A stretch of DNA of 64,000 nt, from positions 186,001-250,000 of the forward strand of contig VTPO01000001.1 of NCBI GenBank assembly GCA_008638205.1, given 5' to 3'. Origin of the DNA: Pelagibacteraceae bacterium. Lineage in GTDB: Bacteria > Pseudomonadota > Alphaproteobacteria > Pelagibacterales > Pelagibacteraceae. The translations under genes were made by a program, and so were the position numbers. This document shows, one piece after another, positions 1 through 64,000 of this stretch (position 1 is the first letter of the stretch; the number at the start of each line of letters is the position of its first letter). The notes under the pieces are model-generated. The model was not told where the DNA came from, searched no databases, and saw nothing but the letters and a program-made list of their open reading frames with translations.

Positions 1-500
1 TTATTAATCAAATATATATTTTTGAGAGTAAACAATGGTCAATGCTGATGTTAGCACAGGGCTTTACTTTGTATGCAATTGTGAGTGTAATTACTTTAGC
101 TGTTTCTGGTTTTTTAATAGATCGCTTTTCTGCCATTAAAGTTCTACCTTTTTATTTGTTACCAACTATGGCCGCCTATACTTTGGTAATTACTAGTAGC
201 TGGGCCTTTACTCCTATTGTTATGATGATTTTGATTGCTATGACCAACGGTACTTCTAGTGTTTTGCTTACTTCTACCTGGTCAGAGATTTATGGTACTA
301 AGTATTTGGGTGGAATTAGATCTATTACTGTTTCTTTCTTTGTTTTTTCTACCGCTATTGCCCCTGTATTGTTTGGATATTTGATTGATCAGCAATTCAC
401 TATTAATCAAATATTTTCAATGATGCTGGGCTATTTAATTTTGGCCAATGCTTTGTTTTTATTCAAATTAAAAGACTACCAACCTGTAAAAATTGCTTGA
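1..500 (+). CDS. MFS transporter, C-terminal part (cut by window edge)
   Basis: The frame is open to the left edge (first full codon at position 3), so the gene begins outside the window; the ATG at 42 is internal. About 165 residues remain, with roughly four to five hydrophobic segments and the short loop GFLIDRFSAIKVLP, which resembles the cytoplasmic loop between paired helices in major facilitator proteins. The segment WSEIYGTKYLGGIRS resembles MFS helix 10-11 loops. The substrate cannot be inferred. It is an inner-membrane secondary transporter, ending 36 bp before rpoZ. Family assignment rests on hydropathy and loop motifs only. Confidence 0.7.
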   Translation, partial: INQIYIFESKQWSMLMLAQGFTLYAIVSVITLAVSGFLIDRFSAIKVLPFYLLPTMAAYTLVITSSWAFTPIVMMILIAMTNGTSSVLLTSTWSEIYGTKYLGGIRSITVSFFVFSTAIAPVLFGYLIDQQFTINQIFSMMLGYLILANALFLFKLKDYQPVKIA

Positions 501-536
501 TTTTCAAGTCTAAAGTCATTAGAAGACCTCAACTTT

Positions 537-1001
537 ATGGCACGTGTAACAGTAGAAGATTGTTTAGAGCAAGTTGATAATCAGTATGATTTGATCATCC
601 TAGCTAAAGAAAGAACTTTGCAAATTGGTGCAGGGGACAAACCTTTGGTAGATGAAGACAATGATAAAAAAACTGTAATTTCACTGAGAGAAATTGGCGA
701 TAAAAAAATCGATATTAAAAACTTAAATAATGCAACGATTGATCGTGCTAGAGATCATCCAGAAGACGCAACAGTACAAGAAGATTTTGATGCTCCAGAA
801 GGAGACGAGTTTGAAGCAATTTATAAGGGTGAAGTGTCTAAATCTGGACAGGCAATTTTGCCATCTAAAAGATCAAGAAAAGTTCCTGTAGCTTCAGCAG
901 CTGCAGTTGATGATGCGGATGATAGTGATGACGATGTATCAGAAGATATCGTAGATCAAACTACGGAAGCAAGTCCTACTGAAGATAAACCTTCAGAATA
1001 A
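537..1001 (+). CDS. rpoZ: DNA-directed RNA polymerase omega subunit
   Basis: Omega binds the C-terminal region of beta-prime and helps assemble and stabilise RNA polymerase; it also forms part of the ppGpp site in many proteobacteria. The start MARVTVEDCLEQVDNQYDLI is typical of alphaproteobacterial omega, followed by the DNDK and SLREI blocks near residues 40-55. At 154 residues it is longer than many family members. The extra length is a low-complexity acidic tail (about residues 120-154, rich in D, E and S), probably disordered. It converges on the CoA-transferase with only 4 bp between stop codons and no clear terminator. Confidence 0.95.
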   Translation: MARVTVEDCLEQVDNQYDLIILAKERTLQIGAGDKPLVDEDNDKKTVISLREIGDKKIDIKNLNNATIDRARDHPEDATVQEDFDAPEGDEFEAIYKGEVSKSGQAILPSKRSRKVPVASAAAVDDADDSDDDVSEDIVDQTTEASPTEDKPSE

Positions 1002-1005
1002 TCTA

Positions 1006-2148
1006 CTACTCAAATTCTTTTAAAATTTTATCGCGGTGCTGATCAAGGTCAGGTATTTCGCCTCGAGTTGATTTGTCTTCATAATTAGACATTTTAATTG
1101 GATTACCTGCCATTTTAAATTTTCCAATTTTATTGTGATTGGCACTTACAATCATATTCCTAAATTCAATTTGAGGATTTTCTACTGCCTCTTTAATATT
1201 GTAAATAGGTCCACATGGAATTTTCTTTTCAATAAATAGCGCAACCCATTCTTCTGTTGTTTTGTCTTTTAATTTGGATTCTATGATTACTTTCAACTCA
1301 TCGATATTTTTATTTCTAGATTGGTTATCCTTAAAGTTATCTTGCTTATAACAATCACAATTTAACACTTCACACATTCCTTGAAATAATTTTTCATTGC
1401 CAGCTGCAATAATGATGTAGCTATCTTTTGTTTTGAATGCTTCAAAAGGAGCAATGGAAGGATGACGCGATCCCATTGGCTGAGGAATTTCTCCCTTCGA
1501 TAGATATCTTGCGATTGCATTTTCCAATATAGCAATTTGACAATCTAGCATAGAGACATCTATGTGACTTCCTTTCCCAGTTTTTGTTCGATCAAACAAT
1601 GCAGCGTTCACACCAATGGCAGTAAACAAACCAGCAGTAATATCTCCAATGGAAGTTCCAACTCTAGTTGGTTCGCTATTTGGCTGACCTGTAACACTCA
1701 TGAGACCACCCATCCCTTGAACCACCATATCGTATGCAGGAAGTTCCTTCATTGGACCTGTTTGACCGAATCCAGATGCAGATGCATAAATAAGTTTTGG
1801 GTATTTGTCTTTTAAATCACTCCAACCGTATCCCCATTTTTCCAAGGTTCCAGGTTTAAAGTTTTCAACAAGAATGTCAGCTTTGGCTAAAATTTTTTCA
1901 AAAATTTTTTTATCCTCCTCGTTCTTTAAATTTAGAGCAATACTTTCCTTTCCTCTATTTAAAGACATAAAGTATGCTGATTGTTCTTCTATAAAAGGAC
2001 CAAATTTTCTTGAGTCGTCTCCAATTTCAGGGGCTTCTACTTTAATCACCCTTGCTCCTAGATCTGATAAAACCATTGTACAATAAGGACCCACCAGTAC
2101 TCTGGTCAAATCCAAAACTAACAATCCTTTTAGAGGTCCATCGATCAT
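1006..2148 (-). CDS. Class III (CaiB/BaiF family) CoA-transferase
   Basis: Class III CoA-transferases move CoA between carboxylic acids through an aspartyl-CoA mixed anhydride. The protein has the family N-terminus GPLKGLLVLDLTRVLVGPYC, the NLNRGKESIALNLK-type block, VENFKPG and YASASGFGQTGP, and the YDMVVQ motif whose Asp (about residue 140) is probably the catalytic one. I chose the ATG at 2148 because homologues start just before GPLKG; a further ATG at 2190 would add 14 uncharacteristic residues. Length is about 380 residues, usual for the family. It is divergent from a TRAP operon that ends in malonyl-CoA decarboxylase, so activation of malonate to malonyl-CoA is a reasonable guess. The substrate is not provable from sequence. 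Confidence 0.88.
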   Translation of the reverse strand: MIDGPLKGLLVLDLTRVLVGPYCTMVLSDLGARVIKVEAPEIGDDSRKFGPFIEEQSAYFMSLNRGKESIALNLKNEEDKKIFEKILAKADILVENFKPGTLEKWGYGWSDLKDKYPKLIYASASGFGQTGPMKELPAYDMVVQGMGGLMSVTGQPNSEPTRVGTSIGDITAGLFTAIGVNAALFDRTKTGKGSHIDVSMLDCQIAILENAIARYLSKGEIPQPMGSRHPSIAPFEAFKTKDSYIIIAAGNEKLFQGMCEVLNCDCYKQDNFKDNQSRNKNIDELKVIIESKLKDKTTEEWVALFIEKKIPCGPIYNIKEAVENPQIEFRNMIVSANHNKIGKFKMAGNPIKMSNYEDKSTRGEIPDLDQHRDKILKEFE

Positions 2149-2260
2149 ATTTTTGTCTTTTATACACAAATGATTGAAATTTATAGTCAAATAAGGGTTT
2201 TAATAAATTGAATATTCAGTTACGTTAGCGGAACTTAAATTTAACTAACAGGGGAATAAC

Positions 2261-3253
2261 ATGAAAATATTTAACAAACTAATTTTATCATTAGTTACAT
2301 TATCATTTATAACTACCTCATCTTTTGCCGTTACTTGGAAAGCGTCACATCAGTGGCCAGGCGGAAAAGGTGATCCTAGAGATGAAATGGTTCAAATTAT
2401 TGCTAAAGAAGTTGCTAAGGCAAACGTGGACTTTAAAATTCAAGTTTACCCAGGAAAATCTTTGTACAAGCCAAAAGAGCAGTGGAAACCTTTAACTACT
2501 GGTGATTTGGACATGACAGCTTTTCCATTAGATTATGCTAATAAATTCCATCCGGAATTTAGTATTACTCTAATGCCGGGTATTGTGAAAAACCACGATC
2601 ACTCAAAAAGAATTAACAAGTCTGCATTCATGAAAAGTATTAGAAAAATTATGGATGACGCAGGTGTTATGGTTGTATCGGATGCATGGTTAGGTGGAGC
2701 ATTTGCTTCTAAAAAAACTTGTATTACCAACCCAGCTTCTGCAAAAGGACAAGTAATGAGAGCTGCAGGACCAATGTTTAATAAAATGTTGGAAGGTGCA
2801 GGTTCTTCAATTGCTTCTATGCCTAGTTCAGAAATCTACACTGGATTACAAACAGGTGTATTAACTGGCGCAAACACAAGCTCAGGAAGTTTTGTTTCTT
2901 ACAAATTGTATGAGCAAATTAAGTGTTTAACACCTCCAGGAAAATATGGACTATGGTTTATGTACGAGCCAATTCTAATGTCTAAAAAATCTTATAACGC
3001 ATTAAACTCTAAGCAAAAATCTGCTCTTAACAAAGCTGGTAAAAAAGCTGAAGAGTGGATGCTTGGACAGGTTGCTAATTTAGATAAAAAAATGGAAGAC
3101 AAATTTAAAGCTGCAGGCGTTAAATTATCTTACATGACTGAAAGCGACTACAAAGCTTGGTTGGCAATCGCAAAGGAAACTTCTTTCAAAGATTTCTCTG
3201 CAAAAGTTCCAGCTGGAGCTAAACTGTTAAAGCAAGCTTTAGCAGTTAAGTAA
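2261..3253 (+). CDS. TRAP transporter solute-binding protein (DctP type)
   Basis: Periplasmic binding protein of a tripartite ATP-independent periplasmic transporter, which uses ion gradients to import organic acids. A signal peptide covers residues 1-23 (MKIFNKLILSLVTLSFITTS then SFA). The mature domain has the DctP fold blocks: a substrate-site Arg in GQVMRAAGP, the PSSEIYTGLQTGVLTGANTS segment, and a C-terminal amphipathic region. The start has a good Shine-Dalgarno (AGGGG at 2250-2254). It is followed by a rho-independent terminator and then the two membrane subunits. Linkage to malonyl-CoA decarboxylase suggests malonate as ligand, by analogy with the MatPQM TRAP system of Sinorhizobium. 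Other C3-C4 acids are possible. Confidence 0.9.
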   Translation: MKIFNKLILSLVTLSFITTSSFAVTWKASHQWPGGKGDPRDEMVQIIAKEVAKANVDFKIQVYPGKSLYKPKEQWKPLTTGDLDMTAFPLDYANKFHPEFSITLMPGIVKNHDHSKRINKSAFMKSIRKIMDDAGVMVVSDAWLGGAFASKKTCITNPASAKGQVMRAAGPMFNKMLEGAGSSIASMPSSEIYTGLQTGVLTGANTSSGSFVSYKLYEQIKCLTPPGKYGLWFMYEPILMSKKSYNALNSKQKSALNKAGKKAEEWMLGQVANLDKKMEDKFKAAGVKLSYMTESDYKAWLAIAKETSFKDFSAKVPAGAKLLKQALAVK

Positions 3254-3267
3254 TAAGTTAAAAAAAA

Positions 3268-3306
3268 CAAACAAACCCCAGATTCCTTCTGGGGTTTGTT
3301 TTTTTA
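3268..3306 (+). terminator. Rho-independent terminator inside the TRAP operon
   Basis: A 13-bp perfect stem, AACAAACCCCAGA (3270-3282) and its complement (3288-3300), with a 5-nt loop, runs into a T tract ending at 3305. It lies between the binding-protein gene and the small permease, whose ATG is at 3311. It should let excess binding-protein mRNA accumulate while only read-through serves the permeases. Confidence 0.88.
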
Positions 3307-3310
3307 GTTT

Positions 3311-3835
3311 ATGGATTTTTATATAAAGTCAGTTCATCGAATTTCTTTATTGTGCGGTACAGTTGCCACTATTTTACTGTGCTTGGCCATTCTAGTTATT
3401 ATGGATATGGTCATTGAGCGTTACGTTTTTAATTTATCTACTTCTTGGCAAACTGAATTTGTTATTTATTCTTTAGCTGGAGGTACTTTTATCGGTTGTC
3501 CTTACGTTTTGTTAAAAAAAGGGCACGTCAATGTTGAGCTTTTACCTCACTATCTTGGTTATAATGGAAAGTTAGTTTTGGCTTTAATGTCTTCTTTTTT
3601 ATCTCTGCTTTTTTGTAGTACTATTTTTTATTTGTCTGTTCATTGGTGGTATGATGCTTATGCCAACAATCATACTACAGGAACAATTTGGAATGCTTAT
3701 CTTTGGAAGTTGCATTTTTCATTACCACTTGGAATGTTCATTATGATTTTGCAATACATTGCGGACATTCTTTCTCTTATTACTAAAAGAGAGATGCCCT
3801 TTCCAGAAGCGGTCCTGGAGGAAAATATTTCTTAA
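3311..3835 (+). CDS. TRAP transporter small permease (DctQ type)
   Basis: Small membrane subunit that joins the large permease in the inner membrane. It has 174 residues with four predicted helices (about 10-35, 50-68, 90-112, 133-155), the DctQ layout. The segment TSWQTEFVIYSLAGGTFIG followed by a charged KKGHVNVELLP loop matches the family signature. It begins only a few bases after the terminator T tract, leaving no room for a separate promoter, so its expression depends on read-through. The stop codon overlaps the large-permease start (TAATG), indicating translational coupling. Confidence 0.9.
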   Translation: MDFYIKSVHRISLLCGTVATILLCLAILVIMDMVIERYVFNLSTSWQTEFVIYSLAGGTFIGCPYVLLKKGHVNVELLPHYLGYNGKLVLALMSSFLSLLFCSTIFYLSVHWWYDAYANNHTTGTIWNAYLWKLHFSLPLGMFIMILQYIADILSLITKREMPFPEAVLEENIS

Positions 3836-5154
3836 TGGAACCCTTACAAATAGGAATATTATTAGTTACAGCTACTTTACTGGTATTTTCCATTGGTATT
3901 CCTGTTGCTTTTGGTTTGGGAGTCATTGCCCTTGTTTTTTTATTTATCTTTGAAGGCATTGGTATGAGCAGAGTTGTTGCGGACACATTCTTTGCTGGGT
4001 TAGAAGAATTTACCATTGTTTCAATTCCCATGTTCATTGTGATGGGTATCGCGGTTGCTTCTTCTCCAGCAGGAAAAGATTTATATTCTGCATTAGATCG
4101 TTGGTTAAATAGAGTTCCGGGAGGACTCGTTGTTTCCAATTTGGGTGCTTGCGCTTTATTTGCTGCGCTTAGTGGTTCATCTCCAGCAACTTGTGCAGCT
4201 ATTGGAAAAATGGGAATTCCAGAAATGCGTGCAAGAGGTTACCCTAAAGAAATTAGTGCCGGGACTATTGCTGCCGGGGGAACTTTGGGAATTTTAATTC
4301 CTCCTAGTATCACTATGATTGTGTATGGAATTTCAACAGAAACTTCTATCGGTCAATTATTTATGGCAGGAATTTTTCCTGGCTTGATGTTGACAGGTTT
4401 GTTTATAGTTTGGGCTATCTTTAAGACTTGGATGACTAACAAAGATAAAAACCTTAGTACAGTTGAGTTTAAAAATTTTACTTGGAAAGAACGATTTGAA
4501 ATTTTACCAAGAATAGCTCCTTTTTTATTGGTAGTTGCTGGAGTGCTATATGTTCTGTATGGAGGAATCGCAACGCCATCTGAAGCATCGGGTGTGGGTG
4601 CTTTTTTCTGCTTAGTTTTAGTTGCGGTTATTTATAAAATTTATAACCCAGTCAAAATTTGGAAAATCATAAAAGAATCAATGAAAGAAAGCACGATGAT
4701 TTTAATGATCATTGCAGCTTCTTATTTGTTTAGCTTTACCCTTTCTAATTTATACATCACACAAAGTGTTGCAGAGTTAATGACTTCTTTGGAAGTAAAT
4801 AGATGGGTATTAATGTTTATGATTAATATCTTTCTTCTTGTTGCTGGTTTCTTTTTACCACCCGTCGCTATTATTGTTATGACCGCTCCAATATTGTTGC
4901 CGATTATAGAAGCGGCAGGGTTTGACCCCGTTTGGTTTGCAGTTATCTTAACTATCAATATGGAAATTGGTTTAATTACACCACCCGTTGGTTTAAATTT
5001 ATATGTAATCAAGGGAATTTCACCGGACATAACTTTACCTGAAATACTAAGGGGATCTTTCCCGTTCATGCTATGTATGGTTTTAGGAATTGTGATACTT
5101 TGTATTTTCCCAGAAATTGCTACCTGGTTGCCACAATACTTATTTAGTAAATAG
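3835..5154 (+). CDS. TRAP transporter large permease (DctM type)
   Basis: Ion-coupled transport subunit of the TRAP system in the inner membrane. It is 439 residues with about 12 helices. Family hallmarks include SIPMFIVMGIAVASSPAGKDLYSALDRWLNRVPGG early on, the SGSSPATCAAIGKMGIPEM block, GTLGILIPPS and, near the end, LITPPVGLNLYVIKG. These LIPPS/ITPPVG repeats are the substrate-path motifs of the DctM superfamily. It overlaps the small permease by 1 bp and is followed after 24 bp by malonyl-CoA decarboxylase, which probably shares the transcript. Confidence 0.94.
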   Translation: MEPLQIGILLVTATLLVFSIGIPVAFGLGVIALVFLFIFEGIGMSRVVADTFFAGLEEFTIVSIPMFIVMGIAVASSPAGKDLYSALDRWLNRVPGGLVVSNLGACALFAALSGSSPATCAAIGKMGIPEMRARGYPKEISAGTIAAGGTLGILIPPSITMIVYGISTETSIGQLFMAGIFPGLMLTGLFIVWAIFKTWMTNKDKNLSTVEFKNFTWKERFEILPRIAPFLLVVAGVLYVLYGGIATPSEASGVGAFFCLVLVAVIYKIYNPVKIWKIIKESMKESTMILMIIAASYLFSFTLSNLYITQSVAELMTSLEVNRWVLMFMINIFLLVAGFFLPPVAIIVMTAPILLPIIEAAGFDPVWFAVILTINMEIGLITPPVGLNLYVIKGISPDITLPEILRGSFPFMLCMVLGIVILCIFPEIATWLPQYLFSK

Positions 5155-5177
5155 GTGTTATAAGTATTTAGCAAATA
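5141..5177 (+). repeat. Direct repeat of palindromic 13-mer TATTTAGYAAATA
   Basis: TATTTAGTAAATA (5141-5153) recurs as TATTTAGCAAATA (5165-5177) with a 24-bp period and one mismatch. Each copy is itself an inverted repeat around the central G. The first copy overlaps the end of the large-permease gene; the second ends just before the malonyl-CoA decarboxylase start. It could be an operator pair or a small tandem duplication. Confidence 0.5.
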
Positions 5178-5178
5178 A

Positions 5179-6477
5179 ATGTTCTTAAAAAAAATAATCA
5201 ATTCGATTGCTGATGCTGGCAAAGATCTCCTTACAAAGGCTTTTACTGGCCAAAGAAATTTATCAACCTTATTGGAGCTTTCAGAAGATTTAATTTCTTA
5301 CAAGGGAGTTGCCTCAGGCATTGCCATTGCAAGAGAAATTTCAGAAACTTACAAAACATTATCAGTAGAGGATAAAAAGAAATTTTTTCAAGAAATTGAT
5401 AAAAAATTAAAACCGAATATGGATTTGATTGAGCAAAAATCTATCGAATTTGCAAAAAATAAAAACAAAGAAACCCTAAAAGAACTTGCATCGCTAGCTG
5501 AGGGAAATAGACAGGAGTTTATTCGAAGAATGAACATGGCTCCGAATGGAACCGCTTTTTTAGTTTCAATGCGAGAAGATCTGTTAAAAATTGTTTTGGA
5601 AGATTCCACCCTCAAAGATCTAGACGAGGACTTTAAGCATTTGTTTAGATCTTGGTTTAATCCTGGTTTTTTAAAACTAGAAAAAATAACATGGGATACT
5701 AAAGCTGCTATTCTGGAGAGAATTATTAAATATGAAAAAGTTCATAAAATTAAAAATATGGATGATTTGAAAAGAAGATTAGAAGAAGACAGAAGATTCT
5801 TTGCTTATTTTCATCCGGTTTTAAATGACGAGCCTTTAATATTTGTGCAAGTTGCATTTACCCAGGGTTTAGCCACATCTATTCAAGATATTATTAAACC
5901 AAAAACTGATGATAAGTTAAAAGCTGATACAGCTACTTTTTATTCTATCAGCAATTGCCAACAAGGATTAACGAGCGTTACACTAGGTAATTTTTTAATT
6001 AAAAGAGTAGTATATGAAATTCAACAAGAGGATCCTAAAATTAAAAACTTTGGTACTCTCTCTCCTTTGCCAGGATTTGTAGATTGGTTTAATTATTTAA
6101 ATGAAAAGCAAATTATAGACACTGTTGGAAGCGAAGATTTTTCTAAAATTAAATTTTTACACAAAAGTGAAGCAAAAGTAGGAGATCCAAGAATTATTGA
6201 GCACCAGAAGATATTAAAAAAATTAGTAGTACATTATCTCTTAAAAGAAAAAGAAAATAATCTTCCAGTTAATTCAGTCACAAGATTTCATTTAGGTAAT
6301 GGTGCGAGCATTGAAAACATTACTATCAATGCTAATATTTCTGACTATGGTTACAAAGAATCGTTTGGAATTATGGTAAATTACATTTATCACCTAGATA
6401 GGTTAGAAAAAATTCACGAGGATTACACTAATTATAATAAAATTTCCTACTCAGATAAAATTAAAAAATATGTCTAA
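5179..6477 (+). CDS. matA: Malonyl-CoA decarboxylase
   Basis: Converts malonyl-CoA to acetyl-CoA and CO2. The N-terminal 140 or so residues form the helical MCD domain; the C-terminal acetyltransferase-like catalytic domain includes FRSWFNPGFL, the RRFFAYFHP segment, ISNCQQGLTSVTLGNFLIK (candidate catalytic Ser near 266) and VTRFHLGNGASIENI (His 371 in the family RFHLxNGA motif). At 432 residues it is near the length of rhizobial MatA. It follows the TRAP permease genes and overlaps dusA by 8 bp. No malonyl-CoA synthetase (matB) is adjacent; the divergent class III CoA-transferase may fill that role. Confidence 0.93.
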   Translation: MFLKKIINSIADAGKDLLTKAFTGQRNLSTLLELSEDLISYKGVASGIAIAREISETYKTLSVEDKKKFFQEIDKKLKPNMDLIEQKSIEFAKNKNKETLKELASLAEGNRQEFIRRMNMAPNGTAFLVSMREDLLKIVLEDSTLKDLDEDFKHLFRSWFNPGFLKLEKITWDTKAAILERIIKYEKVHKIKNMDDLKRRLEEDRRFFAYFHPVLNDEPLIFVQVAFTQGLATSIQDIIKPKTDDKLKADTATFYSISNCQQGLTSVTLGNFLIKRVVYEIQQEDPKIKNFGTLSPLPGFVDWFNYLNEKQIIDTVGSEDFSKIKFLHKSEAKVGDPRIIEHQKILKKLVVHYLLKEKENNLPVNSVTRFHLGNGASIENITINANISDYGYKESFGIMVNYIYHLDRLEKIHEDYTNYNKISYSDKIKKYV

Positions 6478-7465
6478 AATTAATAGAACTGTTTCGGTCG
6501 CTCCGATGATGGATTGCACGGATAGGCATGATCGTTATTTTTTAAGGCTGATTAGCAAAAACGTTCTTCTTTATACGGAAATGGTATCAACCGGCGCTGC
6601 TTTAAATGGAGATCGTGAAAAAGTATTGGGTTTTAATAATTTTGAAAAACCTTTGGCTTTGCAAGTAGGCGGATCAAATAAAAATGATTTAGCAGAAGTA
6701 GCTAAGATTGCTGAAGATATGGGTTATGATGAAATTAATATTAATCTTGGCTGCCCAAGTAAAAAAGTACAAAAAAATCAATTTGGAGCTTGTTTAATTA
6801 AAGAGCCCGATCTAGTTGCAGAATGCATTGATTCCATGGTGAATGCTTGCAAGATTCCTGTAACAGCAAAAACAAGAATTGGTTACGATGATGTGGAGGA
6901 GTTCGATTATTTAAACGCTTTTATAAACAAAATGTCCAATGCTGGATGTAAGACTATTATTTTGCATGCACGAAGGGCAATTTTAAAAGGACTGTCCCCT
7001 AAAGAAAACTTGAATATTCCAAAATTAAATTACCCAATGGTAAATCAGATTAAGCAAGAAAATCCTAATTTAGAAATTATCATCAATGGTGGGATCACAA
7101 AGTGTTCTGAAATAAAAGAACATTTATCTAATGTGGATGGGGTTATGATTGGAAGGAAAATTTATCAATCTCCCTATTTTTTGGCTGATGTAGAGAGAGA
7201 AATTTTTAACAATTCTGATATTTTAACGAGAGCTCAAATTGTAGAAGAAATAGTAAAGTATGTTTCTGATGAGGTACAAAAAGGAACAAGAGTTAATCAA
7301 ATAATGAGGCACACAGTTGGCTTGTATCATGGTCAAAAAGGATCTACGGAATGGAAACGATATTTATCTAACAATATGATGGCAAGAGATTCTGATTTTC
7401 AAAAGGTGAATCATATATTAGAGATTGTTCAAAATAATGAAAAAGAAAAAATGGCAGTTTCATGA
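6470..7465 (+). CDS. dusA: tRNA-dihydrouridine synthase (DusA type)
   Basis: FMN enzyme that reduces uridines in the tRNA D-loop. The start SVAPMMDCTDRHDRYFLRL is the DusA-type N-terminus. NLGCPSKKVQKNQFGACL holds the catalytic Cys (residue 95), followed by AKTRIGYDD, ILHARRAILKGLSPKENL and the phosphate-binding INGGI and GVMIGR motifs. At 331 residues it is full length. It overlaps malonyl-CoA decarboxylase by 8 bp and the next gene by 4 bp, so it sits inside the same transcript although its function is unrelated to malonate use. Confidence 0.95.
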   Translation: MSKINRTVSVAPMMDCTDRHDRYFLRLISKNVLLYTEMVSTGAALNGDREKVLGFNNFEKPLALQVGGSNKNDLAEVAKIAEDMGYDEININLGCPSKKVQKNQFGACLIKEPDLVAECIDSMVNACKIPVTAKTRIGYDDVEEFDYLNAFINKMSNAGCKTIILHARRAILKGLSPKENLNIPKLNYPMVNQIKQENPNLEIIINGGITKCSEIKEHLSNVDGVMIGRKIYQSPYFLADVEREIFNNSDILTRAQIVEEIVKYVSDEVQKGTRVNQIMRHTVGLYHGQKGSTEWKRYLSNNMMARDSDFQKVNHILEIVQNNEKEKMAVS

Positions 7466-8148
7466 ATAGTCTAATTATACCTGAACCAAAATTAACTTTA
7501 ATTCCTATTAAAGATTCTTCTCAACAATTTCCTGTTAGAAGAATTTATTGTATCGGAAGAAATTATGCAGATCATGCAATTGAAATGGGCTTTGATCCGA
7601 ATAAAGAAGATCCCTTTTTTTTTCAAAAAAATACAGACAACATAGACATATCAGGTAATTTTCCATACCCTCCACAAACTTCTGATGTACATCATGAGAT
7701 AGAATTGGTGGTTGCGCTTAAGAGTGGTGGATCTAATATTTCTTTATCAGAATCCTATAAGCATGTATTGGGATTTGGAGTTGGTCTGGATATGACCAGA
7801 CGAGATTTGCAAGGACAAGCAAAAAAAACTGGAAGACCCTGGGAAATTGGAAAGGCATTCGAACATTCTGCTCCAATGGGAGAATTAAATCTTATAGAAA
7901 AATCGGGAACTATGGAAAGTGGATCTATTGTTTTAAAAGTGAATGGTGCCATTAAACAGCAGGGTGATCTTAATATGATGATTTGGAAAATACCTGAAAT
8001 GATTTCACATTTATCTAAATATTACACATTACAAGCTGGAGATTTAATTATGACAGGAACTCCTGCTGGGGTTGGACCAGTTCAAAAAGGAGACTATTTG
8101 GAAGGTTCAATTAGTAAACTAAGTAATTTAGCTGTTAAAGTCGTTTAA
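7462..8148 (+). CDS. Fumarylacetoacetate hydrolase family protein (FAHD1-like)
   Basis: FAH-fold enzymes hydrolyse or decarboxylate 2-oxo acids. The short 228-residue form with YCIGRNYADHAIEMG at the start resembles the FAHD1/YcgM group (acylpyruvase or oxaloacetate decarboxylase). Metal ligands are expected in HHEIELVVAL (about residues 76-85) and the DMTRRDLQ segment (about 112), with the lid and product-side motif AGDLIMTGTPAGVGPV near 195-210. It overlaps dusA by 4 bp and closes the run that begins with the TRAP transporter. Oxaloacetate decarboxylation would fit organic-acid metabolism, but the substrate is inferred only. Confidence 0.87.
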   Translation: MNSLIIPEPKLTLIPIKDSSQQFPVRRIYCIGRNYADHAIEMGFDPNKEDPFFFQKNTDNIDISGNFPYPPQTSDVHHEIELVVALKSGGSNISLSESYKHVLGFGVGLDMTRRDLQGQAKKTGRPWEIGKAFEHSAPMGELNLIEKSGTMESGSIVLKVNGAIKQQGDLNMMIWKIPEMISHLSKYYTLQAGDLIMTGTPAGVGPVQKGDYLEGSISKLSNLAVKVV

Positions 8149-8197
8149 TATCCTTATATTAAAATTTTAAATTCATAGTAATGACAATCTATAAAAA

Positions 8198-9034
8198 ATG
8201 TTTACTGTTTTAAGCGCATCCGAACTAACCTCATTAATAATTGTCTTGGCAGTGGCGGCATCTGTCTCAGGATTTATTGCTGGTTTGTTAGGAGTAGGAG
8301 GAGGCATTATAATGGTCCCAGCATTGTATTATGCTTTCACAGTTATGGACTTTGATATTGCAACTAGAATGCACTTATCTCTTGGAACGTCACTTGCTAT
8401 TATTATTCCTACTTCAATCATGTCTGCCAAGACCCATATGAAATTTAATGCAGTCGATTTTAAATTAATAAAATCTTTTGGAGTTTTTATTGTTCTAGGA
8501 GTAATTCTTGGAACAGTGTTGGCTTCTAATTTAAAAACACCTCCTTTAATACTTTTCTTTTCTTTCTTTGCTTTTTTAGTAGGAATTTTTTTTATTTTTT
8601 TTCGAGAAAAAGTGGGAGCAAATCCGAGACCAATGTCACAAACGTTTAAAGCTGTAATTGGAATGGGTTTAGGCTTTTTCGCTGTTCCTCTTGGTATTGG
8701 AGGCGGCTCACTAGGTGTTCCAGCAATGAGGTTATTTGGCTACCCTATTAAAATTGCCATAGGAACGTCAGCGGCAATAGGATTTTTAATTTCTATTTTT
8801 GGAGCTGCCAGCATGTCTTTTAGTGGATTTTTTTTTGATGTAGTGAGTACTCCACTAAGTTTAGGTTATGTAAATTTACCAGGTTTTTTAGTATTTGTTC
8901 CTGTGACTATGTTTATGGCTCCAATTGGAGCAAGATTAGCACATCGAATTGAAAAAACATTGCTTAGCAAAATATTTGGTGTGTTTCTTTTAATTATTGC
9001 TATCCGTTCTTTCTATGAATACCTTCAGCTTTAA
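8198..9034 (+). CDS. TauE/SafE family sulfite/anion exporter
   Basis: Inner-membrane protein of 278 residues with about eight helices in two related halves. Each half opens with a glycine-rich motif: GFIAGLLGVGGGIIMVPALYY near residue 25-45 and FFAVPLGIGGGSLGVPAMRLF near 165-185, the duplicated TauE/SafE signature. Members export sulfite, sulfoacetate or other organosulfur anions, but the substrate varies. It lies 49 bp after the FAH gene and its end overlaps the LysE-type gene, so the two may be co-expressed. Confidence 0.88.
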   Translation: MFTVLSASELTSLIIVLAVAASVSGFIAGLLGVGGGIIMVPALYYAFTVMDFDIATRMHLSLGTSLAIIIPTSIMSAKTHMKFNAVDFKLIKSFGVFIVLGVILGTVLASNLKTPPLILFFSFFAFLVGIFFIFFREKVGANPRPMSQTFKAVIGMGLGFFAVPLGIGGGSLGVPAMRLFGYPIKIAIGTSAAIGFLISIFGAASMSFSGFFFDVVSTPLSLGYVNLPGFLVFVPVTMFMAPIGARLAHRIEKTLLSKIFGVFLLIIAIRSFYEYLQL

Positions 9035-9635
9035 TATTACTTTGTACCCGCTCTATATTCCTTTAATTCTTTTGTTGTTTGTAGGTAATTTTACCCCAGG
9101 ACCTAATAATATTATTGCTTCTTACTCTGGATTTCATTTTGGTTTTAAGAAAACGATTCCTCATATTTTGGGTGTCACCTTTGGTTGGCCGTCTTTAATT
9201 TTAGCTGTTAATTTTGGTTTAGTAATTATTTTTATAAAATTTCCAATCGTCCAAAAAATTCTTGAAGTTCTAGGGTCATTATTTCTTATTTATCTTGCGT
9301 ACACACTGATTAAGGTAAAATCAATAGAGGAAAATGAAGTGGATAAACCAATGACATTTTTAACCTCTTATTTTTTTCAATTTATAAACCCAAAAGGAGT
9401 AGTAACAGCTATGATAGTTGTTTCTCAATTTATTGATTCTGATGAAAATTTTTTAAAAGAAACATTTATTGTGTTGTCTTTTACCTTAATATCAGCATTT
9501 CTTTCTATTTGTACGTGGACTATTTTTGGTAAATATTTAAAACTGTTGCTTAAAAATCGATTAAGGATTTCTATATTTAATTATTTGATGGGTATTTTGC
9601 TATTACTTACGGTTGTTTTGTTTTGGCTAAATTAA
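9015..9635 (+). CDS. LysE/RhtB family exporter
   Basis: Inner-membrane exporter of the amino-acid/metabolite family. The sequence carries the family hallmark FVGNFTPGPNNIIASYSGFHFGFKK (about residues 20-45) and about six helices over 206 residues. I start it at the ATG at 9015; an upstream start at 8997 adds six residues and more overlap with the TauE/SafE gene. Either way the genes overlap by about 20-40 bp. INPKGVVTAMIVV matches the family NPK/NPG helix. The exported substrate is unknown. Confidence 0.87.
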   Translation: MNTFSFNITLYPLYIPLILLLFVGNFTPGPNNIIASYSGFHFGFKKTIPHILGVTFGWPSLILAVNFGLVIIFIKFPIVQKILEVLGSLFLIYLAYTLIKVKSIEENEVDKPMTFLTSYFFQFINPKGVVTAMIVVSQFIDSDENFLKETFIVLSFTLISAFLSICTWTIFGKYLKLLLKNRLRISIFNYLMGILLLLTVVLFWLN

Positions 9636-9667
9636 CTAAAGATCAGTAATTCTAATATCCAAAAAAA

Positions 9668-10189
9668 CTATTTGGAGGATTCAGAACTTTTCTTTTTCAT
9701 TCCCTCCAATTGAGATTTTAGCTCATTAAGTTGTTTTGATAAAGTATCTATATCCGATGATCCAGCAGAAACAGGTTCTTTTTTTTCTTCCTTATAGCTT
9801 TCGTTTGAAAAGGGATACGTAAAAAATTTTTGGAAATCAAAAGGATTTGACTTCATCATACCATCAAATCCTTTAGTAAAAATATTATTTGAGTTAGCAA
9901 AGTTTAGTACGTTACTTAAAAAACTAAACATATCAGCAGATTGGTTGTTTTCATTAAAAAGAATAATTTGTTTTAAAAATTCCTCAGGAACGAGGTTTGT
10001 TCCAGTAGTTTGTTTTTCAAGAAGGATTTGCATTAAAATAGAAGAAGTGATGTCTTTTTTACTATCCACATCTGTAATTTGAAAAGAAATTTTTTTTTTG
10101 ATTAAATCTACAATGTCATCCTGAGTGATATAAGAGCTAGAGTCCGTATTGTATAGACGTCGGTTAGAATATTTTTTAATTGCTATCAT
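9668..10189 (-). CDS. phaR: Polyhydroxyalkanoate synthesis regulator PhaR
   Basis: DNA-binding repressor that also binds PHB and so senses storage-granule state. The N-terminal domain (residues 1-62, IAIKKYSNRRLYNTDSSSYI) is the PHB/PHA accumulation regulator DNA-binding domain; IKKYxNRRLYdT is nearly invariant. Residues 65-110 form the accumulation-regulator domain. The C-terminus (about 148-170) is a charged coiled coil, LSKQLNELKSQLEGMKKK. It lies 3 bp downstream of phaC on the same strand, so it is probably transcribed with phaC. Candidate target sites lie between phaC and the phasin gene. Confidence 0.93.
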   Translation of the reverse strand: MIAIKKYSNRRLYNTDSSSYITQDDIVDLIKKKISFQITDVDSKKDITSSILMQILLEKQTTGTNLVPEEFLKQIILFNENNQSADMFSFLSNVLNFANSNNIFTKGFDGMMKSNPFDFQKFFTYPFSNESYKEEKKEPVSAGSSDIDTLSKQLNELKSQLEGMKKKSSESSK

Positions 10190-10192
10190 TTT

Positions 10193-12058
10193 TTATTTCT
10201 CAACAACATATTGCCCTGGAGCTGGGTAAATTTCTTTATGTTTATTTGTATTTATTTCTTTAGATTTTTTTTCTGTACCAGAAAACTGTTTTAGCCAATC
10301 AATCCAATGAGGCCACCAAGAACCTTCTATTTTTTCAGCAGAATCTAACCATGCAGAAGCATCAGATTGAACATTAACTTTGCCATTACTATAATAATGT
10401 TGTTTACCTGGCTTGGCACCTTTTCCTTGAATAATTCCTGCAATATGACCAGAGTTTGCTAGAATGAATTTGCATTCGTTGTTATAATTTTTTAATCCAG
10501 AAAAGACAGATTTCCAAGGAGCAATGTGGTCTTCTGAAGTTGCAACATGAAACATGGGTGTTGTTATTTTTTGCAAATCTAAAAGAGTGTCTTTTAATAT
10601 GTACTCTTTTTTTATGATTTTATTATTCAAGTACATAGATCGTAAGTAATCACTATGCAGTTTGGCTGGCAATCTAGTGGAATCACTATTCCAGTAGAGC
10701 ATATCGAAGGCAGACGGTTGATTTCCTAATAAGTAATTATTTACAACATAGTTCCAATACAGATCCCCTGGACGTAAAAAATTAAAAGCAGCAGCCATAT
10801 TTTTTCCATCGAAATATCCTATTTTATTCATTTGTTCTTCTATAGCTTTAATTTGTTCGTCGGTAATAAAAATACCTAAATCACCAGGTTCGGTAAAATC
10901 AATTAGACTTGCAAAAAAAGTTGCAGATTGAATTTTGTAAGGCGTAGGCTTTTGTTCTAAATATGCTAATACCATCGAAACTAAAGTTCCTCCCACACAA
11001 TAAGATGCTAAGTTTATTTCTTTCGATCTAGTTTGCTCACAAGCTATTTCAATTGCTTTAATTACTCCTTTTTCGACATACTCCTCAAACCCAAAATCTT
11101 TACTTTCTATTTGTGGGTTCTTCCAAGAGACTAAAAAAGTATTAACTTTATTTTCTACTAAATATTTCATCATCGATTTTTTTTCATTTAAATCCATAAT
11201 ATAAAATTTATTAATAAATGGTGGAATAACTAGCAAAGGTCTTTCGTATTGAGAATCAGTTTCTGGCTTATAATGAATAAGTTCAAAGACTTCATTTTTA
11301 AAAATAACTTTACCAGATGTTGTAGCAAGATTTTCTCCAACTTTAAAATCAGACGTTGTTTGAGAAATAAACATTTTATTAGGATGTTTTATGTAATCTT
11401 CTCTAAAATTATTAAAACCTCTAACTAAATTATCTCCATTTTCCTTCATTGTTGCCATCATAACATCTGGATTAGTAAATAAAAAATTACTTGGAGACAT
11501 AGCCATATTTAATTGCTTAATATAAAATTGCATTAAAGCTTTTTGCTTAGGATCTGGAAATTGAACAGAGTCCACTAAGCTGTTTAACATTTCAGCTGTA
11601 ATTAAATAAAACTGTTTAACAAAATCAAAAAACAAATTTTTTTGCCATTCTTCAGTTGAAAATCTTTTATCTGTTTTTTCTTCTTGAATGGCGGGTACCG
11701 CTGTTTGATTTGATAATTTGGAGACAAAATAAAAATTTAAACTAGTTATTTGTGTTATCCATTTTCCAATATTGTCATGATAGATCTGCGGGTTTTTTCC
11801 TATTTCTGCAGTAAACTTTTCAATACTCTCAGAAATTTTATTTGTAGTTGGATTGATTGATTTTAATAAATCTTCAATTTTAAATAAATTTTTTTTATCT
11901 TTATTGTCTTCAGTTTTATTGGCAGTAGTATTAAAGCCTTCCATGCTAGCGTTAACTAAATTATTATAAATTTTAATATTGTTTTGAAATATTTCATTGA
12001 AATCAAAAGTGCCTGATGGCTTACTTTCACTGTTGTTGGTTTTATTGGTTTTGTTCAT
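10193..12058 (-). CDS. phaC: Class I polyhydroxyalkanoate synthase
   Basis: Polymerises (R)-3-hydroxyacyl-CoA into PHB on the granule surface. The 621 residues are typical for class I PhaC. The N-terminal domain runs to about residue 240; the alpha/beta-hydrolase domain includes RPLLVIPPFINKFYIMDL, NTFLVSWKNP, and the triad Cys354 (in ASYCVGGT), Asp510 (in SEDHIAPW) and His538 (in NSGHIAG). The lipase-like box reads S-Y-C-V-G-G where G-x-C-x-G-G is usual. GGTKLPAK-type and WWPHWIDWL motifs near the end are conserved. The N-terminal 60 residues are Asn/Lys/Thr rich. The phaR gene follows 3 bp downstream; the phasin, phaB and phaA genes are divergent. Confidence 0.96.
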   Translation of the reverse strand: MNKTNKTNNSESKPSGTFDFNEIFQNNIKIYNNLVNASMEGFNTTANKTEDNKDKKNLFKIEDLLKSINPTTNKISESIEKFTAEIGKNPQIYHDNIGKWITQITSLNFYFVSKLSNQTAVPAIQEEKTDKRFSTEEWQKNLFFDFVKQFYLITAEMLNSLVDSVQFPDPKQKALMQFYIKQLNMAMSPSNFLFTNPDVMMATMKENGDNLVRGFNNFREDYIKHPNKMFISQTTSDFKVGENLATTSGKVIFKNEVFELIHYKPETDSQYERPLLVIPPFINKFYIMDLNEKKSMMKYLVENKVNTFLVSWKNPQIESKDFGFEEYVEKGVIKAIEIACEQTRSKEINLASYCVGGTLVSMVLAYLEQKPTPYKIQSATFFASLIDFTEPGDLGIFITDEQIKAIEEQMNKIGYFDGKNMAAAFNFLRPGDLYWNYVVNNYLLGNQPSAFDMLYWNSDSTRLPAKLHSDYLRSMYLNNKIIKKEYILKDTLLDLQKITTPMFHVATSEDHIAPWKSVFSGLKNYNNECKFILANSGHIAGIIQGKGAKPGKQHYYSNGKVNVQSDASAWLDSAEKIEGSWWPHWIDWLKQFSGTEKKSKEINTNKHKEIYPAPGQYVVEK

Positions 12059-12105
12059 TTTTAAAAGATATTTGATGGTTTTTAATGATTTTATGCATTA
12101 TTTAG

Positions 12106-12213
12106 TATTGCAGAGCAATATTTATTTGTTGCTATGCAATAAAAAATAAATCATTAAAATCAATATGTTATTAATTTAATTAAAATAAGGTATTGCAATA
12201 TATTGCAACGCAA
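12106..12213. promoter_or_regulatory. Three TTGC-N3-GCAA palindromes, candidate PhaR operators
   Basis: In the 192-bp divergent region between phaC and the phasin gene the palindrome TTGC-N3-GCAA occurs at 12108-12118 (within TATTGC-AGA-GCAATA, 12106-12120), 12129-12139 and 12203-12213. An extra TTGC-N8-GCAA overlaps at 12193-12208. The known Paracoccus PhaR site is CTGC-N3-GCAG, the same architecture with changed outer bases. With PhaR encoded next door, these are likely its operators. Two copies lie on the phaC side and one inside the phasin promoter. Confidence 0.72.
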
Positions 12214-12221
12214 CATATATA
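12193..12221 (+). promoter_or_regulatory. Probable promoter of the phasin gene
   Basis: TTGCAA (12193-12198) and TATATA (12216-12221) are separated by exactly 17 bp. The third TTGC-N3-GCAA palindrome fills the spacer, so a bound regulator would block RNA polymerase. A good ribosome site (AGGAG, 12241-12245) precedes the ATG at 12251. Confidence 0.55.
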
Positions 12222-12250
12222 TTGCCCAACTTTAACAAATAGGAGTAAAT

Positions 12251-12715
12251 ATGTTCAATGCAAACACAAATTTTTTTGAAATTTTTGATTTTCAAAAAAT
12301 TTTAACAGCAGCTAAAATGCCTTCTTTAGACGTAAATTCTGAAGCTTTAATTAACTCTCAGAAAAAAACTATGGAAGCATTTGCAGGAGCTTCTAAAGCA
12401 ACTTTTGAAGGTGTTAACGCATTTTCAAAAAAACAAGTTGAAATCTTAAATGCAGCTATTTCAAGCGCAAAAGATGCAACTTCTGAAATTGCCAAAGGAA
12501 ATCCACAAGAATCAGTAGCAAAGTCAGTTGACCTGATCAAAAATGCTATTGTTGAAGCTCAAGCGAATGTAGCAGAGCTTGCTAAAATAAATGAAAAAAC
12601 CTCTAAAGAAGCATTTGAAATTTTGAATGCTAGAGTTTTAGATGGTTTGACTGAAATTAAGAATGTAGTAGCTGAAAAGAAATCAGCAACTGCATCTGCT
12701 TCAGTAAAAAACTAA
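12251..12715 (+). CDS. phaP: Phasin family granule-associated protein
   Basis: Small amphipathic helical protein that coats PHB granules. The 154 residues are rich in Ala, Lys, Glu and Ser with almost no aromatic residues after residue 17. The core, SQKKTMEAFAGASKATFEGV through NAFSKKQVEILNAAISSAKD, is a phasin_2-type helical repeat. The sequence is predicted to be a continuous helix. It is divergent from phaC, has its own candidate promoter and operator, and is followed by a strong terminator, as expected for an abundant protein. Confidence 0.9.
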   Translation: MFNANTNFFEIFDFQKILTAAKMPSLDVNSEALINSQKKTMEAFAGASKATFEGVNAFSKKQVEILNAAISSAKDATSEIAKGNPQESVAKSVDLIKNAIVEAQANVAELAKINEKTSKEAFEILNARVLDGLTEIKNVVAEKKSATASASVKN

Positions 12716-12728
12716 AAGTAAGTATTTT

Positions 12729-12785
12729 AATCTCAAAGATCAGTCTCACCCCCCCTTTTAGTGAGATGATCTTGAGATTTTTTTA
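12729..12785 (+). terminator. Terminator after the phasin gene
   Basis: A long near-perfect hairpin: AATCTCAA..GATCA..TCTCAC (12729-12749) pairs with GTGAGATGATCTTGAGATT (12761-12779) with two bulged bases and a C/T-rich loop, followed by a run of seven T. It ends the phasin transcript, so phaB probably has its own promoter or depends on read-through. Confidence 0.88.
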
Positions 12786-12807
12786 TTAAAATATATAATT
12801 AATCATT

Positions 12808-13533
12808 ATGAAAAAACTTGCTTTAGTAACCGGCGGTACTCGAGGTATTGGAGCTGCAATAGCAAGAAAATTACAAAAAGATGGTTTTGAAGTAGTCACT
12901 ACTTATATAGGAAGACCAGATGATGCTAACGCCCTCACAGAAGAAACGGGAATTAAAGCATATAAATTTGACGTAGCTTATTTTGAGAGTTGCAAAGAAG
13001 CAATTGAAAAAATAGAAAAAGAATTTGGAAGCAGTATTGATGTTGTAGTTAACAATGCTGGTATCACAAAAGATCGATTTTTACATAAAATGTCACCAGA
13101 CGAGTGGAATGCAGTAATCAATACAAACTTAAATTCATGTTTTAATATTACAAGAAATGTAATTGAAAATATGAGACAAAAAAAGTTTGGTCGAATTATT
13201 TCCATTAGTTCTATAAATGGACTTAAAGGACAAATTGGACAGGCAAACTATTCTGCAGCCAAAGCTGGTATTATTGGATTTTCAAAAGCAATCGCTTTAG
13301 AAAATGCCAACAAAGGAATTACAGTTAACGTTATTGCCCCAGGGTATGTAGGAACTGACATGGTAAAAAAAATTGATCCAACTATTTTAAAAGGAATTGT
13401 ATCTCAAATACCTGTTGGTAGATTGGCAGAGCCAAGTGAAATTGCAGCCTTAGCAAGTTATTTATCCAGTGATAACGCTGGCTTTATTACTGGTACCACA
13501 TTTTCTATCAATGGCGGACAGTACATGCAGTAA
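12808..13533 (+). CDS. phaB: Acetoacetyl-CoA reductase (SDR family)
   Basis: Reduces acetoacetyl-CoA to (R)-3-hydroxybutyryl-CoA with NADPH, the second step of PHB synthesis. It has the Rossmann motif TGGTRGIG (8-15), NNAGIT (82-87), catalytic Ser135, Tyr148 and Lys152 (YSAAK), and a C-terminal SINGGQYMQ typical of PhaB (E. coli FabG ends differently). At 241 residues it is the usual length. It lies between the phasin and thiolase genes in the PHB island, which separates it from fabG at 52079-52819. Confidence 0.93.
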   Translation: MKKLALVTGGTRGIGAAIARKLQKDGFEVVTTYIGRPDDANALTEETGIKAYKFDVAYFESCKEAIEKIEKEFGSSIDVVVNNAGITKDRFLHKMSPDEWNAVINTNLNSCFNITRNVIENMRQKKFGRIISISSINGLKGQIGQANYSAAKAGIIGFSKAIALENANKGITVNVIAPGYVGTDMVKKIDPTILKGIVSQIPVGRLAEPSEIAALASYLSSDNAGFITGTTFSINGGQYMQ

Positions 13534-13587
13534 TTTACTAAACCCAGTAATCTATTAAACAATAAAAAAAAGAAAGGAAAATTATTT

Positions 13588-14781
13588 ATGAAAAACGAAG
13601 ATATAGTTATTACTAGTGCCTTTAGAACTCCCATTGGATCTTTTGGGGGATCTCTTTCAAAGCAAACAGCACCTCAATTAGGAGCGGAAGTAATTAAAAA
13701 ATGTATAGAGCATTCTGAGTTAAAAGCGGATGATGTTGATATGATTTATATGGGTCAAGTTCTTACAACTGGCTCAGGACAAAACCCTGCAAGACAAGCT
13801 GCAATTCATGCTGGGATTTCAAAAGAAAAAACAGCAACTACTATAAATCAAGTGTGTGGTTCTGGATTAGCTTCTGTTGCTTTAGCTTTTAATTCTATTA
13901 AATGTGAGGATGGACACATCATTATTGCAGGGGGGCAAGAAAGTATGTCGAATTCTCCTCATTACATTCATATGCGTGATGGAATTAAAATGGGCGATGG
14001 TAAAATGCAAGATTCCATGATTGTGGATGGCTTATGGGATAGCTACAACCAATATCACATGGGAATAACAGCAGAAAACGTTGCTGAAAAATTTCAAATT
14101 ACAAGAGAGCAGCAGGATGATTTTGCCGCCGCTTCACAAAGAAAAGCAACGGAAGCTATACAGGCTAAAAGATTTAAAGATGAAATTGTTCCAATTTTAA
14201 TTAAAGTAAAAAAACAAGAGGTTATTTTTGATCAAGATGAATATCCAAAAGCTGGATCCACAGTTGAAAAATTAGCTGGATTAAAACCTGCTTTTAAAAA
14301 AGATGGGACAGTAACAGCTGGAAATGCGTCTGGTTTGAATGATGGGGCAGCAGCAGTAGTATTGATGACAGCAGAAACTGCTAAGAAAAAAGATTTAAAA
14401 CCCTTAGCTAAAATAGTTTCTTGGGCTCAATGTGGAGTTGATCCTTCTATAATGGGAACAGGACCCATTCCTGCATCTAAGCTTGCTTTAGAAAAAGCAG
14501 GTTGGGGAGAAGATCAGTTAGATTTAATTGAAGCCAATGAAGCATTTGCTGCACAAGCAATGGCAGTAAATAAAGAAATGGGTTTTACCCCTGATAAAGT
14601 AAATGTAAATGGAGGAGCAATAGCTTTAGGACATCCTATTGGGGCTTCCGGAGCTCGAATTCTTGTTAGCCTCATTCATGAAATGCAAAAAAGAAAAGCA
14701 AAAAGGGGCTTGGCAACCTTGTGCATAGGCGGCGGCATGGGTATTGCTATGTGCATTGAGCGAAATTTTATTGATCAGTAA
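13588..14781 (+). CDS. phaA: Acetyl-CoA C-acetyltransferase (thiolase)
   Basis: Condenses two acetyl-CoA to acetoacetyl-CoA, the entry step to PHB. The 397 residues carry the nucleophile Cys90 (NQVCGSGL), the [11 protein letters not shown] loop, NEAFAAQA, His349 ([11 protein letters not shown]) and Cys379 (CIGGGMG), the complete thiolase II active site. It follows phaB after 54 bp with a ribosome site (AAAGGAAA, about 13572-13580). The biosynthetic role is inferred from the phaB/phaC neighbourhood; thiolases of this type are reversible. Confidence 0.95.
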
Positions 14782-14831
14782 AAAATTTAAATTTAGGTAT
14801 TTACTAAACACAAGTCTATAGTTTTAGATTT

Positions 14832-15257
14832 ATGGAATACCTAACTCTTTTTTTTATTAGTTTTTTCGCAGCTACTGTATTGCCTGTTTCTTCCGAGCTT
14901 ACCTTGTTTGGAATGTTGATGTTAGGTTCTTACTCCACTTTTTTTCTTTTGTTATTTGCTAGTTTTGGAAATATTTTGGGGTCTTGCGTTAATTGGTATC
15001 TTGGTGTTCATTTCATTCAATTTAAGTACAAGAGATGGTTTCCCTTTTCGAAGAAAAAAATTGAAAAAACTTCTTTTTGGTTTCAAAAGTATGGATATTG
15101 GTCTTTATTATTTGCCTGGATACCCTTTGTTGGAGATCCTTTAACTTTTGTTGCTGGAACTGCAAAAGTTAATTTTGTAAAATTTTTATTTCTTGTAAGT
15201 ATAGGTAAAATTTCAAGATATTTTTTTATTATTTATTTTTTAAATTATACCAGCTAA
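14832..15257 (+). CDS. YqaA family small membrane protein (DedA-related)
   Basis: Membrane protein of 141 residues with about four helices. It contains AATVLPVSSELTLFGMLMLG near the start, GNILGSCVNWYLGVHF, a basic amphipathic FKYKRWFPFSKKKIEKTSFWF segment and the WIPFVGDPLTFVAGTAKV block. These are hallmarks of the YqaA branch of the SNARE-associated/DedA superfamily, often linked to lipid flipping or envelope homeostasis. Its last 18 bp overlap the convergent acyl-CoA synthetase gene. The precise role is unknown. Confidence 0.82.
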   Translation: MEYLTLFFISFFAATVLPVSSELTLFGMLMLGSYSTFFLLLFASFGNILGSCVNWYLGVHFIQFKYKRWFPFSKKKIEKTSFWFQKYGYWSLLFAWIPFVGDPLTFVAGTAKVNFVKFLFLVSIGKISRYFFIIYFLNYTS

Positions 15258-17126
15258 CTTGAGAGAATCTTTAATCTCATCTAAAATTTTTGGATCATCA
15301 ATAGTAGCAGGTGCTGTGTAAGATACTTTGTCAGCAATCTTTCTAATAGTTCCTCTTAATATTTTTCCAGATCTTGTTTTAGGTAATCTTTTAATTACCA
15401 AGGTTGTTTTAAATGCTGCCACCGGTCCTATTTTATTCCTGACCATTTGAATGCATTCCTTAGAAACGTCTTCATGCTTCTTGTTGATTCCTGTTTTAAG
15501 AACCACCAGCCCAATAGGAAGCTGACCCTTTAATTTATCTGCGATACCAACTACTGCACATTCAGCAACATCTTTATTGTCAGACAAAACTTCTTCGATA
15601 GCTCCTGTGGAGAGTCTGTGGCCAGCAACATTGATAACATCATCTGTTCTTGACATAATCCAAACATACCCGTCTTTATCAATATGACCTGCGTCATAGG
15701 TTTGATAAAAACCAGGATAGGTATCCATGTAATTTTCTTTATATCTTTTGTCTGCATTCCATAGGGTTGGAAAAGTGCCTGGAGGAAGCGGAAGTTTGAC
15801 CACAATATCTCCCATTTCACCAGATTTAGCCTCAGAACCGTCACTTTTTAATACTTTAACATCATATCCAGGGGCTGGTTTTCCCGCAGAACCGTACCTA
15901 GTTGGAAAAAGGCCTAGACCTTTAAAATTGGACGTAATAGACCAGCTAGTTTCTGTCTGCCACCAATGATCGATCACTGGTTTTTTTAACAAATCTTCCG
16001 CCCAATGAATCGTATCAGGGTCTGCTCTTTCTCCCGCTAAAAATAGGGCTTTAAATTTTGACAAATCGTACTTTTTAAAAAACTCTCCTTTCGAGTCTTC
16101 TTTTTTAATAGCTCTGAATGCAGTTGGTGCAGTAAACATTGTTTTGATTTTATATTCAGAAATTATTCTCCAGAAGGCACCTGCATCAGGAGTTCCCACA
16201 GGCTTTCCTTCAAAAATTACAGTGGTACATCCATGGAATAAAGGAGCGTAGACAATATAAGAGTGACCAACAATCCAACCTATGTCACTAGCAGACCACC
16301 AAACATCACCAGGGTTAATGTCATAGACATTTTTCATTGTCCACTTCAAAGCAACTATGTGTCCTCCAACATCTCTTAAAATTCCCTTTGGAACTCCAGT
16401 GGTTCCGGAGGTATACAAAATATAGGCAGGATCATTTGCATCACATTCAACACAAGGGGCTTTAGAAGCTCCCTTAATAAAATCTTTCCAATCGATGTAA
16501 TTAGTTTCCAATACTGCTTTATGTTCCTCTCTTTGAAAAATAATTGTTTTTTCAGGTTTATGCTTTGCAAGTTTTATTGCTTCTACCAGTAATGGTTTGT
16601 ATTCTACGGTTCTTCCTGGCTCTAAACCACAAGAGGCAGATAAAATTAATTTTGCGCCTGAATCATCAATCCTGCTTGCTAATTCTTTAGAGGCAAATCC
16701 ACCAAAGACTACAGAATGAACAGCGCCAATTCTGGCACAGGCTAGCATTGCCATGATAGCCTCTGGTATCATAGGCATATAAATAATAATTCTATCTCCT
16801 TTAACGATTCCTTGTCTTTGCAAGGCGCCAGCCAAAATAGAAACCTCATTAGTTAATTCTTGATAAGTATATTTTTTTTTAATATTTGACATCGCACTGT
16901 CATAAATAAGAGCTACTCTTTCTCCATTACCTTCTTCAACATGTCGGTCGAGTGCGTTAAAGCATGTATTTATTTTTCCTCCTTTAAACCATTTATAGAA
17001 TGGGGGGTTGCTTGAATCTAAAACCTGATCGTATTTTTTAATCCACCTAACATCTTGTGCTGCTTTCTCCCAAAATTCTTCTTTATTCTGAATCGAATCT
17101 TTAAAAGCTGATGTATATTTATCCAT
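15240..17126 (-). CDS. prpE: Propionyl-CoA synthetase (PrpE/ACSS3-like)
   Basis: AMP-forming acyl-CoA synthetase that activates propionate, and probably acetate, to the CoA thioester. The 628 residues show the ACS N-terminal domain (about 5-60), the P-loop YTSGTTGVPKGI, DIGWIVGHSYIVYAPLFHGC, the adenylate motif WWQTETSW, and the C-terminal PKTRSGKILRGTIRKI with the adenylation Lys588. GGHIVALKWTM after the P-loop is typical of PrpE rather than Acs. It converges on the YqaA gene. It could supply propionyl-CoA or acetyl-CoA to the nearby PHB pathway. Confidence 0.92.
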   Translation of the reverse strand: MDKYTSAFKDSIQNKEEFWEKAAQDVRWIKKYDQVLDSSNPPFYKWFKGGKINTCFNALDRHVEEGNGERVALIYDSAMSNIKKKYTYQELTNEVSILAGALQRQGIVKGDRIIIYMPMIPEAIMAMLACARIGAVHSVVFGGFASKELASRIDDSGAKLILSASCGLEPGRTVEYKPLLVEAIKLAKHKPEKTIIFQREEHKAVLETNYIDWKDFIKGASKAPCVECDANDPAYILYTSGTTGVPKGILRDVGGHIVALKWTMKNVYDINPGDVWWSASDIGWIVGHSYIVYAPLFHGCTTVIFEGKPVGTPDAGAFWRIISEYKIKTMFTAPTAFRAIKKEDSKGEFFKKYDLSKFKALFLAGERADPDTIHWAEDLLKKPVIDHWWQTETSWSITSNFKGLGLFPTRYGSAGKPAPGYDVKVLKSDGSEAKSGEMGDIVVKLPLPPGTFPTLWNADKRYKENYMDTYPGFYQTYDAGHIDKDGYVWIMSRTDDVINVAGHRLSTGAIEEVLSDNKDVAECAVVGIADKLKGQLPIGLVVLKTGINKKHEDVSKECIQMVRNKIGPVAAFKTTLVIKRLPKTRSGKILRGTIRKIADKVSYTAPATIDDPKILDEIKDSLKLAGII

Positions 17127-17311
17127 AAATTATATGCTTAGTCATAATTTGAAAAAATAGATTAAAGCATGAAAAATGCACAAAAAAAAAGTAAATTTTG
17201 AACAATTTTGGGTTATTTTCCTTGTTTATAAGTCATTTTTTATTTGTATATAGAGCAAATTTTAGTAGTGTTTGTAAAAATAATGCGGAATCTAAGAAAT
17301 TAGAAGGCGCA

Positions 17312-17331
17312 TTTTTTGTTTAAACAAAAAA
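17312..17331. promoter_or_regulatory. Perfect 20-bp palindrome before proteorhodopsin
   Basis: T6-GTTTAAAC-A6 is self-complementary over 20 bp and sits directly upstream of the ribosome site (GGGAG, 17334-17338). It has no loop, so it would act as duplex DNA or by pairing between strands, not as a hairpin with a spacer. Its role is unknown. The remaining upstream region (17127-17311) is very AT-rich and holds no clear consensus promoter that I can assign. Confidence 0.45.
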
Positions 17332-17344
17332 AAGGGAGTAAATT

Positions 17345-18046
17345 ATGAAAACTGCTATGTTAGCATCAAATGATTTCACTGGAATTTCGTTCTGGTTGAT
17401 TTCTATGGCACTACTAGCTTCAACTGTTTTTTTCTTTATAGAGAGAAATTCCGTTAAAGCTTCGTGGAGAACATCAATGACATTATCTGGTCTTGTGACT
17501 GGTATTGCGTTCTTCCATTATATGTACATGAGAGAAGTATGGATCACTACAGGAACTTCTCCAACTGTATTTAGATATATCGATTGGTTATTAACAGTTC
17601 CTTTATTGATGATTGAATTTTATTTCATCTTATCGGCTGTTAAAAAAGTATCTTCAGGAATTTTTTGGAGATTATTAATTGGAACATTAGTTATGTTAAT
17701 CGGTGGATACTTAGGTGAAGCTGGTTATATGAACATCACTGCTGGTTTTGTAATAGGAATGGCAGGATGGATCTACATTCTATATGAAGTATTCTCAGGA
17801 GAGGCAGGAAGAGAAGCAGCAAAATTAAGAGGTCCTGCAGCTGATTGTTTTAACTTCTGTAAATGGATTGTTACATTAGGTTGGTCTGTTTATCCTTTAG
17901 GTTATCTATTTGGATATATGATTGGCGGAACTGATGAAGCGGCTCTTAACCAAATTTATAACTTGGCTGATTTTATCAACAAGATTTTATTTGGTCTAGT
18001 GATCTATCAAACAGCGAAGTCACTTACACCAGCTAGTCAAAAGTAA
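17345..18046 (+). CDS. Proteorhodopsin, green-tuned light-driven proton pump
   Basis: Seven-helix retinal protein that pumps protons out of the cell in light. Key residues are all present: His58 beside the counterion, Asp80 (proton acceptor, in RYIDWLLTVPLL), Thr84, Glu91 (proton donor), giving the DTE motif of proton pumps, and Lys213 (retinal Schiff base, in ADFINKILFG). The spectral-tuning position equivalent to residue 105 of green proteorhodopsin is Leu88, which predicts green absorption. The N-terminus MKTAMLASNDFTG has no long signal peptide. It is monocistronic, with a terminator after it; no retinal-synthesis gene (crt, blh) is in the window. Confidence 0.97.
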   Translation: MKTAMLASNDFTGISFWLISMALLASTVFFFIERNSVKASWRTSMTLSGLVTGIAFFHYMYMREVWITTGTSPTVFRYIDWLLTVPLLMIEFYFILSAVKKVSSGIFWRLLIGTLVMLIGGYLGEAGYMNITAGFVIGMAGWIYILYEVFSGEAGREAAKLRGPAADCFNFCKWIVTLGWSVYPLGYLFGYMIGGTDEAALNQIYNLADFINKILFGLVIYQTAKSLTPASQK

Positions 18047-18079
18047 TATATTTTAAATTAATTTTTAAAATTAAAAAAA

Positions 18080-18108
18080 GAGGCCCCTTTTTAAGGGGCC
18101 TTTTTTTT
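18080..18108 (+). terminator. Terminator after proteorhodopsin
   Basis: Stem AGGCCCCTT (18081-18089) pairs with AAGGGGCCT (18093-18101) with a short T-rich loop, followed by eight T. It is G/C-rich compared with its surroundings and insulates the highly expressed rhodopsin transcript from the convergent epimerase gene. Confidence 0.9.
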
Positions 18109-18111
18109 GGG

Positions 18112-19101
18112 CTAGTAAAACTTAAAATTTATTTTTGCCAAACCATCTCGGTAAGTTATTCCGCGCAGGCGATCTTTTTTTAAAAAATAAGCTCCGTCTA
18201 AGTCGTAATAGTTACAGTTATTAAAATATCTCAAGGCAGGGTAGATAGAAAGAGAAGAGCTCACCATACATCCTAGCATAATTTTTTTCTTTAATTTTTT
18301 TGCTATAGCTATGTATTTGAGAATATTTTCGTGTGTTCCAAACTTATCTAATTTTAAATTTACATAATTATAGTGTTGTATATTTTTAATTAAGTTTTTA
18401 TTTTTTATATGAAAAGATTCATCAGCACAAAAATTTATTTTAGATTTAATATTTCTTAAGTAATGATCTTTTCCCTGCGGAAATGGCTGCTCAATAAAGA
18501 GAATATTGAATTGTTCTAATTTTTTAATGTTAGTTTGAAGAAAAGGTTTGCTCCAAGATTCGTTTGCATCAATGATAATTTTAGATTTTGGACAAATTTC
18601 TTTAATGAGAATAAGCTTATCTATAACTTCTTTTTGATTTAATTTTATTTTTATAATCTTGGTTTTGGTAAATTTTTTTAGAATTTTTTTGGTTTTTTTT
18701 AAATCAAAAATAGGAATCGTTATAGAAGTAACAATTTTTTTTTTTATTTTATTTGATGTAAAAAAATTTACTTTTCTTTTCTTTTGCTTCAGAGATAGAA
18801 TAGAGGTGGAAAGAGTATTTTGAAGAGAAAGGAAGGGTATTGCTTCAAGTTTATTGTCTATAATTATTTTTTCCAATTTATCCTTGTTCATTCTTAGATA
18901 TTTTAAAATATCATCTAATTTTTCGTTATACCTTTGATAGGGAACACACTCTGCTATAGCTGAATTGACACCGTCTTTTAGTGAAATATCTATGACTTTA
19001 ACAATTTTCTTAGACACTCTTGATATTTTAAACTCATCCTTAAGTTTAAATGTCTTTATTTTAAAATTTAATTTTATTTTACTGAAATTCTTTATTGTCA
19101 T
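18112..19101 (-). CDS. Dipeptide epimerase, enolase superfamily (L-Ala-D/L-Glu epimerase type)
   Basis: Enolase-superfamily barrel enzyme. [11 protein letters not shown] near residue 50 is the dipeptide-epimerase N-terminal loop. The KxK acid/base motif appears in IKIKLN (about 152-155); metal ligands are expected at DANESW, EQPFP and ADES; the second catalytic Lys lies in LKLDKFG (about 255). The C-terminal DLDGAYFL matches the family DxD substrate-binding motif. Members recycle the murein dipeptide L-Ala-D-Glu or epimerise other dipeptides. It is Lys/Ile/Asn rich. It is divergent from the ferredoxin gene by only 28 bp. Confidence 0.85.
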
Positions 19102-19129
19102 TAGCTATTGGATAAATATAAAGGAGATT

Positions 19130-19450
19130 ATGCCAAAAGTAACCTATATTGAATTTAACGGAACAGAGCACGTAGTGAATGTTGAAAAAGGCCTTACTAT
19201 TATGGAAGGTGCCGTACAAAACAATATTCCTGGAATTGACGCGGATTGTGGTGGATCTTGCGCTTGTGCTACTTGCCATGTTTATGTCGATGATGATTGG
19301 TTAGATAAATTACCCGAACAGTCGGATGCAGAAAAAGATATGCTAGACTTTGCATTTGAAACCAAAGGCACTAGCAGACTAAGTTGTCAAATATTTTTAG
19401 ACGAAGAGTTAGATGGCATTGCTGTTTCATTACCAGAAAAACAAGGATAA
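19130..19450 (+). CDS. [2Fe-2S] ferredoxin (adrenodoxin type)
   Basis: Electron carrier of 106 residues. The cluster ligands are visible as the CX5CX2C group in [15 protein letters not shown] plus the distal Cys in SRLSCQIFL, the pattern of adrenodoxin/putidaredoxin ferredoxins. I start at the ATG at 19130, preceded by AAGGAG (19121-19126); longer in-frame starts upstream would overlap the epimerase gene and add a non-homologous stretch. The reductase gene begins on the next base after the stop, so the pair is almost certainly translated together. Confidence 0.95.
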
Positions 19451-20467
19451 ATGATCAAAACAGATGCAGTTATAATTGGTGCAGGACCGGTTGGCTTGTT
19501 CACTGTTTTTGAATTAGGTATTCTAGGTTTGAATTCTCATGTAATTGACAACTTAGATAAAGCAGGTGGACAATGTATTGAGCTTTATCCCGACAAGCCC
19601 ATTTATGATATTCCAGCCCTTCCAGTTTGCACAGGAGAAAGTTTAACAAACAATTTATTAGAACAAATTAAGCCATTTAAAAATGAATTTCATTTAAACC
19701 AAAGAGTGAATACTATTAAAAAAAATAATAAAAACTGGATTGTAGAAACTAGCGATCATTTAATTTTTGAAACTCCTAATGTTATTATTGCAGGTGGAGT
19801 AGGTTCTTTTGAGCCTAGGAAACCTCCTATTGAAGGCATTGAAAGATTTGAAGATAAAAATTTGTTTTATTCTGTAAAAAATAAAAATCAATTTTCAGGC
19901 CAAGAGGTTTGCATATTTGGAGGGGGAGATTCTGCTTTAGATTGGGCAGTCGAGCTTTCAAAAATTGCAAAAAAAATAATACTAGTTCATAGACGAGATG
20001 AGTTTAGAGCAGCTCAACACACAGTTGATCAAATGATGAAGTTAAAAGAATCAGGAAAAATTGATCTTTATACAAATTGTCAGCCGAAAGATTTTATTGG
20101 AAGCTCTTCTATAGAAAAAATTATCATAGAAGATAACCAAAAAGAAACAAAAGAGATTAAGGTAGATTCTGTCTTGGCTTTCTTTGGTCTGAAAATGGAG
20201 CTTGGACCTATAGTGAATTGGGGTTTGAATTTGGATAAGAAAACGATTGTTGTTAATACTCATAATTTTGAAACGAACGAAAAAGGAATTTTTGCAGTGG
20301 GAGATATTTGTTCTTACCCAGGAAAGCTAAAGCTCATTTTGTGCGGGTTTCATGAGGCTGCACTAGCAGCTCAAGAGTGTTTTAAAAGAGCCAAACCTGA
20401 TGAAAAATATGTCTTTAGGTTTACAACATCTTCTAGTGATATTCACAAAAGACTGGGTCTTAAGTAG
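19451..20467 (+). CDS. Ferredoxin--NADP reductase (thioredoxin-reductase-like)
   Basis: Flavoprotein that passes electrons between NADPH and ferredoxin. It has the FAD motif GAGPVGLF (about 9-16), GGQCIELYPDKPIYDIPA, the NADPH motif FGGGDSALDWA (about 156-166), the HRRDEFRA phosphate-binding segment, and the closing GDICSYPGKLKLI with the C-terminal aromatic-containing tail. No CxxC redox pair is present, so it is the TrxR-like FNR type and not thioredoxin reductase. At 338 residues it has the usual length. It abuts the ferredoxin gene, its likely partner. Confidence 0.93.
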   Translation: MIKTDAVIIGAGPVGLFTVFELGILGLNSHVIDNLDKAGGQCIELYPDKPIYDIPALPVCTGESLTNNLLEQIKPFKNEFHLNQRVNTIKKNNKNWIVETSDHLIFETPNVIIAGGVGSFEPRKPPIEGIERFEDKNLFYSVKNKNQFSGQEVCIFGGGDSALDWAVELSKIAKKIILVHRRDEFRAAQHTVDQMMKLKESGKIDLYTNCQPKDFIGSSSIEKIIIEDNQKETKEIKVDSVLAFFGLKMELGPIVNWGLNLDKKTIVVNTHNFETNEKGIFAVGDICSYPGKLKLILCGFHEAALAAQECFKRAKPDEKYVFRFTTSSSDIHKRLGLK

Positions 20468-20488
20468 TTTAGACTTTTATAGATTTAG

Positions 20489-20497
20489 TTATCCACA
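20489..20497 (+). promoter_or_regulatory. Consensus DnaA box (TTATCCACA)
   Basis: A perfect match to the TTATNCACA DnaA-box consensus lies between the ferredoxin reductase and umuD. It is single, with no dnaA, dnaN or cluster of boxes nearby, so it is not an origin. It may be a chance match or link umuDC expression to replication. Confidence 0.35.
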
Positions 20498-20599
20498 CAG
20501 ACACAATATCTAGTTCAAATGTTCACCCTTTGATTCATGAATGAATCTATTTTGGACTCAAAATACAACCTGAATAGGTGTATAGGTTTCTTAGACAAG

Positions 20600-20614
20600 G
20601 AACAAAATAAGAAC
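20600..20614 (+). promoter_or_regulatory. SOS (LexA) box of umuDC, GAAC-N7-GAAC
   Basis: GAAC-AAAATAA-GAAC is an exact match to the alphaproteobacterial LexA operator (direct repeat, 7-bp spacer). It begins within the umuD Shine-Dalgarno (AAGGA, 20597-20601) and ends 4 bp before the ATG. Its position over the start region would block transcription strongly when LexA is bound. Confidence 0.82.
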
Positions 20615-20618
20615 AAAA

Positions 20619-21011
20619 ATGAAAGAAACTTTACCTATAATTTTACAAAAAGTAAGCGCTGGATTTCCATCTCCAGCAACAGACTACATCGAAGAGCAAA
20701 TAGACCTAAACAAAGAGCTTATTAAAAAACCATCTTCAACATTTTTAATTAGAGTTCAGGGCAACTCTATGATTGATCACAAAATCACAGAGGGAGATGT
20801 TTTGATAGTAGACCGTAGTTTGGCATTAAAAACAAACTCTGTTGCAGTTCTCAATTTTGAAGGAGAGCTGGTAGTAAAAAAAATTGTAAAAAAAAAAGAA
20901 AAATATTTTCTACTTTCTAAAAAAAACAACTCTACAAAAGAAATAGAAATTAATACCAATTTGAATACTGAGCTATGGGGAGTGGTAACTTATGTTATTC
21001 ACAAACTATAA
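20619..21011 (+). CDS. umuD: UmuD-like polymerase V autoproteolytic subunit
   Basis: LexA/UmuD-type serine protease that is cleaved after RecA activation and then forms polymerase V with UmuC. The 130 residues lack the LexA helix-turn-helix. The cleavage site is Ala14-Gly15 (SAGFPSPATDY). The nucleophile is Ser50 (QGNSMIDH) and the general base Lys87 (GELVVKK). The only plausible start is the ATG at 20619, since an in-frame stop lies nine codons upstream. It overlaps umuC by 20 bp. Confidence 0.93.
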   Translation: MKETLPIILQKVSAGFPSPATDYIEEQIDLNKELIKKPSSTFLIRVQGNSMIDHKITEGDVLIVDRSLALKTNSVAVLNFEGELVVKKIVKKKEKYFLLSKKNNSTKEIEINTNLNTELWGVVTYVIHKL

Positions 21012-22290
21012 TACCAAGAAAAAAATTATAGCATTAGTAGATTGCAATTCTTTTTATGTTTCTTGCGAAAGACTGTTTAATCCTAAGATTTCCCAATCTC
21101 CAGTAGTTGTTTTGTCTAATAATGATGGATGTGTCATTGCAAGATCCGCAGAAGCAAAAAAAATTGGAATTAAAATGGGTGAGCCTTATTTTAAAATAAA
21201 AAATATAGTAACAATTAATAATGTTCAGGTATTTTCTTCAAACTATGCGTTGTATGGAGATATATCTAGAAGAATAATGACAATTTTAAAAAATCTTTTT
21301 CCAATCATTGAGTATTATTCAATAGACGAGGCTTTTTTAGATCTAAGTAATATGTCTATAAAAAATATGAATAATTTTATCATTGATATTAAAAAAACTA
21401 TTTATCAAAATACAGGAATACCAGTTAGCATAGGAGTTGGAAGTAACAAAACACTTTCCAAAATAGCTAATCACTTGGCAAAAAAAAATATAGAGGGAGT
21501 TGTTGATTTAACAAAACTAACCCAAGAAGAGATAAATAACATTCTTAAGAATATTGACATTGAGGATGTGTGGGGAGTAGGGCGTCAACTTTCCAATCTG
21601 TATAAAAAAAATAAAATAAATAATGCGTATGAGCTTAAGTATTCTAGCTCGTCCTGGATTAAAAAAAATACAAATGTCTTTGGCTTGAAAACAGTCATGG
21701 AGCTTAATGGAGCAAGTTGTATTACGCTCGAGACTTCTGAGAAAAAAAAAAGAAAAAGCTGCTGTGTCTCCAAGTCCTTTGGAAACAAAGTAGAGTCTTT
21801 TGAGGAGCTTAAAGAAGCAGTTGTTACTCACTGCTTAAACGCAGCAGAAAAAATTAGAGAAGATGAGCAACTAGTTAAGTCTGTTATTGTTTTTATAAGA
21901 ACCAGCCCTTTTGATAAACATCTTTTTCTATCTAGATCTGAAAAAATTGATTTAGCTATATCGACAGATGATAGTATGATCTTATCTAGAGCTTGTGTAG
22001 ATGCTTTAAAAAAAATTTTTGCAAAAGGTTATAGGTATCAAAAAGCAGGAGTAGTTTTTTTAGGCTTAGTTAATAATAATGAGTACGGCCAAAATTTATT
22101 TGTAGATAAGAATAGTCAAAAATCAAACAGCTTAATGAAAGCTATAGATAGCATGAATGTAAAATTTGGAAGAAATTCCTTAACGCTGGCAGATAGTGGG
22201 GTCGGGCATTGTTGGAAAATGAGAAGGGATCATTCATCTAAAATAGACACTTCTCACTTTGATTTCTTACCTACTGTAAAAAGTGGTTAG
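20992..22290 (+). CDS. umuC: DNA polymerase V catalytic subunit UmuC
   Basis: Y-family translesion polymerase. The N-terminus ALVDCNSFYVSCERLFNP carries the first catalytic Asp, and YYSIDEAFLDLS holds the paired Asp-Glu (about residues 115-122). The helix-hairpin-helix segment IDIEDVWGVGRQL is near 190, and the DUF4113-like C-terminal ending is present. It has 432 residues, full length. It overlaps umuD by 20 bp, so both are under the SOS box upstream. Its end overlaps the convergent glycosyltransferase by 24 bp. Confidence 0.94.
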   Translation: MLFTNYNTKKKIIALVDCNSFYVSCERLFNPKISQSPVVVLSNNDGCVIARSAEAKKIGIKMGEPYFKIKNIVTINNVQVFSSNYALYGDISRRIMTILKNLFPIIEYYSIDEAFLDLSNMSIKNMNNFIIDIKKTIYQNTGIPVSIGVGSNKTLSKIANHLAKKNIEGVVDLTKLTQEEINNILKNIDIEDVWGVGRQLSNLYKKNKINNAYELKYSSSSWIKKNTNVFGLKTVMELNGASCITLETSEKKKRKSCCVSKSFGNKVESFEELKEAVVTHCLNAAEKIREDEQLVKSVIVFIRTSPFDKHLFLSRSEKIDLAISTDDSMILSRACVDALKKIFAKGYRYQKAGVVFLGLVNNNEYGQNLFVDKNSQKSNSLMKAIDSMNVKFGRNSLTLADSGVGHCWKMRRDHSSKIDTSHFDFLPTVKSG

Positions 22291-23139
22291 ATCTTTAATA
22301 TTTAAGTAGCTGGCATCTAGTTTTTTAAGATCGTCTTTTCGTGAGAGGTAAAACATAAACAGCATAAAAACCCAAGAGAGCATAGCTGGAATCAAAAAAT
22401 AAGAATTAGCAGTTTCATGGGCTGCATAGCTAAAAAACATAACTAAAAGAGTAGATCTGATAAAAATAGTCTCTCTAAAACTAGCTGAAATATTTAAGGA
22501 ATGGATTACCAGTTTCGAAAAATTCATCTTAGAAGGACCAAAATACCTAGTACCTCTAGTAGAGCTTACAGATTCTATCGAAGAAAAATTTTTAATAATT
22601 GAGCCAGAGTAGCTAAGCCAAACAGACCCACTTGAAAGCATTTTTCCTACAGCTTTTTTAGACAAGCATGAATAGTTTCCAAATTTAACCATTTTTCCTA
22701 TCATTAGATAGGTAAGAAACTTATGAACTGCGTAGCAGGCTTTAAACAAATTCCCTTCACTTCTTTTTATTCTATTTGCTGTGATAATTTCAGGAGATGA
22801 AGAATCCGCTAGACTAAAAAAACTATTTAATTCTTCAGGCCTGTCTTCTCCGTCACCATCCATGGGTATAATGTAGTCGAATTCTAAATTTGTATTACAG
22901 TATTGAAGAGTTGTAGCAATTCCTTGGCAATGACCAATATTGTTAATTAAGTTTAATACTTTAACAGAATTAATTTTTGAGTAGGTTCTTTTGATGTCAT
23001 CAATAGCCTCAGTTGAAGCATCGTTAATAATGATAATATCAACATTTTGGTTATTAATTTGTAAATCAATATTATCTATCAACTTTAAAACTGACTGCCA
23101 GTCATTGTAGACAGGAATGATAATTATATATTTTTTCAT
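22267..23139 (-). CDS. Family 2 glycosyltransferase (polyprenyl-phosphate type)
   Basis: Inverting GT-A glycosyltransferase. It begins IIIPVYNDWQSVLKLIDNI with the nucleotide-binding DIIIINDAST, then IPMDGDGEDRPEELN (metal-binding DXD region about residue 93). Two hydrophobic segments at 228-270 suggest membrane attachment. It resembles enzymes that charge polyprenyl phosphate with a sugar. It overlaps the upstream GT39-type gene by 4 bp, and such a pair (lipid-linked sugar maker plus transferase) commonly modifies lipid A or glycans. The sugar and acceptor are unknown. Confidence 0.82.
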   Translation of the reverse strand: MKKYIIIIPVYNDWQSVLKLIDNIDLQINNQNVDIIIINDASTEAIDDIKRTYSKINSVKVLNLINNIGHCQGIATTLQYCNTNLEFDYIIPMDGDGEDRPEELNSFFSLADSSSPEIITANRIKRSEGNLFKACYAVHKFLTYLMIGKMVKFGNYSCLSKKAVGKMLSSGSVWLSYSGSIIKNFSSIESVSSTRGTRYFGPSKMNFSKLVIHSLNISASFRETIFIRSTLLVMFFSYAAHETANSYFLIPAMLSWVFMLFMFYLSRKDDLKKLDASYLNIKDLTTFYSR

Positions 23140-24455
23140 TTATTCATTATTTGCTTGAGCCACAAAGTTTGACTGTAAACAAAAAAAGCTTTCTTTTTTT
23201 TATTTTCTGCCATTAATATGAAATCATTTTTATTTTGCACAGTGCATTTGGGTCTAGGTTTTAAATTGTAGCATAAATTTCCTGCTAACCACTCATTACC
23301 CTGGATAGAAGAAATATTTTCATAACCCAGGTCAGTTAATTTTTTTTTAACCAATATGGCTTTTTCCTGACCCTTGTAATCAGTACGCTTATTATCTTTA
23401 GTTAAAGAAATGTAACCATAGGTGAAAGGGGATAAGAAAAATAAAAAAATAAACGTGTAATAAAATTTTTTTAGATTGTTGATGCTTATCTTGCTCTGAA
23501 ATATATAAATTACGAAAACTCCAAAGAATAGATAAAAAGGAGTCATCCACATAGTTCTGATTTTAATGCCCATAGCCATGGATGTTAAGAAAACCAGGGC
23601 CAATGGGGTCAAGTTGACGAATAGTAAAAAAACAAATTTACGATCCGCAAAACGAATATTAGTTTTAAGTTTGGGGATAATAAAAAAAGACATTAAAGCA
23701 AAAGGAATTAATATTCCAAGTTGTTTGCCCAAAAATATAATGGGTTGGGTTAAGTGACTTAGTAGATTAGCTTCACCACCAGTTCTATTCAGACCATAAG
23801 TAACTGTAATGTAATTGCTGTCTACTAACCACATTAGATGAGGCAATAGTAAGAGTAGAAAAGTGGGTACAATAACAAGAGATTTTGTCCTAATCTTTTT
23901 TTCCTTAACAATCAGATAAATAAATAGAAGTCCAACACTCAAGACTAAATATGCAAAAAGATATTTTGACAAAAGACCACAAGCAATAAATAGCCCTAAT
24001 AACAAATAGTCTTTTAATTTGTCATATTTAATACATTTCCATGTATACAAAACAGTTAATGACCAAAAAGGTAGCTGGCAAACATTTACATTAAATTCAG
24101 GTGTAGTGAAGTTGTAAAAATAAACACCTTCTAAAAGTAAAATAGAAAAAAATGCATGACTTTTTTTTTCTAAAAATTCTTCAGCAAATTTGTAAACAAT
24201 ATAAAAAGATGTAATAACAAAAATTTGGCTCAGTAAATAGTAAGACCAATCTTGATTTTTAAATATTTGATAAAATAGCTCAACAGCAAAAGCGCTCATG
24301 GGAGGGTGCTTATTAAATCCCCATTCTAAATTGCTTCCCCAGGCCAAGGCCTCAATGGTATCTAAAGGTAAATTGTTGTTGGTAATAGAAGGGACTAAGG
24401 TCCAAATTATCAAGTGTGTTGATAAAAAAATAAATAATTTTTTATTTATCGTCAT
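23136..24455 (-). CDS. ArnT/PMT-like membrane glycosyltransferase (GT39/83 family)
   Basis: Integral membrane protein of 439 residues with about 10-11 helices and a C-terminal periplasmic tail. The first periplasmic loop has LDTIEALAWG and WGFNKHPPMSAF, the acidic-residue and HPP motifs of PMT_2/ArnT enzymes that move a sugar from polyprenyl phosphate to lipid A or protein. The 4-bp overlap with the GT2 gene supports a two-step envelope sugar-transfer pathway. The specific substrate is not inferable. It is divergent from dksA. Confidence 0.8.
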   Translation of the reverse strand: MTINKKLFIFLSTHLIIWTLVPSITNNNLPLDTIEALAWGSNLEWGFNKHPPMSAFAVELFYQIFKNQDWSYYLLSQIFVITSFYIVYKFAEEFLEKKSHAFFSILLLEGVYFYNFTTPEFNVNVCQLPFWSLTVLYTWKCIKYDKLKDYLLLGLFIACGLLSKYLFAYLVLSVGLLFIYLIVKEKKIRTKSLVIVPTFLLLLLPHLMWLVDSNYITVTYGLNRTGGEANLLSHLTQPIIFLGKQLGILIPFALMSFFIIPKLKTNIRFADRKFVFLLFVNLTPLALVFLTSMAMGIKIRTMWMTPFYLFFGVFVIYIFQSKISINNLKKFYYTFIFLFFLSPFTYGYISLTKDNKRTDYKGQEKAILVKKKLTDLGYENISSIQGNEWLAGNLCYNLKPRPKCTVQNKNDFILMAENKKKKAFFVYSQTLWLKQIMNK

Positions 24456-24484
24456 TTATTTGCTTTTATATGCTTTATTATTAA

Positions 24485-24512
24485 TTGACACTTAAAATTA
24501 GAACCCTATTAT
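24485..24512 (+). promoter_or_regulatory. Near-consensus sigma-70 promoter of dksA
   Basis: TTGACA (24485-24490) and TATTAT (24507-24512) are separated by 16 bp. The expected start of transcription near 24519 leaves only about 8 nt before the dksA ATG at 24527, and no Shine-Dalgarno is visible, so the mRNA may be nearly leaderless. Confidence 0.7.
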
Positions 24513-24526
24513 TCAGCGCTTTACAA

Positions 24527-24943
24527 ATGCCAACAAAATTACCTAAAAATTACAAACCCACTTCCAAAGAGAAGTATATGTGTGCCAAACACAAAGCTTA
24601 TTTTAAGCAGCTGTTATTTACCTGGAAAAAAGAACTGATAGAGCAAAATAATAGAATTATGTTTAATGACATGGATGACAATTCAGCTTCTGCTGACATT
24701 GTTGACCAAGCTACTTCAGTATCTGGGAAAACAGTAGAAATGAGAACAGTTAACAGAAACAAAAAACTTGTTACCAAAATAGATTCGGCTATTAAAAAAA
24801 TTGAAGAAGGAACTTACGGGTATTGTGAAGAAACAGGTGAAGAAATAGGTTTAAAACGACTTGTGGCAAGACCTATAGCTAGTTTAACGGTAGAAGCTCA
24901 AGAAAAACACGAGAAGCAAGAAAAGATTTTTGCGGATAATTAA
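24527..24943 (+). CDS. dksA: RNA polymerase-binding transcription factor DksA
   Basis: DksA binds the RNA polymerase secondary channel and works with ppGpp in the stringent response. The 138 residues have the coiled-coil N-terminal region ending in DNSASADIVDQATSVS, and the globular GTYGYCEETGEEIGLKRLVARP segment. Only the first of the four zinc cysteines is kept; the others are Thr and non-Cys residues, as is common in alphaproteobacterial DksA. I start at ATG 24527; the further upstream TTG is the -35 box of its promoter. It ends against the convergent GST gene with a 4-bp overlap. Confidence 0.93.
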   Translation: MPTKLPKNYKPTSKEKYMCAKHKAYFKQLLFTWKKELIEQNNRIMFNDMDDNSASADIVDQATSVSGKTVEMRTVNRNKKLVTKIDSAIKKIEEGTYGYCEETGEEIGLKRLVARPIASLTVEAQEKHEKQEKIFADN

Positions 24944-25560
24944 ATTCCGGGAACTGCCTCGCCTCTTTTTAAGAGGTCATACCCCTTAATAACTGCTTCT
25001 CTTTTAGAAATATCTAAATACCATCTACTTAAGTTTTTAAAATTTTTAAGACCAATGTCGTGGATTTCATGTCGCGCAATCCAGGGAAAAGTCGCAATAT
25101 CTGCAATCGTATAATTTTCTCCTGCCAAGTATTTTGATTGACCAAGTCGTTCATCTAGGTCTTCATAAATTCTTTTAGCAATTTTAAAATATCTTTCTTC
25201 CCCAAATTTACTTTTACCAGAATTGTAATGATGAAATTGATGATGCTGACCTAGCATAGGACCAACGTAAGCCATCTGACCCATTAACCATTGGTTAATA
25301 GTTAGTCTTTCGCTTTTATCATAAAACTTTTCACTTTTTTCACCTAAGTATATAAGGATTGCTCCTGACTCAAAAACTGAAATTTCCCCATCTTTAATAA
25401 CTGGAATTTTACTAAAAGGACTAATTTTTCTAAATTCCGGATTAAACTGATCGTCTTTGTTGATGTTTATTTTTGTAACCTTGTATTCAAGCCCAATTTC
25501 CTCAAGCATAATTGAAATTTTTTGACCATTGGGTGTATTTGCGGTTAAAAGCTCAATCAT
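24940..25560 (-). CDS. Glutathione S-transferase family protein
   Basis: Cytosolic GST of 206 residues. The thioredoxin-like N-terminal domain reads TANTPNGQKISIMLEEIGLEY, then the cis-Pro block SKIPVIKD and the glutathione-contacting FESGAILIYL. TPNGQKISI resembles the YfcG/YghU (Nu) class, which acts as a disulfide-bond oxidoreductase. The C-terminal helical domain includes NYTIADIATFPWI. It is convergent with dksA (4-bp overlap). The physiological substrate is unknown. Confidence 0.9.
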   Translation of the reverse strand: MIELLTANTPNGQKISIMLEEIGLEYKVTKININKDDQFNPEFRKISPFSKIPVIKDGEISVFESGAILIYLGEKSEKFYDKSERLTINQWLMGQMAYVGPMLGQHHQFHHYNSGKSKFGEERYFKIAKRIYEDLDERLGQSKYLAGENYTIADIATFPWIARHEIHDIGLKNFKNLSRWYLDISKREAVIKGYDLLKRGEAVPGI

Positions 25561-25609
25561 TTTCTTAATATATATTTAATTAACTTTAATTAAAGGTATA
25601 AATATCAAA

Positions 25610-26212
25610 ATGAAAATAGAATATTACTATAGCGTAGCATCTCCTTTTGCCTATTTAGGTGTTAATAAATTTCAAGAATTTGTAAAAAAATATTCATTGA
25701 AAGTAGATGAAAAACCTTTTGATTTAGTGGGAATAGTATTTCCAGCAACAGGAGGAGTGCCGGTTCCAAAAAGAGACCCGTCAAGACAGGCCTATAGATT
25801 ATTAGAGATAGAGAGATACGGAAAAAAATTAAATATTAATATTAATAAACAGCCTAAATTTTTCCCTCCCGCAGACCCGCATAAAGCCGCCCTGTTTGCT
25901 ATTGCTGCAATCAAAAATGGCTCAAGCCTTGATTTTGGAAAATCAGTATTAACTAAACTTTGGTCAGAGGAGCAGGACATATCTTCCGATTCAACGTTAG
26001 AAACAATTTGTAAAGAGCTAGGGCTGTCTTTTGATGATCTTAAAAAAAATGCAGACAATGAGGACATTAAGAGCGTCTATTTATCAAATTCTAAGGACGC
26101 TATTAGCAAAGGTGTGTTTGGAGCCCCTTCATTTATTATAGATAATGAGCTTTTTTGGGGTCAAGATAGACTTGATTTTTTAGAAGACAAGATTAAATCT
26201 CTTCAAAAGTAA
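25610..26212 (+). CDS. DsbA-like 2-hydroxychromene-2-carboxylate isomerase family protein
   Basis: Thioredoxin-fold protein related to kappa-class GST. It begins IEYYYSVASPFAYLG, where the Ser near residue 8-11 replaces the CxxC of DsbA and activates glutathione in HCCA isomerase. GVFGAPSFIIDNELFWGQDRLDFLE is the conserved C-terminal block. The 200 residues fit. It is divergent from a GST gene, suggesting a shared glutathione-dependent step. A true naphthalene-pathway role is unlikely here because no other aromatic-ring genes are in the window. Confidence 0.86.
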   Translation: MKIEYYYSVASPFAYLGVNKFQEFVKKYSLKVDEKPFDLVGIVFPATGGVPVPKRDPSRQAYRLLEIERYGKKLNININKQPKFFPPADPHKAALFAIAAIKNGSSLDFGKSVLTKLWSEEQDISSDSTLETICKELGLSFDDLKKNADNEDIKSVYLSNSKDAISKGVFGAPSFIIDNELFWGQDRLDFLEDKIKSLQK

Positions 26213-27553
26213 ATGCGATTTGTAGTAAATTTTTTATGTTTTTGTATTTTTGTAACGCATGCATATGCGGAAGAGAATTTATTCAAATCTCTTGCTTCTT
26301 CTTATTTAAACAATCCTCAGCTGAATTCACAAAGAGAAAAAACAAAAGCAGTAGATGAAACTCTCATTCAGGCTTATAGTAATTTCAAACCATCTATAGA
26401 GGGATCTGCAGAGATCGTAGATTCAATAAATAAAAATACAACTAATTATAATGGCTCTGCCGTTTCAGATTCAAACTCACAGACACAAACAAATTCTATA
26501 ATCGTAACTCAAAAATTATTTCAAGGAATATCTAATGCAAAAAAATATAGTAAAGCTGTTGATATTTCTAGATATGAACTCAAAAATATAGAACAAGAAG
26601 TTCTTTTTAAAACAGTAGAATCTTTTACAGAGGTTTTATTATTTGAAAAACAAGTATTGATTAATAATGACAACCTAAATCTTTCCGATAAACAAGTAGA
26701 GTTAGATAAGGCAAGATATAATAAGGGGTTGTTAAAATTGTCAGACTTAGCTCAGTCTGAAGCTTCATTGGCATCAGCAAAAGCAAAGCTCCTAAGTTCA
26801 AAGAATGACTTAGCAATAAGTAAAAATAATTTTAAAAATATTATTGGCTACGAACCTAAAGACCTTAAGAATCCAAATTTAAAAAATATAAAAATTCCAC
26901 AATCATTAAACGACACTATTTCTGAATCTCAAAAGCAAAATGTTGATCTGCTAATTTCTGAGCTAAAAGTAAAGAAAGCAAAGTATGATTATAATAGTAA
27001 TATTGAAGATGCGTTTGCTCCCAAGGCATCAGTATCTTTTAAAGTTTCAGAATATGATGAGTTTAGTTCTTCTTATGACAAAAGAACTAAAACAGAAGCT
27101 TCCGCAAAGGTTTCCATTCCAGTTTATTCAGGAGGTAAGGGATATTCTTTAGTTAAAGAAAAGCAGGCATTGAAGATTAGTGCGGAACTTGACTATGAAG
27201 ACGCCAAAAACAATTCAGTAAAAGTTGCTTCATCATCCTGGTCTAATTTCAAACTTTCTGAAAGCAAATTAGAATTAGCTAAGGCACAATTAAAAGCATC
27301 AGAAATAGCTTACGAAGGTATTATTCAAGAGTATGAATCTGGACAAAGAACTACTTTAGACGTTTTAAACTCTAGAGGCCTATTGTTAGCAGCAAGATTA
27401 AATTTAATTAATTCAGAAAGAGAACAGATTCTTGCAATTTTCAACTTGCTCAGAGTAACTGGAAATCTAACTGCAAGTTATCTTGATTTAGAAGCCAAGA
27501 TCTATGACCCAAAAGAAGTATATAAGAAAAGTTGGATTAGACACATTTTTTAG
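26213..27553 (+). CDS. tolC: TolC family outer-membrane channel protein
   Basis: Outer-membrane exit duct for type I secretion and efflux. A signal peptide is present (residues 1-19, ending AYA before EENLFK). Two OEP repeats of long coiled-coil helices follow, with SSYLNNPQLNSQREK, QSNSIIVTQKLFQG and the second half VSIPVYSGGKGYSLV, EYESGQRTTLDVLNSRGLL. The 446 residues match the family length. It directly follows the isomerase stop codon. No cognate ABC or RND pump is adjacent; the RND-like gene at 44914-47373 is distant. Confidence 0.9.
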   Translation: MRFVVNFLCFCIFVTHAYAEENLFKSLASSYLNNPQLNSQREKTKAVDETLIQAYSNFKPSIEGSAEIVDSINKNTTNYNGSAVSDSNSQTQTNSIIVTQKLFQGISNAKKYSKAVDISRYELKNIEQEVLFKTVESFTEVLLFEKQVLINNDNLNLSDKQVELDKARYNKGLLKLSDLAQSEASLASAKAKLLSSKNDLAISKNNFKNIIGYEPKDLKNPNLKNIKIPQSLNDTISESQKQNVDLLISELKVKKAKYDYNSNIEDAFAPKASVSFKVSEYDEFSSSYDKRTKTEASAKVSIPVYSGGKGYSLVKEKQALKISAELDYEDAKNNSVKVASSSWSNFKLSESKLELAKAQLKASEIAYEGIIQEYESGQRTTLDVLNSRGLLLAARLNLINSEREQILAIFNLLRVTGNLTASYLDLEAKIYDPKEVYKKSWIRHIF

Positions 27554-27600
27554 TAAAAAAACTCAACAAATCAGCTGTTTATTTAATAGTTTGAAAATAA

Positions 27601-27615
27601 GAACAAAATGTGTAC
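27601..27615 (+). promoter_or_regulatory. SOS-like box before recA, GAAC-N7-GTAC
   Basis: GAAC-AAAATGT-GTAC differs from the umuDC box (GAAC-AAAATAA-GAAC) by one base in the second half-site, and both share GAACAAAAT. It lies 51 bp before recA. TTGAAA (27591) just upstream may be part of the promoter. Confidence 0.68.
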
Positions 27616-27665
27616 ATTTGTTTTATAGATTCGTTTAATCAAAATATAAAAAAAAGGAAGAAAAA

Positions 27666-28796
27666 ATGGCAAAAAAAGAAGGTAACTTAAAGGTAGTAAA
27701 TGAGGCTCACACTGATGACAAAGAAAGACAAAAATCTTTAGATGCAGCAATTAGTCAAATAGATTCAAACTTTGGAAAAGGTTCTGTAATGAAGCTTGGC
27801 CAAAGACAAGTAATGGATATTGAGTCAATTTCAACAGGTTCGTTGAGTCTAGATATAGCCTTAGGGATAGGTGGATTGCCAAAGAGTAGAATTGTTGAAA
27901 TTTATGGACCTGAATCCTCAGGAAAAACAACTTTAGCATTACAAGTTATTGCAGAAGCACAGAAAAGTGGTGGAACATGTGCGTTTATCGACGCTGAACA
28001 TGCTTTAGATCCAAGTTATGCAAAAAAACTAGGTGTAAACACTACAGATTTATTAATCTCTCAACCAGATACTGGAGAGCAAGCTTTAGAAATAACAGAT
28101 ACACTAGTTAGATCTGGTGCAATTTCAGTATTAGTAGTTGATTCTGTTGCTGCTCTAACTCCTAGAGCTGAGCTTGAAGGAGAAATGGGTGATCATCATA
28201 TGGGACTACAAGCTCGTTTAATGAGTCAGGCCTTGAGAAAATTAACTGGAAGCATTTCAAAATCTAACACAATGGTTATTTTTATTAATCAGATAAGAAT
28301 GAAAATTGGAGTAATGTTTGGAAGTCCAGAAACAACTGCGGGAGGAAATGCTTTGAAATTTTATTCATCCGTTAGATTGGACATCAGAAGGATTGGTGCA
28401 ATTAAAGATGGAGATGAAATTGTAGGAAATCAAACTAGAGTGAAGGTGGTAAAAAACAAAGTGGCACCTCCATTTAAAGTAGTTGAATTTGATATTATGT
28501 ACGGAAAAGGCATAAGTAAATTAGGAGAATTAATTGATCTTGGTGCCAAAGCTGACATTGTTGAAAAAGCAGGAGCTTGGTATTCTTATAAAGGAGAAAA
28601 AATAGGTCAGGGTAAAGAAAACTCTAAAGAGTATCTAATAAACAATCCTAAAATATCAGCAGAAATTGAAATGGCTATTAGAGCCAATGCTGGATTAATA
28701 TCTGATAAAATGATGGGAAATCCTTCTCCAAAAGAAAAAATAGAAACGGAAGAGGATTCTAAAAATACAAAAGGTACCAAGGAACTAGATAAGTAA
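27666..28796 (+). CDS. recA: Recombinase RecA
   Basis: ATP-dependent strand-exchange protein and activator of LexA/UmuD self-cleavage. Walker A is GPESSGKTT (about residues 79-87), Walker B is [10 protein letters not shown], and loop 1/loop 2 are [22 protein letters not shown] and [19 protein letters not shown]. The 376 residues include a Lys/Glu-rich C-terminal tail. A ribosome site AAGGAAG precedes the ATG. The SOS-like box upstream and the terminator downstream make it a single-gene unit. Confidence 0.98.
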
Positions 28797-28834
28797 AAAA
28801 AACTTTATTATTAGCCATCTTAAAGCTAGATAAG

Positions 28835-28858
28835 AGCACCCTTGTAGGGTGCTTTTGT
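28835..28858 (+). terminator. Terminator after recA
   Basis: AGCACCCT (28835-28842) and AGGGTGCT (28846-28853) form an 8-bp stem with a 3-nt loop. The tail is TTTTGTCTT (about 28853-28861), a modest T tract. It lies between recA and alaS. Confidence 0.75.
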
Positions 28859-28899
28859 CTTGTATGGACTTCTATTTTAAAAACTGTATTTATTAAAAT

Positions 28900-31602
28900 A
28901 TGAGTAACAAAACACTTCAGGATGTAAGAAAGACTTTTAAAAATTTTTTTAAAGCGAACGATCACCAGATAGTTGATTCCAGCCCGCTAGTACCACAAAA
29001 CGATCCTACGTTAATGTTTGCAAATTCTGGAATGGTTCAGTTTAAAAATGTTTTTACTGGTCTAGAGCAAAGAGATTACAAGAGAGCTACGACCGCGCAA
29101 AAATGTGTTCGTGCAGGAGGAAAGCACAACGACTTAGAAAATGTAGGATTCACTCCTAGGCACCATACTTTTTTTGAGATGTTGGGAAATTTTTCATTTG
29201 GAGATTATTTTAAAGAAGAGGCAATTAATTATGCTTGGCAATTAATTACTAAGGAATACTCCTTACCTAAAGATAAATTGTATGTGACTGTTTTTTCAGA
29301 AGACCAAGAAGCTTATGATTTATGGCACAAAATAACGGGTTTTAATGAAGATAGAATAATAAAAATACCAACCTCAGACAATTTTTGGTCAATGGGAGAC
29401 ACGGGACCATGTGGGCCTTGTTCGGAAATATTTTATGATCACGGAGACCATTTGTTTGGTGGATTGCCAGGAACAAAAGATCAAGACGGGGACAGATTTA
29501 TTGAAATTTGGAATTTAGTATTTATGCAATACGAACAGTTATCAAAAGATAAAAGAATTAACTTACCCAAACCTTCTGTTGATACAGGAATGGGACTGGA
29601 ACGAATGGCTGCTGTTTTACAAGGAACCCATGACAATTACCAAATTGATTTGTTTAAAAAAATTATTTTAGATACGGAAAGTTTGTTTGAACAAAAGTTA
29701 TCTGAAAAAAATACTGCAAGTTATCGTGTGATAGCAGATCATCTTAGGGCTTCTGCTTTTCTAATTTCAGATGGCGTACTGCCATCTAATGAAGGTCGTG
29801 GTTACGTATTAAGAAGAATCATGCGAAGAGCGATGAGGCATAGTAATGTTTTGGGAAAAACAGATCCAATTTTATACAAAGTGTTAACAACTATTATTGA
29901 ATTAATGAAAGAAGAGTACCCCCAATTAGAAAATGCTAAAGATTTGATAAAAGAAACCGTTGTTACAGAAGAAGAGAGATTCTCTTCATTACTAAAAAAT
30001 GGATTAAAAATTTTAAATGATGAAGTGAAGAAAATAAAAGATGAAACCTTGCGAGGTTCGGTTGCATTTAAGCTTTATGACACATACGGTTTTCCAGTGG
30101 ATTTAACCCAAGATGTTTTAAAAGAAAAAAATATCAAGATTGATCATGACGAGTTCAAAAAATTAAGAGAACAAAGCAAAGTAGAGGCTAGAGCTAGCTG
30201 GAAGGGCACAGGCTCAGTGGGAATAGATAAAATTTGGTTTGAAATTGTATCTGGTCAAAAGAAAGAAAAATTACCTGATACAGAATTTTTTGGATATGGA
30301 TCTGATCAAATTGAATCTAAGTTATTGTCTATAGTAAAAGAAAATAAATCTTCTCCTGAAATTAAGGAAGGAGACTTTGCAAGTTTAATTTTTAATCAAA
30401 CAGTATTTTATGCAGAATCTGGCGGACAGATATCAGATACTGGTACAATTGAATCTAATGGAGTTTTATTTGAAGTCAGTGATACTCAAAAGATTTTTGG
30501 AACTTTTTATGTGCATTCAGGTGTGGTTAAAAAAGGAACGCTTAAACCAGGAGATAATTTTATTTTAAAAATTGATAAAAAAAGAAGAGACAAGATTAAA
30601 TGTAATCACTCAGCAACTCATTTGTTGCATGCTGCACTAAGAGAAAAGCTTGGAAAGCACGTATCTCAAAAAGGCTCATATGTTGGACCTGATAGATTGA
30701 GATTTGATTTTAGTCACTCAAAACCAATTAGTCAGCAGGAAATTGTGGAGTTAAATAAGAATGTAAATGCTGTGGTAATCAATGGTGGTGAGGTCAAAAC
30801 TACCCTTATGACTCCCAAAAAAGCTATTGAACAAGGAGCCATGGCGCTTTTTGGAGAAAAATATGGAGATGAAGTTCGAGTAGTTACAATGGGTAACTTT
30901 AATAACAAGACTTTTTCAATAGAGCTTTGTGGAGGAACTCATGTCACAGAACTGTCCACTATTGGTAATTTTGAAATCATTAACGAGTCTTCCATTGCTT
31001 CTGGCGTGAGAAGAATAGAAGCATTGAGAGGCGACGAGCTCTCTGCCTACAAACAATCTTTAAATAAATTGGCTAAAGAGAAAGAAACTAGTCTGAATTT
31101 ACAGATTAAGGATTTGGAGAGTAATATTAAAAAACTAAATGGTAATCTAGAAGATTTTAAAGATTTTTCACCAGAAGTAAAAATAGTTAAGCTAAAGTCT
31201 TTGTATGAATCTTTATATAAAAAAACGATTATTCAAGATCCTAAAAAAAATATTATTAAAGATTATCCACTCAAAGACATGACAGTTCGAATTCAGTACA
31301 TTTATGGTCTTTCCGGAAAAGATTTGAGAACCATAGTAGATGATCATAAAAAAGAAATTGGTAGTTCTGCTGTTTTTACTTTTAGCGAGCTTGATAATAA
31401 ATTAAATATAGCAGTTGGTATTACGAACGAACTTACCAACAATTTAGATGCCTCTTTTTTCGCAAAAGAAATATCTAAATTTCTAAATGGCAAGGGAGGA
31501 GGGGGAAGAAAAGATTTTGCTCAAGCAGGAGGAGAGCCCCCATCCAATCTGAAAATTGTTCATGATTTTGTTCTAGAGTTAGTAGAAAAAAAAATTAATT
31601 AA
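28900..31602 (+). CDS. alaS: Alanyl-tRNA synthetase
   Basis: Class II synthetase that charges tRNA-Ala and edits Ser/Gly mischarging. The N-terminal catalytic domain has NSGMVQFKNVF and GDTGPCGPCSEIFYD (ATP/Ala site), the editing domain has HSATHLLHAALR with zinc-binding HxxxH and later CGGTHV, and the C-Ala domain ends GKGGGGRKDFAQAGG. At 900 residues it is full length. It starts after the recA terminator, a common recA-alaS order in proteobacteria, and overlaps the convergent GT9 gene by 4 bp. Confidence 0.97.
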   Translation: MSNKTLQDVRKTFKNFFKANDHQIVDSSPLVPQNDPTLMFANSGMVQFKNVFTGLEQRDYKRATTAQKCVRAGGKHNDLENVGFTPRHHTFFEMLGNFSFGDYFKEEAINYAWQLITKEYSLPKDKLYVTVFSEDQEAYDLWHKITGFNEDRIIKIPTSDNFWSMGDTGPCGPCSEIFYDHGDHLFGGLPGTKDQDGDRFIEIWNLVFMQYEQLSKDKRINLPKPSVDTGMGLERMAAVLQGTHDNYQIDLFKKIILDTESLFEQKLSEKNTASYRVIADHLRASAFLISDGVLPSNEGRGYVLRRIMRRAMRHSNVLGKTDPILYKVLTTIIELMKEEYPQLENAKDLIKETVVTEEERFSSLLKNGLKILNDEVKKIKDETLRGSVAFKLYDTYGFPVDLTQDVLKEKNIKIDHDEFKKLREQSKVEARASWKGTGSVGIDKIWFEIVSGQKKEKLPDTEFFGYGSDQIESKLLSIVKENKSSPEIKEGDFASLIFNQTVFYAESGGQISDTGTIESNGVLFEVSDTQKIFGTFYVHSGVVKKGTLKPGDNFILKIDKKRRDKIKCNHSATHLLHAALREKLGKHVSQKGSYVGPDRLRFDFSHSKPISQQEIVELNKNVNAVVINGGEVKTTLMTPKKAIEQGAMALFGEKYGDEVRVVTMGNFNNKTFSIELCGGTHVTELSTIGNFEIINESSIASGVRRIEALRGDELSAYKQSLNKLAKEKETSLNLQIKDLESNIKKLNGNLEDFKDFSPEVKIVKLKSLYESLYKKTIIQDPKKNIIKDYPLKDMTVRIQYIYGLSGKDLRTIVDDHKKEIGSSAVFTFSELDNKLNIAVGITNELTNNLDASFFAKEISKFLNGKGGGGRKDFAQAGGEPPSNLKIVHDFVLELVEKKIN

Positions 31603-32588
31603 ATATTTTTTTCAATAAACTCTATAATTTTTTGTGAGTCTAAACTGTCAATAGTTTCTTTATTTTTTTCACAATCATATACAAAAGAATTGTTTTTTAT
31701 CGGTTTAAATTTTTCTGAACTTTTGTTAAAAAATACAATTAATTTTGGACTTGCCAGGGTAAGCATATGCATCACACCATTATCAATACTAATATTAAAA
31801 CTCATTTTATTTGCAATTGCAATTACAAGAGATGGGTTTTTTAATTCTGAACTAGCTAAGTGTTCTGGAAAATAGGCATTTATAATATTTTTTTTTATTA
31901 TGTTAATTTCTTTTTCGTATTTTGGTTCTATGAAAAATACAGGTATGAAATTTTTTTCTACAAAGTGTTGAGCAGTCTTAACAATTTCCATTAGTTCAAA
32001 TTCTTTGATTCTAGTTTTGTGACCTGCTTTAATGGAAAAACCAATGTATTTTTTATTATCATCAAGTAATTTTTCAGCTTCTTGATGGTATTCTCTAGAA
32101 ACTTCAACTTGAATATTATTTATATCAATTTTTTTCTTTAAAAATTTTTCTAAAGCATTAATCACTCTTAATTGAACATGTTGTTGTTTTTTTTGAAAAA
32201 ATTTTATGGGCTTGCTTAACATTCCTCTTAAAGAAAAGCTTAAAAAAAATTTGTGAGGTATTCTTTTGTATATTAGCGTATTTCTAAACTTTGACTGATT
32301 ATCAATAATTAAATCATAAGATTTTTCATTCTTTATTTTTTTATCAAAAAAATGTTTTGATCTAAAACCGAAATGAATAGGAAAATGTTTGATTGTTTGA
32401 ACATTTTTTACCTTTAGAGAGTTTAATTTATTTTCAAACCAAAAATTATCTATATCACAGGCATAGTAATCAATATTCGGATTTTTAAATTCTTGATTAA
32501 TTAAATGAAATATTTTTACAAATTGAATGGCATCTCCAATTCCACCACCTGTATTAATGATTAAAATATTTTTTATTGGATGTTGCAA
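31599..32588 (-). CDS. GT9 family glycosyltransferase (heptosyltransferase-like)
   Basis: GT-B glycosyltransferase of 329 residues. IKNILIINTGGGIGDAIQFVKIF is the GT9 N-terminal motif (compare WaaC/WaaF RxxxxGDxxxT). The C-terminal half has NISIDNGVMHMLTLASPKLIVFF, corresponding to the nucleotide-sugar site (family DSGxxHxAxA). It probably adds a sugar to LPS core or another surface glycan. It is 2 bp downstream of icd on the same strand, perhaps translationally coupled by chance. The residue pattern is typical but divergent. Confidence 0.82.
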   Translation of the reverse strand: MQHPIKNILIINTGGGIGDAIQFVKIFHLINQEFKNPNIDYYACDIDNFWFENKLNSLKVKNVQTIKHFPIHFGFRSKHFFDKKIKNEKSYDLIIDNQSKFRNTLIYKRIPHKFFLSFSLRGMLSKPIKFFQKKQQHVQLRVINALEKFLKKKIDINNIQVEVSREYHQEAEKLLDDNKKYIGFSIKAGHKTRIKEFELMEIVKTAQHFVEKNFIPVFFIEPKYEKEINIIKKNIINAYFPEHLASSELKNPSLVIAIANKMSFNISIDNGVMHMLTLASPKLIVFFNKSSEKFKPIKNNSFVYDCEKNKETIDSLDSQKIIEFIEKNI

Positions 32589-32590
32589 AT

Positions 32591-33805
32591 TTAATTTAAT
32601 TTGCTTTGTAGGTTTTTGTTGATTGCTTCTAAAAATTGACTGGTCGTTAAAAATTTTTGTTCTCCACCAACTAAAACAGCCAGGTCTTTCGTCATTTCAC
32701 CTTTTTCAACAGTTTCTACACAAGTTTGTTCAAGTGCATGAGCAAAATCTATTAATTCCTGATTACCATCTAACTTACCCCTATGTGCCAAACCTCTCGT
32801 CCATGCAAATATTGAAGCAACAGGATTGGTTGAGGTTTCATTGCCTTTTTGATGTTCTCTGTAGTGTCTAGTCACTGTTCCGTGTGCTGCTTCTGATTCA
32901 ACAGTTTTTCCATCTGGAGTCATTAAGACGCTAGTCATCAATCCTAAAGAGCCATACCCTTGCGCAACAGTATCACACTGAACATCACCATCATAATTTT
33001 TGCAAGCCCAAACATAACCACCACTCCATTTCATTGCACAGGCCACCATATCATCGATAAGTCTATGCTCGTATGTAAGTTTATGTTTTGCAAACTCATC
33101 TTTAAACTCTTTGTCAAAAATTTCTTGAAACAGGTCCTTAAACCTTCCGTCGTAAGTTTTTAAAATAGTATTTTTAGTAGATAAATACACCGGCCATTTT
33201 CTTAACAAGCCATAGTTCATACAAGATCTAGCAAAATCTTTAATGGATTCATCTAGGTTGTACATTGTCATGGCTATTCCTGATCCAGGAAAGTCAAACA
33301 CGTCATGTTCAACTGTATCTTTACCGTCTTCTGATGTCCATTTAACCGTAAGCTTTCCTTTGCTGGGAACTTTAAAATCTGTTGCTCTATATTGATCTCC
33401 ATAGGCATGTCTTCCAATAACAATTGGATCTGTCCAGCCCGGAACTAATCTTGGAACATTTTTCATAATTATTGGCTCTCTAAAGATAGTTCCACCTAAA
33501 ATATTTCTAATAGTCCCATTAGGAGACTTCCACATTTTTTTTAATTTAAATTCTTCAACTCTAGCTTCATCAGGAGTTATGGTCGCACATTTAACACCTA
33601 CGCCATATTTTTTTATTTCATTAGCGCTATCTATAGTGATTTGGTCATCAGTTTTATCACGACTTTCCATTCCTAAATCAAAGTACTTTAAATCAACATC
33701 AAGGTAAGGAAGGATAAGTTTTTTCTTAATAAATTCCCAGATAATCCTGGTCATCTCATCACCGTCAAGCTCTACCACTGGATTTTTAACTTTTATTTTT
33801 GCCAT
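32591..33805 (-). CDS. icd: NADP-dependent isocitrate dehydrogenase (type II, monomer about 404 aa)
   Basis: TCA-cycle enzyme converting isocitrate to 2-oxoglutarate. It starts [20 protein letters not shown], the eukaryotic-like type II IDH N-terminus; the ATG at 33805 fits better than the ATG at 33859, which adds 18 unrelated residues. Substrate-site residues appear in [20 protein letters not shown] and the metal Asp cluster in [24 protein letters not shown]. The coenzyme loop has [14 protein letters not shown]. It is divergent from psd with 64 bp between starts. Confidence 0.96.
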
Positions 33806-33869
33806 GTTATTAGTTAATTTAAGAAAATGTGTTATATACAAATCAAAAAATTTAATCAATTATAATTTA

Positions 33870-34523
33870 ATGTTAGAAATAATTTTTCCAAAAATACATA
33901 AAGAAGGTAAAAAGATATTAACAATTACTCTTTCCATCAATTTTTTCGTATTTTTTATATCTGAGACATTAGGATTGTTATTAATTATTCTTAATATTTG
34001 GGTTTATTACTTTTTTAGAGACCCCGATAGAGTTTCCATAGGTGATGACAATTACCTTGTTAGTCCAGCTGATGGAAAGATTAGCATGATTACAGAATGC
34101 AATGGTCCCAAAGAAATAGGAATGGAAGAAAAAACATTTGTTAGGGTAAGTGTTTTTATGAATGTATTTGATTGTCATGTGAATAGAGTTCCCACTAAGT
34201 GCGATATAGAAGAGATTTTTTACAAGCCTGGAAAATTCATCAATGCCTCCCTAGATAAGGCTAGCGAACACAATGAGAGAAACATTTTAAAAGTAAAAGG
34301 AAAAAATGGAGATGAATTTGCAATTGTTCAAATTGCAGGTTTAGTTGCTAGAAGAATTGTTTGTGAAACCGATGTTGGAAAAGAATTGAGTCAAGGCGAT
34401 AGATTTGGAATTATTCGCTTTGGAAGCAGGGTTGATTTATATTTTGACAATAGTTATGAACTTTTTGCAAAAACCGGCCAAACAGTTGTTGCTGGCGAAT
34501 CCTTATTGGCTAAAAAAAAATAA
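33870..34523 (+). CDS. psd: Phosphatidylserine decarboxylase (short, pyruvoyl type)
   Basis: Makes phosphatidylethanolamine from phosphatidylserine in the inner membrane. The 217-residue form is the group-II PSD; two hydrophobic helices at about 17-53 precede the soluble domain. The chain self-cleaves at the Gly-Ser in IIRFGSRVDLYF (about residue 185) to form the pyruvoyl group. PADGKISMI and VFMNVFDCHVNRVP are conserved. The ATG at 33870 is chosen because the N-terminus MLEIIFPKIHKEG matches the family; a longer start at 33804 overlaps icd. pssA follows 20 bp later. Confidence 0.94.
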   Translation: MLEIIFPKIHKEGKKILTITLSINFFVFFISETLGLLLIILNIWVYYFFRDPDRVSIGDDNYLVSPADGKISMITECNGPKEIGMEEKTFVRVSVFMNVFDCHVNRVPTKCDIEEIFYKPGKFINASLDKASEHNERNILKVKGKNGDEFAIVQIAGLVARRIVCETDVGKELSQGDRFGIIRFGSRVDLYFDNSYELFAKTGQTVVAGESLLAKKK

Positions 34524-34543
34524 GTATATAAAATATACGTGCT

Positions 34544-35323
34544 ATGAAAAAAGCAATTAGTATAAGATCAGTTATACCAAATATTATTACCGTACTGGCT
34601 TTGAGTTTGGGTTTAACAGCAATTAAATTTGCCTTAGTTCAAAATTTTCACAATGCTATCATATGCATTGTATTAGCTGCAATTCTAGATGCGGCTGATG
34701 GTAGGATAGCAAGATTAATAAAAGGAACCTCAAAGTTTGGCGCTGAATTAGACTCTTTGGCTGACTTTGTAAATTTTGGTGTTGCTCCAGCTTTGATGCT
34801 TTATGTTTGGGATTTAAATGTTTACGGAAATTTAGGATGGGTGGTTACATTAATTTATATTATTTGCTGTTGTTTAAGATTAGCAAGATTTAATCTCACA
34901 TCTAACACTGTCACAAATCCAGTCTTAGATAATTTTTTTACAGGGGTTCCATCACCAGCTGGAGCAGGCATTGTACTTCTTCCTATTATTATTAGTTTAG
35001 GAGATTTTTCGTACCTTTTAGATGAAGCACAGTATTTTCCAGTTATTATTATTATTATCTCCTCTTTTTTAATGATCAGTAAAATTCCAACCTATGCCTT
35101 TAAAAAAATAAAAATTACCAAAGCTTATGTTTTGTTAATTATGTTGTTTTCAGTTTTATTGTTTGGTTTCTTGATTACCTATACTTTTAATACTCTTTTT
35201 GTAATAGGGGTCATGTACTTGCTATCAATACCTGTAAGTTTTTTTCACTTAAGGTATCTTAAAAATAAACATAATTTAAAAACAGATTCTGGTGAAAGTT
35301 TAATTTCAGAAGATGTTTTGTAA
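34544..35323 (+). CDS. pssA: CDP-diacylglycerol--serine O-phosphatidyltransferase
   Basis: Makes phosphatidylserine from CDP-diacylglycerol. The CDP-alcohol phosphotransferase motif DGX2ARX8GX3DX3D is intact in AADGRIARLIKGTSKFGAELDSLADFV (about residues 47-74). The 259 residues have about eight helices. It follows psd by 20 bp, the standard psd-pssA operon for phosphatidylethanolamine synthesis. Confidence 0.96.
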   Translation: MKKAISIRSVIPNIITVLALSLGLTAIKFALVQNFHNAIICIVLAAILDAADGRIARLIKGTSKFGAELDSLADFVNFGVAPALMLYVWDLNVYGNLGWVVTLIYIICCCLRLARFNLTSNTVTNPVLDNFFTGVPSPAGAGIVLLPIIISLGDFSYLLDEAQYFPVIIIIISSFLMISKIPTYAFKKIKITKAYVLLIMLFSVLLFGFLITYTFNTLFVIGVMYLLSIPVSFFHLRYLKNKHNLKTDSGESLISEDVL

Positions 35324-35347
35324 TACAATTTTACTTTCAGTATTATT

Positions 35348-35974
35348 TTGAAAAAATTTCAAAAAAAAAATTTAAGTCATAGTTCCAAACTTTGGTTAAC
35401 TAGACAATTAAATGATCCTTTAGTAGCTGAGGCTAAAAAACAAAACTATCGATCTAGAGCTATATTTAAGTTTTTAGAAATTAATGAGAAGCATCAATTT
35501 TTGAAAAACAATTTAAATATAATTGATCTTGGGGCTGCTCCTGGAAGCTGGTCTCAACACACAAGTAAAATTAACAAAGACGGAGTTAATATTGCACTAG
35601 ATCTATTGGATACAAAACCTATTAATAATTGTAAAATTATCAAAGGAGACTTTACTTCTGATGAAGTGCAAAACAAATTAGTCAATTTAGTAGAAGGAAA
35701 GAAATTTGATATAGTTTTGTCAGATATTGCAGAAAACTCTACTGGGAACAGGTCCCTAGATTCTATGAGAAGCAATATCATTACACTGGAAGTGATGAAA
35801 TTTTCTCTAAAGCACTTAAAAAAAAATGGTAAGATTTTAATTAAGACATTTTCAGGAGTAGGTAATGAGGAAGTTGTGGATATGGCAAAGAAGAACTTCT
35901 CAAAACATATCTTTATTAAGCCAAAATCAAGCAGAAAGGATTCAAAAGAGCTCTATTTGTACTGTATTTTATAA
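35348..35974 (+). CDS. rlmE: 23S rRNA 2'-O-methyltransferase RlmE (FtsJ)
   Basis: SAM-dependent enzyme that methylates U2552 of 23S rRNA. It shows RSRAIFKFLEINEKH, the SAM motif IDLGAAPGSWSQ, the catalytic-tetrad region LSDIAENSTGN (Asp) and IKTFSGVGNEE (Lys), over 208 residues. The start codon is TTG at 35348, the only start in register with the family N-terminus. It lies 24 bp after pssA. It is one of three TTG-started genes in the window. Confidence 0.92.
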   Translation: MKKFQKKNLSHSSKLWLTRQLNDPLVAEAKKQNYRSRAIFKFLEINEKHQFLKNNLNIIDLGAAPGSWSQHTSKINKDGVNIALDLLDTKPINNCKIIKGDFTSDEVQNKLVNLVEGKKFDIVLSDIAENSTGNRSLDSMRSNIITLEVMKFSLKHLKKNGKILIKTFSGVGNEEVVDMAKKNFSKHIFIKPKSSRKDSKELYLYCIL

Positions 35975-36012
35975 TTTATTGACATTTGTCTGTAGGCAAA
36001 ATAAATAGGTTT

Positions 36013-37470
36013 ATGGAACTAAATAAAGGCCTTACTTTTGATGATGTACTACTAGTACCAAAAAAATCATCTCATCTACCCTCACACTCAATTACTAAAA
36101 CATTTTTAACCAATAACATTGAATTGAGTATCCCAATTATATCCGCCGCTATGGATACGGTTTCCAACTATCAGTTAGCAATCGCGATTGCTCAACTTGG
36201 TGGAATGGCATGCATTCACAAGAATATGTCTGTGGAAGAGCAATCACTGCAGATTAAAAATGTAAAAAAGTTTGAATCTGGAATGGTGATTAATCCAATC
36301 ACTATAGGACCAGAAAGCGATATCTCTGATGCTATGAAATTAATGTCATCGAATAAGATTTCTGGAATACCTGTTGTAGATAATAACAAAACACTGGTAG
36401 GTATCATAACGAACCGTGATTTAAGATTTGTTAAAGACACGAAAGCAAAAGTTAAGTCTTTAATGACTAAAAAAGTTATAACTGTTGTTCAGGGCGTAAA
36501 GTTAGAAAATGCCAAAAAATTATTACATGAACATAGAATAGAAAAACTAGTCGTAGTTAATAAAAAATTTCAATGTGTTGGCTTAATTACGGTGAAAGAT
36601 TTGGAAAAATCACAATTGTACCCAGACGCCTCTAAGGATATTAAGCAATCCCTAAGAGTAGCAGGTGCAATAGGTGTTGGTGAAGAAGGACTGATTAGAG
36701 CAGAACATTTAATTAACAGTGGTGTAGACGCTTTAATTTTAGACACGGCTCATGGACATTCTTCTTCTGTTCTAACCGCACTAAAAGATATTAAAAAGAA
36801 ATTTAAATTTAAAAATATTATTGTGGGAAATGTAGCAACAGCTGATGCTGCAAAAGAACTTGCTGATTTAGGAGCTGATGCAATTAAAGTAGGAATTGGC
36901 CCAGGCTCAATATGTACGACTAGGGTTGTTGCAGGAGTGGGGGTTCCCCAATTTACAGCGATCCAGAATGTTGCTAATGGATTAAAAAATTACAAAACTA
37001 AAATTATAGCAGACGGAGGAATAAGATACTCTGGAGATATAGCAAAAGCGATAGGTGCTGGAGCTGACACAGTGATGGTTGGATCTTTATTTGCTGGAAC
37101 TGATGAGGCACCTGGTGAAATTTTTTATTACCAAGGTAGAAGCTATAAGTCTTACCGAGGTATGGGTTCTCTAGCCGCAATGGCCAAAGGTTCTGCCGAT
37201 AGATATTTTCAACAAGATGTTTCAGATGCTTTAAAATTAGTTCCAGAAGGAATTGAAGGAAGGGTGCCTTATAGAGGTCCTGTAAGAAATATTATCAATC
37301 AGTTAGTAGGAGGATTAAAATCATCCATGGGCTATGTGGGAGCCAAAACGATTGCAGAGTTAAAGAAAAAAGCTACCTTTGTTGAAATTACCAATTCTGG
37401 AATTAAAGAAGGTCATGTTCATGATGTTCAGATAACAAAGCAGTCACCCAATTATCCAACTGAAAGCTAA
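36013..37470 (+). CDS. guaB: Inosine-5'-monophosphate dehydrogenase
   Basis: Oxidises IMP to XMP for guanine nucleotide synthesis. The barrel is split by two CBS domains (about residues 90-205). The catalytic loop is [15 protein letters not shown], the flap contains [16 protein letters not shown], and the N-terminal start is [17 protein letters not shown] prefer the ATG at 36013 over an upstream TTG at 35986. TTGACA at 35979 could be a -35 element but the -10 is weak and would leave almost no leader. The 485 residues are full length; guaA follows after one gene. Confidence 0.95.
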
Positions 37471-37887
37471 ATGAAGTTTTTTATTATAGTTATATTTTGT
37501 TTATATAGTTCCGTTTCATACTCTGCAGAGAATAATTTTTTTACTAAAGGCAAAACTTTATTTGATCAAAAAAAAATTACAGAATCAAAAATAGAGTTTG
37601 AAAGAAGTATAGTCTCCGACCCCAAGCACGTTAATAGTTATATTTTTTTATCTAAAATTTTTTCAGAAACAAAAAAACAAGATGAGGAAAAAAAAAATTT
37701 AAACACTGCTTTATTGCTTGATTCTAAAAATGAAGAAGCTCTTTATTTAATGTCTTTGCTTAATATTAAAGAAGGGGACTACAAATCTTTAGAAATAAAC
37801 TATGCTATTTTAAAACTTAACTGTTCTAAATTTTGTGATCAGCTAGACCATTTAAACAAATCAATTAAAAAATTTAACAAATCATGA
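37471..37887 (+). CDS. Secreted TPR-repeat protein between guaB and guaA
   Basis: Unrecognised small protein of 138 residues. Residues 1-19 (MKFFIIVIFCLYSSVSYSA) form a signal peptide. About three tetratricopeptide-like repeats follow (GKTLFDQKKITESKIEFERS, YIFLSKIFSETKKQDEEKKN, ALYLMSLLNIKEGDYKSLEI). Two Cys near the end (LNCSKFCDQL) could form a disulfide. It starts directly after the guaB stop and overlaps guaA by 4 bp, so it is in the gua operon. No function is assignable; a role in envelope protein binding is only plausible. Confidence 0.8.
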   Translation: MKFFIIVIFCLYSSVSYSAENNFFTKGKTLFDQKKITESKIEFERSIVSDPKHVNSYIFLSKIFSETKKQDEEKKNLNTALLLDSKNEEALYLMSLLNIKEGDYKSLEINYAILKLNCSKFCDQLDHLNKSIKKFNKS

Positions 37888-39443
37888 GCAAGGCAGTATC
37901 TGGCCAAAAAGTCTTGATTGTAGACTTTGGTTCTCAAGTAACTCAACTAATTGCAAGAAGAGTTAGAGAGCAGTCTGTTTATTGTGAAATTATTAGTTTT
38001 CAAAATTTCAATAAGCTTAAATCTATCGAAAATACCAAGGGAGTTATTTTATCAGGTGGACCATCCTCAACATCTGAAGCAAAATCTCCAAGAATTAAGA
38101 ACTATGAATTGTTAAAAAACATTCCAATCTTAGCCATTTGTTATGGCCATCAACTAATAGCTAAAAAATTTGGAGGTAAAGTTAAGTTTACAAATAAAAA
38201 AGAATTTGGAAGAGCTGAAATTTATGAAAAATCTAATTCATTGCTTACTAAAGGTTTTTTTAAAAGCAAAAAAAATACCGTTTGGATGAGTCATTCAGAT
38301 CAGGTGATTAAAATGGGAAATGGTTTTTCGGTTGTAGCTGCAACTAAAAATGCAAAGTATGCTATCACTCAAAATATTAAACAAAAAATTTATACAGTTC
38401 AGTTTCATCCTGAAGTAGTTCACACTAATCAAGGAAAAATTATTTTTAAAAATTTTATTTTTAATGTTTGTAAATGTCAAAAAAATTGGACAGATGAATC
38501 TAAGTTAGAAAAAATAATTTTTGAAATTAAAAAAACCGTAGGAAAGAAAAAGGTTTTGTGTGCTTTATCAGGAGGCGTGGATAGTAGTGTATTAGCTCAC
38601 ATATTAAAAAAAGCATTAAGTAATAGGGTCTATTGTGTTTACATAGATACAGGGTTGATGAGGAAAAATGAGAGTAAGGAAATCGTTTCTATTTATAGAA
38701 AAAAATTTAAAAAAAATTTTATTTATTTAAATGAAGGACGACTGTTTCTAAAAAATTTACATAAAGTTTCTGACCCCGAGAAAAAAAGAAAGATAATAGG
38801 AAAAACTTTTATCAAAGTATTTGAAAAGTTTTCTAAACAAAGCAAAGGGATTGATTTTTTAGCTCAAGGAACTCTTTATCCAGATATAATAGAAAGCCAA
38901 AGTTTTTCTGGAAGCCCTAGTTCTAAAATCAAATCACATCACAATGTTGGTGGTCTCCCTAAAAAAATGAACTTTAAATTAATCGAACCATTTCGAGAAA
39001 TGTTCAAAGATGAAGTTAGAAAGCTTGGAAAAAAAATGAATATTGAAAGTACTATTCTTGACAGACATCCTTTTCCAGGACCAGGCTTGGCTATTAGAAT
39101 TTTGGGCTCTATTAGTGATCATAAAATTAAAATTTTACAAAATGCGGATGATATTTTCATAAGAGAATTGAAAAAAAAAGGTTTATATAAAGATATTTGG
39201 CAAGCATTTGCAGCATTGCTACCTGTGAAATCAGTTGGTGTAATGGGGGATGGTAGAACGTATGATTTTGTATGCGCCTTAAGAGCTGTTACCTCTACTG
39301 ATGGCATGACAGCTGATTTTTATAATTTTAATTACAAGGATATATCTGATATTAGTAACAAAATTGTAAATGAAGTTAGCGGTATCAATAGGGTTGTTTA
39401 TGACGTGACCTCTAAGCCACCTGGAACTATAGAATGGGAATAA
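37884..39443 (+). CDS. guaA: GMP synthase (glutamine-hydrolysing)
   Basis: Converts XMP to GMP. The class I amidotransferase domain (1-190) has the Cys nucleophile in LAICYGHQLIA and the His-Glu pair in VQFHPEVVHT. The ATP-pyrophosphatase domain begins with CALSGGVDSSVLA (SGGxDS P-loop, about 227). The dimerisation domain ends PPGTIEWE, the invariant GuaA C-terminus. The 519 residues are full length. It overlaps panB by 10 bp. Confidence 0.97.
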   Translation: MSKAVSGQKVLIVDFGSQVTQLIARRVREQSVYCEIISFQNFNKLKSIENTKGVILSGGPSSTSEAKSPRIKNYELLKNIPILAICYGHQLIAKKFGGKVKFTNKKEFGRAEIYEKSNSLLTKGFFKSKKNTVWMSHSDQVIKMGNGFSVVAATKNAKYAITQNIKQKIYTVQFHPEVVHTNQGKIIFKNFIFNVCKCQKNWTDESKLEKIIFEIKKTVGKKKVLCALSGGVDSSVLAHILKKALSNRVYCVYIDTGLMRKNESKEIVSIYRKKFKKNFIYLNEGRLFLKNLHKVSDPEKKRKIIGKTFIKVFEKFSKQSKGIDFLAQGTLYPDIIESQSFSGSPSSKIKSHHNVGGLPKKMNFKLIEPFREMFKDEVRKLGKKMNIESTILDRHPFPGPGLAIRILGSISDHKIKILQNADDIFIRELKKKGLYKDIWQAFAALLPVKSVGVMGDGRTYDFVCALRAVTSTDGMTADFYNFNYKDISDISNKIVNEVSGINRVVYDVTSKPPGTIEWE

Positions 39444-40222
39444 AAAATAATAAAATTAAAATTTTTTGTAAGCAAAAGCGACCCTTAGTTTGTCTCACTG
39501 CTTACAACAAGCATATGGCTACTATTGTGGATCCTTTTTGCGATTTAGTATTAGTTGGGGATTCATTGGCCATGGTACTTTATGGAGAAACCAACACTAA
39601 TAATATCTCCTTACAAACTATGATTCGGCATGGAAAATCTGTTGCAAGAGGATGCTCCAAAAGTATCGTTATTGTAGATATGCCCAAAGGAACCTATGAA
39701 GCTTCAGAAAAACTAGCTCTTAAAAATGCAAAAAAAATTTTAAAGGAAACTGGTTGTGACGGAGTAAAATTAGAGGGAGGGGTTAAAATTTCACACTGCA
39801 TTAAATTGCTAGTTAAAAATAAAATACCCGTTATGGCTCATATTGGACTTATGCCCCAACAAGTAAAGCATCCAAAAGACTACAGGGTAAAAGGTAGGTT
39901 TTTAGAAGAACAGGAATTAATTATAAGTGACTTGAAGGCAGTAGAAAAAGCTGGAGCCTTTTCTGTAGTAATCGAAGCTGTTACTGAAAAATTGGCTAAT
40001 AAATTAACCAAACTTTCAAAAATTAAAACTATAGGAATTGGTGCGAGTAAGAAATGTGATGGGCAGATTTTAGTAACGGAAGATCTGTTAGGTTTTTTTA
40101 GTAAAAATGCTAAATTTGTTAAAAAGTATGCAGATATAAATAGCTATATCAGCAAAGCTGTTAAAAAATTTAAATCTGATGTAATTAAAAGAAAATTTCC
40201 ATCAAAAAAAAATATTTATTAA
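39434..40222 (+). CDS. panB: 3-methyl-2-oxobutanoate hydroxymethyltransferase
   Basis: First step of pantothenate (CoA precursor) synthesis, moving a hydroxymethyl group from methylene-THF to 2-oxoisovalerate. Motifs: CLTAYNKHMA, LVGDSLAMVLYGETNT, IVDMPKGTYEAS, VKLEGGVKI, MAHIGLMPQQV and the catalytic IEAV. The 262 residues are the usual length. It overlaps guaA by 10 bp and abuts the YfgM-like gene. panC is not in this window. Confidence 0.96.
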   Translation: MGIKNNKIKIFCKQKRPLVCLTAYNKHMATIVDPFCDLVLVGDSLAMVLYGETNTNNISLQTMIRHGKSVARGCSKSIVIVDMPKGTYEASEKLALKNAKKILKETGCDGVKLEGGVKISHCIKLLVKNKIPVMAHIGLMPQQVKHPKDYRVKGRFLEEQELIISDLKAVEKAGAFSVVIEAVTEKLANKLTKLSKIKTIGIGASKKCDGQILVTEDLLGFFSKNAKFVKKYADINSYISKAVKKFKSDVIKRKFPSKKNIY

Positions 40223-40792
40223 ATGTCAAAAGAATTAGATAATCAAGTATCAGAAAGCGTCTTTAATGATAAAATCTTCAATTTTTATCAAAAGAGAAAA
40301 TATTATATTATAGGTTTGGCTATTGTTGTAGTTTTAATACCTATTACCTTTCAAATTTTTTTATCTATAGATAAAAAGAATAATTCAAAAGAACTAGAAA
40401 AATATAGTGAAATAATTCTTACAACAGATAAAAAAAAACAAGAAGTTGAGCTTGAAAAATTATTACAATCTACTAACGAAACTGTCTCATTGTTAGCCCT
40501 TAACCAATTACTTGAAATTAACAAAGATTCAAAACAAAAATCAATTTCATTTATTGACCAGTTGTTAAATACCAATAAATTTTCTAAGAAAAATACAAAA
40601 TATTTAAAAATTAAAAAATCTTTATTGGTATTTGATACCGCTACTGAGGTGGAAATGTTAAATTTAATAGACTTAAAGAGCAAAGATTCTGCCTTTAGAA
40701 AAATGTCTTTTGAAATTATGTACGATTTTTATATTAGCAAAAAACAAAACTTAAAAGCCAATGACCTCAAGAGGTTAATTGATGAGAACTAG
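40223..40792 (+). CDS. YfgM-like tetratricopeptide membrane protein
   Basis: Residues 27-50 (YYIIGLAIVVVLIPITFQIFLS) form one transmembrane helix after a short cytoplasmic start, leaving about 140 residues outside with helical repeat character. E. coli YfgM has the same topology (periplasmic TPR domain, SecYEG-associated chaperone) and the same gene order, yfgM-bamB-der, as seen here. Sequence similarity is weak, so the name rests on topology and synteny. It overlaps bamB by 11 bp. Confidence 0.68.
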   Translation: MSKELDNQVSESVFNDKIFNFYQKRKYYIIGLAIVVVLIPITFQIFLSIDKKNNSKELEKYSEIILTTDKKKQEVELEKLLQSTNETVSLLALNQLLEINKDSKQKSISFIDQLLNTNKFSKKNTKYLKIKKSLLVFDTATEVEMLNLIDLKSKDSAFRKMSFEIMYDFYISKKQNLKANDLKRLIDEN

Positions 40793-42089
40793 TGTCATTT
40801 TATTTTTTTGTTTCTTTTTATTAAATTGTTCTAAAGAAGTTGAGCTGGGAATAGATATAGAACAGCTTAAAAATGACGGAGTAACTGTTTTAAAAAAAAT
40901 AAACAATTCAGAAAAATTGAATGAAGAAAGTACATTAATATCTAAAATTAATTTAAACAATCCTAGCAATTTCCAGAATTGGAGACATCCTAATTTTAAT
41001 TTTCAAAACCTAGTCCCACATCCAAAGTTTGAAGGAAATTTTTCTAACATTAAGAAAACTTATAAATTCAAAAAAGTAAAAAAAAACATTTACTTAAAAA
41101 ATATTATTAAAGCTAATAGCAAGATTGTTTATGTTGATGATTATAGTAATTTACACATTTTAGATCAGGATCTAAATTTGATAAATAAATTTCAAATTTA
41201 TAAAAAAAAACTATTTAAAAATTATTCTTTAAAGTTCTCTATAGCATCCAATGATAATTTTGTTTTTGTAGCAGATAATTTAGGAGGAGTATTAGCATAC
41301 GATATTGTTAATTTTAAATTGGCCTGGAGAATAGAGCTGGGAGTTCCTTTGTTATCCAACATGGTACTCTATAAAGAAAATCTTTTTATTACCAACTCAA
41401 ATGGAAAAATTTTCTCTCTGAATTCTATAGATGGTAAAGTTAACTGGAGCTATGAAACAGGCTCCTCTGGAACAAGCTCTCATAAAGCATACCAATTAGT
41501 TGTCGCTAACGATAAACTTTTATTTTCTAACGATTTTGCCAATATTTATTGCATAGATCTTAAAAAACAAAATTTATCGTGGAGAATTACCCTGGAACGT
41601 AAAAGCGATTATAGTGATGTATCTTTTTTAGAGCTATCTAATTTGGTTATAGAAAAAAATAACCTTTTTCTATCATCTAGTTTTGGCTCAGTTCTTAAGA
41701 TTGATATTGAGTCAGGAAAAATTATTTGGTCTAACAGTGGAAACTCCAACATTCGACCACTGATAACAAAAAGCCATATTATACTTGTTAACCAAGGAGG
41801 TGTTTTTAATGTTTTTAATAAAGAAAGTGGAAAAATGGTCTTCCAAAAAAATTTATTTGAAATTTTAAAATCTAATAATATTAAATTAAAACAAACAAAA
41901 GTTAGTAATTTATTTTCTGCATCTGGTGTCATTTATGTTTTTACAGATAATAAGTTTATTTTTCAAATTAATAGTCTCAATTTAGAATCCATTGTTTATT
42001 TAAAAGTTTCTAAAAGTCCTCAATCTAATCTCGTGTTTTCTGATGGATCTGCTTATTTTATATCGAGCAATAAAATTTATAAAAATTAA
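40782..42089 (+). CDS. bamB: Outer-membrane assembly lipoprotein BamB
   Basis: PQQ-type beta-propeller lipoprotein of the BAM complex, which inserts outer-membrane proteins. A lipobox follows the signal sequence (MRTSVILFFCFFLLNC, Cys at about residue 16). Propeller blades are visible as repeated GK/G-x-x-xW patterns, for example LAWRIELGVPLLSN, GKVNWSYETG and GKIIWSNSG. The ATG at 40782 is preferred to TTG 40779. It is followed by der with a TAATG overlap, matching the conserved bamB-der arrangement. Confidence 0.88.
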   Translation: MRTSVILFFCFFLLNCSKEVELGIDIEQLKNDGVTVLKKINNSEKLNEESTLISKINLNNPSNFQNWRHPNFNFQNLVPHPKFEGNFSNIKKTYKFKKVKKNIYLKNIIKANSKIVYVDDYSNLHILDQDLNLINKFQIYKKKLFKNYSLKFSIASNDNFVFVADNLGGVLAYDIVNFKLAWRIELGVPLLSNMVLYKENLFITNSNGKIFSLNSIDGKVNWSYETGSSGTSSHKAYQLVVANDKLLFSNDFANIYCIDLKKQNLSWRITLERKSDYSDVSFLELSNLVIEKNNLFLSSSFGSVLKIDIESGKIIWSNSGNSNIRPLITKSHIILVNQGGVFNVFNKESGKMVFQKNLFEILKSNNIKLKQTKVSNLFSASGVIYVFTDNKFIFQINSLNLESIVYLKVSKSPQSNLVFSDGSAYFISSNKIYKN

Positions 42090-42892
42090 TGACTATTAAT
42101 ATTTCAATCGTAGGAAAGCCCAATGTAGGAAAGTCGACTTTTTTTAACAAGATTTTTTCTAAAAATATATCAAAAGTTGCTGATGAGCCTGGAACAACCA
42201 AGGATGTGATTTCTGAGTCTTTTTTGTTTGGTAATGAAGAATTGGTATTTCACGATACTGGAGGACTAAAAAAAAAAGCTAAGTCTAAAGATGAAAATCA
42301 ATCCTATATTACTAAGGAATGCTTAACTGCTATTAATAATTCTTCTATCGTTATTTTTATGATGGATGCAAACGACAAGTTTACTAAAAATGACAAGCAA
42401 ATTTGCAGAATGATTTTAAATAAATTTAAAACATTAATTGTTATTATTAACAAAGCTGATTTAATTAAAGATGAAATCAAAACCAGAACAAAATACTTTA
42501 ACTATTACTTTGAAAATTTATTTTCAGACATTTTGATCAAGCCTCATTTTTTCTCTTCCATCATGGAAAAAAGCCCTGATGTGTTTCTTAGAAAGATTTG
42601 TAGCCTTGATCAATCTACTAAAATTATGATTAGTAACAATAAATTAAATACTTTTTTAGAAAAAACTAATAATTCTCATAGAGCTCCACAAAAAGGAAAT
42701 TTTAGACCCAAAATTAAATTCTTAAAACAAGTCAACTCTAGGCCTATTATTTTAAAAGCATTTGGAACTAGATTAAAAGGGGTCAATAAGGACTATAAAA
42801 ATTATTTTTTAAAACAATTTCTAAGTCATTTTAGCATTTACAATAAAGTAGTAATTATTAAGTTTGTAAATAACGAAAATCCCTTTAGCTAG
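42089..42892 (+). CDS. der: Shortened Der-like GTPase: one G domain plus KH domain
   Basis: Der (EngA) is an essential 50S assembly GTPase, normally about 440-490 residues with two G domains and a C-terminal KH domain. This gene encodes only 267 residues: one G domain (GKPNVGKST at 8-16, PGTTKD, DTGG, NKAD) and a KH-like tail starting at PKIKFLKQVNSRP (about 205) and ending NENPFS. The G domain resembles the second domain of Der (GLKKKAK after DTGG, ECLTAINNSSIVIFMMDA). bamB ends on its first base, so no room exists for a missing first domain and no frameshift remnant is seen. Confidence 0.85.
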   Translation: MTINISIVGKPNVGKSTFFNKIFSKNISKVADEPGTTKDVISESFLFGNEELVFHDTGGLKKKAKSKDENQSYITKECLTAINNSSIVIFMMDANDKFTKNDKQICRMILNKFKTLIVIINKADLIKDEIKTRTKYFNYYFENLFSDILIKPHFFSSIMEKSPDVFLRKICSLDQSTKIMISNNKLNTFLEKTNNSHRAPQKGNFRPKIKFLKQVNSRPIILKAFGTRLKGVNKDYKNYFLKQFLSHFSIYNKVVIIKFVNNENPFS

Positions 42893-42894
42893 AG

Positions 42895-44343
42895 TTATCC
42901 TGTAAAGTTACTGAGTAAAGATAATTGATTGTTTTTTTCAGTTTGGTTCTTAAAATCCTGAGGAATTACTGGATAGTCTCCGGTAAAACAATGATCTGTG
43001 AATTGTGGATTTTTATTATCTCTTTTTTCATGCCCTAGGGCGTTATAAACTCCATCTATACTTAAAAAAGATAACGTCTTAACACCAATAATTTTTCTCA
43101 TTTCTTCTATACTGTTATTCGCAGCTAACAATTCGGATACATTCGGCGTATCAATTCCATAATAATCAGGAAATTTAATTGGAGGACTTGAAATTTTCAT
43201 GTGTACCTCTTTTGCTCCCACCTCATACAACATCGAGACAATTTTTTTAGAAGTAGTTCCTCTAACAATAGAATCGTCCACTAAAATAATTCTTTTATTT
43301 TTGATTAATGCTCTATTTGGATTGTGTTTAAGTTTAACACCCAATTGTCTAATTTGTTGAGTTGGTTCAATAAACGTTCTTCCCACATAATGATTTCTTA
43401 TTATTCCCATATCAAATTGTATTTTAGACTCTTCAGAATATCCAATGGCAGCAGGATTGCCAGAATCTGGCACTGCAGATATCAAGTCAGCTTCTGTAGA
43501 AAATTCTTTAGCTAGTTGTTTGCCTAGGTTTTTTCTATACTCATAAACCCCTTTGCCTCCAACAATGCTGTCTGGTCTTGAAAAATAAATATACTCAAAA
43601 ATACATGGTCTGGGATTTTGTTTAGGAAATGGCTTGATGCTTTCAATACCGTCTTTGTTGATAATTACTATTTCACCGTTTTCAACCTCTCTTATAAATT
43701 CCGCTCCAATTATATCTAAGGCACAAGTTTCAGATGCAAAAATATAAGAATCACCAAGCTTTCCCAATACCAAAGGTCTGATACCATAAGGATCTCTAAT
43801 ACCAACAAGCTTTTTATTAGTTAGCATAACCATTGCGTAGCCACCCTGAATCTGGAAAATAGAATCGATAATTTTGTCGATGATTTTAGTCCTTCGTGAT
43901 TTTGCTATTAACTGAACAACTGTTTCCGTATCAGAGGTTGTTTGAAATATTGCTCCTTCTTTGACCATTTTTTCCCTAATATGTATGGCATTGGTAAGGT
44001 TTCCATTATGTGCAATGCTGATACCACCTAAATATAAATCTGCAAAGAAAGGCTGGATGTTTCTAACAATAGGAAGTCCTGTTGTTGAATAGCGATTATG
44101 CCCAATAGCTGCATTTCCAGGAAGTTGATCGATTATTTTTTTACTTGTAAAGTTGTCACCTACAAGGCCTCGTCTTTTAACTGAATGAAAATTTTTACCA
44201 TCAAAGGTGTTGATACCACAGGCCTCTTGCCCTCTGTGTTGTAATGCATGTAAACCTAACGCCGTAAGAGATGCTGCATCCTTGTGGTTATAAACACCAA
44301 AGACACCACACTCTTCTCTTAATCTATCGTCTAGCACAGGCAA
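42895..44343 (-). CDS. purF: Amidophosphoribosyltransferase
   Basis: First committed step of purine synthesis, transferring glutamine nitrogen to PRPP. An 11-residue propeptide (MPVLDDRLREE) precedes the nucleophile Cys12 (CGVFGVYNH). The Ntn glutaminase domain has GHNRYSTTG and HNGNLTN; the phosphoribosyl domain has ALIKNKRIILVDDSIVRGTTSK. The 482 residues are full length. It is 26 bp downstream of cvpA, the classic cvpA-purF pair. The tail converges on der with 2 bp between stops. Confidence 0.97.
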   Translation of the reverse strand: MPVLDDRLREECGVFGVYNHKDAASLTALGLHALQHRGQEACGINTFDGKNFHSVKRRGLVGDNFTSKKIIDQLPGNAAIGHNRYSTTGLPIVRNIQPFFADLYLGGISIAHNGNLTNAIHIREKMVKEGAIFQTTSDTETVVQLIAKSRRTKIIDKIIDSIFQIQGGYAMVMLTNKKLVGIRDPYGIRPLVLGKLGDSYIFASETCALDIIGAEFIREVENGEIVIINKDGIESIKPFPKQNPRPCIFEYIYFSRPDSIVGGKGVYEYRKNLGKQLAKEFSTEADLISAVPDSGNPAAIGYSEESKIQFDMGIIRNHYVGRTFIEPTQQIRQLGVKLKHNPNRALIKNKRIILVDDSIVRGTTSKKIVSMLYEVGAKEVHMKISSPPIKFPDYYGIDTPNVSELLAANNSIEEMRKIIGVKTLSFLSIDGVYNALGHEKRDNKNPQFTDHCFTGDYPVIPQDFKNQTEKNNQLSLLSNFTG

Positions 44344-44369
44344 TCCATTACATTAAATGACATAAAGAG

Positions 44370-44921
44370 TCATTTAGTAATTTTATCTACATTTTCTTTA
44401 CTTTTTTCTATGTATTCATACCTTTTGGGTAGATTTTCAGTTAAGAATTCTTGACCCCATACAATGAATGTAAAAAATTTTCCTTCATTTAGATTCGAAC
44501 TCCATTTGGGAAAGGGATGAACAAAATGCAAAAAAGTAAAGATAGACACAAAATATACATAACCTTTTACAAATCCAAAAACAAAACCAAAAAATTTATC
44601 CACCCCTCCAAGGCCTGTCCAGGACATAGTTTTTTTCATTCCCTTTGAAACCAGAATAGTTAGAAATAAAAAAATAATAAAAATTATACCACCAAATACC
44701 ATATCGTGAGTAAATTCTGACTCAATGATATTTTCGGTATACGGAGTTGCAATAGGTAAAAAAATTTTAACTGCAATGATAGATAATATCCATTTCAAAA
44801 AAGATAAAAGGCTAAGTACAAATCCATTCTTTAGTGATAAAAAAGAATTTAAAATTAAGAAAAAAATAAAAATAAAATCAATTGTTGAAAAGACTTCAAT
44901 AAAATCTAAAAAATTATCCAT
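44370..44921 (-). CDS. cvpA: CvpA family membrane protein
   Basis: Small inner-membrane protein of about 183 residues with four helices. DNFLDFIEVFSTIDFIFIFFLILNS is the first, and the later GLGGVDKFFGFVFGFVKGYVY matches the conserved CvpA GxxDRxLGxxFGxxRG region. CvpA was named for colicin V production and supports envelope integrity. I start at the ATG at 44921, which overlaps the RND gene end by 8 bp; a start at 44936 adds five residues. It lies directly upstream of purF. Confidence 0.87.
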   Translation of the reverse strand: MDNFLDFIEVFSTIDFIFIFFLILNSFLSLKNGFVLSLLSFLKWILSIIAVKIFLPIATPYTENIIESEFTHDMVFGGIIFIIFLFLTILVSKGMKKTMSWTGLGGVDKFFGFVFGFVKGYVYFVSIFTFLHFVHPFPKWSSNLNEGKFFTFIVWGQEFLTENLPKRYEYIEKSKENVDKITK

Positions 44922-47373
44922 TAGTTTCCGGAGCAAATTGAATAAGAAGTCTTGGCAGTAGAGTTAAAACCAAAATTAAAGCAGTGATCATTGCTAAACC
45001 AGTAAAAAGACCAAAATAAATAGTAGGTATGAAATTTGAAAAACCTAATATAGAAAAACCAAAAACAATTGTTACCGAGGTGCTTATAATTGCTTTTCCT
45101 ACTGTGTGATGGCAAATATAAACAGCATCATTCTTATTTTTACGTTCTTTAATTTCTTGTCTAAATCTGTAAATGTAGTGAATACTATTATCGACCGCTA
45201 TTCCTATGGTAATTGCAGCGATCGTGATGGTCATCATATCTAGCGGTATATTTAAAGCTCCAATAAAACCTAGTACAAAAAAAGCAGCAATAAAATTTGG
45301 TATAGTTCCTATGAGAGAGTAGGTTAAAGATCTAAATAAGATTAAAAACATCAGAAAAATTCCCAGCATAACAATTCCTAGAGTTTTAATTTGAGAATCG
45401 AACAGACTCTGAAGTAAATTGTTAAATATCACTAGCACGCCGGTAATCTTAAATTCATCTTGTTTGAACATAAACTTTGTTTGCAAATCAGATTGGATTT
45501 TTTCTATTAAATCCTTTCTTCTAAGGTCTGGTTTGGAATCTAGAATTCTCATCGTAATTCTAGCCTCATCATTTTGTACAGAGATATATGGATTTATGAT
45601 ATTTTTCTTAATGTCTTCTGGTAGTTTATTATACAAAACACCCATTTCAAGGGATCCAAGTTTTTTCCCATTGTTTAAGCTTTCAGCAATATCCAAAATG
45701 GAAGAAAAAGATAAAACTTTTCCAATATTCTGATTTTGTTCTAGATATTTATGAACTGATATAATTTTGTCTATTTTGTCTCTGGTAAACCAATATTTGT
45801 ACTTCTCATCAAAAGCTTGTTGTTTATCTTCACCTAAGTAGTCATCTTTTTTTACAGTAGATCCTAAAAAATCGTCCTCTTTATTTACAGCACTTGTTTT
45901 TTTAAATTTTAAAATTATTTCTAACGGAGTTGTTCCTCCTAGCTTTTCATCTATATTTTTCATACCTTTGTAAATTTCGGTCTTACTACTAAAATAATTA
46001 ATAAAACTATTTTCCACTTTTAGTTTGCTAATTCCATAGATCGAAAAAACAATTAAGAATACAGACAAGGAATAAATAAGTTTTGGAAATTGAGTGGAAA
46101 TATAAGCAAGCAGTTCGGCAAATTTAGATTTCTTCTCTTTTATTTGAACAGATACCTTTGGATTAAACACAAGAATTAATGAAGGCAGTAGCAAAAAGGA
46201 TAATGCGAATGATACTAGCAAGCCATAAGTCATCATCCATCCAAAGTCCATCACAGGTTTAATGTCACTAAACACCAAAGACATAAATGCACAAATGGTA
46301 GTTAGAACCGCATAAAAAATTGGGTAAAAAATATTGGAAGATGTTTTGACAACCAGATCAATAGGTGTGGTATTTTCATTTTCATTTTTTATCTGAATAT
46401 ATCGAACTAGATAATGAATATTCATGGAAATAGTTAAGATCAGCATTAGCGCGATAAAATTGGAAGAGATAACAGTAACTTTCCATTGCAAAGCTCCTAA
46501 AAAACCCACCATTATTAATATGGAAGAAAAACAATTGATCAATGGAAAAGCTACCCATTTCAAATTTCTAAACACCATCCATAAAATAAATATAATGAAT
46601 GCGAAAACTCCAAATCCAAAAATGACAATATCATTTTTAATAAAAGTAATCATGTCATCCGCAATCATTGGAATTCCGCTAAGTCTAATAGTGGCAGATT
46701 GATTCTGCTCAGCAATTAAATTTTTAATTTCCTGGTTGTAACTTGATATCAAATCGCCTTGTATCTTTTTTTCCATATCTAGATTTTCATTAGTGTTTTT
46801 TAAATTAACAAGTACGCTTTCGTCAGGATTGTTATCCTCCAACAATCTCGATTTTTTGGAAATAAGATCTAAATATTTTTTGTTTTCTTTTAGATAAACA
46901 ACAATGCCAAATGTTTTTGAGTCTTCACTTATAATAAGATTTTTATAGATAGGACTGTTGGTAAGTTCTTTAATAGCAGTTTCAAACTCTATATTTGGAC
47001 TCGTGATGTATTTTAGATTTTGGATCCTCTCCATCAAAGGTTCATCAGAACTCTGCAGCAAGGGAGCATTAATAATACTGATAGTTTTGCTTACCCATTT
47101 CAATTCGTTGATTTTAGTAACAAATTTTTCCAACTCTAAAATAGAATTTTTGTTTATGGTAGCTTTAGGCTCGTAGGTTAAGATAAAAAATTCTTCTGAT
47201 CCATATCTTTCGTTGACCTCTCTAAGATACTTTAAGTCTGGATCATTTTCTAACAAGAGAGTATCGGCGGAAGCATCTAATTTAAAATTTTTAGAAAAAT
47301 ATAATGAACCCAGAAGTATGACAATCAGCCCCAATAGAATTAGTTTAGGAAAATTAAGTAATTTTTTATACAT
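44914..47373 (-). CDS. RND/MMPL superfamily exporter
   Basis: Large inner-membrane protein of 819 residues. The architecture is helix 1 (about 10-27), a long periplasmic loop, helices 2-6 (about 250-420, including GFLGALQW and TTICAFMSLVFS), a second periplasmic loop, then helices 7-12 (about 680-810) with GIAVDNSIHYIYRFRQE, the sterol-sensing/RND helix-4-type motif. This is the COG1033 predicted exporter group, which includes the hopanoid transporter HpnN. The transported molecule is unknown; lipids are plausible. No membrane-fusion protein is adjacent. Confidence 0.86.
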   Translation of the reverse strand: MYKKLLNFPKLILLGLIVILLGSLYFSKNFKLDASADTLLLENDPDLKYLREVNERYGSEEFFILTYEPKATINKNSILELEKFVTKINELKWVSKTISIINAPLLQSSDEPLMERIQNLKYITSPNIEFETAIKELTNSPIYKNLIISEDSKTFGIVVYLKENKKYLDLISKKSRLLEDNNPDESVLVNLKNTNENLDMEKKIQGDLISSYNQEIKNLIAEQNQSATIRLSGIPMIADDMITFIKNDIVIFGFGVFAFIIFILWMVFRNLKWVAFPLINCFSSILIMVGFLGALQWKVTVISSNFIALMLILTISMNIHYLVRYIQIKNENENTTPIDLVVKTSSNIFYPIFYAVLTTICAFMSLVFSDIKPVMDFGWMMTYGLLVSFALSFLLLPSLILVFNPKVSVQIKEKKSKFAELLAYISTQFPKLIYSLSVFLIVFSIYGISKLKVENSFINYFSSKTEIYKGMKNIDEKLGGTTPLEIILKFKKTSAVNKEDDFLGSTVKKDDYLGEDKQQAFDEKYKYWFTRDKIDKIISVHKYLEQNQNIGKVLSFSSILDIAESLNNGKKLGSLEMGVLYNKLPEDIKKNIINPYISVQNDEARITMRILDSKPDLRRKDLIEKIQSDLQTKFMFKQDEFKITGVLVIFNNLLQSLFDSQIKTLGIVMLGIFLMFLILFRSLTYSLIGTIPNFIAAFFVLGFIGALNIPLDMMTITIAAITIGIAVDNSIHYIYRFRQEIKERKNKNDAVYICHHTVGKAIISTSVTIVFGFSILGFSNFIPTIYFGLFTGLAMITALILVLTLLPRLLIQFAPETNG

Positions 47374-47387
47374 GAAGAAACAGCTTT

Positions 47388-48464
47388 CTAGATGTACTTT
47401 TTATCATATCTTTGAGACATACAAGTAATAATTCTGTAGGGGATAGTCCCTGTCTGTTTTGCAAAATCATCAATTGTATAATCAGAGTTGTATATATCAA
47501 TCATATCTCCAACTTTAATTTTATTTTTAAACTTGGTTACATCTAAAATAATCAAATCCATAGATACTCTTCCTATAATAGAAACTTTTTTTCCTTTAAA
47601 TAGAAAAAAACCTTTATTGCTTAAACGAATATTTAGTCCATCCGCATATCCAATAGGTATAGTGGCAGTGGTGGTATTTTTCTTGGTATAAAAAGTTCTA
47701 GAGTAACCAATAGATTCTCCTCTCTTAATTTGATTAATTTGAGTAACCGGAACCTTGAGAGAAACTGCATGTTTGATACCCTTGTGAAATGTTCTTTTAC
47801 CACCGTAAAGACTAATACCAGGTCTAACCATGTCATAATGATATTGTTTACCTAAAAATATGCCACCCGATGCCGCTAAGCTATATTTACAATTGGGAAA
47901 TTCTTTTTTGATCTTTTCAAATCTAGTCTTTTGAATATTATTATATTTATTATTTTTTTCATCCGCACAAGCCAAATGACTCATAAAAGTTATGTCTTTA
48001 AATAAATATAATTTTTTTTTATTTTTTTTTAATTTATCAACGTCCTTATCTTGAAAACCAAGTCGGTTCATACCTGTGTCTACATGTATCATAATATTTC
48101 GTTGGTAATTTTTTTTAAGATATTTAGTCCACTTTTCAAATTGCGAATAGGTATTTAATACAGGGATTAATTTATTTTTAAAAAAAACAGATTCCTCCTT
48201 TATACCAAGTCCATTTAATACAAAAATATTAATTAATTTAAATTTTTTTCTAATCTTTAAAGCTTCTTTCACATTGGCCACGAAAAAATTTTTGCACTTT
48301 AGCTTAACTAAAGACGCTACGATTTTATTAGCCTCGCCCAATCCATAACTAGAGGCTTTAACGGTAGCCGAAACTACAGATGGCTTGCAGAATTTTTTTA
48401 AAAATAAGTAGTTATTTTTAATGGATGTTAAGTTGATCGATACTTGTCCTGAAGAATGTTTCAT
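47388..48464 (-). CDS. alr: Alanine racemase
   Basis: PLP enzyme supplying D-alanine for peptidoglycan. The PLP Lys is Lys36 in ATVKASSYGLGEA (family VKADAYGHG, here changed to ASSYGLG). The opposite catalytic Tyr lies in GESIGYSRTFYT (about residue 250). HVDTGMNRLGF is conserved, and the C-terminal beta domain has SMDLIILDVT. The 358 residues are full length. It lies 14 bp upstream of the RND gene, which follows it on the same strand. Confidence 0.93.
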   Translation of the reverse strand: MKHSSGQVSINLTSIKNNYLFLKKFCKPSVVSATVKASSYGLGEANKIVASLVKLKCKNFFVANVKEALKIRKKFKLINIFVLNGLGIKEESVFFKNKLIPVLNTYSQFEKWTKYLKKNYQRNIMIHVDTGMNRLGFQDKDVDKLKKNKKKLYLFKDITFMSHLACADEKNNKYNNIQKTRFEKIKKEFPNCKYSLAASGGIFLGKQYHYDMVRPGISLYGGKRTFHKGIKHAVSLKVPVTQINQIKRGESIGYSRTFYTKKNTTTATIPIGYADGLNIRLSNKGFFLFKGKKVSIIGRVSMDLIILDVTKFKNKIKVGDMIDIYNSDYTIDDFAKQTGTIPYRIITCMSQRYDKKYI

Positions 48465-48516
48465 AGCTTTAAAAGCTATTTATATAAAGGATTTCTTTAT
48501 TTCTGTAACCAAGAAT

Positions 48517-49938
48517 TTATGACTGTGCGTCTTTAAATTTAGTATACGCGCTTTCAAACTCAAGTCTTATAATACCAGTAGGACCGTGCCTTTGTTTTCC
48601 AATTATTAGCTCTGCTTGACCATGAATTAGACTCATTTTTTCTTGCCATTCTACGTGCTCAGCCGTACCAACTCTTGGTTCCTTTTTTTCTTCATAGTAT
48701 TCTTCTCTATAAACAAACATCACTACATCTGCATCTTGTTCAATAGATCCAGATTCTCTCAAATCAGACAGTTGTGGTTTTTTATCATCACGCTGCTCTA
48801 CAGCCCTAGATAGCTGAGACAATGCTAAAACAGGAACATCTAATTCCTTTGCCAATGCTTTTAAGCCTTGCGTAATTTCTGCTACTTCTTGAACACGACC
48901 TTCATTTCTATAGCTTCCAGATTTCATTAGCTGAATGTAATCAACTATAATCAAATCAAGTCCATGAAGTCTTTTAATTCTTCTTGCTCTATTGCTTAAA
49001 GTTGAAATGGTAATAGCAGGAGTGTCATCTATAAAGAGTGGCAAGTTCTCCAAATTCTTAGAGCTTTCAAGGAACTTCTCAAACTCATCTTGATTAATAT
49101 TTCCTTTTCGTATGTCATTTGATTTTACTCTAGATTGCTCAGATAGAATTCTTGTAGACAGCTGTTCAGATGACATCTCTAAAGAAAAGAAGGTGACAGT
49201 AGATTTTTTATTATTTTCTTGTATTTGTCTTGCCGCATGAAAGGCTATATTCGTAGCTAAGGCTGTTTTTCCCATGGATGGTCTTCCAGCAATAATTAAC
49301 AAATCGGATTTATGTAAACCTCCCAATCTATCGTCTAAATCCCTCAATCCAGTAGGTACCCCGACAATTCCACCTTCATTTTTATAAGCAGAAGATGCAA
49401 CAGCGATAGTTTCAGCTAGAGCTTCTTTAAATTCAACGTAAGACTTATTGAATTTACCACGCTCAGCTATATCAAATAATTTTTTTTCAGCAGATTCTAT
49501 GATCTGTTCAGCATTAATTTCAGAGTTTTTATTTTGAGATTCTTCTAGCGTTTCTTTAGATATGTCGATTAAATTTCTTCTTATCTTTAAATCGTGAAGT
49601 AAATTAGCATAATATTTTATTTGAAGTTTAGAAGTTGAAAACTTAGTAAGCTTAACTAAATACTCGCTACCTCCTATTTCATTTAACTCGTCTTCGTTTG
49701 AAAAAAAGTTCTTTAAAGTAATAGGGTTTGCTAACAAACCCTTAGCCATTAAGTCGCTAATGATTTTATAAATTTTTTTATTGATAGGATTGAAAAAAAA
49801 TTCTTCATTGATATCTGAAATTTCATCAAATATTTCATTGGAAAGCAATATGGTTCCTAACACCGTTTGTTCAGCTTCAAGATTTTGCGGTGATGTGTCT
49901 AATCCAGATAATATTTCGACATTTTTAAGAGAACTCAT
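48517..49938 (-). CDS. dnaB: Replicative DNA helicase DnaB
   Basis: Hexameric helicase of the replication fork. The N-terminal domain (PQNLEAEQTVLGTILLSNEIFDEI) binds primase; the C-terminal RecA-like domain has Walker A GRPSMGKTALA, Walker B LIIVDYIQLM and the arginine-finger region RESGSIEQDADVVMFVYREEYY. The start at 49938 (MSSLKNVE) is preferred; a longer start at 49965 adds nine residues. About 473 residues. It follows rplI on the same strand after about 84 bp, the usual rpsF-rpsR-rplI-dnaB order. Confidence 0.95.
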   Translation of the reverse strand: MSSLKNVEILSGLDTSPQNLEAEQTVLGTILLSNEIFDEISDINEEFFFNPINKKIYKIISDLMAKGLLANPITLKNFFSNEDELNEIGGSEYLVKLTKFSTSKLQIKYYANLLHDLKIRRNLIDISKETLEESQNKNSEINAEQIIESAEKKLFDIAERGKFNKSYVEFKEALAETIAVASSAYKNEGGIVGVPTGLRDLDDRLGGLHKSDLLIIAGRPSMGKTALATNIAFHAARQIQENNKKSTVTFFSLEMSSEQLSTRILSEQSRVKSNDIRKGNINQDEFEKFLESSKNLENLPLFIDDTPAITISTLSNRARRIKRLHGLDLIIVDYIQLMKSGSYRNEGRVQEVAEITQGLKALAKELDVPVLALSQLSRAVEQRDDKKPQLSDLRESGSIEQDADVVMFVYREEYYEEKKEPRVGTAEHVEWQEKMSLIHGQAELIIGKQRHGPTGIIRLEFESAYTKFKDAQS

Positions 49939-50021
49939 GAACTTTATAGTATTATCTAATAGCAAAGGTTCAACAACAATGTTTTAAATCGGTGTGTGGA
50001 GAAGTTAGTTAAATATTTTGA

Positions 50022-50474
50022 CTATTCAACTTTTGGTTTTACATTTAAATTGATAGTAGCAATTACTTCAGCGTGTAAATTAATTAAGACTTTTGAAATA
50101 CCTGTGTTTTTCAATTGACCTTTTGTTTCAACTTTTTCTGCAGATATATCTAGATTTTTTTGCTCTTTGATCAAAGTTACAATTTCTTTAATGTTAATAG
50201 ATCCATAAAGCTGGCCGTTTTCCATAGCCTCTTTATAAATTTCTAATTCCGCATTATTTAATACCTGAAATACCTCATTGGCTTTATTTTTTTCAATTTC
50301 ATTTTTCTTATTGATTTCACTTTTTTGCTGCTCAAAATATTCAGTGTTTTTTTTATTTGCCACTAGAGCTTTTTTATTTTTTAATAAAAAATTTCTTGCA
50401 TAACCATCTTTGACCGTTACCTTTTCACCGATTGCTCCAAGTTTTTTTATATTTTCTAGTAGAATTACTTGCAT
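50022..50474 (-). CDS. rplI: 50S ribosomal protein L9
   Basis: Binds 23S rRNA domain V near the L1 stalk. MQVILLENIKKLGAIGEKVTVKDGYARNFLLKNKKA is the canonical N-terminal domain; a long helix (about 42-75) links it to the C-terminal domain ending INLNVKPKVE. The ATG at 50474 is chosen over one four codons earlier because family members begin MQVILLE. It is directly after rpsR with 1 bp between. Confidence 0.97.
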   Translation of the reverse strand: MQVILLENIKKLGAIGEKVTVKDGYARNFLLKNKKALVANKKNTEYFEQQKSEINKKNEIEKNKANEVFQVLNNAELEIYKEAMENGQLYGSINIKEIVTLIKEQKNLDISAEKVETKGQLKNTGISKVLINLHAEVIATINLNVKPKVE

Positions 50475-50475
50475 G

Positions 50476-50757
50476 TTAATTACCAACGTATGGCATTAAA
50501 GCCAAAACTCTTGCTTTTTTAATTTCTTTAGAAAGTGCTCTTTGTTTTCCAAAAGATACATTGGTTATTCTACTAGGCAGAATTTTCGCAGTATCTGATA
50601 CGTATTTTTTTAATAATTTGATATTTTTGTAATTGATTTCAGGAGCACCTTTGCCACTTAACGGACAAGACTTATTTGGTTTGGTCGTAGATTTGTTAAA
50701 AAGTGCATTTCCACCTTTATTGAATTTTTTTTTACCTTTTTCTTTTCTTTTAACCAT
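50476..50757 (-). CDS. rpsR: 30S ribosomal protein S18
   Basis: Small-subunit platform protein that pairs with S6. The conserved core runs [62 protein letters not shown]. The 93 residues have a longer basic N-terminus ([20 protein letters not shown]) than the 75-residue E. coli protein, common in alphaproteobacteria. It overlaps rpsF by 1 bp. Confidence 0.97.
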
Positions 50758-51080
50758 TATGAAGTTACCGTTAAACCAGATTCTTCTTCTGGTATTTTTT
50801 TTATTTTCATAGAAAGAAATTTTATTATTCTTTCATCATATCTTTCAAATTTTTCTAATTCCTTGATAACTTTGCTGTTTCCTTCGATGTAAAGGTTACT
50901 ATATTTTCCTCTGTAATTTTTTTTAATAGAATAGGCTAAAGATCTTATTCCCCAATTTTCTTCTTTGACAATTTTGCTGTCATTTTTCTTTAAAATTTCT
51001 TCAATTTTTTCTTTTATAGAGTTAGATCCCTCTTCATTTAGTTCTGGGACCGTAATATATGTATGTTCGTAGTAGTTCAT
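50757..51080 (-). CDS. rpsF: 30S ribosomal protein S6
   Basis: Binds S18 in the central domain of the small subunit. [20 protein letters not shown], then [27 protein letters not shown], is the ferredoxin-like S6 fold with its conserved Tyr/Lys block. The 107 residues fit. It is the first gene of the minus-strand ribosomal run; the divergent promoter region to fabD (51081-51161) is AT-rich with TTGATA and TATATT elements on the minus strand, weakly supported. Confidence 0.97.
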
Positions 51081-51161
51081 TTAATAATTATAAGTGTTTA
51101 AAAAAACAGTTGAATATAATATTATCTTCGTCATATCAAGCTATATAAAGAACTTATTACA

Positions 51162-52082
51162 TTGAAAAAATCAATATTATTTCCAGGCCAAGGGTCCCAA
51201 TATGTCGGTATGGGTCTTGATGTTTATGAAGCTTTTGACGAAGCCAAAGAGGTATACCAGGAAGTAGATGACGTTTTGCAAACCAATTTGAGCAACATTA
51301 TCTTTAGAGGCGAGGCTTCGGATCTGAACCTAACAGCAAATACTCAGCCTGCAATTATGGCAACAGGTGTTGCTATATTTAGGGTATTACAAAAAAAGAA
51401 TAACCTTAAAATAACAGACTTTTCTTTTTGCGCTGGCCATTCTTTAGGCGAATATACAGCTCTTGTTTGTGCAGAATCTTTAAGTTTAGCTGATGCTGCA
51501 AAAATATTAAGAGCTAGAGGTCAAGCAATGCAAAGTGCAGTCAAACCAGGGGAGGGTAGTATGGCGGCTGTTCTTGGTTCAGAGATTAAGGATATAGAAC
51601 AATTGATTAAAGAATCTAATTATTCAACAGTAGAAATTTCTAACGATAATTGTCCAGGCCAAATAGTAATAAGTGGAAAAAAATCAGAAGTTGATGAATG
51701 TTTAATTGGTATTAAGCAAAAGCTTTCCAAAAAAAGCATCTCACTTCCTGTGTCTGCCCCTTTTCATTGCCAACTAATGAAACCTGCAGCGGAAGAAATT
51801 AAAGACTTGATTATGAATTTAAGTATGAAGAATCCTCTCATCCCCATAGTTTCCAATGTAACTGCCGAAGCTGTTACCCAGGCTGATGAAGTTAAGCAAC
51901 TATTGATACAGCAAATTTATAAAAGAGTACGATGGAGAGAGATCATTGAATATATGTTTAAAAATTCTAATGACAGTTTCTTAGAAATAGGACCTGGCAA
52001 AGCACTTAGTGGCATGCTTAAAAGATTTAAAAAAGAAATTGAAATTAAAAACTACAACAATAGAGAGGATCTTGAACTATGA
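51162..52082 (+). CDS. fabD: Malonyl-CoA:ACP transacylase
   Basis: Loads malonate onto acyl carrier protein for fatty-acid synthesis. ILFPGQGSQYVGMG is the N-terminal motif, the nucleophile Ser lies in CAGHSLGEYTALV (about residue 92), the catalytic His in SAPFHCQLM (about 202) and the oxyanion Gln in PGQGSQ. Start codon is TTG at 51162 with no in-frame ATG nearby. The 306 residues are full length. It overlaps fabG by 4 bp. Confidence 0.96.
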   Translation: MKKSILFPGQGSQYVGMGLDVYEAFDEAKEVYQEVDDVLQTNLSNIIFRGEASDLNLTANTQPAIMATGVAIFRVLQKKNNLKITDFSFCAGHSLGEYTALVCAESLSLADAAKILRARGQAMQSAVKPGEGSMAAVLGSEIKDIEQLIKESNYSTVEISNDNCPGQIVISGKKSEVDECLIGIKQKLSKKSISLPVSAPFHCQLMKPAAEEIKDLIMNLSMKNPLIPIVSNVTAEAVTQADEVKQLLIQQIYKRVRWREIIEYMFKNSNDSFLEIGPGKALSGMLKRFKKEIEIKNYNNREDLEL

Positions 52083-52819
52083 CATTTTCAGACTTAAAAG
52101 ATAAAAAAATAATTTTAACAGGAGGATCTAGAGGTATCGGTCTTTCAATGTTAGATAAGTTTTATGCGATAGGATCTAAGGTTTTAATTATTGGATCTAA
52201 TAAAGAAAACTTAGAAAAAACAAAAGCAAAATACCCAAACATTCTCACAGAAGCGTTTGATTTAGGAAATCATGATGAAATACCTGATTTATTTAAAAAG
52301 TGTATTGAGCAGCTAGGAGGTCTTGATGTATTGATAAATAATGCTGGAATCACAAAAGATAATTTGGCTATTAGAATGAAAAAAGAAGAGTGGACAAAAG
52401 TCATTGATGTAAACCTTACTTCTAGCTTTTTAATGGCTCAAGAGGCCATCAAAGTTCTTATCAAAAACAAATCTGGGTCTATAATAAATATCAGTTCGGT
52501 TGTTGCTCACTTGGGAAACGCAGGGCAGGTTAACTATGCTAGTTCCAAAGCTGCTCTTATTGCCATGTCCAAGTCATTGGCTAGAGAATATGCTAAAAAA
52601 AATGTTAGAGTAAACTGTATATCCCCAGGGTTTATCGAATCAGACATGACCTCAATTTTAAAAGATGATCAAAAAGAAATGCTATTAAAGAACATTCCTA
52701 TGGCAAAAATGGGTACCGGAGAAGATATTGCAAATATAGCAATGTTTTTAGCGTCCAACCTATCTGGTTACATTACAGGGGAGACAATACATGTAAATGG
52801 GGGCATGTATATGGCTTGA
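52079..52819 (+). CDS. fabG: 3-oxoacyl-ACP reductase FabG
   Basis: NADPH-dependent SDR that reduces 3-oxoacyl-ACP. TGGSRGIG (about 15-22), NNAGITKDNLAIRMK, INISSVVAHLGNAGQVNYASSKAAL with Ser, Tyr and Lys of the catalytic triad, and INVNGGMYMA-type ending. The substitution KDNLAIRMKKEEW is FabG-type. At 246 residues it is the usual length. It is between fabD and acpP, confirming a fatty-acid role, unlike phaB at 12808-13533. Confidence 0.95.
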   Translation: MTFSDLKDKKIILTGGSRGIGLSMLDKFYAIGSKVLIIGSNKENLEKTKAKYPNILTEAFDLGNHDEIPDLFKKCIEQLGGLDVLINNAGITKDNLAIRMKKEEWTKVIDVNLTSSFLMAQEAIKVLIKNKSGSIINISSVVAHLGNAGQVNYASSKAALIAMSKSLAREYAKKNVRVNCISPGFIESDMTSILKDDQKEMLLKNIPMAKMGTGEDIANIAMFLASNLSGYITGETIHVNGGMYMA

Positions 52820-52879
52820 TTAATTTCATTTATTAATCTAAAGAAAAAATAACCATATAACAAAAATAGAAGGAACATA

Positions 52880-53119
52880 ATGAGCGAAGTTGGAGATAAA
52901 ATTAAAAAGATAATTGTTGATCATTTAGGTGTTGATGCTGAGAAAGTTACTGATGAGGCTAGCTTTATCGACGATCTTGGTGCTGACAGTTTAGATACAG
53001 TAGAATTAGTTATGGCATTTGAAGAGGAATTTGGAGCTGAAATTTCAGACAGTGAAGCAGAAAAAATTCTAACAGTTGGTGATGCTATAAAATTTGTTGA
53101 GAATAGCACATCTAAATAA
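52880..53119 (+). CDS. acpP: Acyl carrier protein
   Basis: Carrier of growing acyl chains. The phosphopantetheine Ser is in [22 protein letters not shown] (Ser about residue 38), the strict ACP motif. The 79 residues are acidic. An AAGGAA ribosome site lies before the ATG. It follows fabG after 60 bp. A fabF gene would usually follow; here gmk follows after 5 bp instead. Confidence 0.98.
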
Positions 53120-53124
53120 GTTTT

Positions 53125-53727
53125 TTGTTAAAAGAAAAAAAAAGGGGAGTTCTGATTGTTATTTCCTCCCCTTCGGGTGCGGGCAAAACCACTATAGCCA
53201 AAAAGTTAGTTTCTAAAAAACTCAACATCGAACTTTCCGTATCTCTAACCACCAGAAAACCAAGATCCAATGAAATTGATAAAGTAGACTATCATTTTGT
53301 ACCCAAGAAATTCTTTCAAACAAAGATTAAGCAAAAATACTTTCTAGAATATGCAAAAGTGTTTGATAATTTTTACGGAACATCTCAAAAAGCAATTACT
53401 AATCAATTAAGTAAAGGCAAAAATATCCTATTAGATATTGATTGGCAGGGTGCAAGGCAGGTCAGAAAAAAAATGCCAACTGACACCGTTAGTATATTTA
53501 TTCTACCCCCATCCTTAAAGGTTTTAAAACAAAGATTAATGAAAAGAGAATCTAGCTTAGCATTTGTTAATAATAGAATGAGTAAAGCTAAAAAAGAAAT
53601 AGCTCATTGGAATGAGTATGATTATGCAGTGGTTAATAAAGATTTACAAAAATGCTTAAAAGAAATTAAAAAAATTTTAGAAATACAAAAGTATAAATCA
53701 TCCACAAAAACTATTTTAAAATTTTAA
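53125..53727 (+). CDS. gmk: Guanylate kinase
   Basis: Phosphorylates GMP to GDP. KKRGVLIVISSPSGAGKTTIAKKL carries the P-loop (SPSGAGKT), and TTRKPRSNEIDKVDYHFV and the GTSQKAI block form the GMP site; ILLDIDWQGARQVRKK is Walker-B-like. The only start in register is TTG at 53125, 5 bp after acpP. The 200 residues are full length. It converges with rsmA with a 4-bp overlap. Confidence 0.95.
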   Translation: MLKEKKRGVLIVISSPSGAGKTTIAKKLVSKKLNIELSVSLTTRKPRSNEIDKVDYHFVPKKFFQTKIKQKYFLEYAKVFDNFYGTSQKAITNQLSKGKNILLDIDWQGARQVRKKMPTDTVSIFILPPSLKVLKQRLMKRESSLAFVNNRMSKAKKEIAHWNEYDYAVVNKDLQKCLKEIKKILEIQKYKSSTKTILKF

Positions 53728-54500
53728 TCTTTTAACAGTTTTGCCAATCGGTAAAAATTTTCTTTACTTATATTTTCTGCTCTCAGGTCAAAATACTGAT
53801 CTAGCTTATTTACCTCAATAACTCTTTCATCAAATAATTGCTTGATCTTATTTTTTAGTTTTTTTCTTCTATTGGCAAACAAGGTTTTAGATAAAAGCTC
53901 AAGTTTATGAATATTTTTATCATTAATAATAGTTTTTTTTAAAGGCACAAATTTAATCATGACGGAATCGACTTTTGGAACAGGAAAAAAATCATTTTTA
54001 TTTATGTCTAAAATTTTTGAACACTGAAAAAAGGCAGATACAATCAGAGATATTCTTCCATATTTTTTTGAATTTTCTTCAGAAAGAATTCTTTCTCCAA
54101 CTTCCTTTTGAAACATTAAAATCATTTGATCAAACCATGGGTTAGATATGTATTGATTAATCCATTTAAGAAGTAGTTTTAAAGAAATATTGTAGGGAAG
54201 GTTGGAAATGATAGTGGCATTTTTTGAAAACACAGATGTTTCATCAAATTGCAATGCATCTTCATTCATTATAGAATGCTCTTTTTTAACAAAAACATCA
54301 TCCAATTTTTGAATTAAGCCCTTATCAATTTCAACTGCTAGATATTTTTTTGGGTTAATTTTAACAATTTCTCTACTTAAAGCTCCATCGCCAGGACCAA
54401 CCTCATAGACTAGAGAGTTGGTAGTGATGTTTGCGGATGTTATAATTTGATCAATAATAGTTTGGTTATTTAAAAAATTTTGACCAAATTTTTTTTTCAT
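53724..54500 (-). CDS. rsmA: 16S rRNA dimethyladenosine transferase RsmA (KsgA)
   Basis: Dimethylates A1518 and A1519 of 16S rRNA late in 30S assembly. KKKFGQNFLNNQTIIDQI is the N-terminal signature, VYEVGPGDGALSREIV the SAM site, and ISNLPYNIS the catalytic NLPY motif. DFFPVPKVDSVMIKFVP is conserved. The 258 residues are full length. It overlaps pdxA by 4 bp, the widespread pdxA-rsmA pairing. Confidence 0.97.
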   Translation of the reverse strand: MKKKFGQNFLNNQTIIDQIITSANITTNSLVYEVGPGDGALSREIVKINPKKYLAVEIDKGLIQKLDDVFVKKEHSIMNEDALQFDETSVFSKNATIISNLPYNISLKLLLKWINQYISNPWFDQMILMFQKEVGERILSEENSKKYGRISLIVSAFFQCSKILDINKNDFFPVPKVDSVMIKFVPLKKTIINDKNIHKLELLSKTLFANRRKKLKNKIKQLFDERVIEVNKLDQYFDLRAENISKENFYRLAKLLKD

Positions 54501-55396
54501 ATTTTTTTATAGTGCTTTTCAAAAAACTTTAAAGCAGCAATAAAACTTTCAGGGTTAGCTAGGTTTTTATTTTTCAAGTTACTAGCAGTTCCATGGTCAG
54601 GTGAAATTCTTAAGAAAGGAAGTCCTAAAGTTATGTTTATTGCATCATATTTATGAATGTATTTAAACGTAGGAAGAATTTGATCATGGTAATGACCCAC
54701 TAAGCAATTAATATTTTTTTTATTAATTTCATTAAATGCTACGTCTGGAACCAAAGGTCCAATTACCTTTATCTTGTCTTTAATTAATTTTTTTATAGCA
54801 GGGTTAATTTTATCTTTTTCTTCTATTCTTTTTTTAAAATCCATACCATTATGAGGATTGAACCCCATTACTCCAATAGTTGGTTTTTTGATGCCAATTA
54901 TATTTTTATAAAAGTTACTTATGTTATTAATGTTGGTGATAATTTTTTTTTTGGTTAAACTTCTAGACACATCTTTAATCATAATGTGCGTTGTATTAGG
55001 ACATACAGAAAAATTCTGATTATACAAAAGCATTGTTTCTTTGCCTCTTTTATTAAAAGCATCGGCAGCATATTCTGTAAATCCAGGATAGCTTCCAGGT
55101 AAAAAACGCTTGTTTAATGGTAAGTTAATAATTCCATGTGCTTTTTTCTTTTTTACCAAGTCAAAAGCAAGATCAAAACATTCCTTCAAATATAGCTTTG
55201 TATTTTTTTTTCTTTTTACATTTATATAATTTATTGATTTGTTATTTTTTCCAATATAAGTGCTTATTTCTTCTTGATCACCAATAACCAAGTATTTATT
55301 TTTTAATTTTCTTTTTAAAAAGTTTTGGGATTTTTTAATAATTTCGTAGTTAATACTAAATGGATCTGAAGCTAGAATAAGAATTTTTTTTTTCAT
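54497..55396 (-). CDS. pdxA: 4-hydroxythreonine-4-phosphate dehydrogenase
   Basis: Vitamin B6 synthesis enzyme. It has SDPFSINYEIIKKS (family GDPxGIGPE, divergent here), INLPLNKRFL, GFTEYAADAF, the metal His residues in TTHIMIKDVSR, GHYHDQILPTFK and the closing RISPDHGTASNLKNKN. The 299 residues are somewhat shorter than the E. coli 329. The neighbouring order lptD-surA-like-pdxA-rsmA is conserved in gammaproteobacteria as well, supporting the assignment. Confidence 0.92.
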   Translation of the reverse strand: MKKKILILASDPFSINYEIIKKSQNFLKRKLKNKYLVIGDQEEISTYIGKNNKSINYINVKRKKNTKLYLKECFDLAFDLVKKKKAHGIINLPLNKRFLPGSYPGFTEYAADAFNKRGKETMLLYNQNFSVCPNTTHIMIKDVSRSLTKKKIITNINNISNFYKNIIGIKKPTIGVMGFNPHNGMDFKKRIEEKDKINPAIKKLIKDKIKVIGPLVPDVAFNEINKKNINCLVGHYHDQILPTFKYIHKYDAINITLGLPFLRISPDHGTASNLKNKNLANPESFIAALKFFEKHYKKI

Positions 55397-55986
55397 TTCA
55401 TAATTTTGATTAGTAGTTTTTTTTTAGTTAGGTCAAGATGGTTTCTAGAGTAAAAATTAAATTTTTTATTTTTTTCTTGATTAATTAGATCGTTTTTTTT
55501 ATTAATGGTTTCGGGATTGTTAGTGTCTATATAGCCCAATGCAATTAATCTTTGATCGATTTCATTTATATTTATGTTAAGTTTCCAACCATATTTCCTG
55601 GAGATTAATGCATTCCAAGCATAGTCAGTTTGAATTTTTTTTTTAATTTTACTGTGAATTCTTGTAGATACAATTCCGCTATTGTTTAGTTTTTTTTTTA
55701 TATTTAAGTAGGTTTCGTTGTTAGATTCTTCATTTATTTCAATTTTATTAGATGTTATTTCAATTTCCTTAACAGCTTGGTCTATTAAGTTTTCTAAAGC
55801 TTTTTGCTGTAGTGTATTTTTATTAATTTCTTTTAAATCATTTAAAGATTGAATAATTAATACTTCATCATTGAGGTCTATATTGTTAATGGAAATATTA
55901 TTTACAGTAGCTAGAGTTGTGATTTTCTCATTAGAATTAGCTAAGCTAGAGTAAAAAATAATAAAAATGATTAATATTTTTTTCAT
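55393..55986 (-). CDS. SurA-like N-terminal domain protein without PPIase domain
   Basis: A 197-residue secreted protein placed where surA lies in many proteobacteria (between lptD and pdxA). Residues 1-18 are a signal peptide (MKKILIIFIIFYSSLANS). The rest resembles the SurA N-terminal chaperone domain: NNISINNIDLNDEVLIIQSL, then LQQKALENLIDQAVKEIEI. SurA is normally about 430 residues with two parvulin domains; none is present here. It overlaps pdxA by 4 bp and follows lptD by 10 bp. It may be a chaperone-only SurA; similarity is moderate and rests partly on position. Confidence 0.7.
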   Translation of the reverse strand: MKKILIIFIIFYSSLANSNEKITTLATVNNISINNIDLNDEVLIIQSLNDLKEINKNTLQQKALENLIDQAVKEIEITSNKIEINEESNNETYLNIKKKLNNSGIVSTRIHSKIKKKIQTDYAWNALISRKYGWKLNININEIDQRLIALGYIDTNNPETINKKNDLINQEKNKKFNFYSRNHLDLTKKKLLIKIMK

Positions 55987-55996
55987 TTTTTGGAGT

Positions 55997-58327
55997 TTAA
56001 TTTAAGAATTTAGATAAGTCAGGTGCAACAGGTGAGCCAAATGGTTTCAACACAATAGAAAATGTTAAATTGTTACTGGGCTGGAGCTCTTCATCTTGAT
56101 AAAATTTCTTGGACAAATTTAGACCAATTTTTAAGCAATCACTTTCATAATTTGTTTCAATAAAATTTCTTTCTGTAAAATCTTCTTGAAGGTTTTTTCT
56201 TATACCCATTGAAAAATTTAGACTATTATTAAATTTTCTTTTATAATTTGCTTCTAGATAATGTTTATCACCTATTTTATTTTCCTCGTAAAAAGTTAAT
56301 CCTAACGTGTTATGATTATTTGTAAATGACGTACTAATCTCGTTTTTTATCAATGCATTGAAATTGTTATTCACTATATAATTATAATCAATATTAAAAG
56401 CGCTGTTGTTGAATTTTTCAGTCTTTATTTTAAACGAGCTATTCCCCACATAGTCTGATTTTTTTTCTTGAAGGGAAGAACTTTCAGGCATTTCTTTTAA
56501 TTTTTTTTCTTTTACAATTTGCCCAATTGAAAATCCAGCGTCTAAATAGGCATTATTATTTAAATCTCTTTTGTTTATATTGTATTCGATTCCATAACCA
56601 ACGCTGGCACCTGTTTCAATGGTTGTTAAATTATTAGTTCTATCCATTGAAAAAATATCTTGGTAATTTAGAATTTTGCTTTGTGAGCTCGCATCTTCCA
56701 TTGAGCCGGTGGTATATTTTGAGAATAGAATAGGGCTGATAGATTGTTCTGTTTTGCCGTTGTATTTTATTAGTGGATAGCTGTTTTCGATAGCTAAAGT
56801 TAGGTAAATATCATTATTCATATTTTCTTTCGCACCTTCAACATTTTGGTTATATGTATTAAAGTTGTTAATGGACGTTTTGAATACAGTACCCAATCCT
56901 TGAATTGCATTAATTTTTTTTAATTCACTAGCGGTATTAATCTGATTAATTTGATGTGTTTGATTAATATTTTCTCCTAAATTTTTTGCAGAAACGCTAT
57001 TATTAAAGCTAATGGCTTGATTAAATTTTCTTAAAAAATTATTGAATGTTATTGTAGGGAGTGTGTATTGATACTTTTTGCTATGGTTTTCTTCGTTTAA
57101 ACTTTCATAAACATATCCCTCTAGAGTTAATTGTTTACTGTTCTCATAGGAACGTAAAACTATATCATTTTGTAGTGCCGAAATATCCTGCTTGATGTTT
57201 TTGGTGTTTATCTGATGTACTTTTAAATAGTTTTTTTGAGAAACTTTCTGAATATTCATTTCTAGGTCGTTAGTAGAAAAAAGCAAATCATCATAACTAC
57301 CCAGAAATTTAAAGAAAAAATGATTTCTAGAACCGCCTGTTCTTTGAATCTCGTTTCCGTCAGCATCTTTTTTACTTAATTTTTTATAGCCTTGGCTATA
57401 ACTCGTATCTATATAATACTCACTATTTTTATTTTTTTGTCTATACTCTCCGAGGAAAAGAGGATTTTCTTCAACGTAATAAATTGGCGTGATGGTAAAA
57501 TCTTTATTACTAGCAATCTCCAAGAAGTAAGGTGCATTGAAGGATCTTCCTAAATTTGTATAATTTTTAATTGAGGGTGGTAAAAAACCACTTTTTCTTT
57601 TAACGCTTGGGTCTGGATGTGAGAAGTAGGGAGTATAAAACACTGGTACATTCCTAATGTTAACAAAGACATCTTTATGGTAAAGCATTTTTTTATTTCT
57701 ATCATGGGTCGTTCTGGATGAGGTAACGCTCCAGTCAGGACATTTTTCTTTTATAGAAGCCTCCAAGCCTTTTTCGTTTACGCAAGGTGTGTAAGCATTT
57801 CTTTTTGATTTTGTTTTATTTTCACTGACAATTACAGTTCCTTTGTTGCCGTTGATTTCAGCAGAAGCGCCCTCTAGTAAGCTTTCATCAGCCATTTTGC
57901 CTACAAAATTTTCTCCAGAGCCTTTTTGTAAGCTTTCATAATATTCAAAAAAAGAAAATTTAAAATGATCACCTTCTTTGCTAAAATAATTAACATTACC
58001 ACTAGCTTTTATTTTTTTTAATTTTAAATCATAAAAAAATTCATTCGCCTCTAGCTTATTTCCTTTGCCATCAAGGTAAATAGATTTATTGGAAGTCGTA
58101 ATAGTAAATTTTTTTTTATCATAAATAATTTTATCGGAATAAATTTCTTTTCCTAGTTGGTCTTTTGCATAAGCATTACCACTAGCAAATATTAAATTTT
58201 GGTCATCTTCATAAGAGATTGATTTGCCTTGAATTTCATAAATAGAATCTTCTCCATTGGCTGGAAGCACATTTAACAAAAATGAAAAAAAAATTACAAA
58301 AATGAATGAAATTGATTTAGCGTTCAT
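55997..58327 (-). CDS. lptD: LPS-assembly outer-membrane protein LptD
   Basis: Beta-barrel that inserts lipopolysaccharide into the outer leaflet with LptE. A signal peptide ends near ANGEDS (about residue 26). The N-terminal OstA jelly-roll (about 30-180) is followed by CPDWSVTSSRTTHDRNKKMLYHKDVF and PVFYTPYFSHPDPSVKRKSGFLPP, the LptD hinge signature. The rest is a long barrel with alternating strands ending PDLSKFLN. Cys residues near 182 and 195 and one at about 743 could form the disulfides. At 776 residues it is full length. It overlaps lptG by 11 bp. Confidence 0.94.
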   Translation of the reverse strand: MNAKSISFIFVIFFSFLLNVLPANGEDSIYEIQGKSISYEDDQNLIFASGNAYAKDQLGKEIYSDKIIYDKKKFTITTSNKSIYLDGKGNKLEANEFFYDLKLKKIKASGNVNYFSKEGDHFKFSFFEYYESLQKGSGENFVGKMADESLLEGASAEINGNKGTVIVSENKTKSKRNAYTPCVNEKGLEASIKEKCPDWSVTSSRTTHDRNKKMLYHKDVFVNIRNVPVFYTPYFSHPDPSVKRKSGFLPPSIKNYTNLGRSFNAPYFLEIASNKDFTITPIYYVEENPLFLGEYRQKNKNSEYYIDTSYSQGYKKLSKKDADGNEIQRTGGSRNHFFFKFLGSYDDLLFSTNDLEMNIQKVSQKNYLKVHQINTKNIKQDISALQNDIVLRSYENSKQLTLEGYVYESLNEENHSKKYQYTLPTITFNNFLRKFNQAISFNNSVSAKNLGENINQTHQINQINTASELKKINAIQGLGTVFKTSINNFNTYNQNVEGAKENMNNDIYLTLAIENSYPLIKYNGKTEQSISPILFSKYTTGSMEDASSQSKILNYQDIFSMDRTNNLTTIETGASVGYGIEYNINKRDLNNNAYLDAGFSIGQIVKEKKLKEMPESSSLQEKKSDYVGNSSFKIKTEKFNNSAFNIDYNYIVNNNFNALIKNEISTSFTNNHNTLGLTFYEENKIGDKHYLEANYKRKFNNSLNFSMGIRKNLQEDFTERNFIETNYESDCLKIGLNLSKKFYQDEELQPSNNLTFSIVLKPFGSPVAPDLSKFLN

Positions 58328-59444
58328 TGATCCTAATTAAATTAATTGCGCTAAGAAAGATTATCAAAAACACAGGAGACCAAACAGAAGCAGCCAAGGG
58401 TAATTTATTGCTCAAACCTAACGATATGGAAAGGTCATTTAAGAAATAAACAGTTACACCTAGAATTGTGCCAAAAAACAAATACATGAATGTGTTATAC
58501 TGCTTATTAGGACCCATTGTAAATGTGGTAGATACGAGAATCATTCCAAACAAATAAAAAGGCAATGAAAGATATTTATGAAACTTCACCCTCAATTCTT
58601 CAGCAGAATAACCCCTAGTATTCAGTGTTTTTATAGTATTTAATATTTTCCAAAAAGAAACCGTATTAACATCAGTAAAATAATTTTTTAATTTATTAAT
58701 ATCAATAGAGGAGCTAAAGCTTAGATTTTGCACAATAGTTTCATTTTTTTTATCTTCTGAAGAAAGTGATTCTGCATCTTGTGTGATTTGAGCTTTCGGC
58801 AATAACCATTTTTTTTGGTTAATCAAAACTTCATCGCTGTCATATCGTTTAATAAAGTTAAATTTTTGGTCTAGATTATAAATTGTGACATTTTTTAATT
58901 TCGAAAAATTATTATCTGCAATTTTGTCAGCTCGAATAATGTTAAAGCCATCAGCTTTGCTTTCCATAAACCAAAGACCCATATCATTCATCATAATTAG
59001 ATTGTCATTAGATGAGTATGTACGCTTCTCTTTTTCGTAGAAATTGAGAGTAGCTGATGAAAAAGGAGTTAGAAAAAAAATAATAAACATACCAAATATA
59101 AATGAAATTATGGCAGGTACAGCGATAGGTAGTATCTTAGAAACTCCTGATAATAGTATTGTATTTATTTCATTGTTTTTTCGTATCTTCACAAAAAAAA
59201 GTATTCCAGAAAATAAAAAAATAAATATAGAAAGTTCAATTATTGTAGTTGTTGTTTTTGCAAAAGTAAGAATGACTGCTAACGAAATAAAATTTTCTAA
59301 TTTTATATCTTTTAAATATATCAGCTCCCCAATTAAGTTGATCATAAGCACCAGGGAGAAAAAAACTAAAAAAACTACAAATAAAGAAGACATAAATTCT
59401 TTAGATAAATACTTAGCCAGCATTGATGGGTATAGAATTTTCAT
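58317..59444 (-). CDS. lptG: LPS export permease LptG
   Basis: Inner-membrane partner of LptF in the LptB2FG ABC exporter that extracts LPS. It begins LAKYLSKEFMSSLFVVFLVFF, has three N-terminal helices, a periplasmic beta-jellyroll (about 130-270) and three C-terminal helices. The C-terminal SAEELRVKFHKYLSLPFYLFGMI is the coupling region, with GTILGVTVYFLNDLS near the end. 375 residues. It overlaps lptF by 4 bp and lptD by 11 bp, so the three form one unit. The ATPase gene lptB is not in the window. Confidence 0.93.
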   Translation of the reverse strand: MKILYPSMLAKYLSKEFMSSLFVVFLVFFSLVLMINLIGELIYLKDIKLENFISLAVILTFAKTTTTIIELSIFIFLFSGILFFVKIRKNNEINTILLSGVSKILPIAVPAIISFIFGMFIIFFLTPFSSATLNFYEKEKRTYSSNDNLIMMNDMGLWFMESKADGFNIIRADKIADNNFSKLKNVTIYNLDQKFNFIKRYDSDEVLINQKKWLLPKAQITQDAESLSSEDKKNETIVQNLSFSSSIDINKLKNYFTDVNTVSFWKILNTIKTLNTRGYSAEELRVKFHKYLSLPFYLFGMILVSTTFTMGPNKQYNTFMYLFFGTILGVTVYFLNDLSISLGLSNKLPLAASVWSPVFLIIFLSAINLIRINER

Positions 59445-60517
59445 TTAGGTAAAGGTTCATTTTGAATGAATCTATATAAGACAAAATATATTACAACTGA
59501 TCCACAGATAGGAAACAAATATAAAAAATAACGAAAAAAAACACTGGAAGCACTTAAGGTGAGTAGCATTTCTAAAAAAATGATAAAAAAAATAATTAAA
59601 GAAAACATAAAAAATCTTAACTTAATTAAATTAAATTTTTCATTATTTCCATAAAGAATAAAACAGCATAGCAACGCAATAATTGGAATAAACAAAGGTT
59701 TGAATATTCTTTTATGAATTTCAATTAAGGTGTCTTTTTTTCTATCCGTAGTTGTTTTGTATTTGCTTAGTAGCCACAAAAAATCTCTCTCCCGCAGTTT
59801 TGGGTATGTAGTTAGATCAGTTTTGTATTTAGTAAAATCATACAAAGTTTTTTGAAATTTAATTATCTGAATTTTGTTATCTTCATCTTTTTCATGAACA
59901 AAACCATCTATTAATTGTAAATAATTTTTATTATCTTGGTTTAGAACCTTTCCTTCTTTGGCTATAATTGTTTTATTGTTTTCAAATAAATAAACTTTTT
60001 TTAAGTTTCCGCGGTTGTCATTCTGACCGACATATACAGTGAGGCTCTTTAAAGGAGAATTGAAGTTATTTTTTTTTACTAGCGCATTAACAAATGTAAA
60101 CTCCGAATTTGCAAGTATATTTCTTGAAATTAACCCAGTCATTGGGGCTAAATAAATATATAAAATGAAAGCTAAAAGCATTGGTAATAAAGAAATCTTG
60201 AGAATAATCCAAATTATTGTTTTTTTGCTTATTCCAGAAAGCCAATAAATTTCCATTTCTTTATTATTTTGAAATTTAATGATGGATATAAAAAGACTAA
60301 TTAAAAAGCTTATCAGCATCATTTGAGAAACAATCTTAGGAAGTTGATAAAGAATGTATGGCACGTACACGCTCATAGATAGTCCCATGTCTGTAATAAG
60401 ATATAAAAACCTAGCTGATTGAGTGATCCAAATTAAGAAAGACAAAGTTGCCAAAACAAAAGCATACGACCTTAAAATTTCAGCAATAAAATAGTTGTTC
60501 AGCTTGTTTTTAAACAT
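59441..60517 (-). CDS. lptF: LPS export permease LptF
   Basis: Other permease of LptB2FG. NYFIAEILRSYAFVLATLSFLIWITQSAR is the first helix region, followed by LPKIVSQMMLISFLISLFISI with KEMEIYWLSGISKKTIIW (coupling helix). The periplasmic domain spans about 150-270 and the last helices about 275-345. LIEIHKRIFKPLFIPIIALL matches the family ERLxxPlxxl segment. 358 residues. It is the first gene of the minus-strand envelope run; 38 bp separate it from the divergent pepA. Confidence 0.92.
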   Translation of the reverse strand: MFKNKLNNYFIAEILRSYAFVLATLSFLIWITQSARFLYLITDMGLSMSVYVPYILYQLPKIVSQMMLISFLISLFISIIKFQNNKEMEIYWLSGISKKTIIWIILKISLLPMLLAFILYIYLAPMTGLISRNILANSEFTFVNALVKKNNFNSPLKSLTVYVGQNDNRGNLKKVYLFENNKTIIAKEGKVLNQDNKNYLQLIDGFVHEKDEDNKIQIIKFQKTLYDFTKYKTDLTTYPKLRERDFLWLLSKYKTTTDRKKDTLIEIHKRIFKPLFIPIIALLCCFILYGNNEKFNLIKLRFFMFSLIIFFIIFLEMLLTLSASSVFFRYFLYLFPICGSVVIYFVLYRFIQNEPLPK

Positions 60518-60555
60518 AAAATATGTAATTAGTAATTCTTTTTTAACTATTACAT

Positions 60556-62025
60556 ATGTTTAATATCTCATACAATTTAAATAAAAAGGCCCCAGCTTCT
60601 GTAATTTTTGCAGATAAAAATCTTAAATTTTCTAATTATTTGAACTATTTTAGTAAAAATCAATTAGATCAAATTCTTCAATTAAAAGAATCTTTTGTAA
60701 AAGACAGTCATGTCACAGGTGATCTTTGGGAAAAAGGTAAAAAACAAAAAATTATCATATTTAAAATCAAAGATAAAACAAATGATTATGATGCTCAAAA
60801 AATTGGTGGTTTAGCATATTCGGCTTTAACAAACTTTAAAGAGGCGAACGTATTTTTTGAAGGATGTTCACTTGTAGAAAAACAATTAAGTTTTTTTTCT
60901 TCTAACTTCTTTTTAGGTTTTTATTCTAAAAGCTACTCATTTAAAAATTACAAATTAAAAAAAGATAGTGAAAAAAAATTATTAAAATCGCTTTCAGTAG
61001 TTACCAAGAAAAAAGATCAAATCATAAAATCTATTAAGTATGCAAAAAGTGTATACGACGGTATTGAAGAAACTAGAAATCTAGTAACCTTGCCAGCAAA
61101 TATTTTAAATCCTAAAAAATTTGTAGATGAAATTAATAAACTAAAAAAAACGGGTTTATCTGTTGAGATTCTAGATGAAAAAAAAATGAAGTCTTTAGGA
61201 ATGAATGCCCTTTTGGGAGTTGGTCAAGGTAGTACTAATAGTTCTTATTTAGCAATCATGAGATGGAATGGAGATAAATCGTCGAAAGAAAAGCCAGTTG
61301 CATTTGTTGGAAAAGGTGTTTGTTTTGACACGGGTGGAATTTCTTTAAAGCCTGCAAGATTCATGGAGGACATGAAGTATGATATGGGTGGAGCTGGAAC
61401 AGTTACGGGTTTAATGAAAACGTTAGCGCTTAGAAAAGCCAAAGTTAATGTGGTTGGTGTAGTAGGGTTAGTTGAGAACATGGTAGATGGAAACGCACAG
61501 AGACCAGGCGATGTAGTAATCAGTTATGCAGGACAATCTATAGAAGTCTTAAACACAGACGCGGAAGGCCGGTTAGTTTTGGCAGATGCTATCGCTTATA
61601 CAGAAGACAGATTTAAACCAAAATTTATTATCAATCTTGCAACTTTGACAGGAGCTATAGTCGTAGCTTTAGGAAATGAATATGCTGGACTATTCTCAAA
61701 TAACGACAAGCTAGCTCAACAAATTCATGACACAGGAATGAAAGACAATGAAAAAGCGTGGAGATTTCCACTTCATGAAAATTTTGATCGTTTGATGGAT
61801 TCTAAAATTGCAGATCTACAAAATATTAATTATTCAGGAGGCGCTGGATCTATAACAGCAGCTCAATTTTTACAAAGGTTTATCCGACATAAGACACCAT
61901 GGGCTCATTTAGATATTGCGGGCATGGCATGGACTAAAAAAGACACAGAAATTACCCCAGAAGGCGCAACAGGTTATGGAGTAAAATTACTAAACAGACT
62001 AATCAAGGAGCATTACGAAAAATAA
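60556..62025 (+). CDS. pepA: Leucyl aminopeptidase
   Basis: M17 family di-metal exopeptidase, cytosolic. [22 protein letters not shown] carries the first metal Lys and Asp, and [15 protein letters not shown] is the family signature with the metal Asp-Glu and Arg. The N-terminal domain (1-170) is Lys-rich. The 489 residues are full length. It sits divergent from lptF, the common pepA/lptFG arrangement, and ndk follows after 1 bp. Confidence 0.96.
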
Positions 62026-62026
62026 T

Positions 62027-62428
62027 ATGGAACAAACGTTATCACTCATTAAGCCAGACGCAGTAGAAAGAAATTTAATTGGAAAAATTGTAACTGTTTT
62101 TGAAGAAAACAATTTAACTATTAAAGAAATAAAAAAAATTCATGTAACTCTAGAATTTGCTCAAAAATTTTATGAAATGCATTCAGACAGACCTTTCTTT
62201 AAAGACTTGTGTAGCTACATTAGTTCAGGACCTTTAGTGGCTATGGTTTTAGAGGGAGATAATGCTATTCAAAAAAATAGAGACTTGATGGGAGCTACCA
62301 ACCCAAGTGAAGCTCAAGAAGGAACTATCAGAAAAATGTTTGCAATATCAATTGATAAAAATTCTGTACACGGATCTGACTCTTCAGAGAGTTCTAAAAG
62401 AGAAATAGATCTTTTTTTCAAACAGTAA
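62027..62428 (+). CDS. ndk: Nucleoside diphosphate kinase
   Basis: Equilibrates nucleoside di- and triphosphates through a phosphohistidine. The catalytic His is in [19 protein letters not shown] (about residue 115, family NxxHGSDS). The N-terminal Lys-Pro is in [15 protein letters not shown]. The 133 residues fit (family 140). It follows pepA and converges with purN without a gap. Confidence 0.97.
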
Positions 62429-62995
62429 TTAGCAAATCTTATTAAGGGCAATGGGGTAAATTTGATGCTCCACTTTTAATACTTTTTTAGAAAGTGTTGT
62501 CACCGTATCTTTCTTAAGTATCTTAACTTTTTTTTGTAAAATAATTGTTCCAGCATCTAGTTTAGACGTTACATGGTGAACTGTGCATCCTGCATATACA
62601 TCTTTATTTTCTATAGCTCTAGCATGAGTGTTTAAGCCTTTATATTTGGGTAAAAGTGAAGGGTGTATATTAATAATCGGTATTTTACATTTTTGCACAA
62701 ATGTTTTAGATAAAATTCTCATAAAGCCAGCCAAGCATATAACATCAATATTTTCTCTACTAATTAAGGATAAGCTCTTTTGTTCAAATTCACTCATTGT
62801 TTTATCAATGGAATGAGACTTAATTTTTTTAGACTTAGAAAACAAAATGCCCTTGGTATTTTTTTTATTTGAAATAACTAAATGGATCGTAAATTTAGAT
62901 GGTTTAGTTTTTGAAAATTTGTAAAGATTTTTTAAATTAGAACCTCTGCCTGATAAAAAAACAGCAATTTTCTTTTTAAAATTTGAGATTGCCAT
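62429..62995 (-). CDS. purN: Phosphoribosylglycinamide formyltransferase
   Basis: Formylates GAR using 10-formyl-THF in purine synthesis. IAVFLSGRGSNLKNL binds phosphate, and NIHPSLLPKYKGLNTHARAIE contains the catalytic Asn-His pair; CTVHHVTSKLDAGTIILQKKV holds the catalytic Asp. I start at ATG 62995 (MAISNFKKK), giving 188 residues; a longer start at 63037 overlaps further into purM. It overlaps the purM end by 20 bp, a tight purM-purN pair. Confidence 0.95.
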   Translation of the reverse strand: MAISNFKKKIAVFLSGRGSNLKNLYKFSKTKPSKFTIHLVISNKKNTKGILFSKSKKIKSHSIDKTMSEFEQKSLSLISRENIDVICLAGFMRILSKTFVQKCKIPIINIHPSLLPKYKGLNTHARAIENKDVYAGCTVHHVTSKLDAGTIILQKKVKILKKDTVTTLSKKVLKVEHQIYPIALNKIC

Positions 62996-64000
62996 CAAAG
63001 ATAATGTTGGAGGAAGAGGGACCAGTGACAGTTCCAATTACATAAGGCTTATAAGGAGATTTAAATACTTTGGTAATTTTTGCTATATTGTTAGTTTTGG
63101 CAAATACGACGAATCCAACACCGCAATTAAAAGTCTTCAACATCTCACCTTGATCTACTCCTTGCTTGCTAATCCAAGAAAATATCTTTTTCACTTTAAC
63201 TTTGGCAAGATCTATTTTAGCTGAAACATTTTTTGGTAATACTCTAGGAATATTTTCTGTTAATCCACCACCGGTAATATTGCAAGCTCCATGAATTAAA
63301 TTTTGCTCAAATAGTTTTTGAATTTCTTTAGTATAAATTTTAGTAGGGGTTAGAAGATCGTGATATAGTTTTTTATTTTTTACAGAGTAAAGTATTTTTT
63401 TTTCTTTTAAAATTTTTCTAACCAATGAAAATCCATTCGAGTGGACACCAGAAGAAGGGATGGCAAGAATAGTGTCTCCCTTTTTAATTTGTTGGCTGTT
63501 TAAAATTCTTTTTTTATCTGTGACACCCACAGAAAATCCAGCTAAATCAAAACCATCTTTAGAATAGATCCCAGGCATTTCTGCAGTCTCACCACCTGCT
63601 AAGTAGCATTTAGAAATTTCACATCCCTTAGCAATGCCTTTTAAAATCGATTTATATTTAGAGGGAACCACTTTACCAATAGCGATATAGTCTAGAAAAA
63701 ATAAAGGTTTGGCTCCTTGAACGATCAGGTCATTGACACACATAGCCACCAGGTCAATTCCAATTGTGTCATATTTTTTCGTGATATTAGCCAATTCTAA
63801 TTTTGTTCCAACACCATCAGTAGCCGATACTAATACGGGGTTTTTTATTTTGTACTGGGAAAGATCAAATAAAGAGCCAAAACCACCTATATTTTTAAAT
63901 GATTTAATAGTGCTACCTTTGATCTTTGTTTTGTTTGATAAATTTGAAATATATTTTACAAGTCTACTAGTAGTGCTGATATCAACACCACTTGTTTTGT
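62976..64000 (-). CDS. purM: Phosphoribosylformylglycinamidine cyclo-ligase (N-terminus cut by window edge)
   Basis: Makes aminoimidazole ribotide in purine synthesis. The frame is open to the right edge; translation from there reads KTSGVDISTTSRLVKYI, so only about 10 residues are missing. The internal ATG at 63794 is not the true start. NIGGFGSLFDL, VSATDGVGTKLELA, YDTIGIDLVAMCVNDLIVQGAKPLFFLDY and GGETAEMPG are PurM signatures, and VGFVVF ends the catalytic domain. It is followed by purN with a 20-bp overlap. Confidence 0.96.
   Translation of the reverse strand, partial: KTSGVDISTTSRLVKYISNLSNKTKIKGSTIKSFKNIGGFGSLFDLSQYKIKNPVLVSATDGVGTKLELANITKKYDTIGIDLVAMCVNDLIVQGAKPLFFLDYIAIGKVVPSKYKSILKGIAKGCEISKCYLAGGETAEMPGIYSKDGFDLAGFSVGVTDKKRILNSQQIKKGDTILAIPSSGVHSNGFSLVRKILKEKKILYSVKNKKLYHDLLTPTKIYTKEIQKLFEQNLIHGACNITGGGLTENIPRVLPKNVSAKIDLAKVKVKKIFSWISKQGVDQGEMLKTFNCGVGFVVFAKTNNIAKITKVFKSPYKPYVIGTVTGPSSSNIIFDGNLKF

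What the first reader, a model, noticed from the sequence alone, without database searches (positions are those of the whole stretch)
42089..42892. Der GTPase reduced to one G domain plus KH
Der normally has tandem G domains; this protein has a single domain resembling the second G domain and the KH domain, in 267 residues. The gene starts on the last base of bamB, so the first domain was not lost by a nearby frameshift. The DTGG in switch II is more like the first G domain, so a fusion of features is possible. A single-domain Der would change the nucleotide-dependent control of 50S assembly.
Basis: partly seen in the sequence, partly recalled or inferred. Interest (0 to 1): 0.65.

Follow-up and report, generated by a model that had tools for sequence, protein, structure and literature searches.

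The report
Single-domain Der GTPase in SAR11 bacteria
In SAR11 ocean and freshwater bacteria, a normally two-engined and essential ribosome-building enzyme (Der) has shrunk to one engine plus its RNA-gripping tail, and in the Pelagibacter branch it is gone altogether together with its cousin Era, so a factor assumed to be indispensable can be pared down in free-living cells.

Summary
Window 42089-42892 encodes an intact 267-aa protein with one G domain and a Der-type KH domain, starting on the last base of bamB. The genome (99.97% complete) has no full-length Der and no separate first G domain. It is not an assembly error: a closed genome of the same genus and other Pelagibacterales (SAR11) genomes carry the same short gene at the same bamB junction. 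A maximum-likelihood tree puts the domain with alphaproteobacterial GD2, as one clade spanning two SAR11 families; a GD1 hybrid is not supported. dN/dS is 0.02-0.12 (purifying selection). Elsewhere in Pseudomonadota the tandem form is nearly invariant (394 of 397 genomes over the family cut-off). Der-minus genomes form one clade; in two of its genera bamB abuts purF. Best reading: an ancient GD2-KH-only Der, probably still a 50S-assembly GTPase without GD1 control, lost with Era once in the Pelagibacter branch. Function was not tested experimentally.

The parts
42089..42892 (+). single-domain der gene (GD2 + KH), 267 aa plus stop
42101..42454 (+). G domain (Pfam MMR_HSR1, residues 5-122), orthologous to Der GD2
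   Evidence: tree
42113..42139 (+). P-loop/G1 GKPNVGKST (residues 9-17), with the K+-coordinating Asn12; the second K+-loop Asn20 lies five residues after Lys15
   Evidence: sequence; Asn roles from PMC3466195
42254..42265 (+). G3 DTGG (residues 56-59) followed by GD2-type LKKKAK
42449..42460 (+). G4 NKAD (residues 121-124)
42629..42862 (+). Der-type C-terminal KH-like domain (residues 181-258)
   Evidence: PF14714, 6e-12
40779..42089 (+). bamB; its stop TAA overlaps the der ATG (TAATG); a tight bamB-der junction is kept across both SAR11 families
42895..44343 (-). purF, convergent neighbour; directly abuts bamB in two der-minus genera

Best explanation
An ancestor of the Pelagibacterales lost the first G domain of Der, leaving a GD2-KH protein still coupled to bamB. 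It most likely remains a K+-stimulated GTPase that binds late 50S intermediates, GD2 in the P-site space and KH towards the peptidyl-transferase centre, and leaves on GTP hydrolysis, without the GD1 contact near the L1 stalk and its second nucleotide checkpoint. Later, in the ancestor of the Pelagibacter branch, this reduced Der and Era were both lost. Shown: architecture, GD2 orthology, single origin, purifying selection, clean loss. Inferred: 50S binding and the GTPase cycle.
For: GD2+KH only. In all 29 single-domain SAR11 Ders analysed the P-loop begins 10-26 residues after the upstream in-frame stop, so there is no upstream G domain. They form one clade (98/89) sister to alphaproteobacterial GD2 (98/92), apart from GD1, MnmE and Era. 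G1-G4 motifs and the two K+-loop asparagines are kept in the window protein. dN/dS 0.016-0.124 over 12 pairs, low like purF and mostly well below bamB. The tight bamB-der junction is kept in both families. Outside SAR11 the tandem form is the rule: 394/397 Pseudomonadota over the Der cut-off, the exceptions being G000, G014 and one Der-less genome. PurF tree: der-minus genomes are one clade, 100/100. Literature: isolated B. subtilis GD2-KH is a K+-stimulated GTPase and GMPPNP-bound GD2-KH prefers 50S (PMC3466195); GD1 near the L1 stalk, GD2 in the P site, KH to the PTC (PMC13278734).
Against: No biochemistry on the SAR11 protein. The literature states that both G domains are needed for ribosome binding in vitro and function in vivo (cited in PMC3466195; the same paper also reports that one functional domain sustains E. 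coli growth at high temperature). Full loss in most SAR11 shows the role is dispensable there. The AlphaFold model was too weak to use (mean pLDDT 52, 3 sequences).
Confidence: 0.8

Rival explanations
1. The single-domain Der has changed job: with GD1 gone it works at another step, perhaps in a module with Era on 30S or 70S precursors, which is why the two are present and absent together.
For: All 21 genomes with the Der KH domain also have Era; 132 of 154 have neither; only G044 has Era without Der. [quoted passage not shown]
Against: The Der-minus genomes form one clade, so the co-loss may be a single coincident event. Era binds 16S helix 45 (PMC10582724) and no physical link to Der is known to me.
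Confidence: 0.12
2. Split Der: the first G domain is encoded elsewhere and works in trans.
For: None found.
Against: The Der model finds no unassigned GD1 in the own genome; the best GD1-region hit is the genuine Era, above its own cut-off.
Confidence: 0.02
3. Hybrid domain from recombination between GD1 and GD2 of the old tandem gene.
For: The kept start at the bamB stop fits an intragenic deletion; residues 1-38 score neutral or slightly GD1-like in family f1.
Against: Residues 39-175 are GD2-like in the f1 proteins, f2 is GD2-like from residue 22, and some divergent genuine GD2s also score towards GD1 in residues 1-21, so the signal is uninformative. Tree support for GD2.
Confidence: 0.05
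4. Truncation by assembly error, frameshift or a decaying pseudogene.
For: Der-minus sister clade; faster protein evolution than PurF between genera.
Against: Same gene structure in closed and independent genomes and strong purifying selection.
Confidence: 0.01

Closest known systems
Der/EngA (YphC), TIGR03594, e.g. E. coli Der (3j8g) and B. subtilis YphC (2hjg)
   Same: GD2 and the C-terminal KH-like domain are orthologous; G motifs and K+-loop asparagines kept
   Different: the whole first G domain and linker are missing; bit score below the family's equivalog cut-off
Laboratory GD2-KH construct of B. subtilis EngA (PMC3466195)
   Same: same domain content; the construct is a K+-stimulated GTPase that binds nucleotides with near-native affinity
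   Different: an engineered fragment, whereas this is a natural full-length gene product under selection
Era (TIGR00436)
   Same: same G + KH layout and similar length
   Different: different clade; below the Era cut-off (71.8 against 116.25 bits); a true Era is also in the genome

Membership tests
Der/EngA | two tandem G domains | tested here: not met
   one G domain; TIGR03594 aligned over 176-431 of 432 only, 187 < 306.7 bits
Der/EngA | C-terminal KH-like domain PF14714 | tested here: met
   residues 181-258, 46.1 bits over cut-off 27.3
Der/EngA | G domain orthologous to Der GD2 | tested here: met
   ML tree 98/92 with GD2; GD2 beats GD1 in 908 of 957 pairwise comparisons
Der/EngA | K+-loop asparagines and hydrophobic residue in place of the catalytic Gln | tested here: met
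   Asn12, Asn20, DTGG-Leu60 (criteria from PMC3466195)
Der/EngA | 50S binding and essential role in 50S assembly | not testable with these tools
   needs biochemistry and genetics
Era | match to the Era model above cut-off | tested here: not met
   71.8 bits against 116.25; separate Era ORF at G000:C5
split Der | separate GD1 gene in the genome | tested here: not met

The most novel reading that the evidence does not exclude
SAR11 dismantled its ribosome-assembly GTPase set in order: EngB and Der's first G domain were gone early (order-wide), then the remaining Der and Era went together in the Pelagibacter branch, so some of the most abundant free-living heterotrophs assemble ribosomes without Der, Era or EngB, by a rewired route that keeps Obg.
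Probability: 0.6. Interest if true: 0.82.

Novelty: new variant of a known kind. Interest (0 to 1): 0.7.

Why it matters
Why Der needs two G domains is an open question; both are reported necessary in vivo, and Der is placed in minimal bacterial gene sets and reported in all Mollicutes (PMC3466195; PMC4014445). Here nature gives three states in related free-living cells: tandem (other Alphaproteobacteria), single and none. Comparing their ribosomes would show what GD1 does, what replaces Der and Era, and how small a ribosome-assembly kit can be. Nine searches of the held paper library turned up no report of this; most subscription papers are not covered.

Tried and rejected
Hybrid GD1/GD2: domain tree, motif comparison and segment-wise profile scores with divergent GD2 controls; not supported. 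Structure prediction: mean pLDDT 52 with only three admissible sequences; no fold search was made on it. Bharat et al. 2006 on both E. coli G domains was not held; it is cited through PMC3466195. YN00 dN/dS failed on saturated pairs; NG86 is given, and dS above about 1.5 should be read as saturated. Search for a remnant between bamB and purF in der-minus genomes: none, gaps of +1, +1 and -4 bases.

Full report
What is there. The ORF 42089-42892 (+) is intact, 267 aa, and begins on the last base of the bamB stop. Pfam finds one G domain (5-122) and the EngA-type KH domain (181-258). The Der equivalog model aligns only from position 176 to 431 of 432 and scores 187 bits, below its cut-off of 306.7. 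The top PDB hits are Der proteins, aligned best over GD2 and KH.

Genome check. The window lies in a 1.12 Mb, 99.97% complete genome. With P0001 and with the Der model, the only other hits are other GTPases: Era (above its own cut-off), and MnmE-, Obg-, IF2- and YchF-size ORFs (these named from ORF length and matched region, from general knowledge). There is no second Der and no free-standing GD1. The nearest named relatives are Pelagibacteraceae MAGs CP.31, M30B8 and CP.15; CP31 is placed in SAR11 subclade IIIa.3 by PMC10030771, so this is a SAR11 IIIa-type genome. Handle G010 has exactly the length published for the LD12 isolate LSUCC0530, 1,160,202 bp.

Not an artefact. The same short gene, opening at the end of bamB, is in the closed genome G005 (99%), in G001 and G004 (88%), in other genera of the family (44-51%) and in a second family (28-31%). 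In the 29 proteins examined the P-loop begins 10-26 residues from the upstream in-frame stop, leaving no room for another domain. dN/dS in twelve pairs is 0.016-0.124 by NG86, close to purF for close pairs and up to about three times higher for distant ones, and below bamB in most pairs (dS is saturated in the more distant pairs). The gene is under purifying selection.

Which domain. In a maximum-likelihood tree of 55 G domains, the SAR11 domains form one clade (98/89) that is sister to alphaproteobacterial GD2 (98/92); GD1 is a separate clade (100/98). GD2 scores above GD1 in 908 of 957 pairwise comparisons. Segment-wise profile scores favour GD2 beyond residue 39 in the family-f1 proteins and from residue 22 in family f2; the first 21 residues are uninformative, because some genuine divergent GD2s also lean towards GD1 there. 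A crossover inside the P-loop helix can be neither shown nor excluded.

How unusual. Of 387 alphaproteobacterial genomes 377 have the Der KH domain; the listed non-SAR11 ORFs are nearly all tandem length (440 aa or more), with a few short ones not followed up that may be cut by contig ends. Of 397 Pseudomonadota at least 97% complete, 394 exceed the Der cut-off; the exceptions are G000, G014 (both single-domain SAR11) and G332 (no Der).

The wider pattern. Of 154 Pelagibacterales genomes at least 90% complete, 21 have the Der KH domain and 22 have Era. The 21 are contained in the 22; G044 has Era only; 132 have neither, including closed genomes. EngB reached its cut-off in none of the 29 Pelagibacterales genomes tested, but in both genomes of family f27. 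In a PurF tree the der-minus genomes are one clade (100/100). In two der-minus genera bamB and purF abut, with gaps of +1, +1 and -4 bases and no der remnant; in genus g4 other genes lie beside purF. Because the losses map to one branch, the perfect match of Der and Era is one evolutionary observation, not 154.

How it probably works. Literature gives GD1 near the L1 stalk, GD2 in the P-site space and KH towards the peptidyl-transferase centre (PMC13278734). A GD2-KH fragment of B. subtilis EngA is a K+-stimulated GTPase with near-normal nucleotide affinity, and GMPPNP-bound GD2-KH prefers 50S (PMC3466195). The SAR11 protein keeps exactly that half, with the G1-G4 motifs and both K+-loop asparagines. 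The likeliest mechanism is a one-checkpoint 50S-assembly GTPase. Binding and catalysis are inferred. Reports disagree on whether one G domain suffices in E. coli.

Verdict. I call it a new variant of Der: it fails the tandem-domain criterion but is orthologous to the GD2-KH half.

Noticed in passing
L102-L104 (G397, G208, G465; family f27): Tandem-length Der (417-425 aa) that is strongly degenerate: GD1 P-loop GKVNEGKS, no recognisable NKxD in GD1, weak KH (E about 1e-5); G208 and G397 lack Era but have EngB. A second AT-rich lineage eroding Der differently.
   Followed up: partly
G332 (family f124; L105 holds its Era): A 1.2 Mb, 100% complete alphaproteobacterial genome with no Der but with an Era-type GTPase; an apparently independent der loss.
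   Followed up: partly
29 Pelagibacterales genomes: EngB (YihA/YsxC), often essential elsewhere, reached its cut-off in none of the 29 genomes.
   Followed up: partly
L048 (G045:C32:18223-19015): Der of an f2 genome split over two frames with internal stops; either a MAG frameshift or a decaying gene.
   Followed up: no
L023-L040 (family f2): In f2, bamB-der is followed by cvpA and the RND gene about 0.7 kb on, with no purF between, so purF entered or left this spot between the two families.
   Followed up: no
window 40779-42089: bamB evolves very fast (44% identity within the genus, dN/dS about 0.37) beside slowly evolving der and purF.
   Followed up: partly
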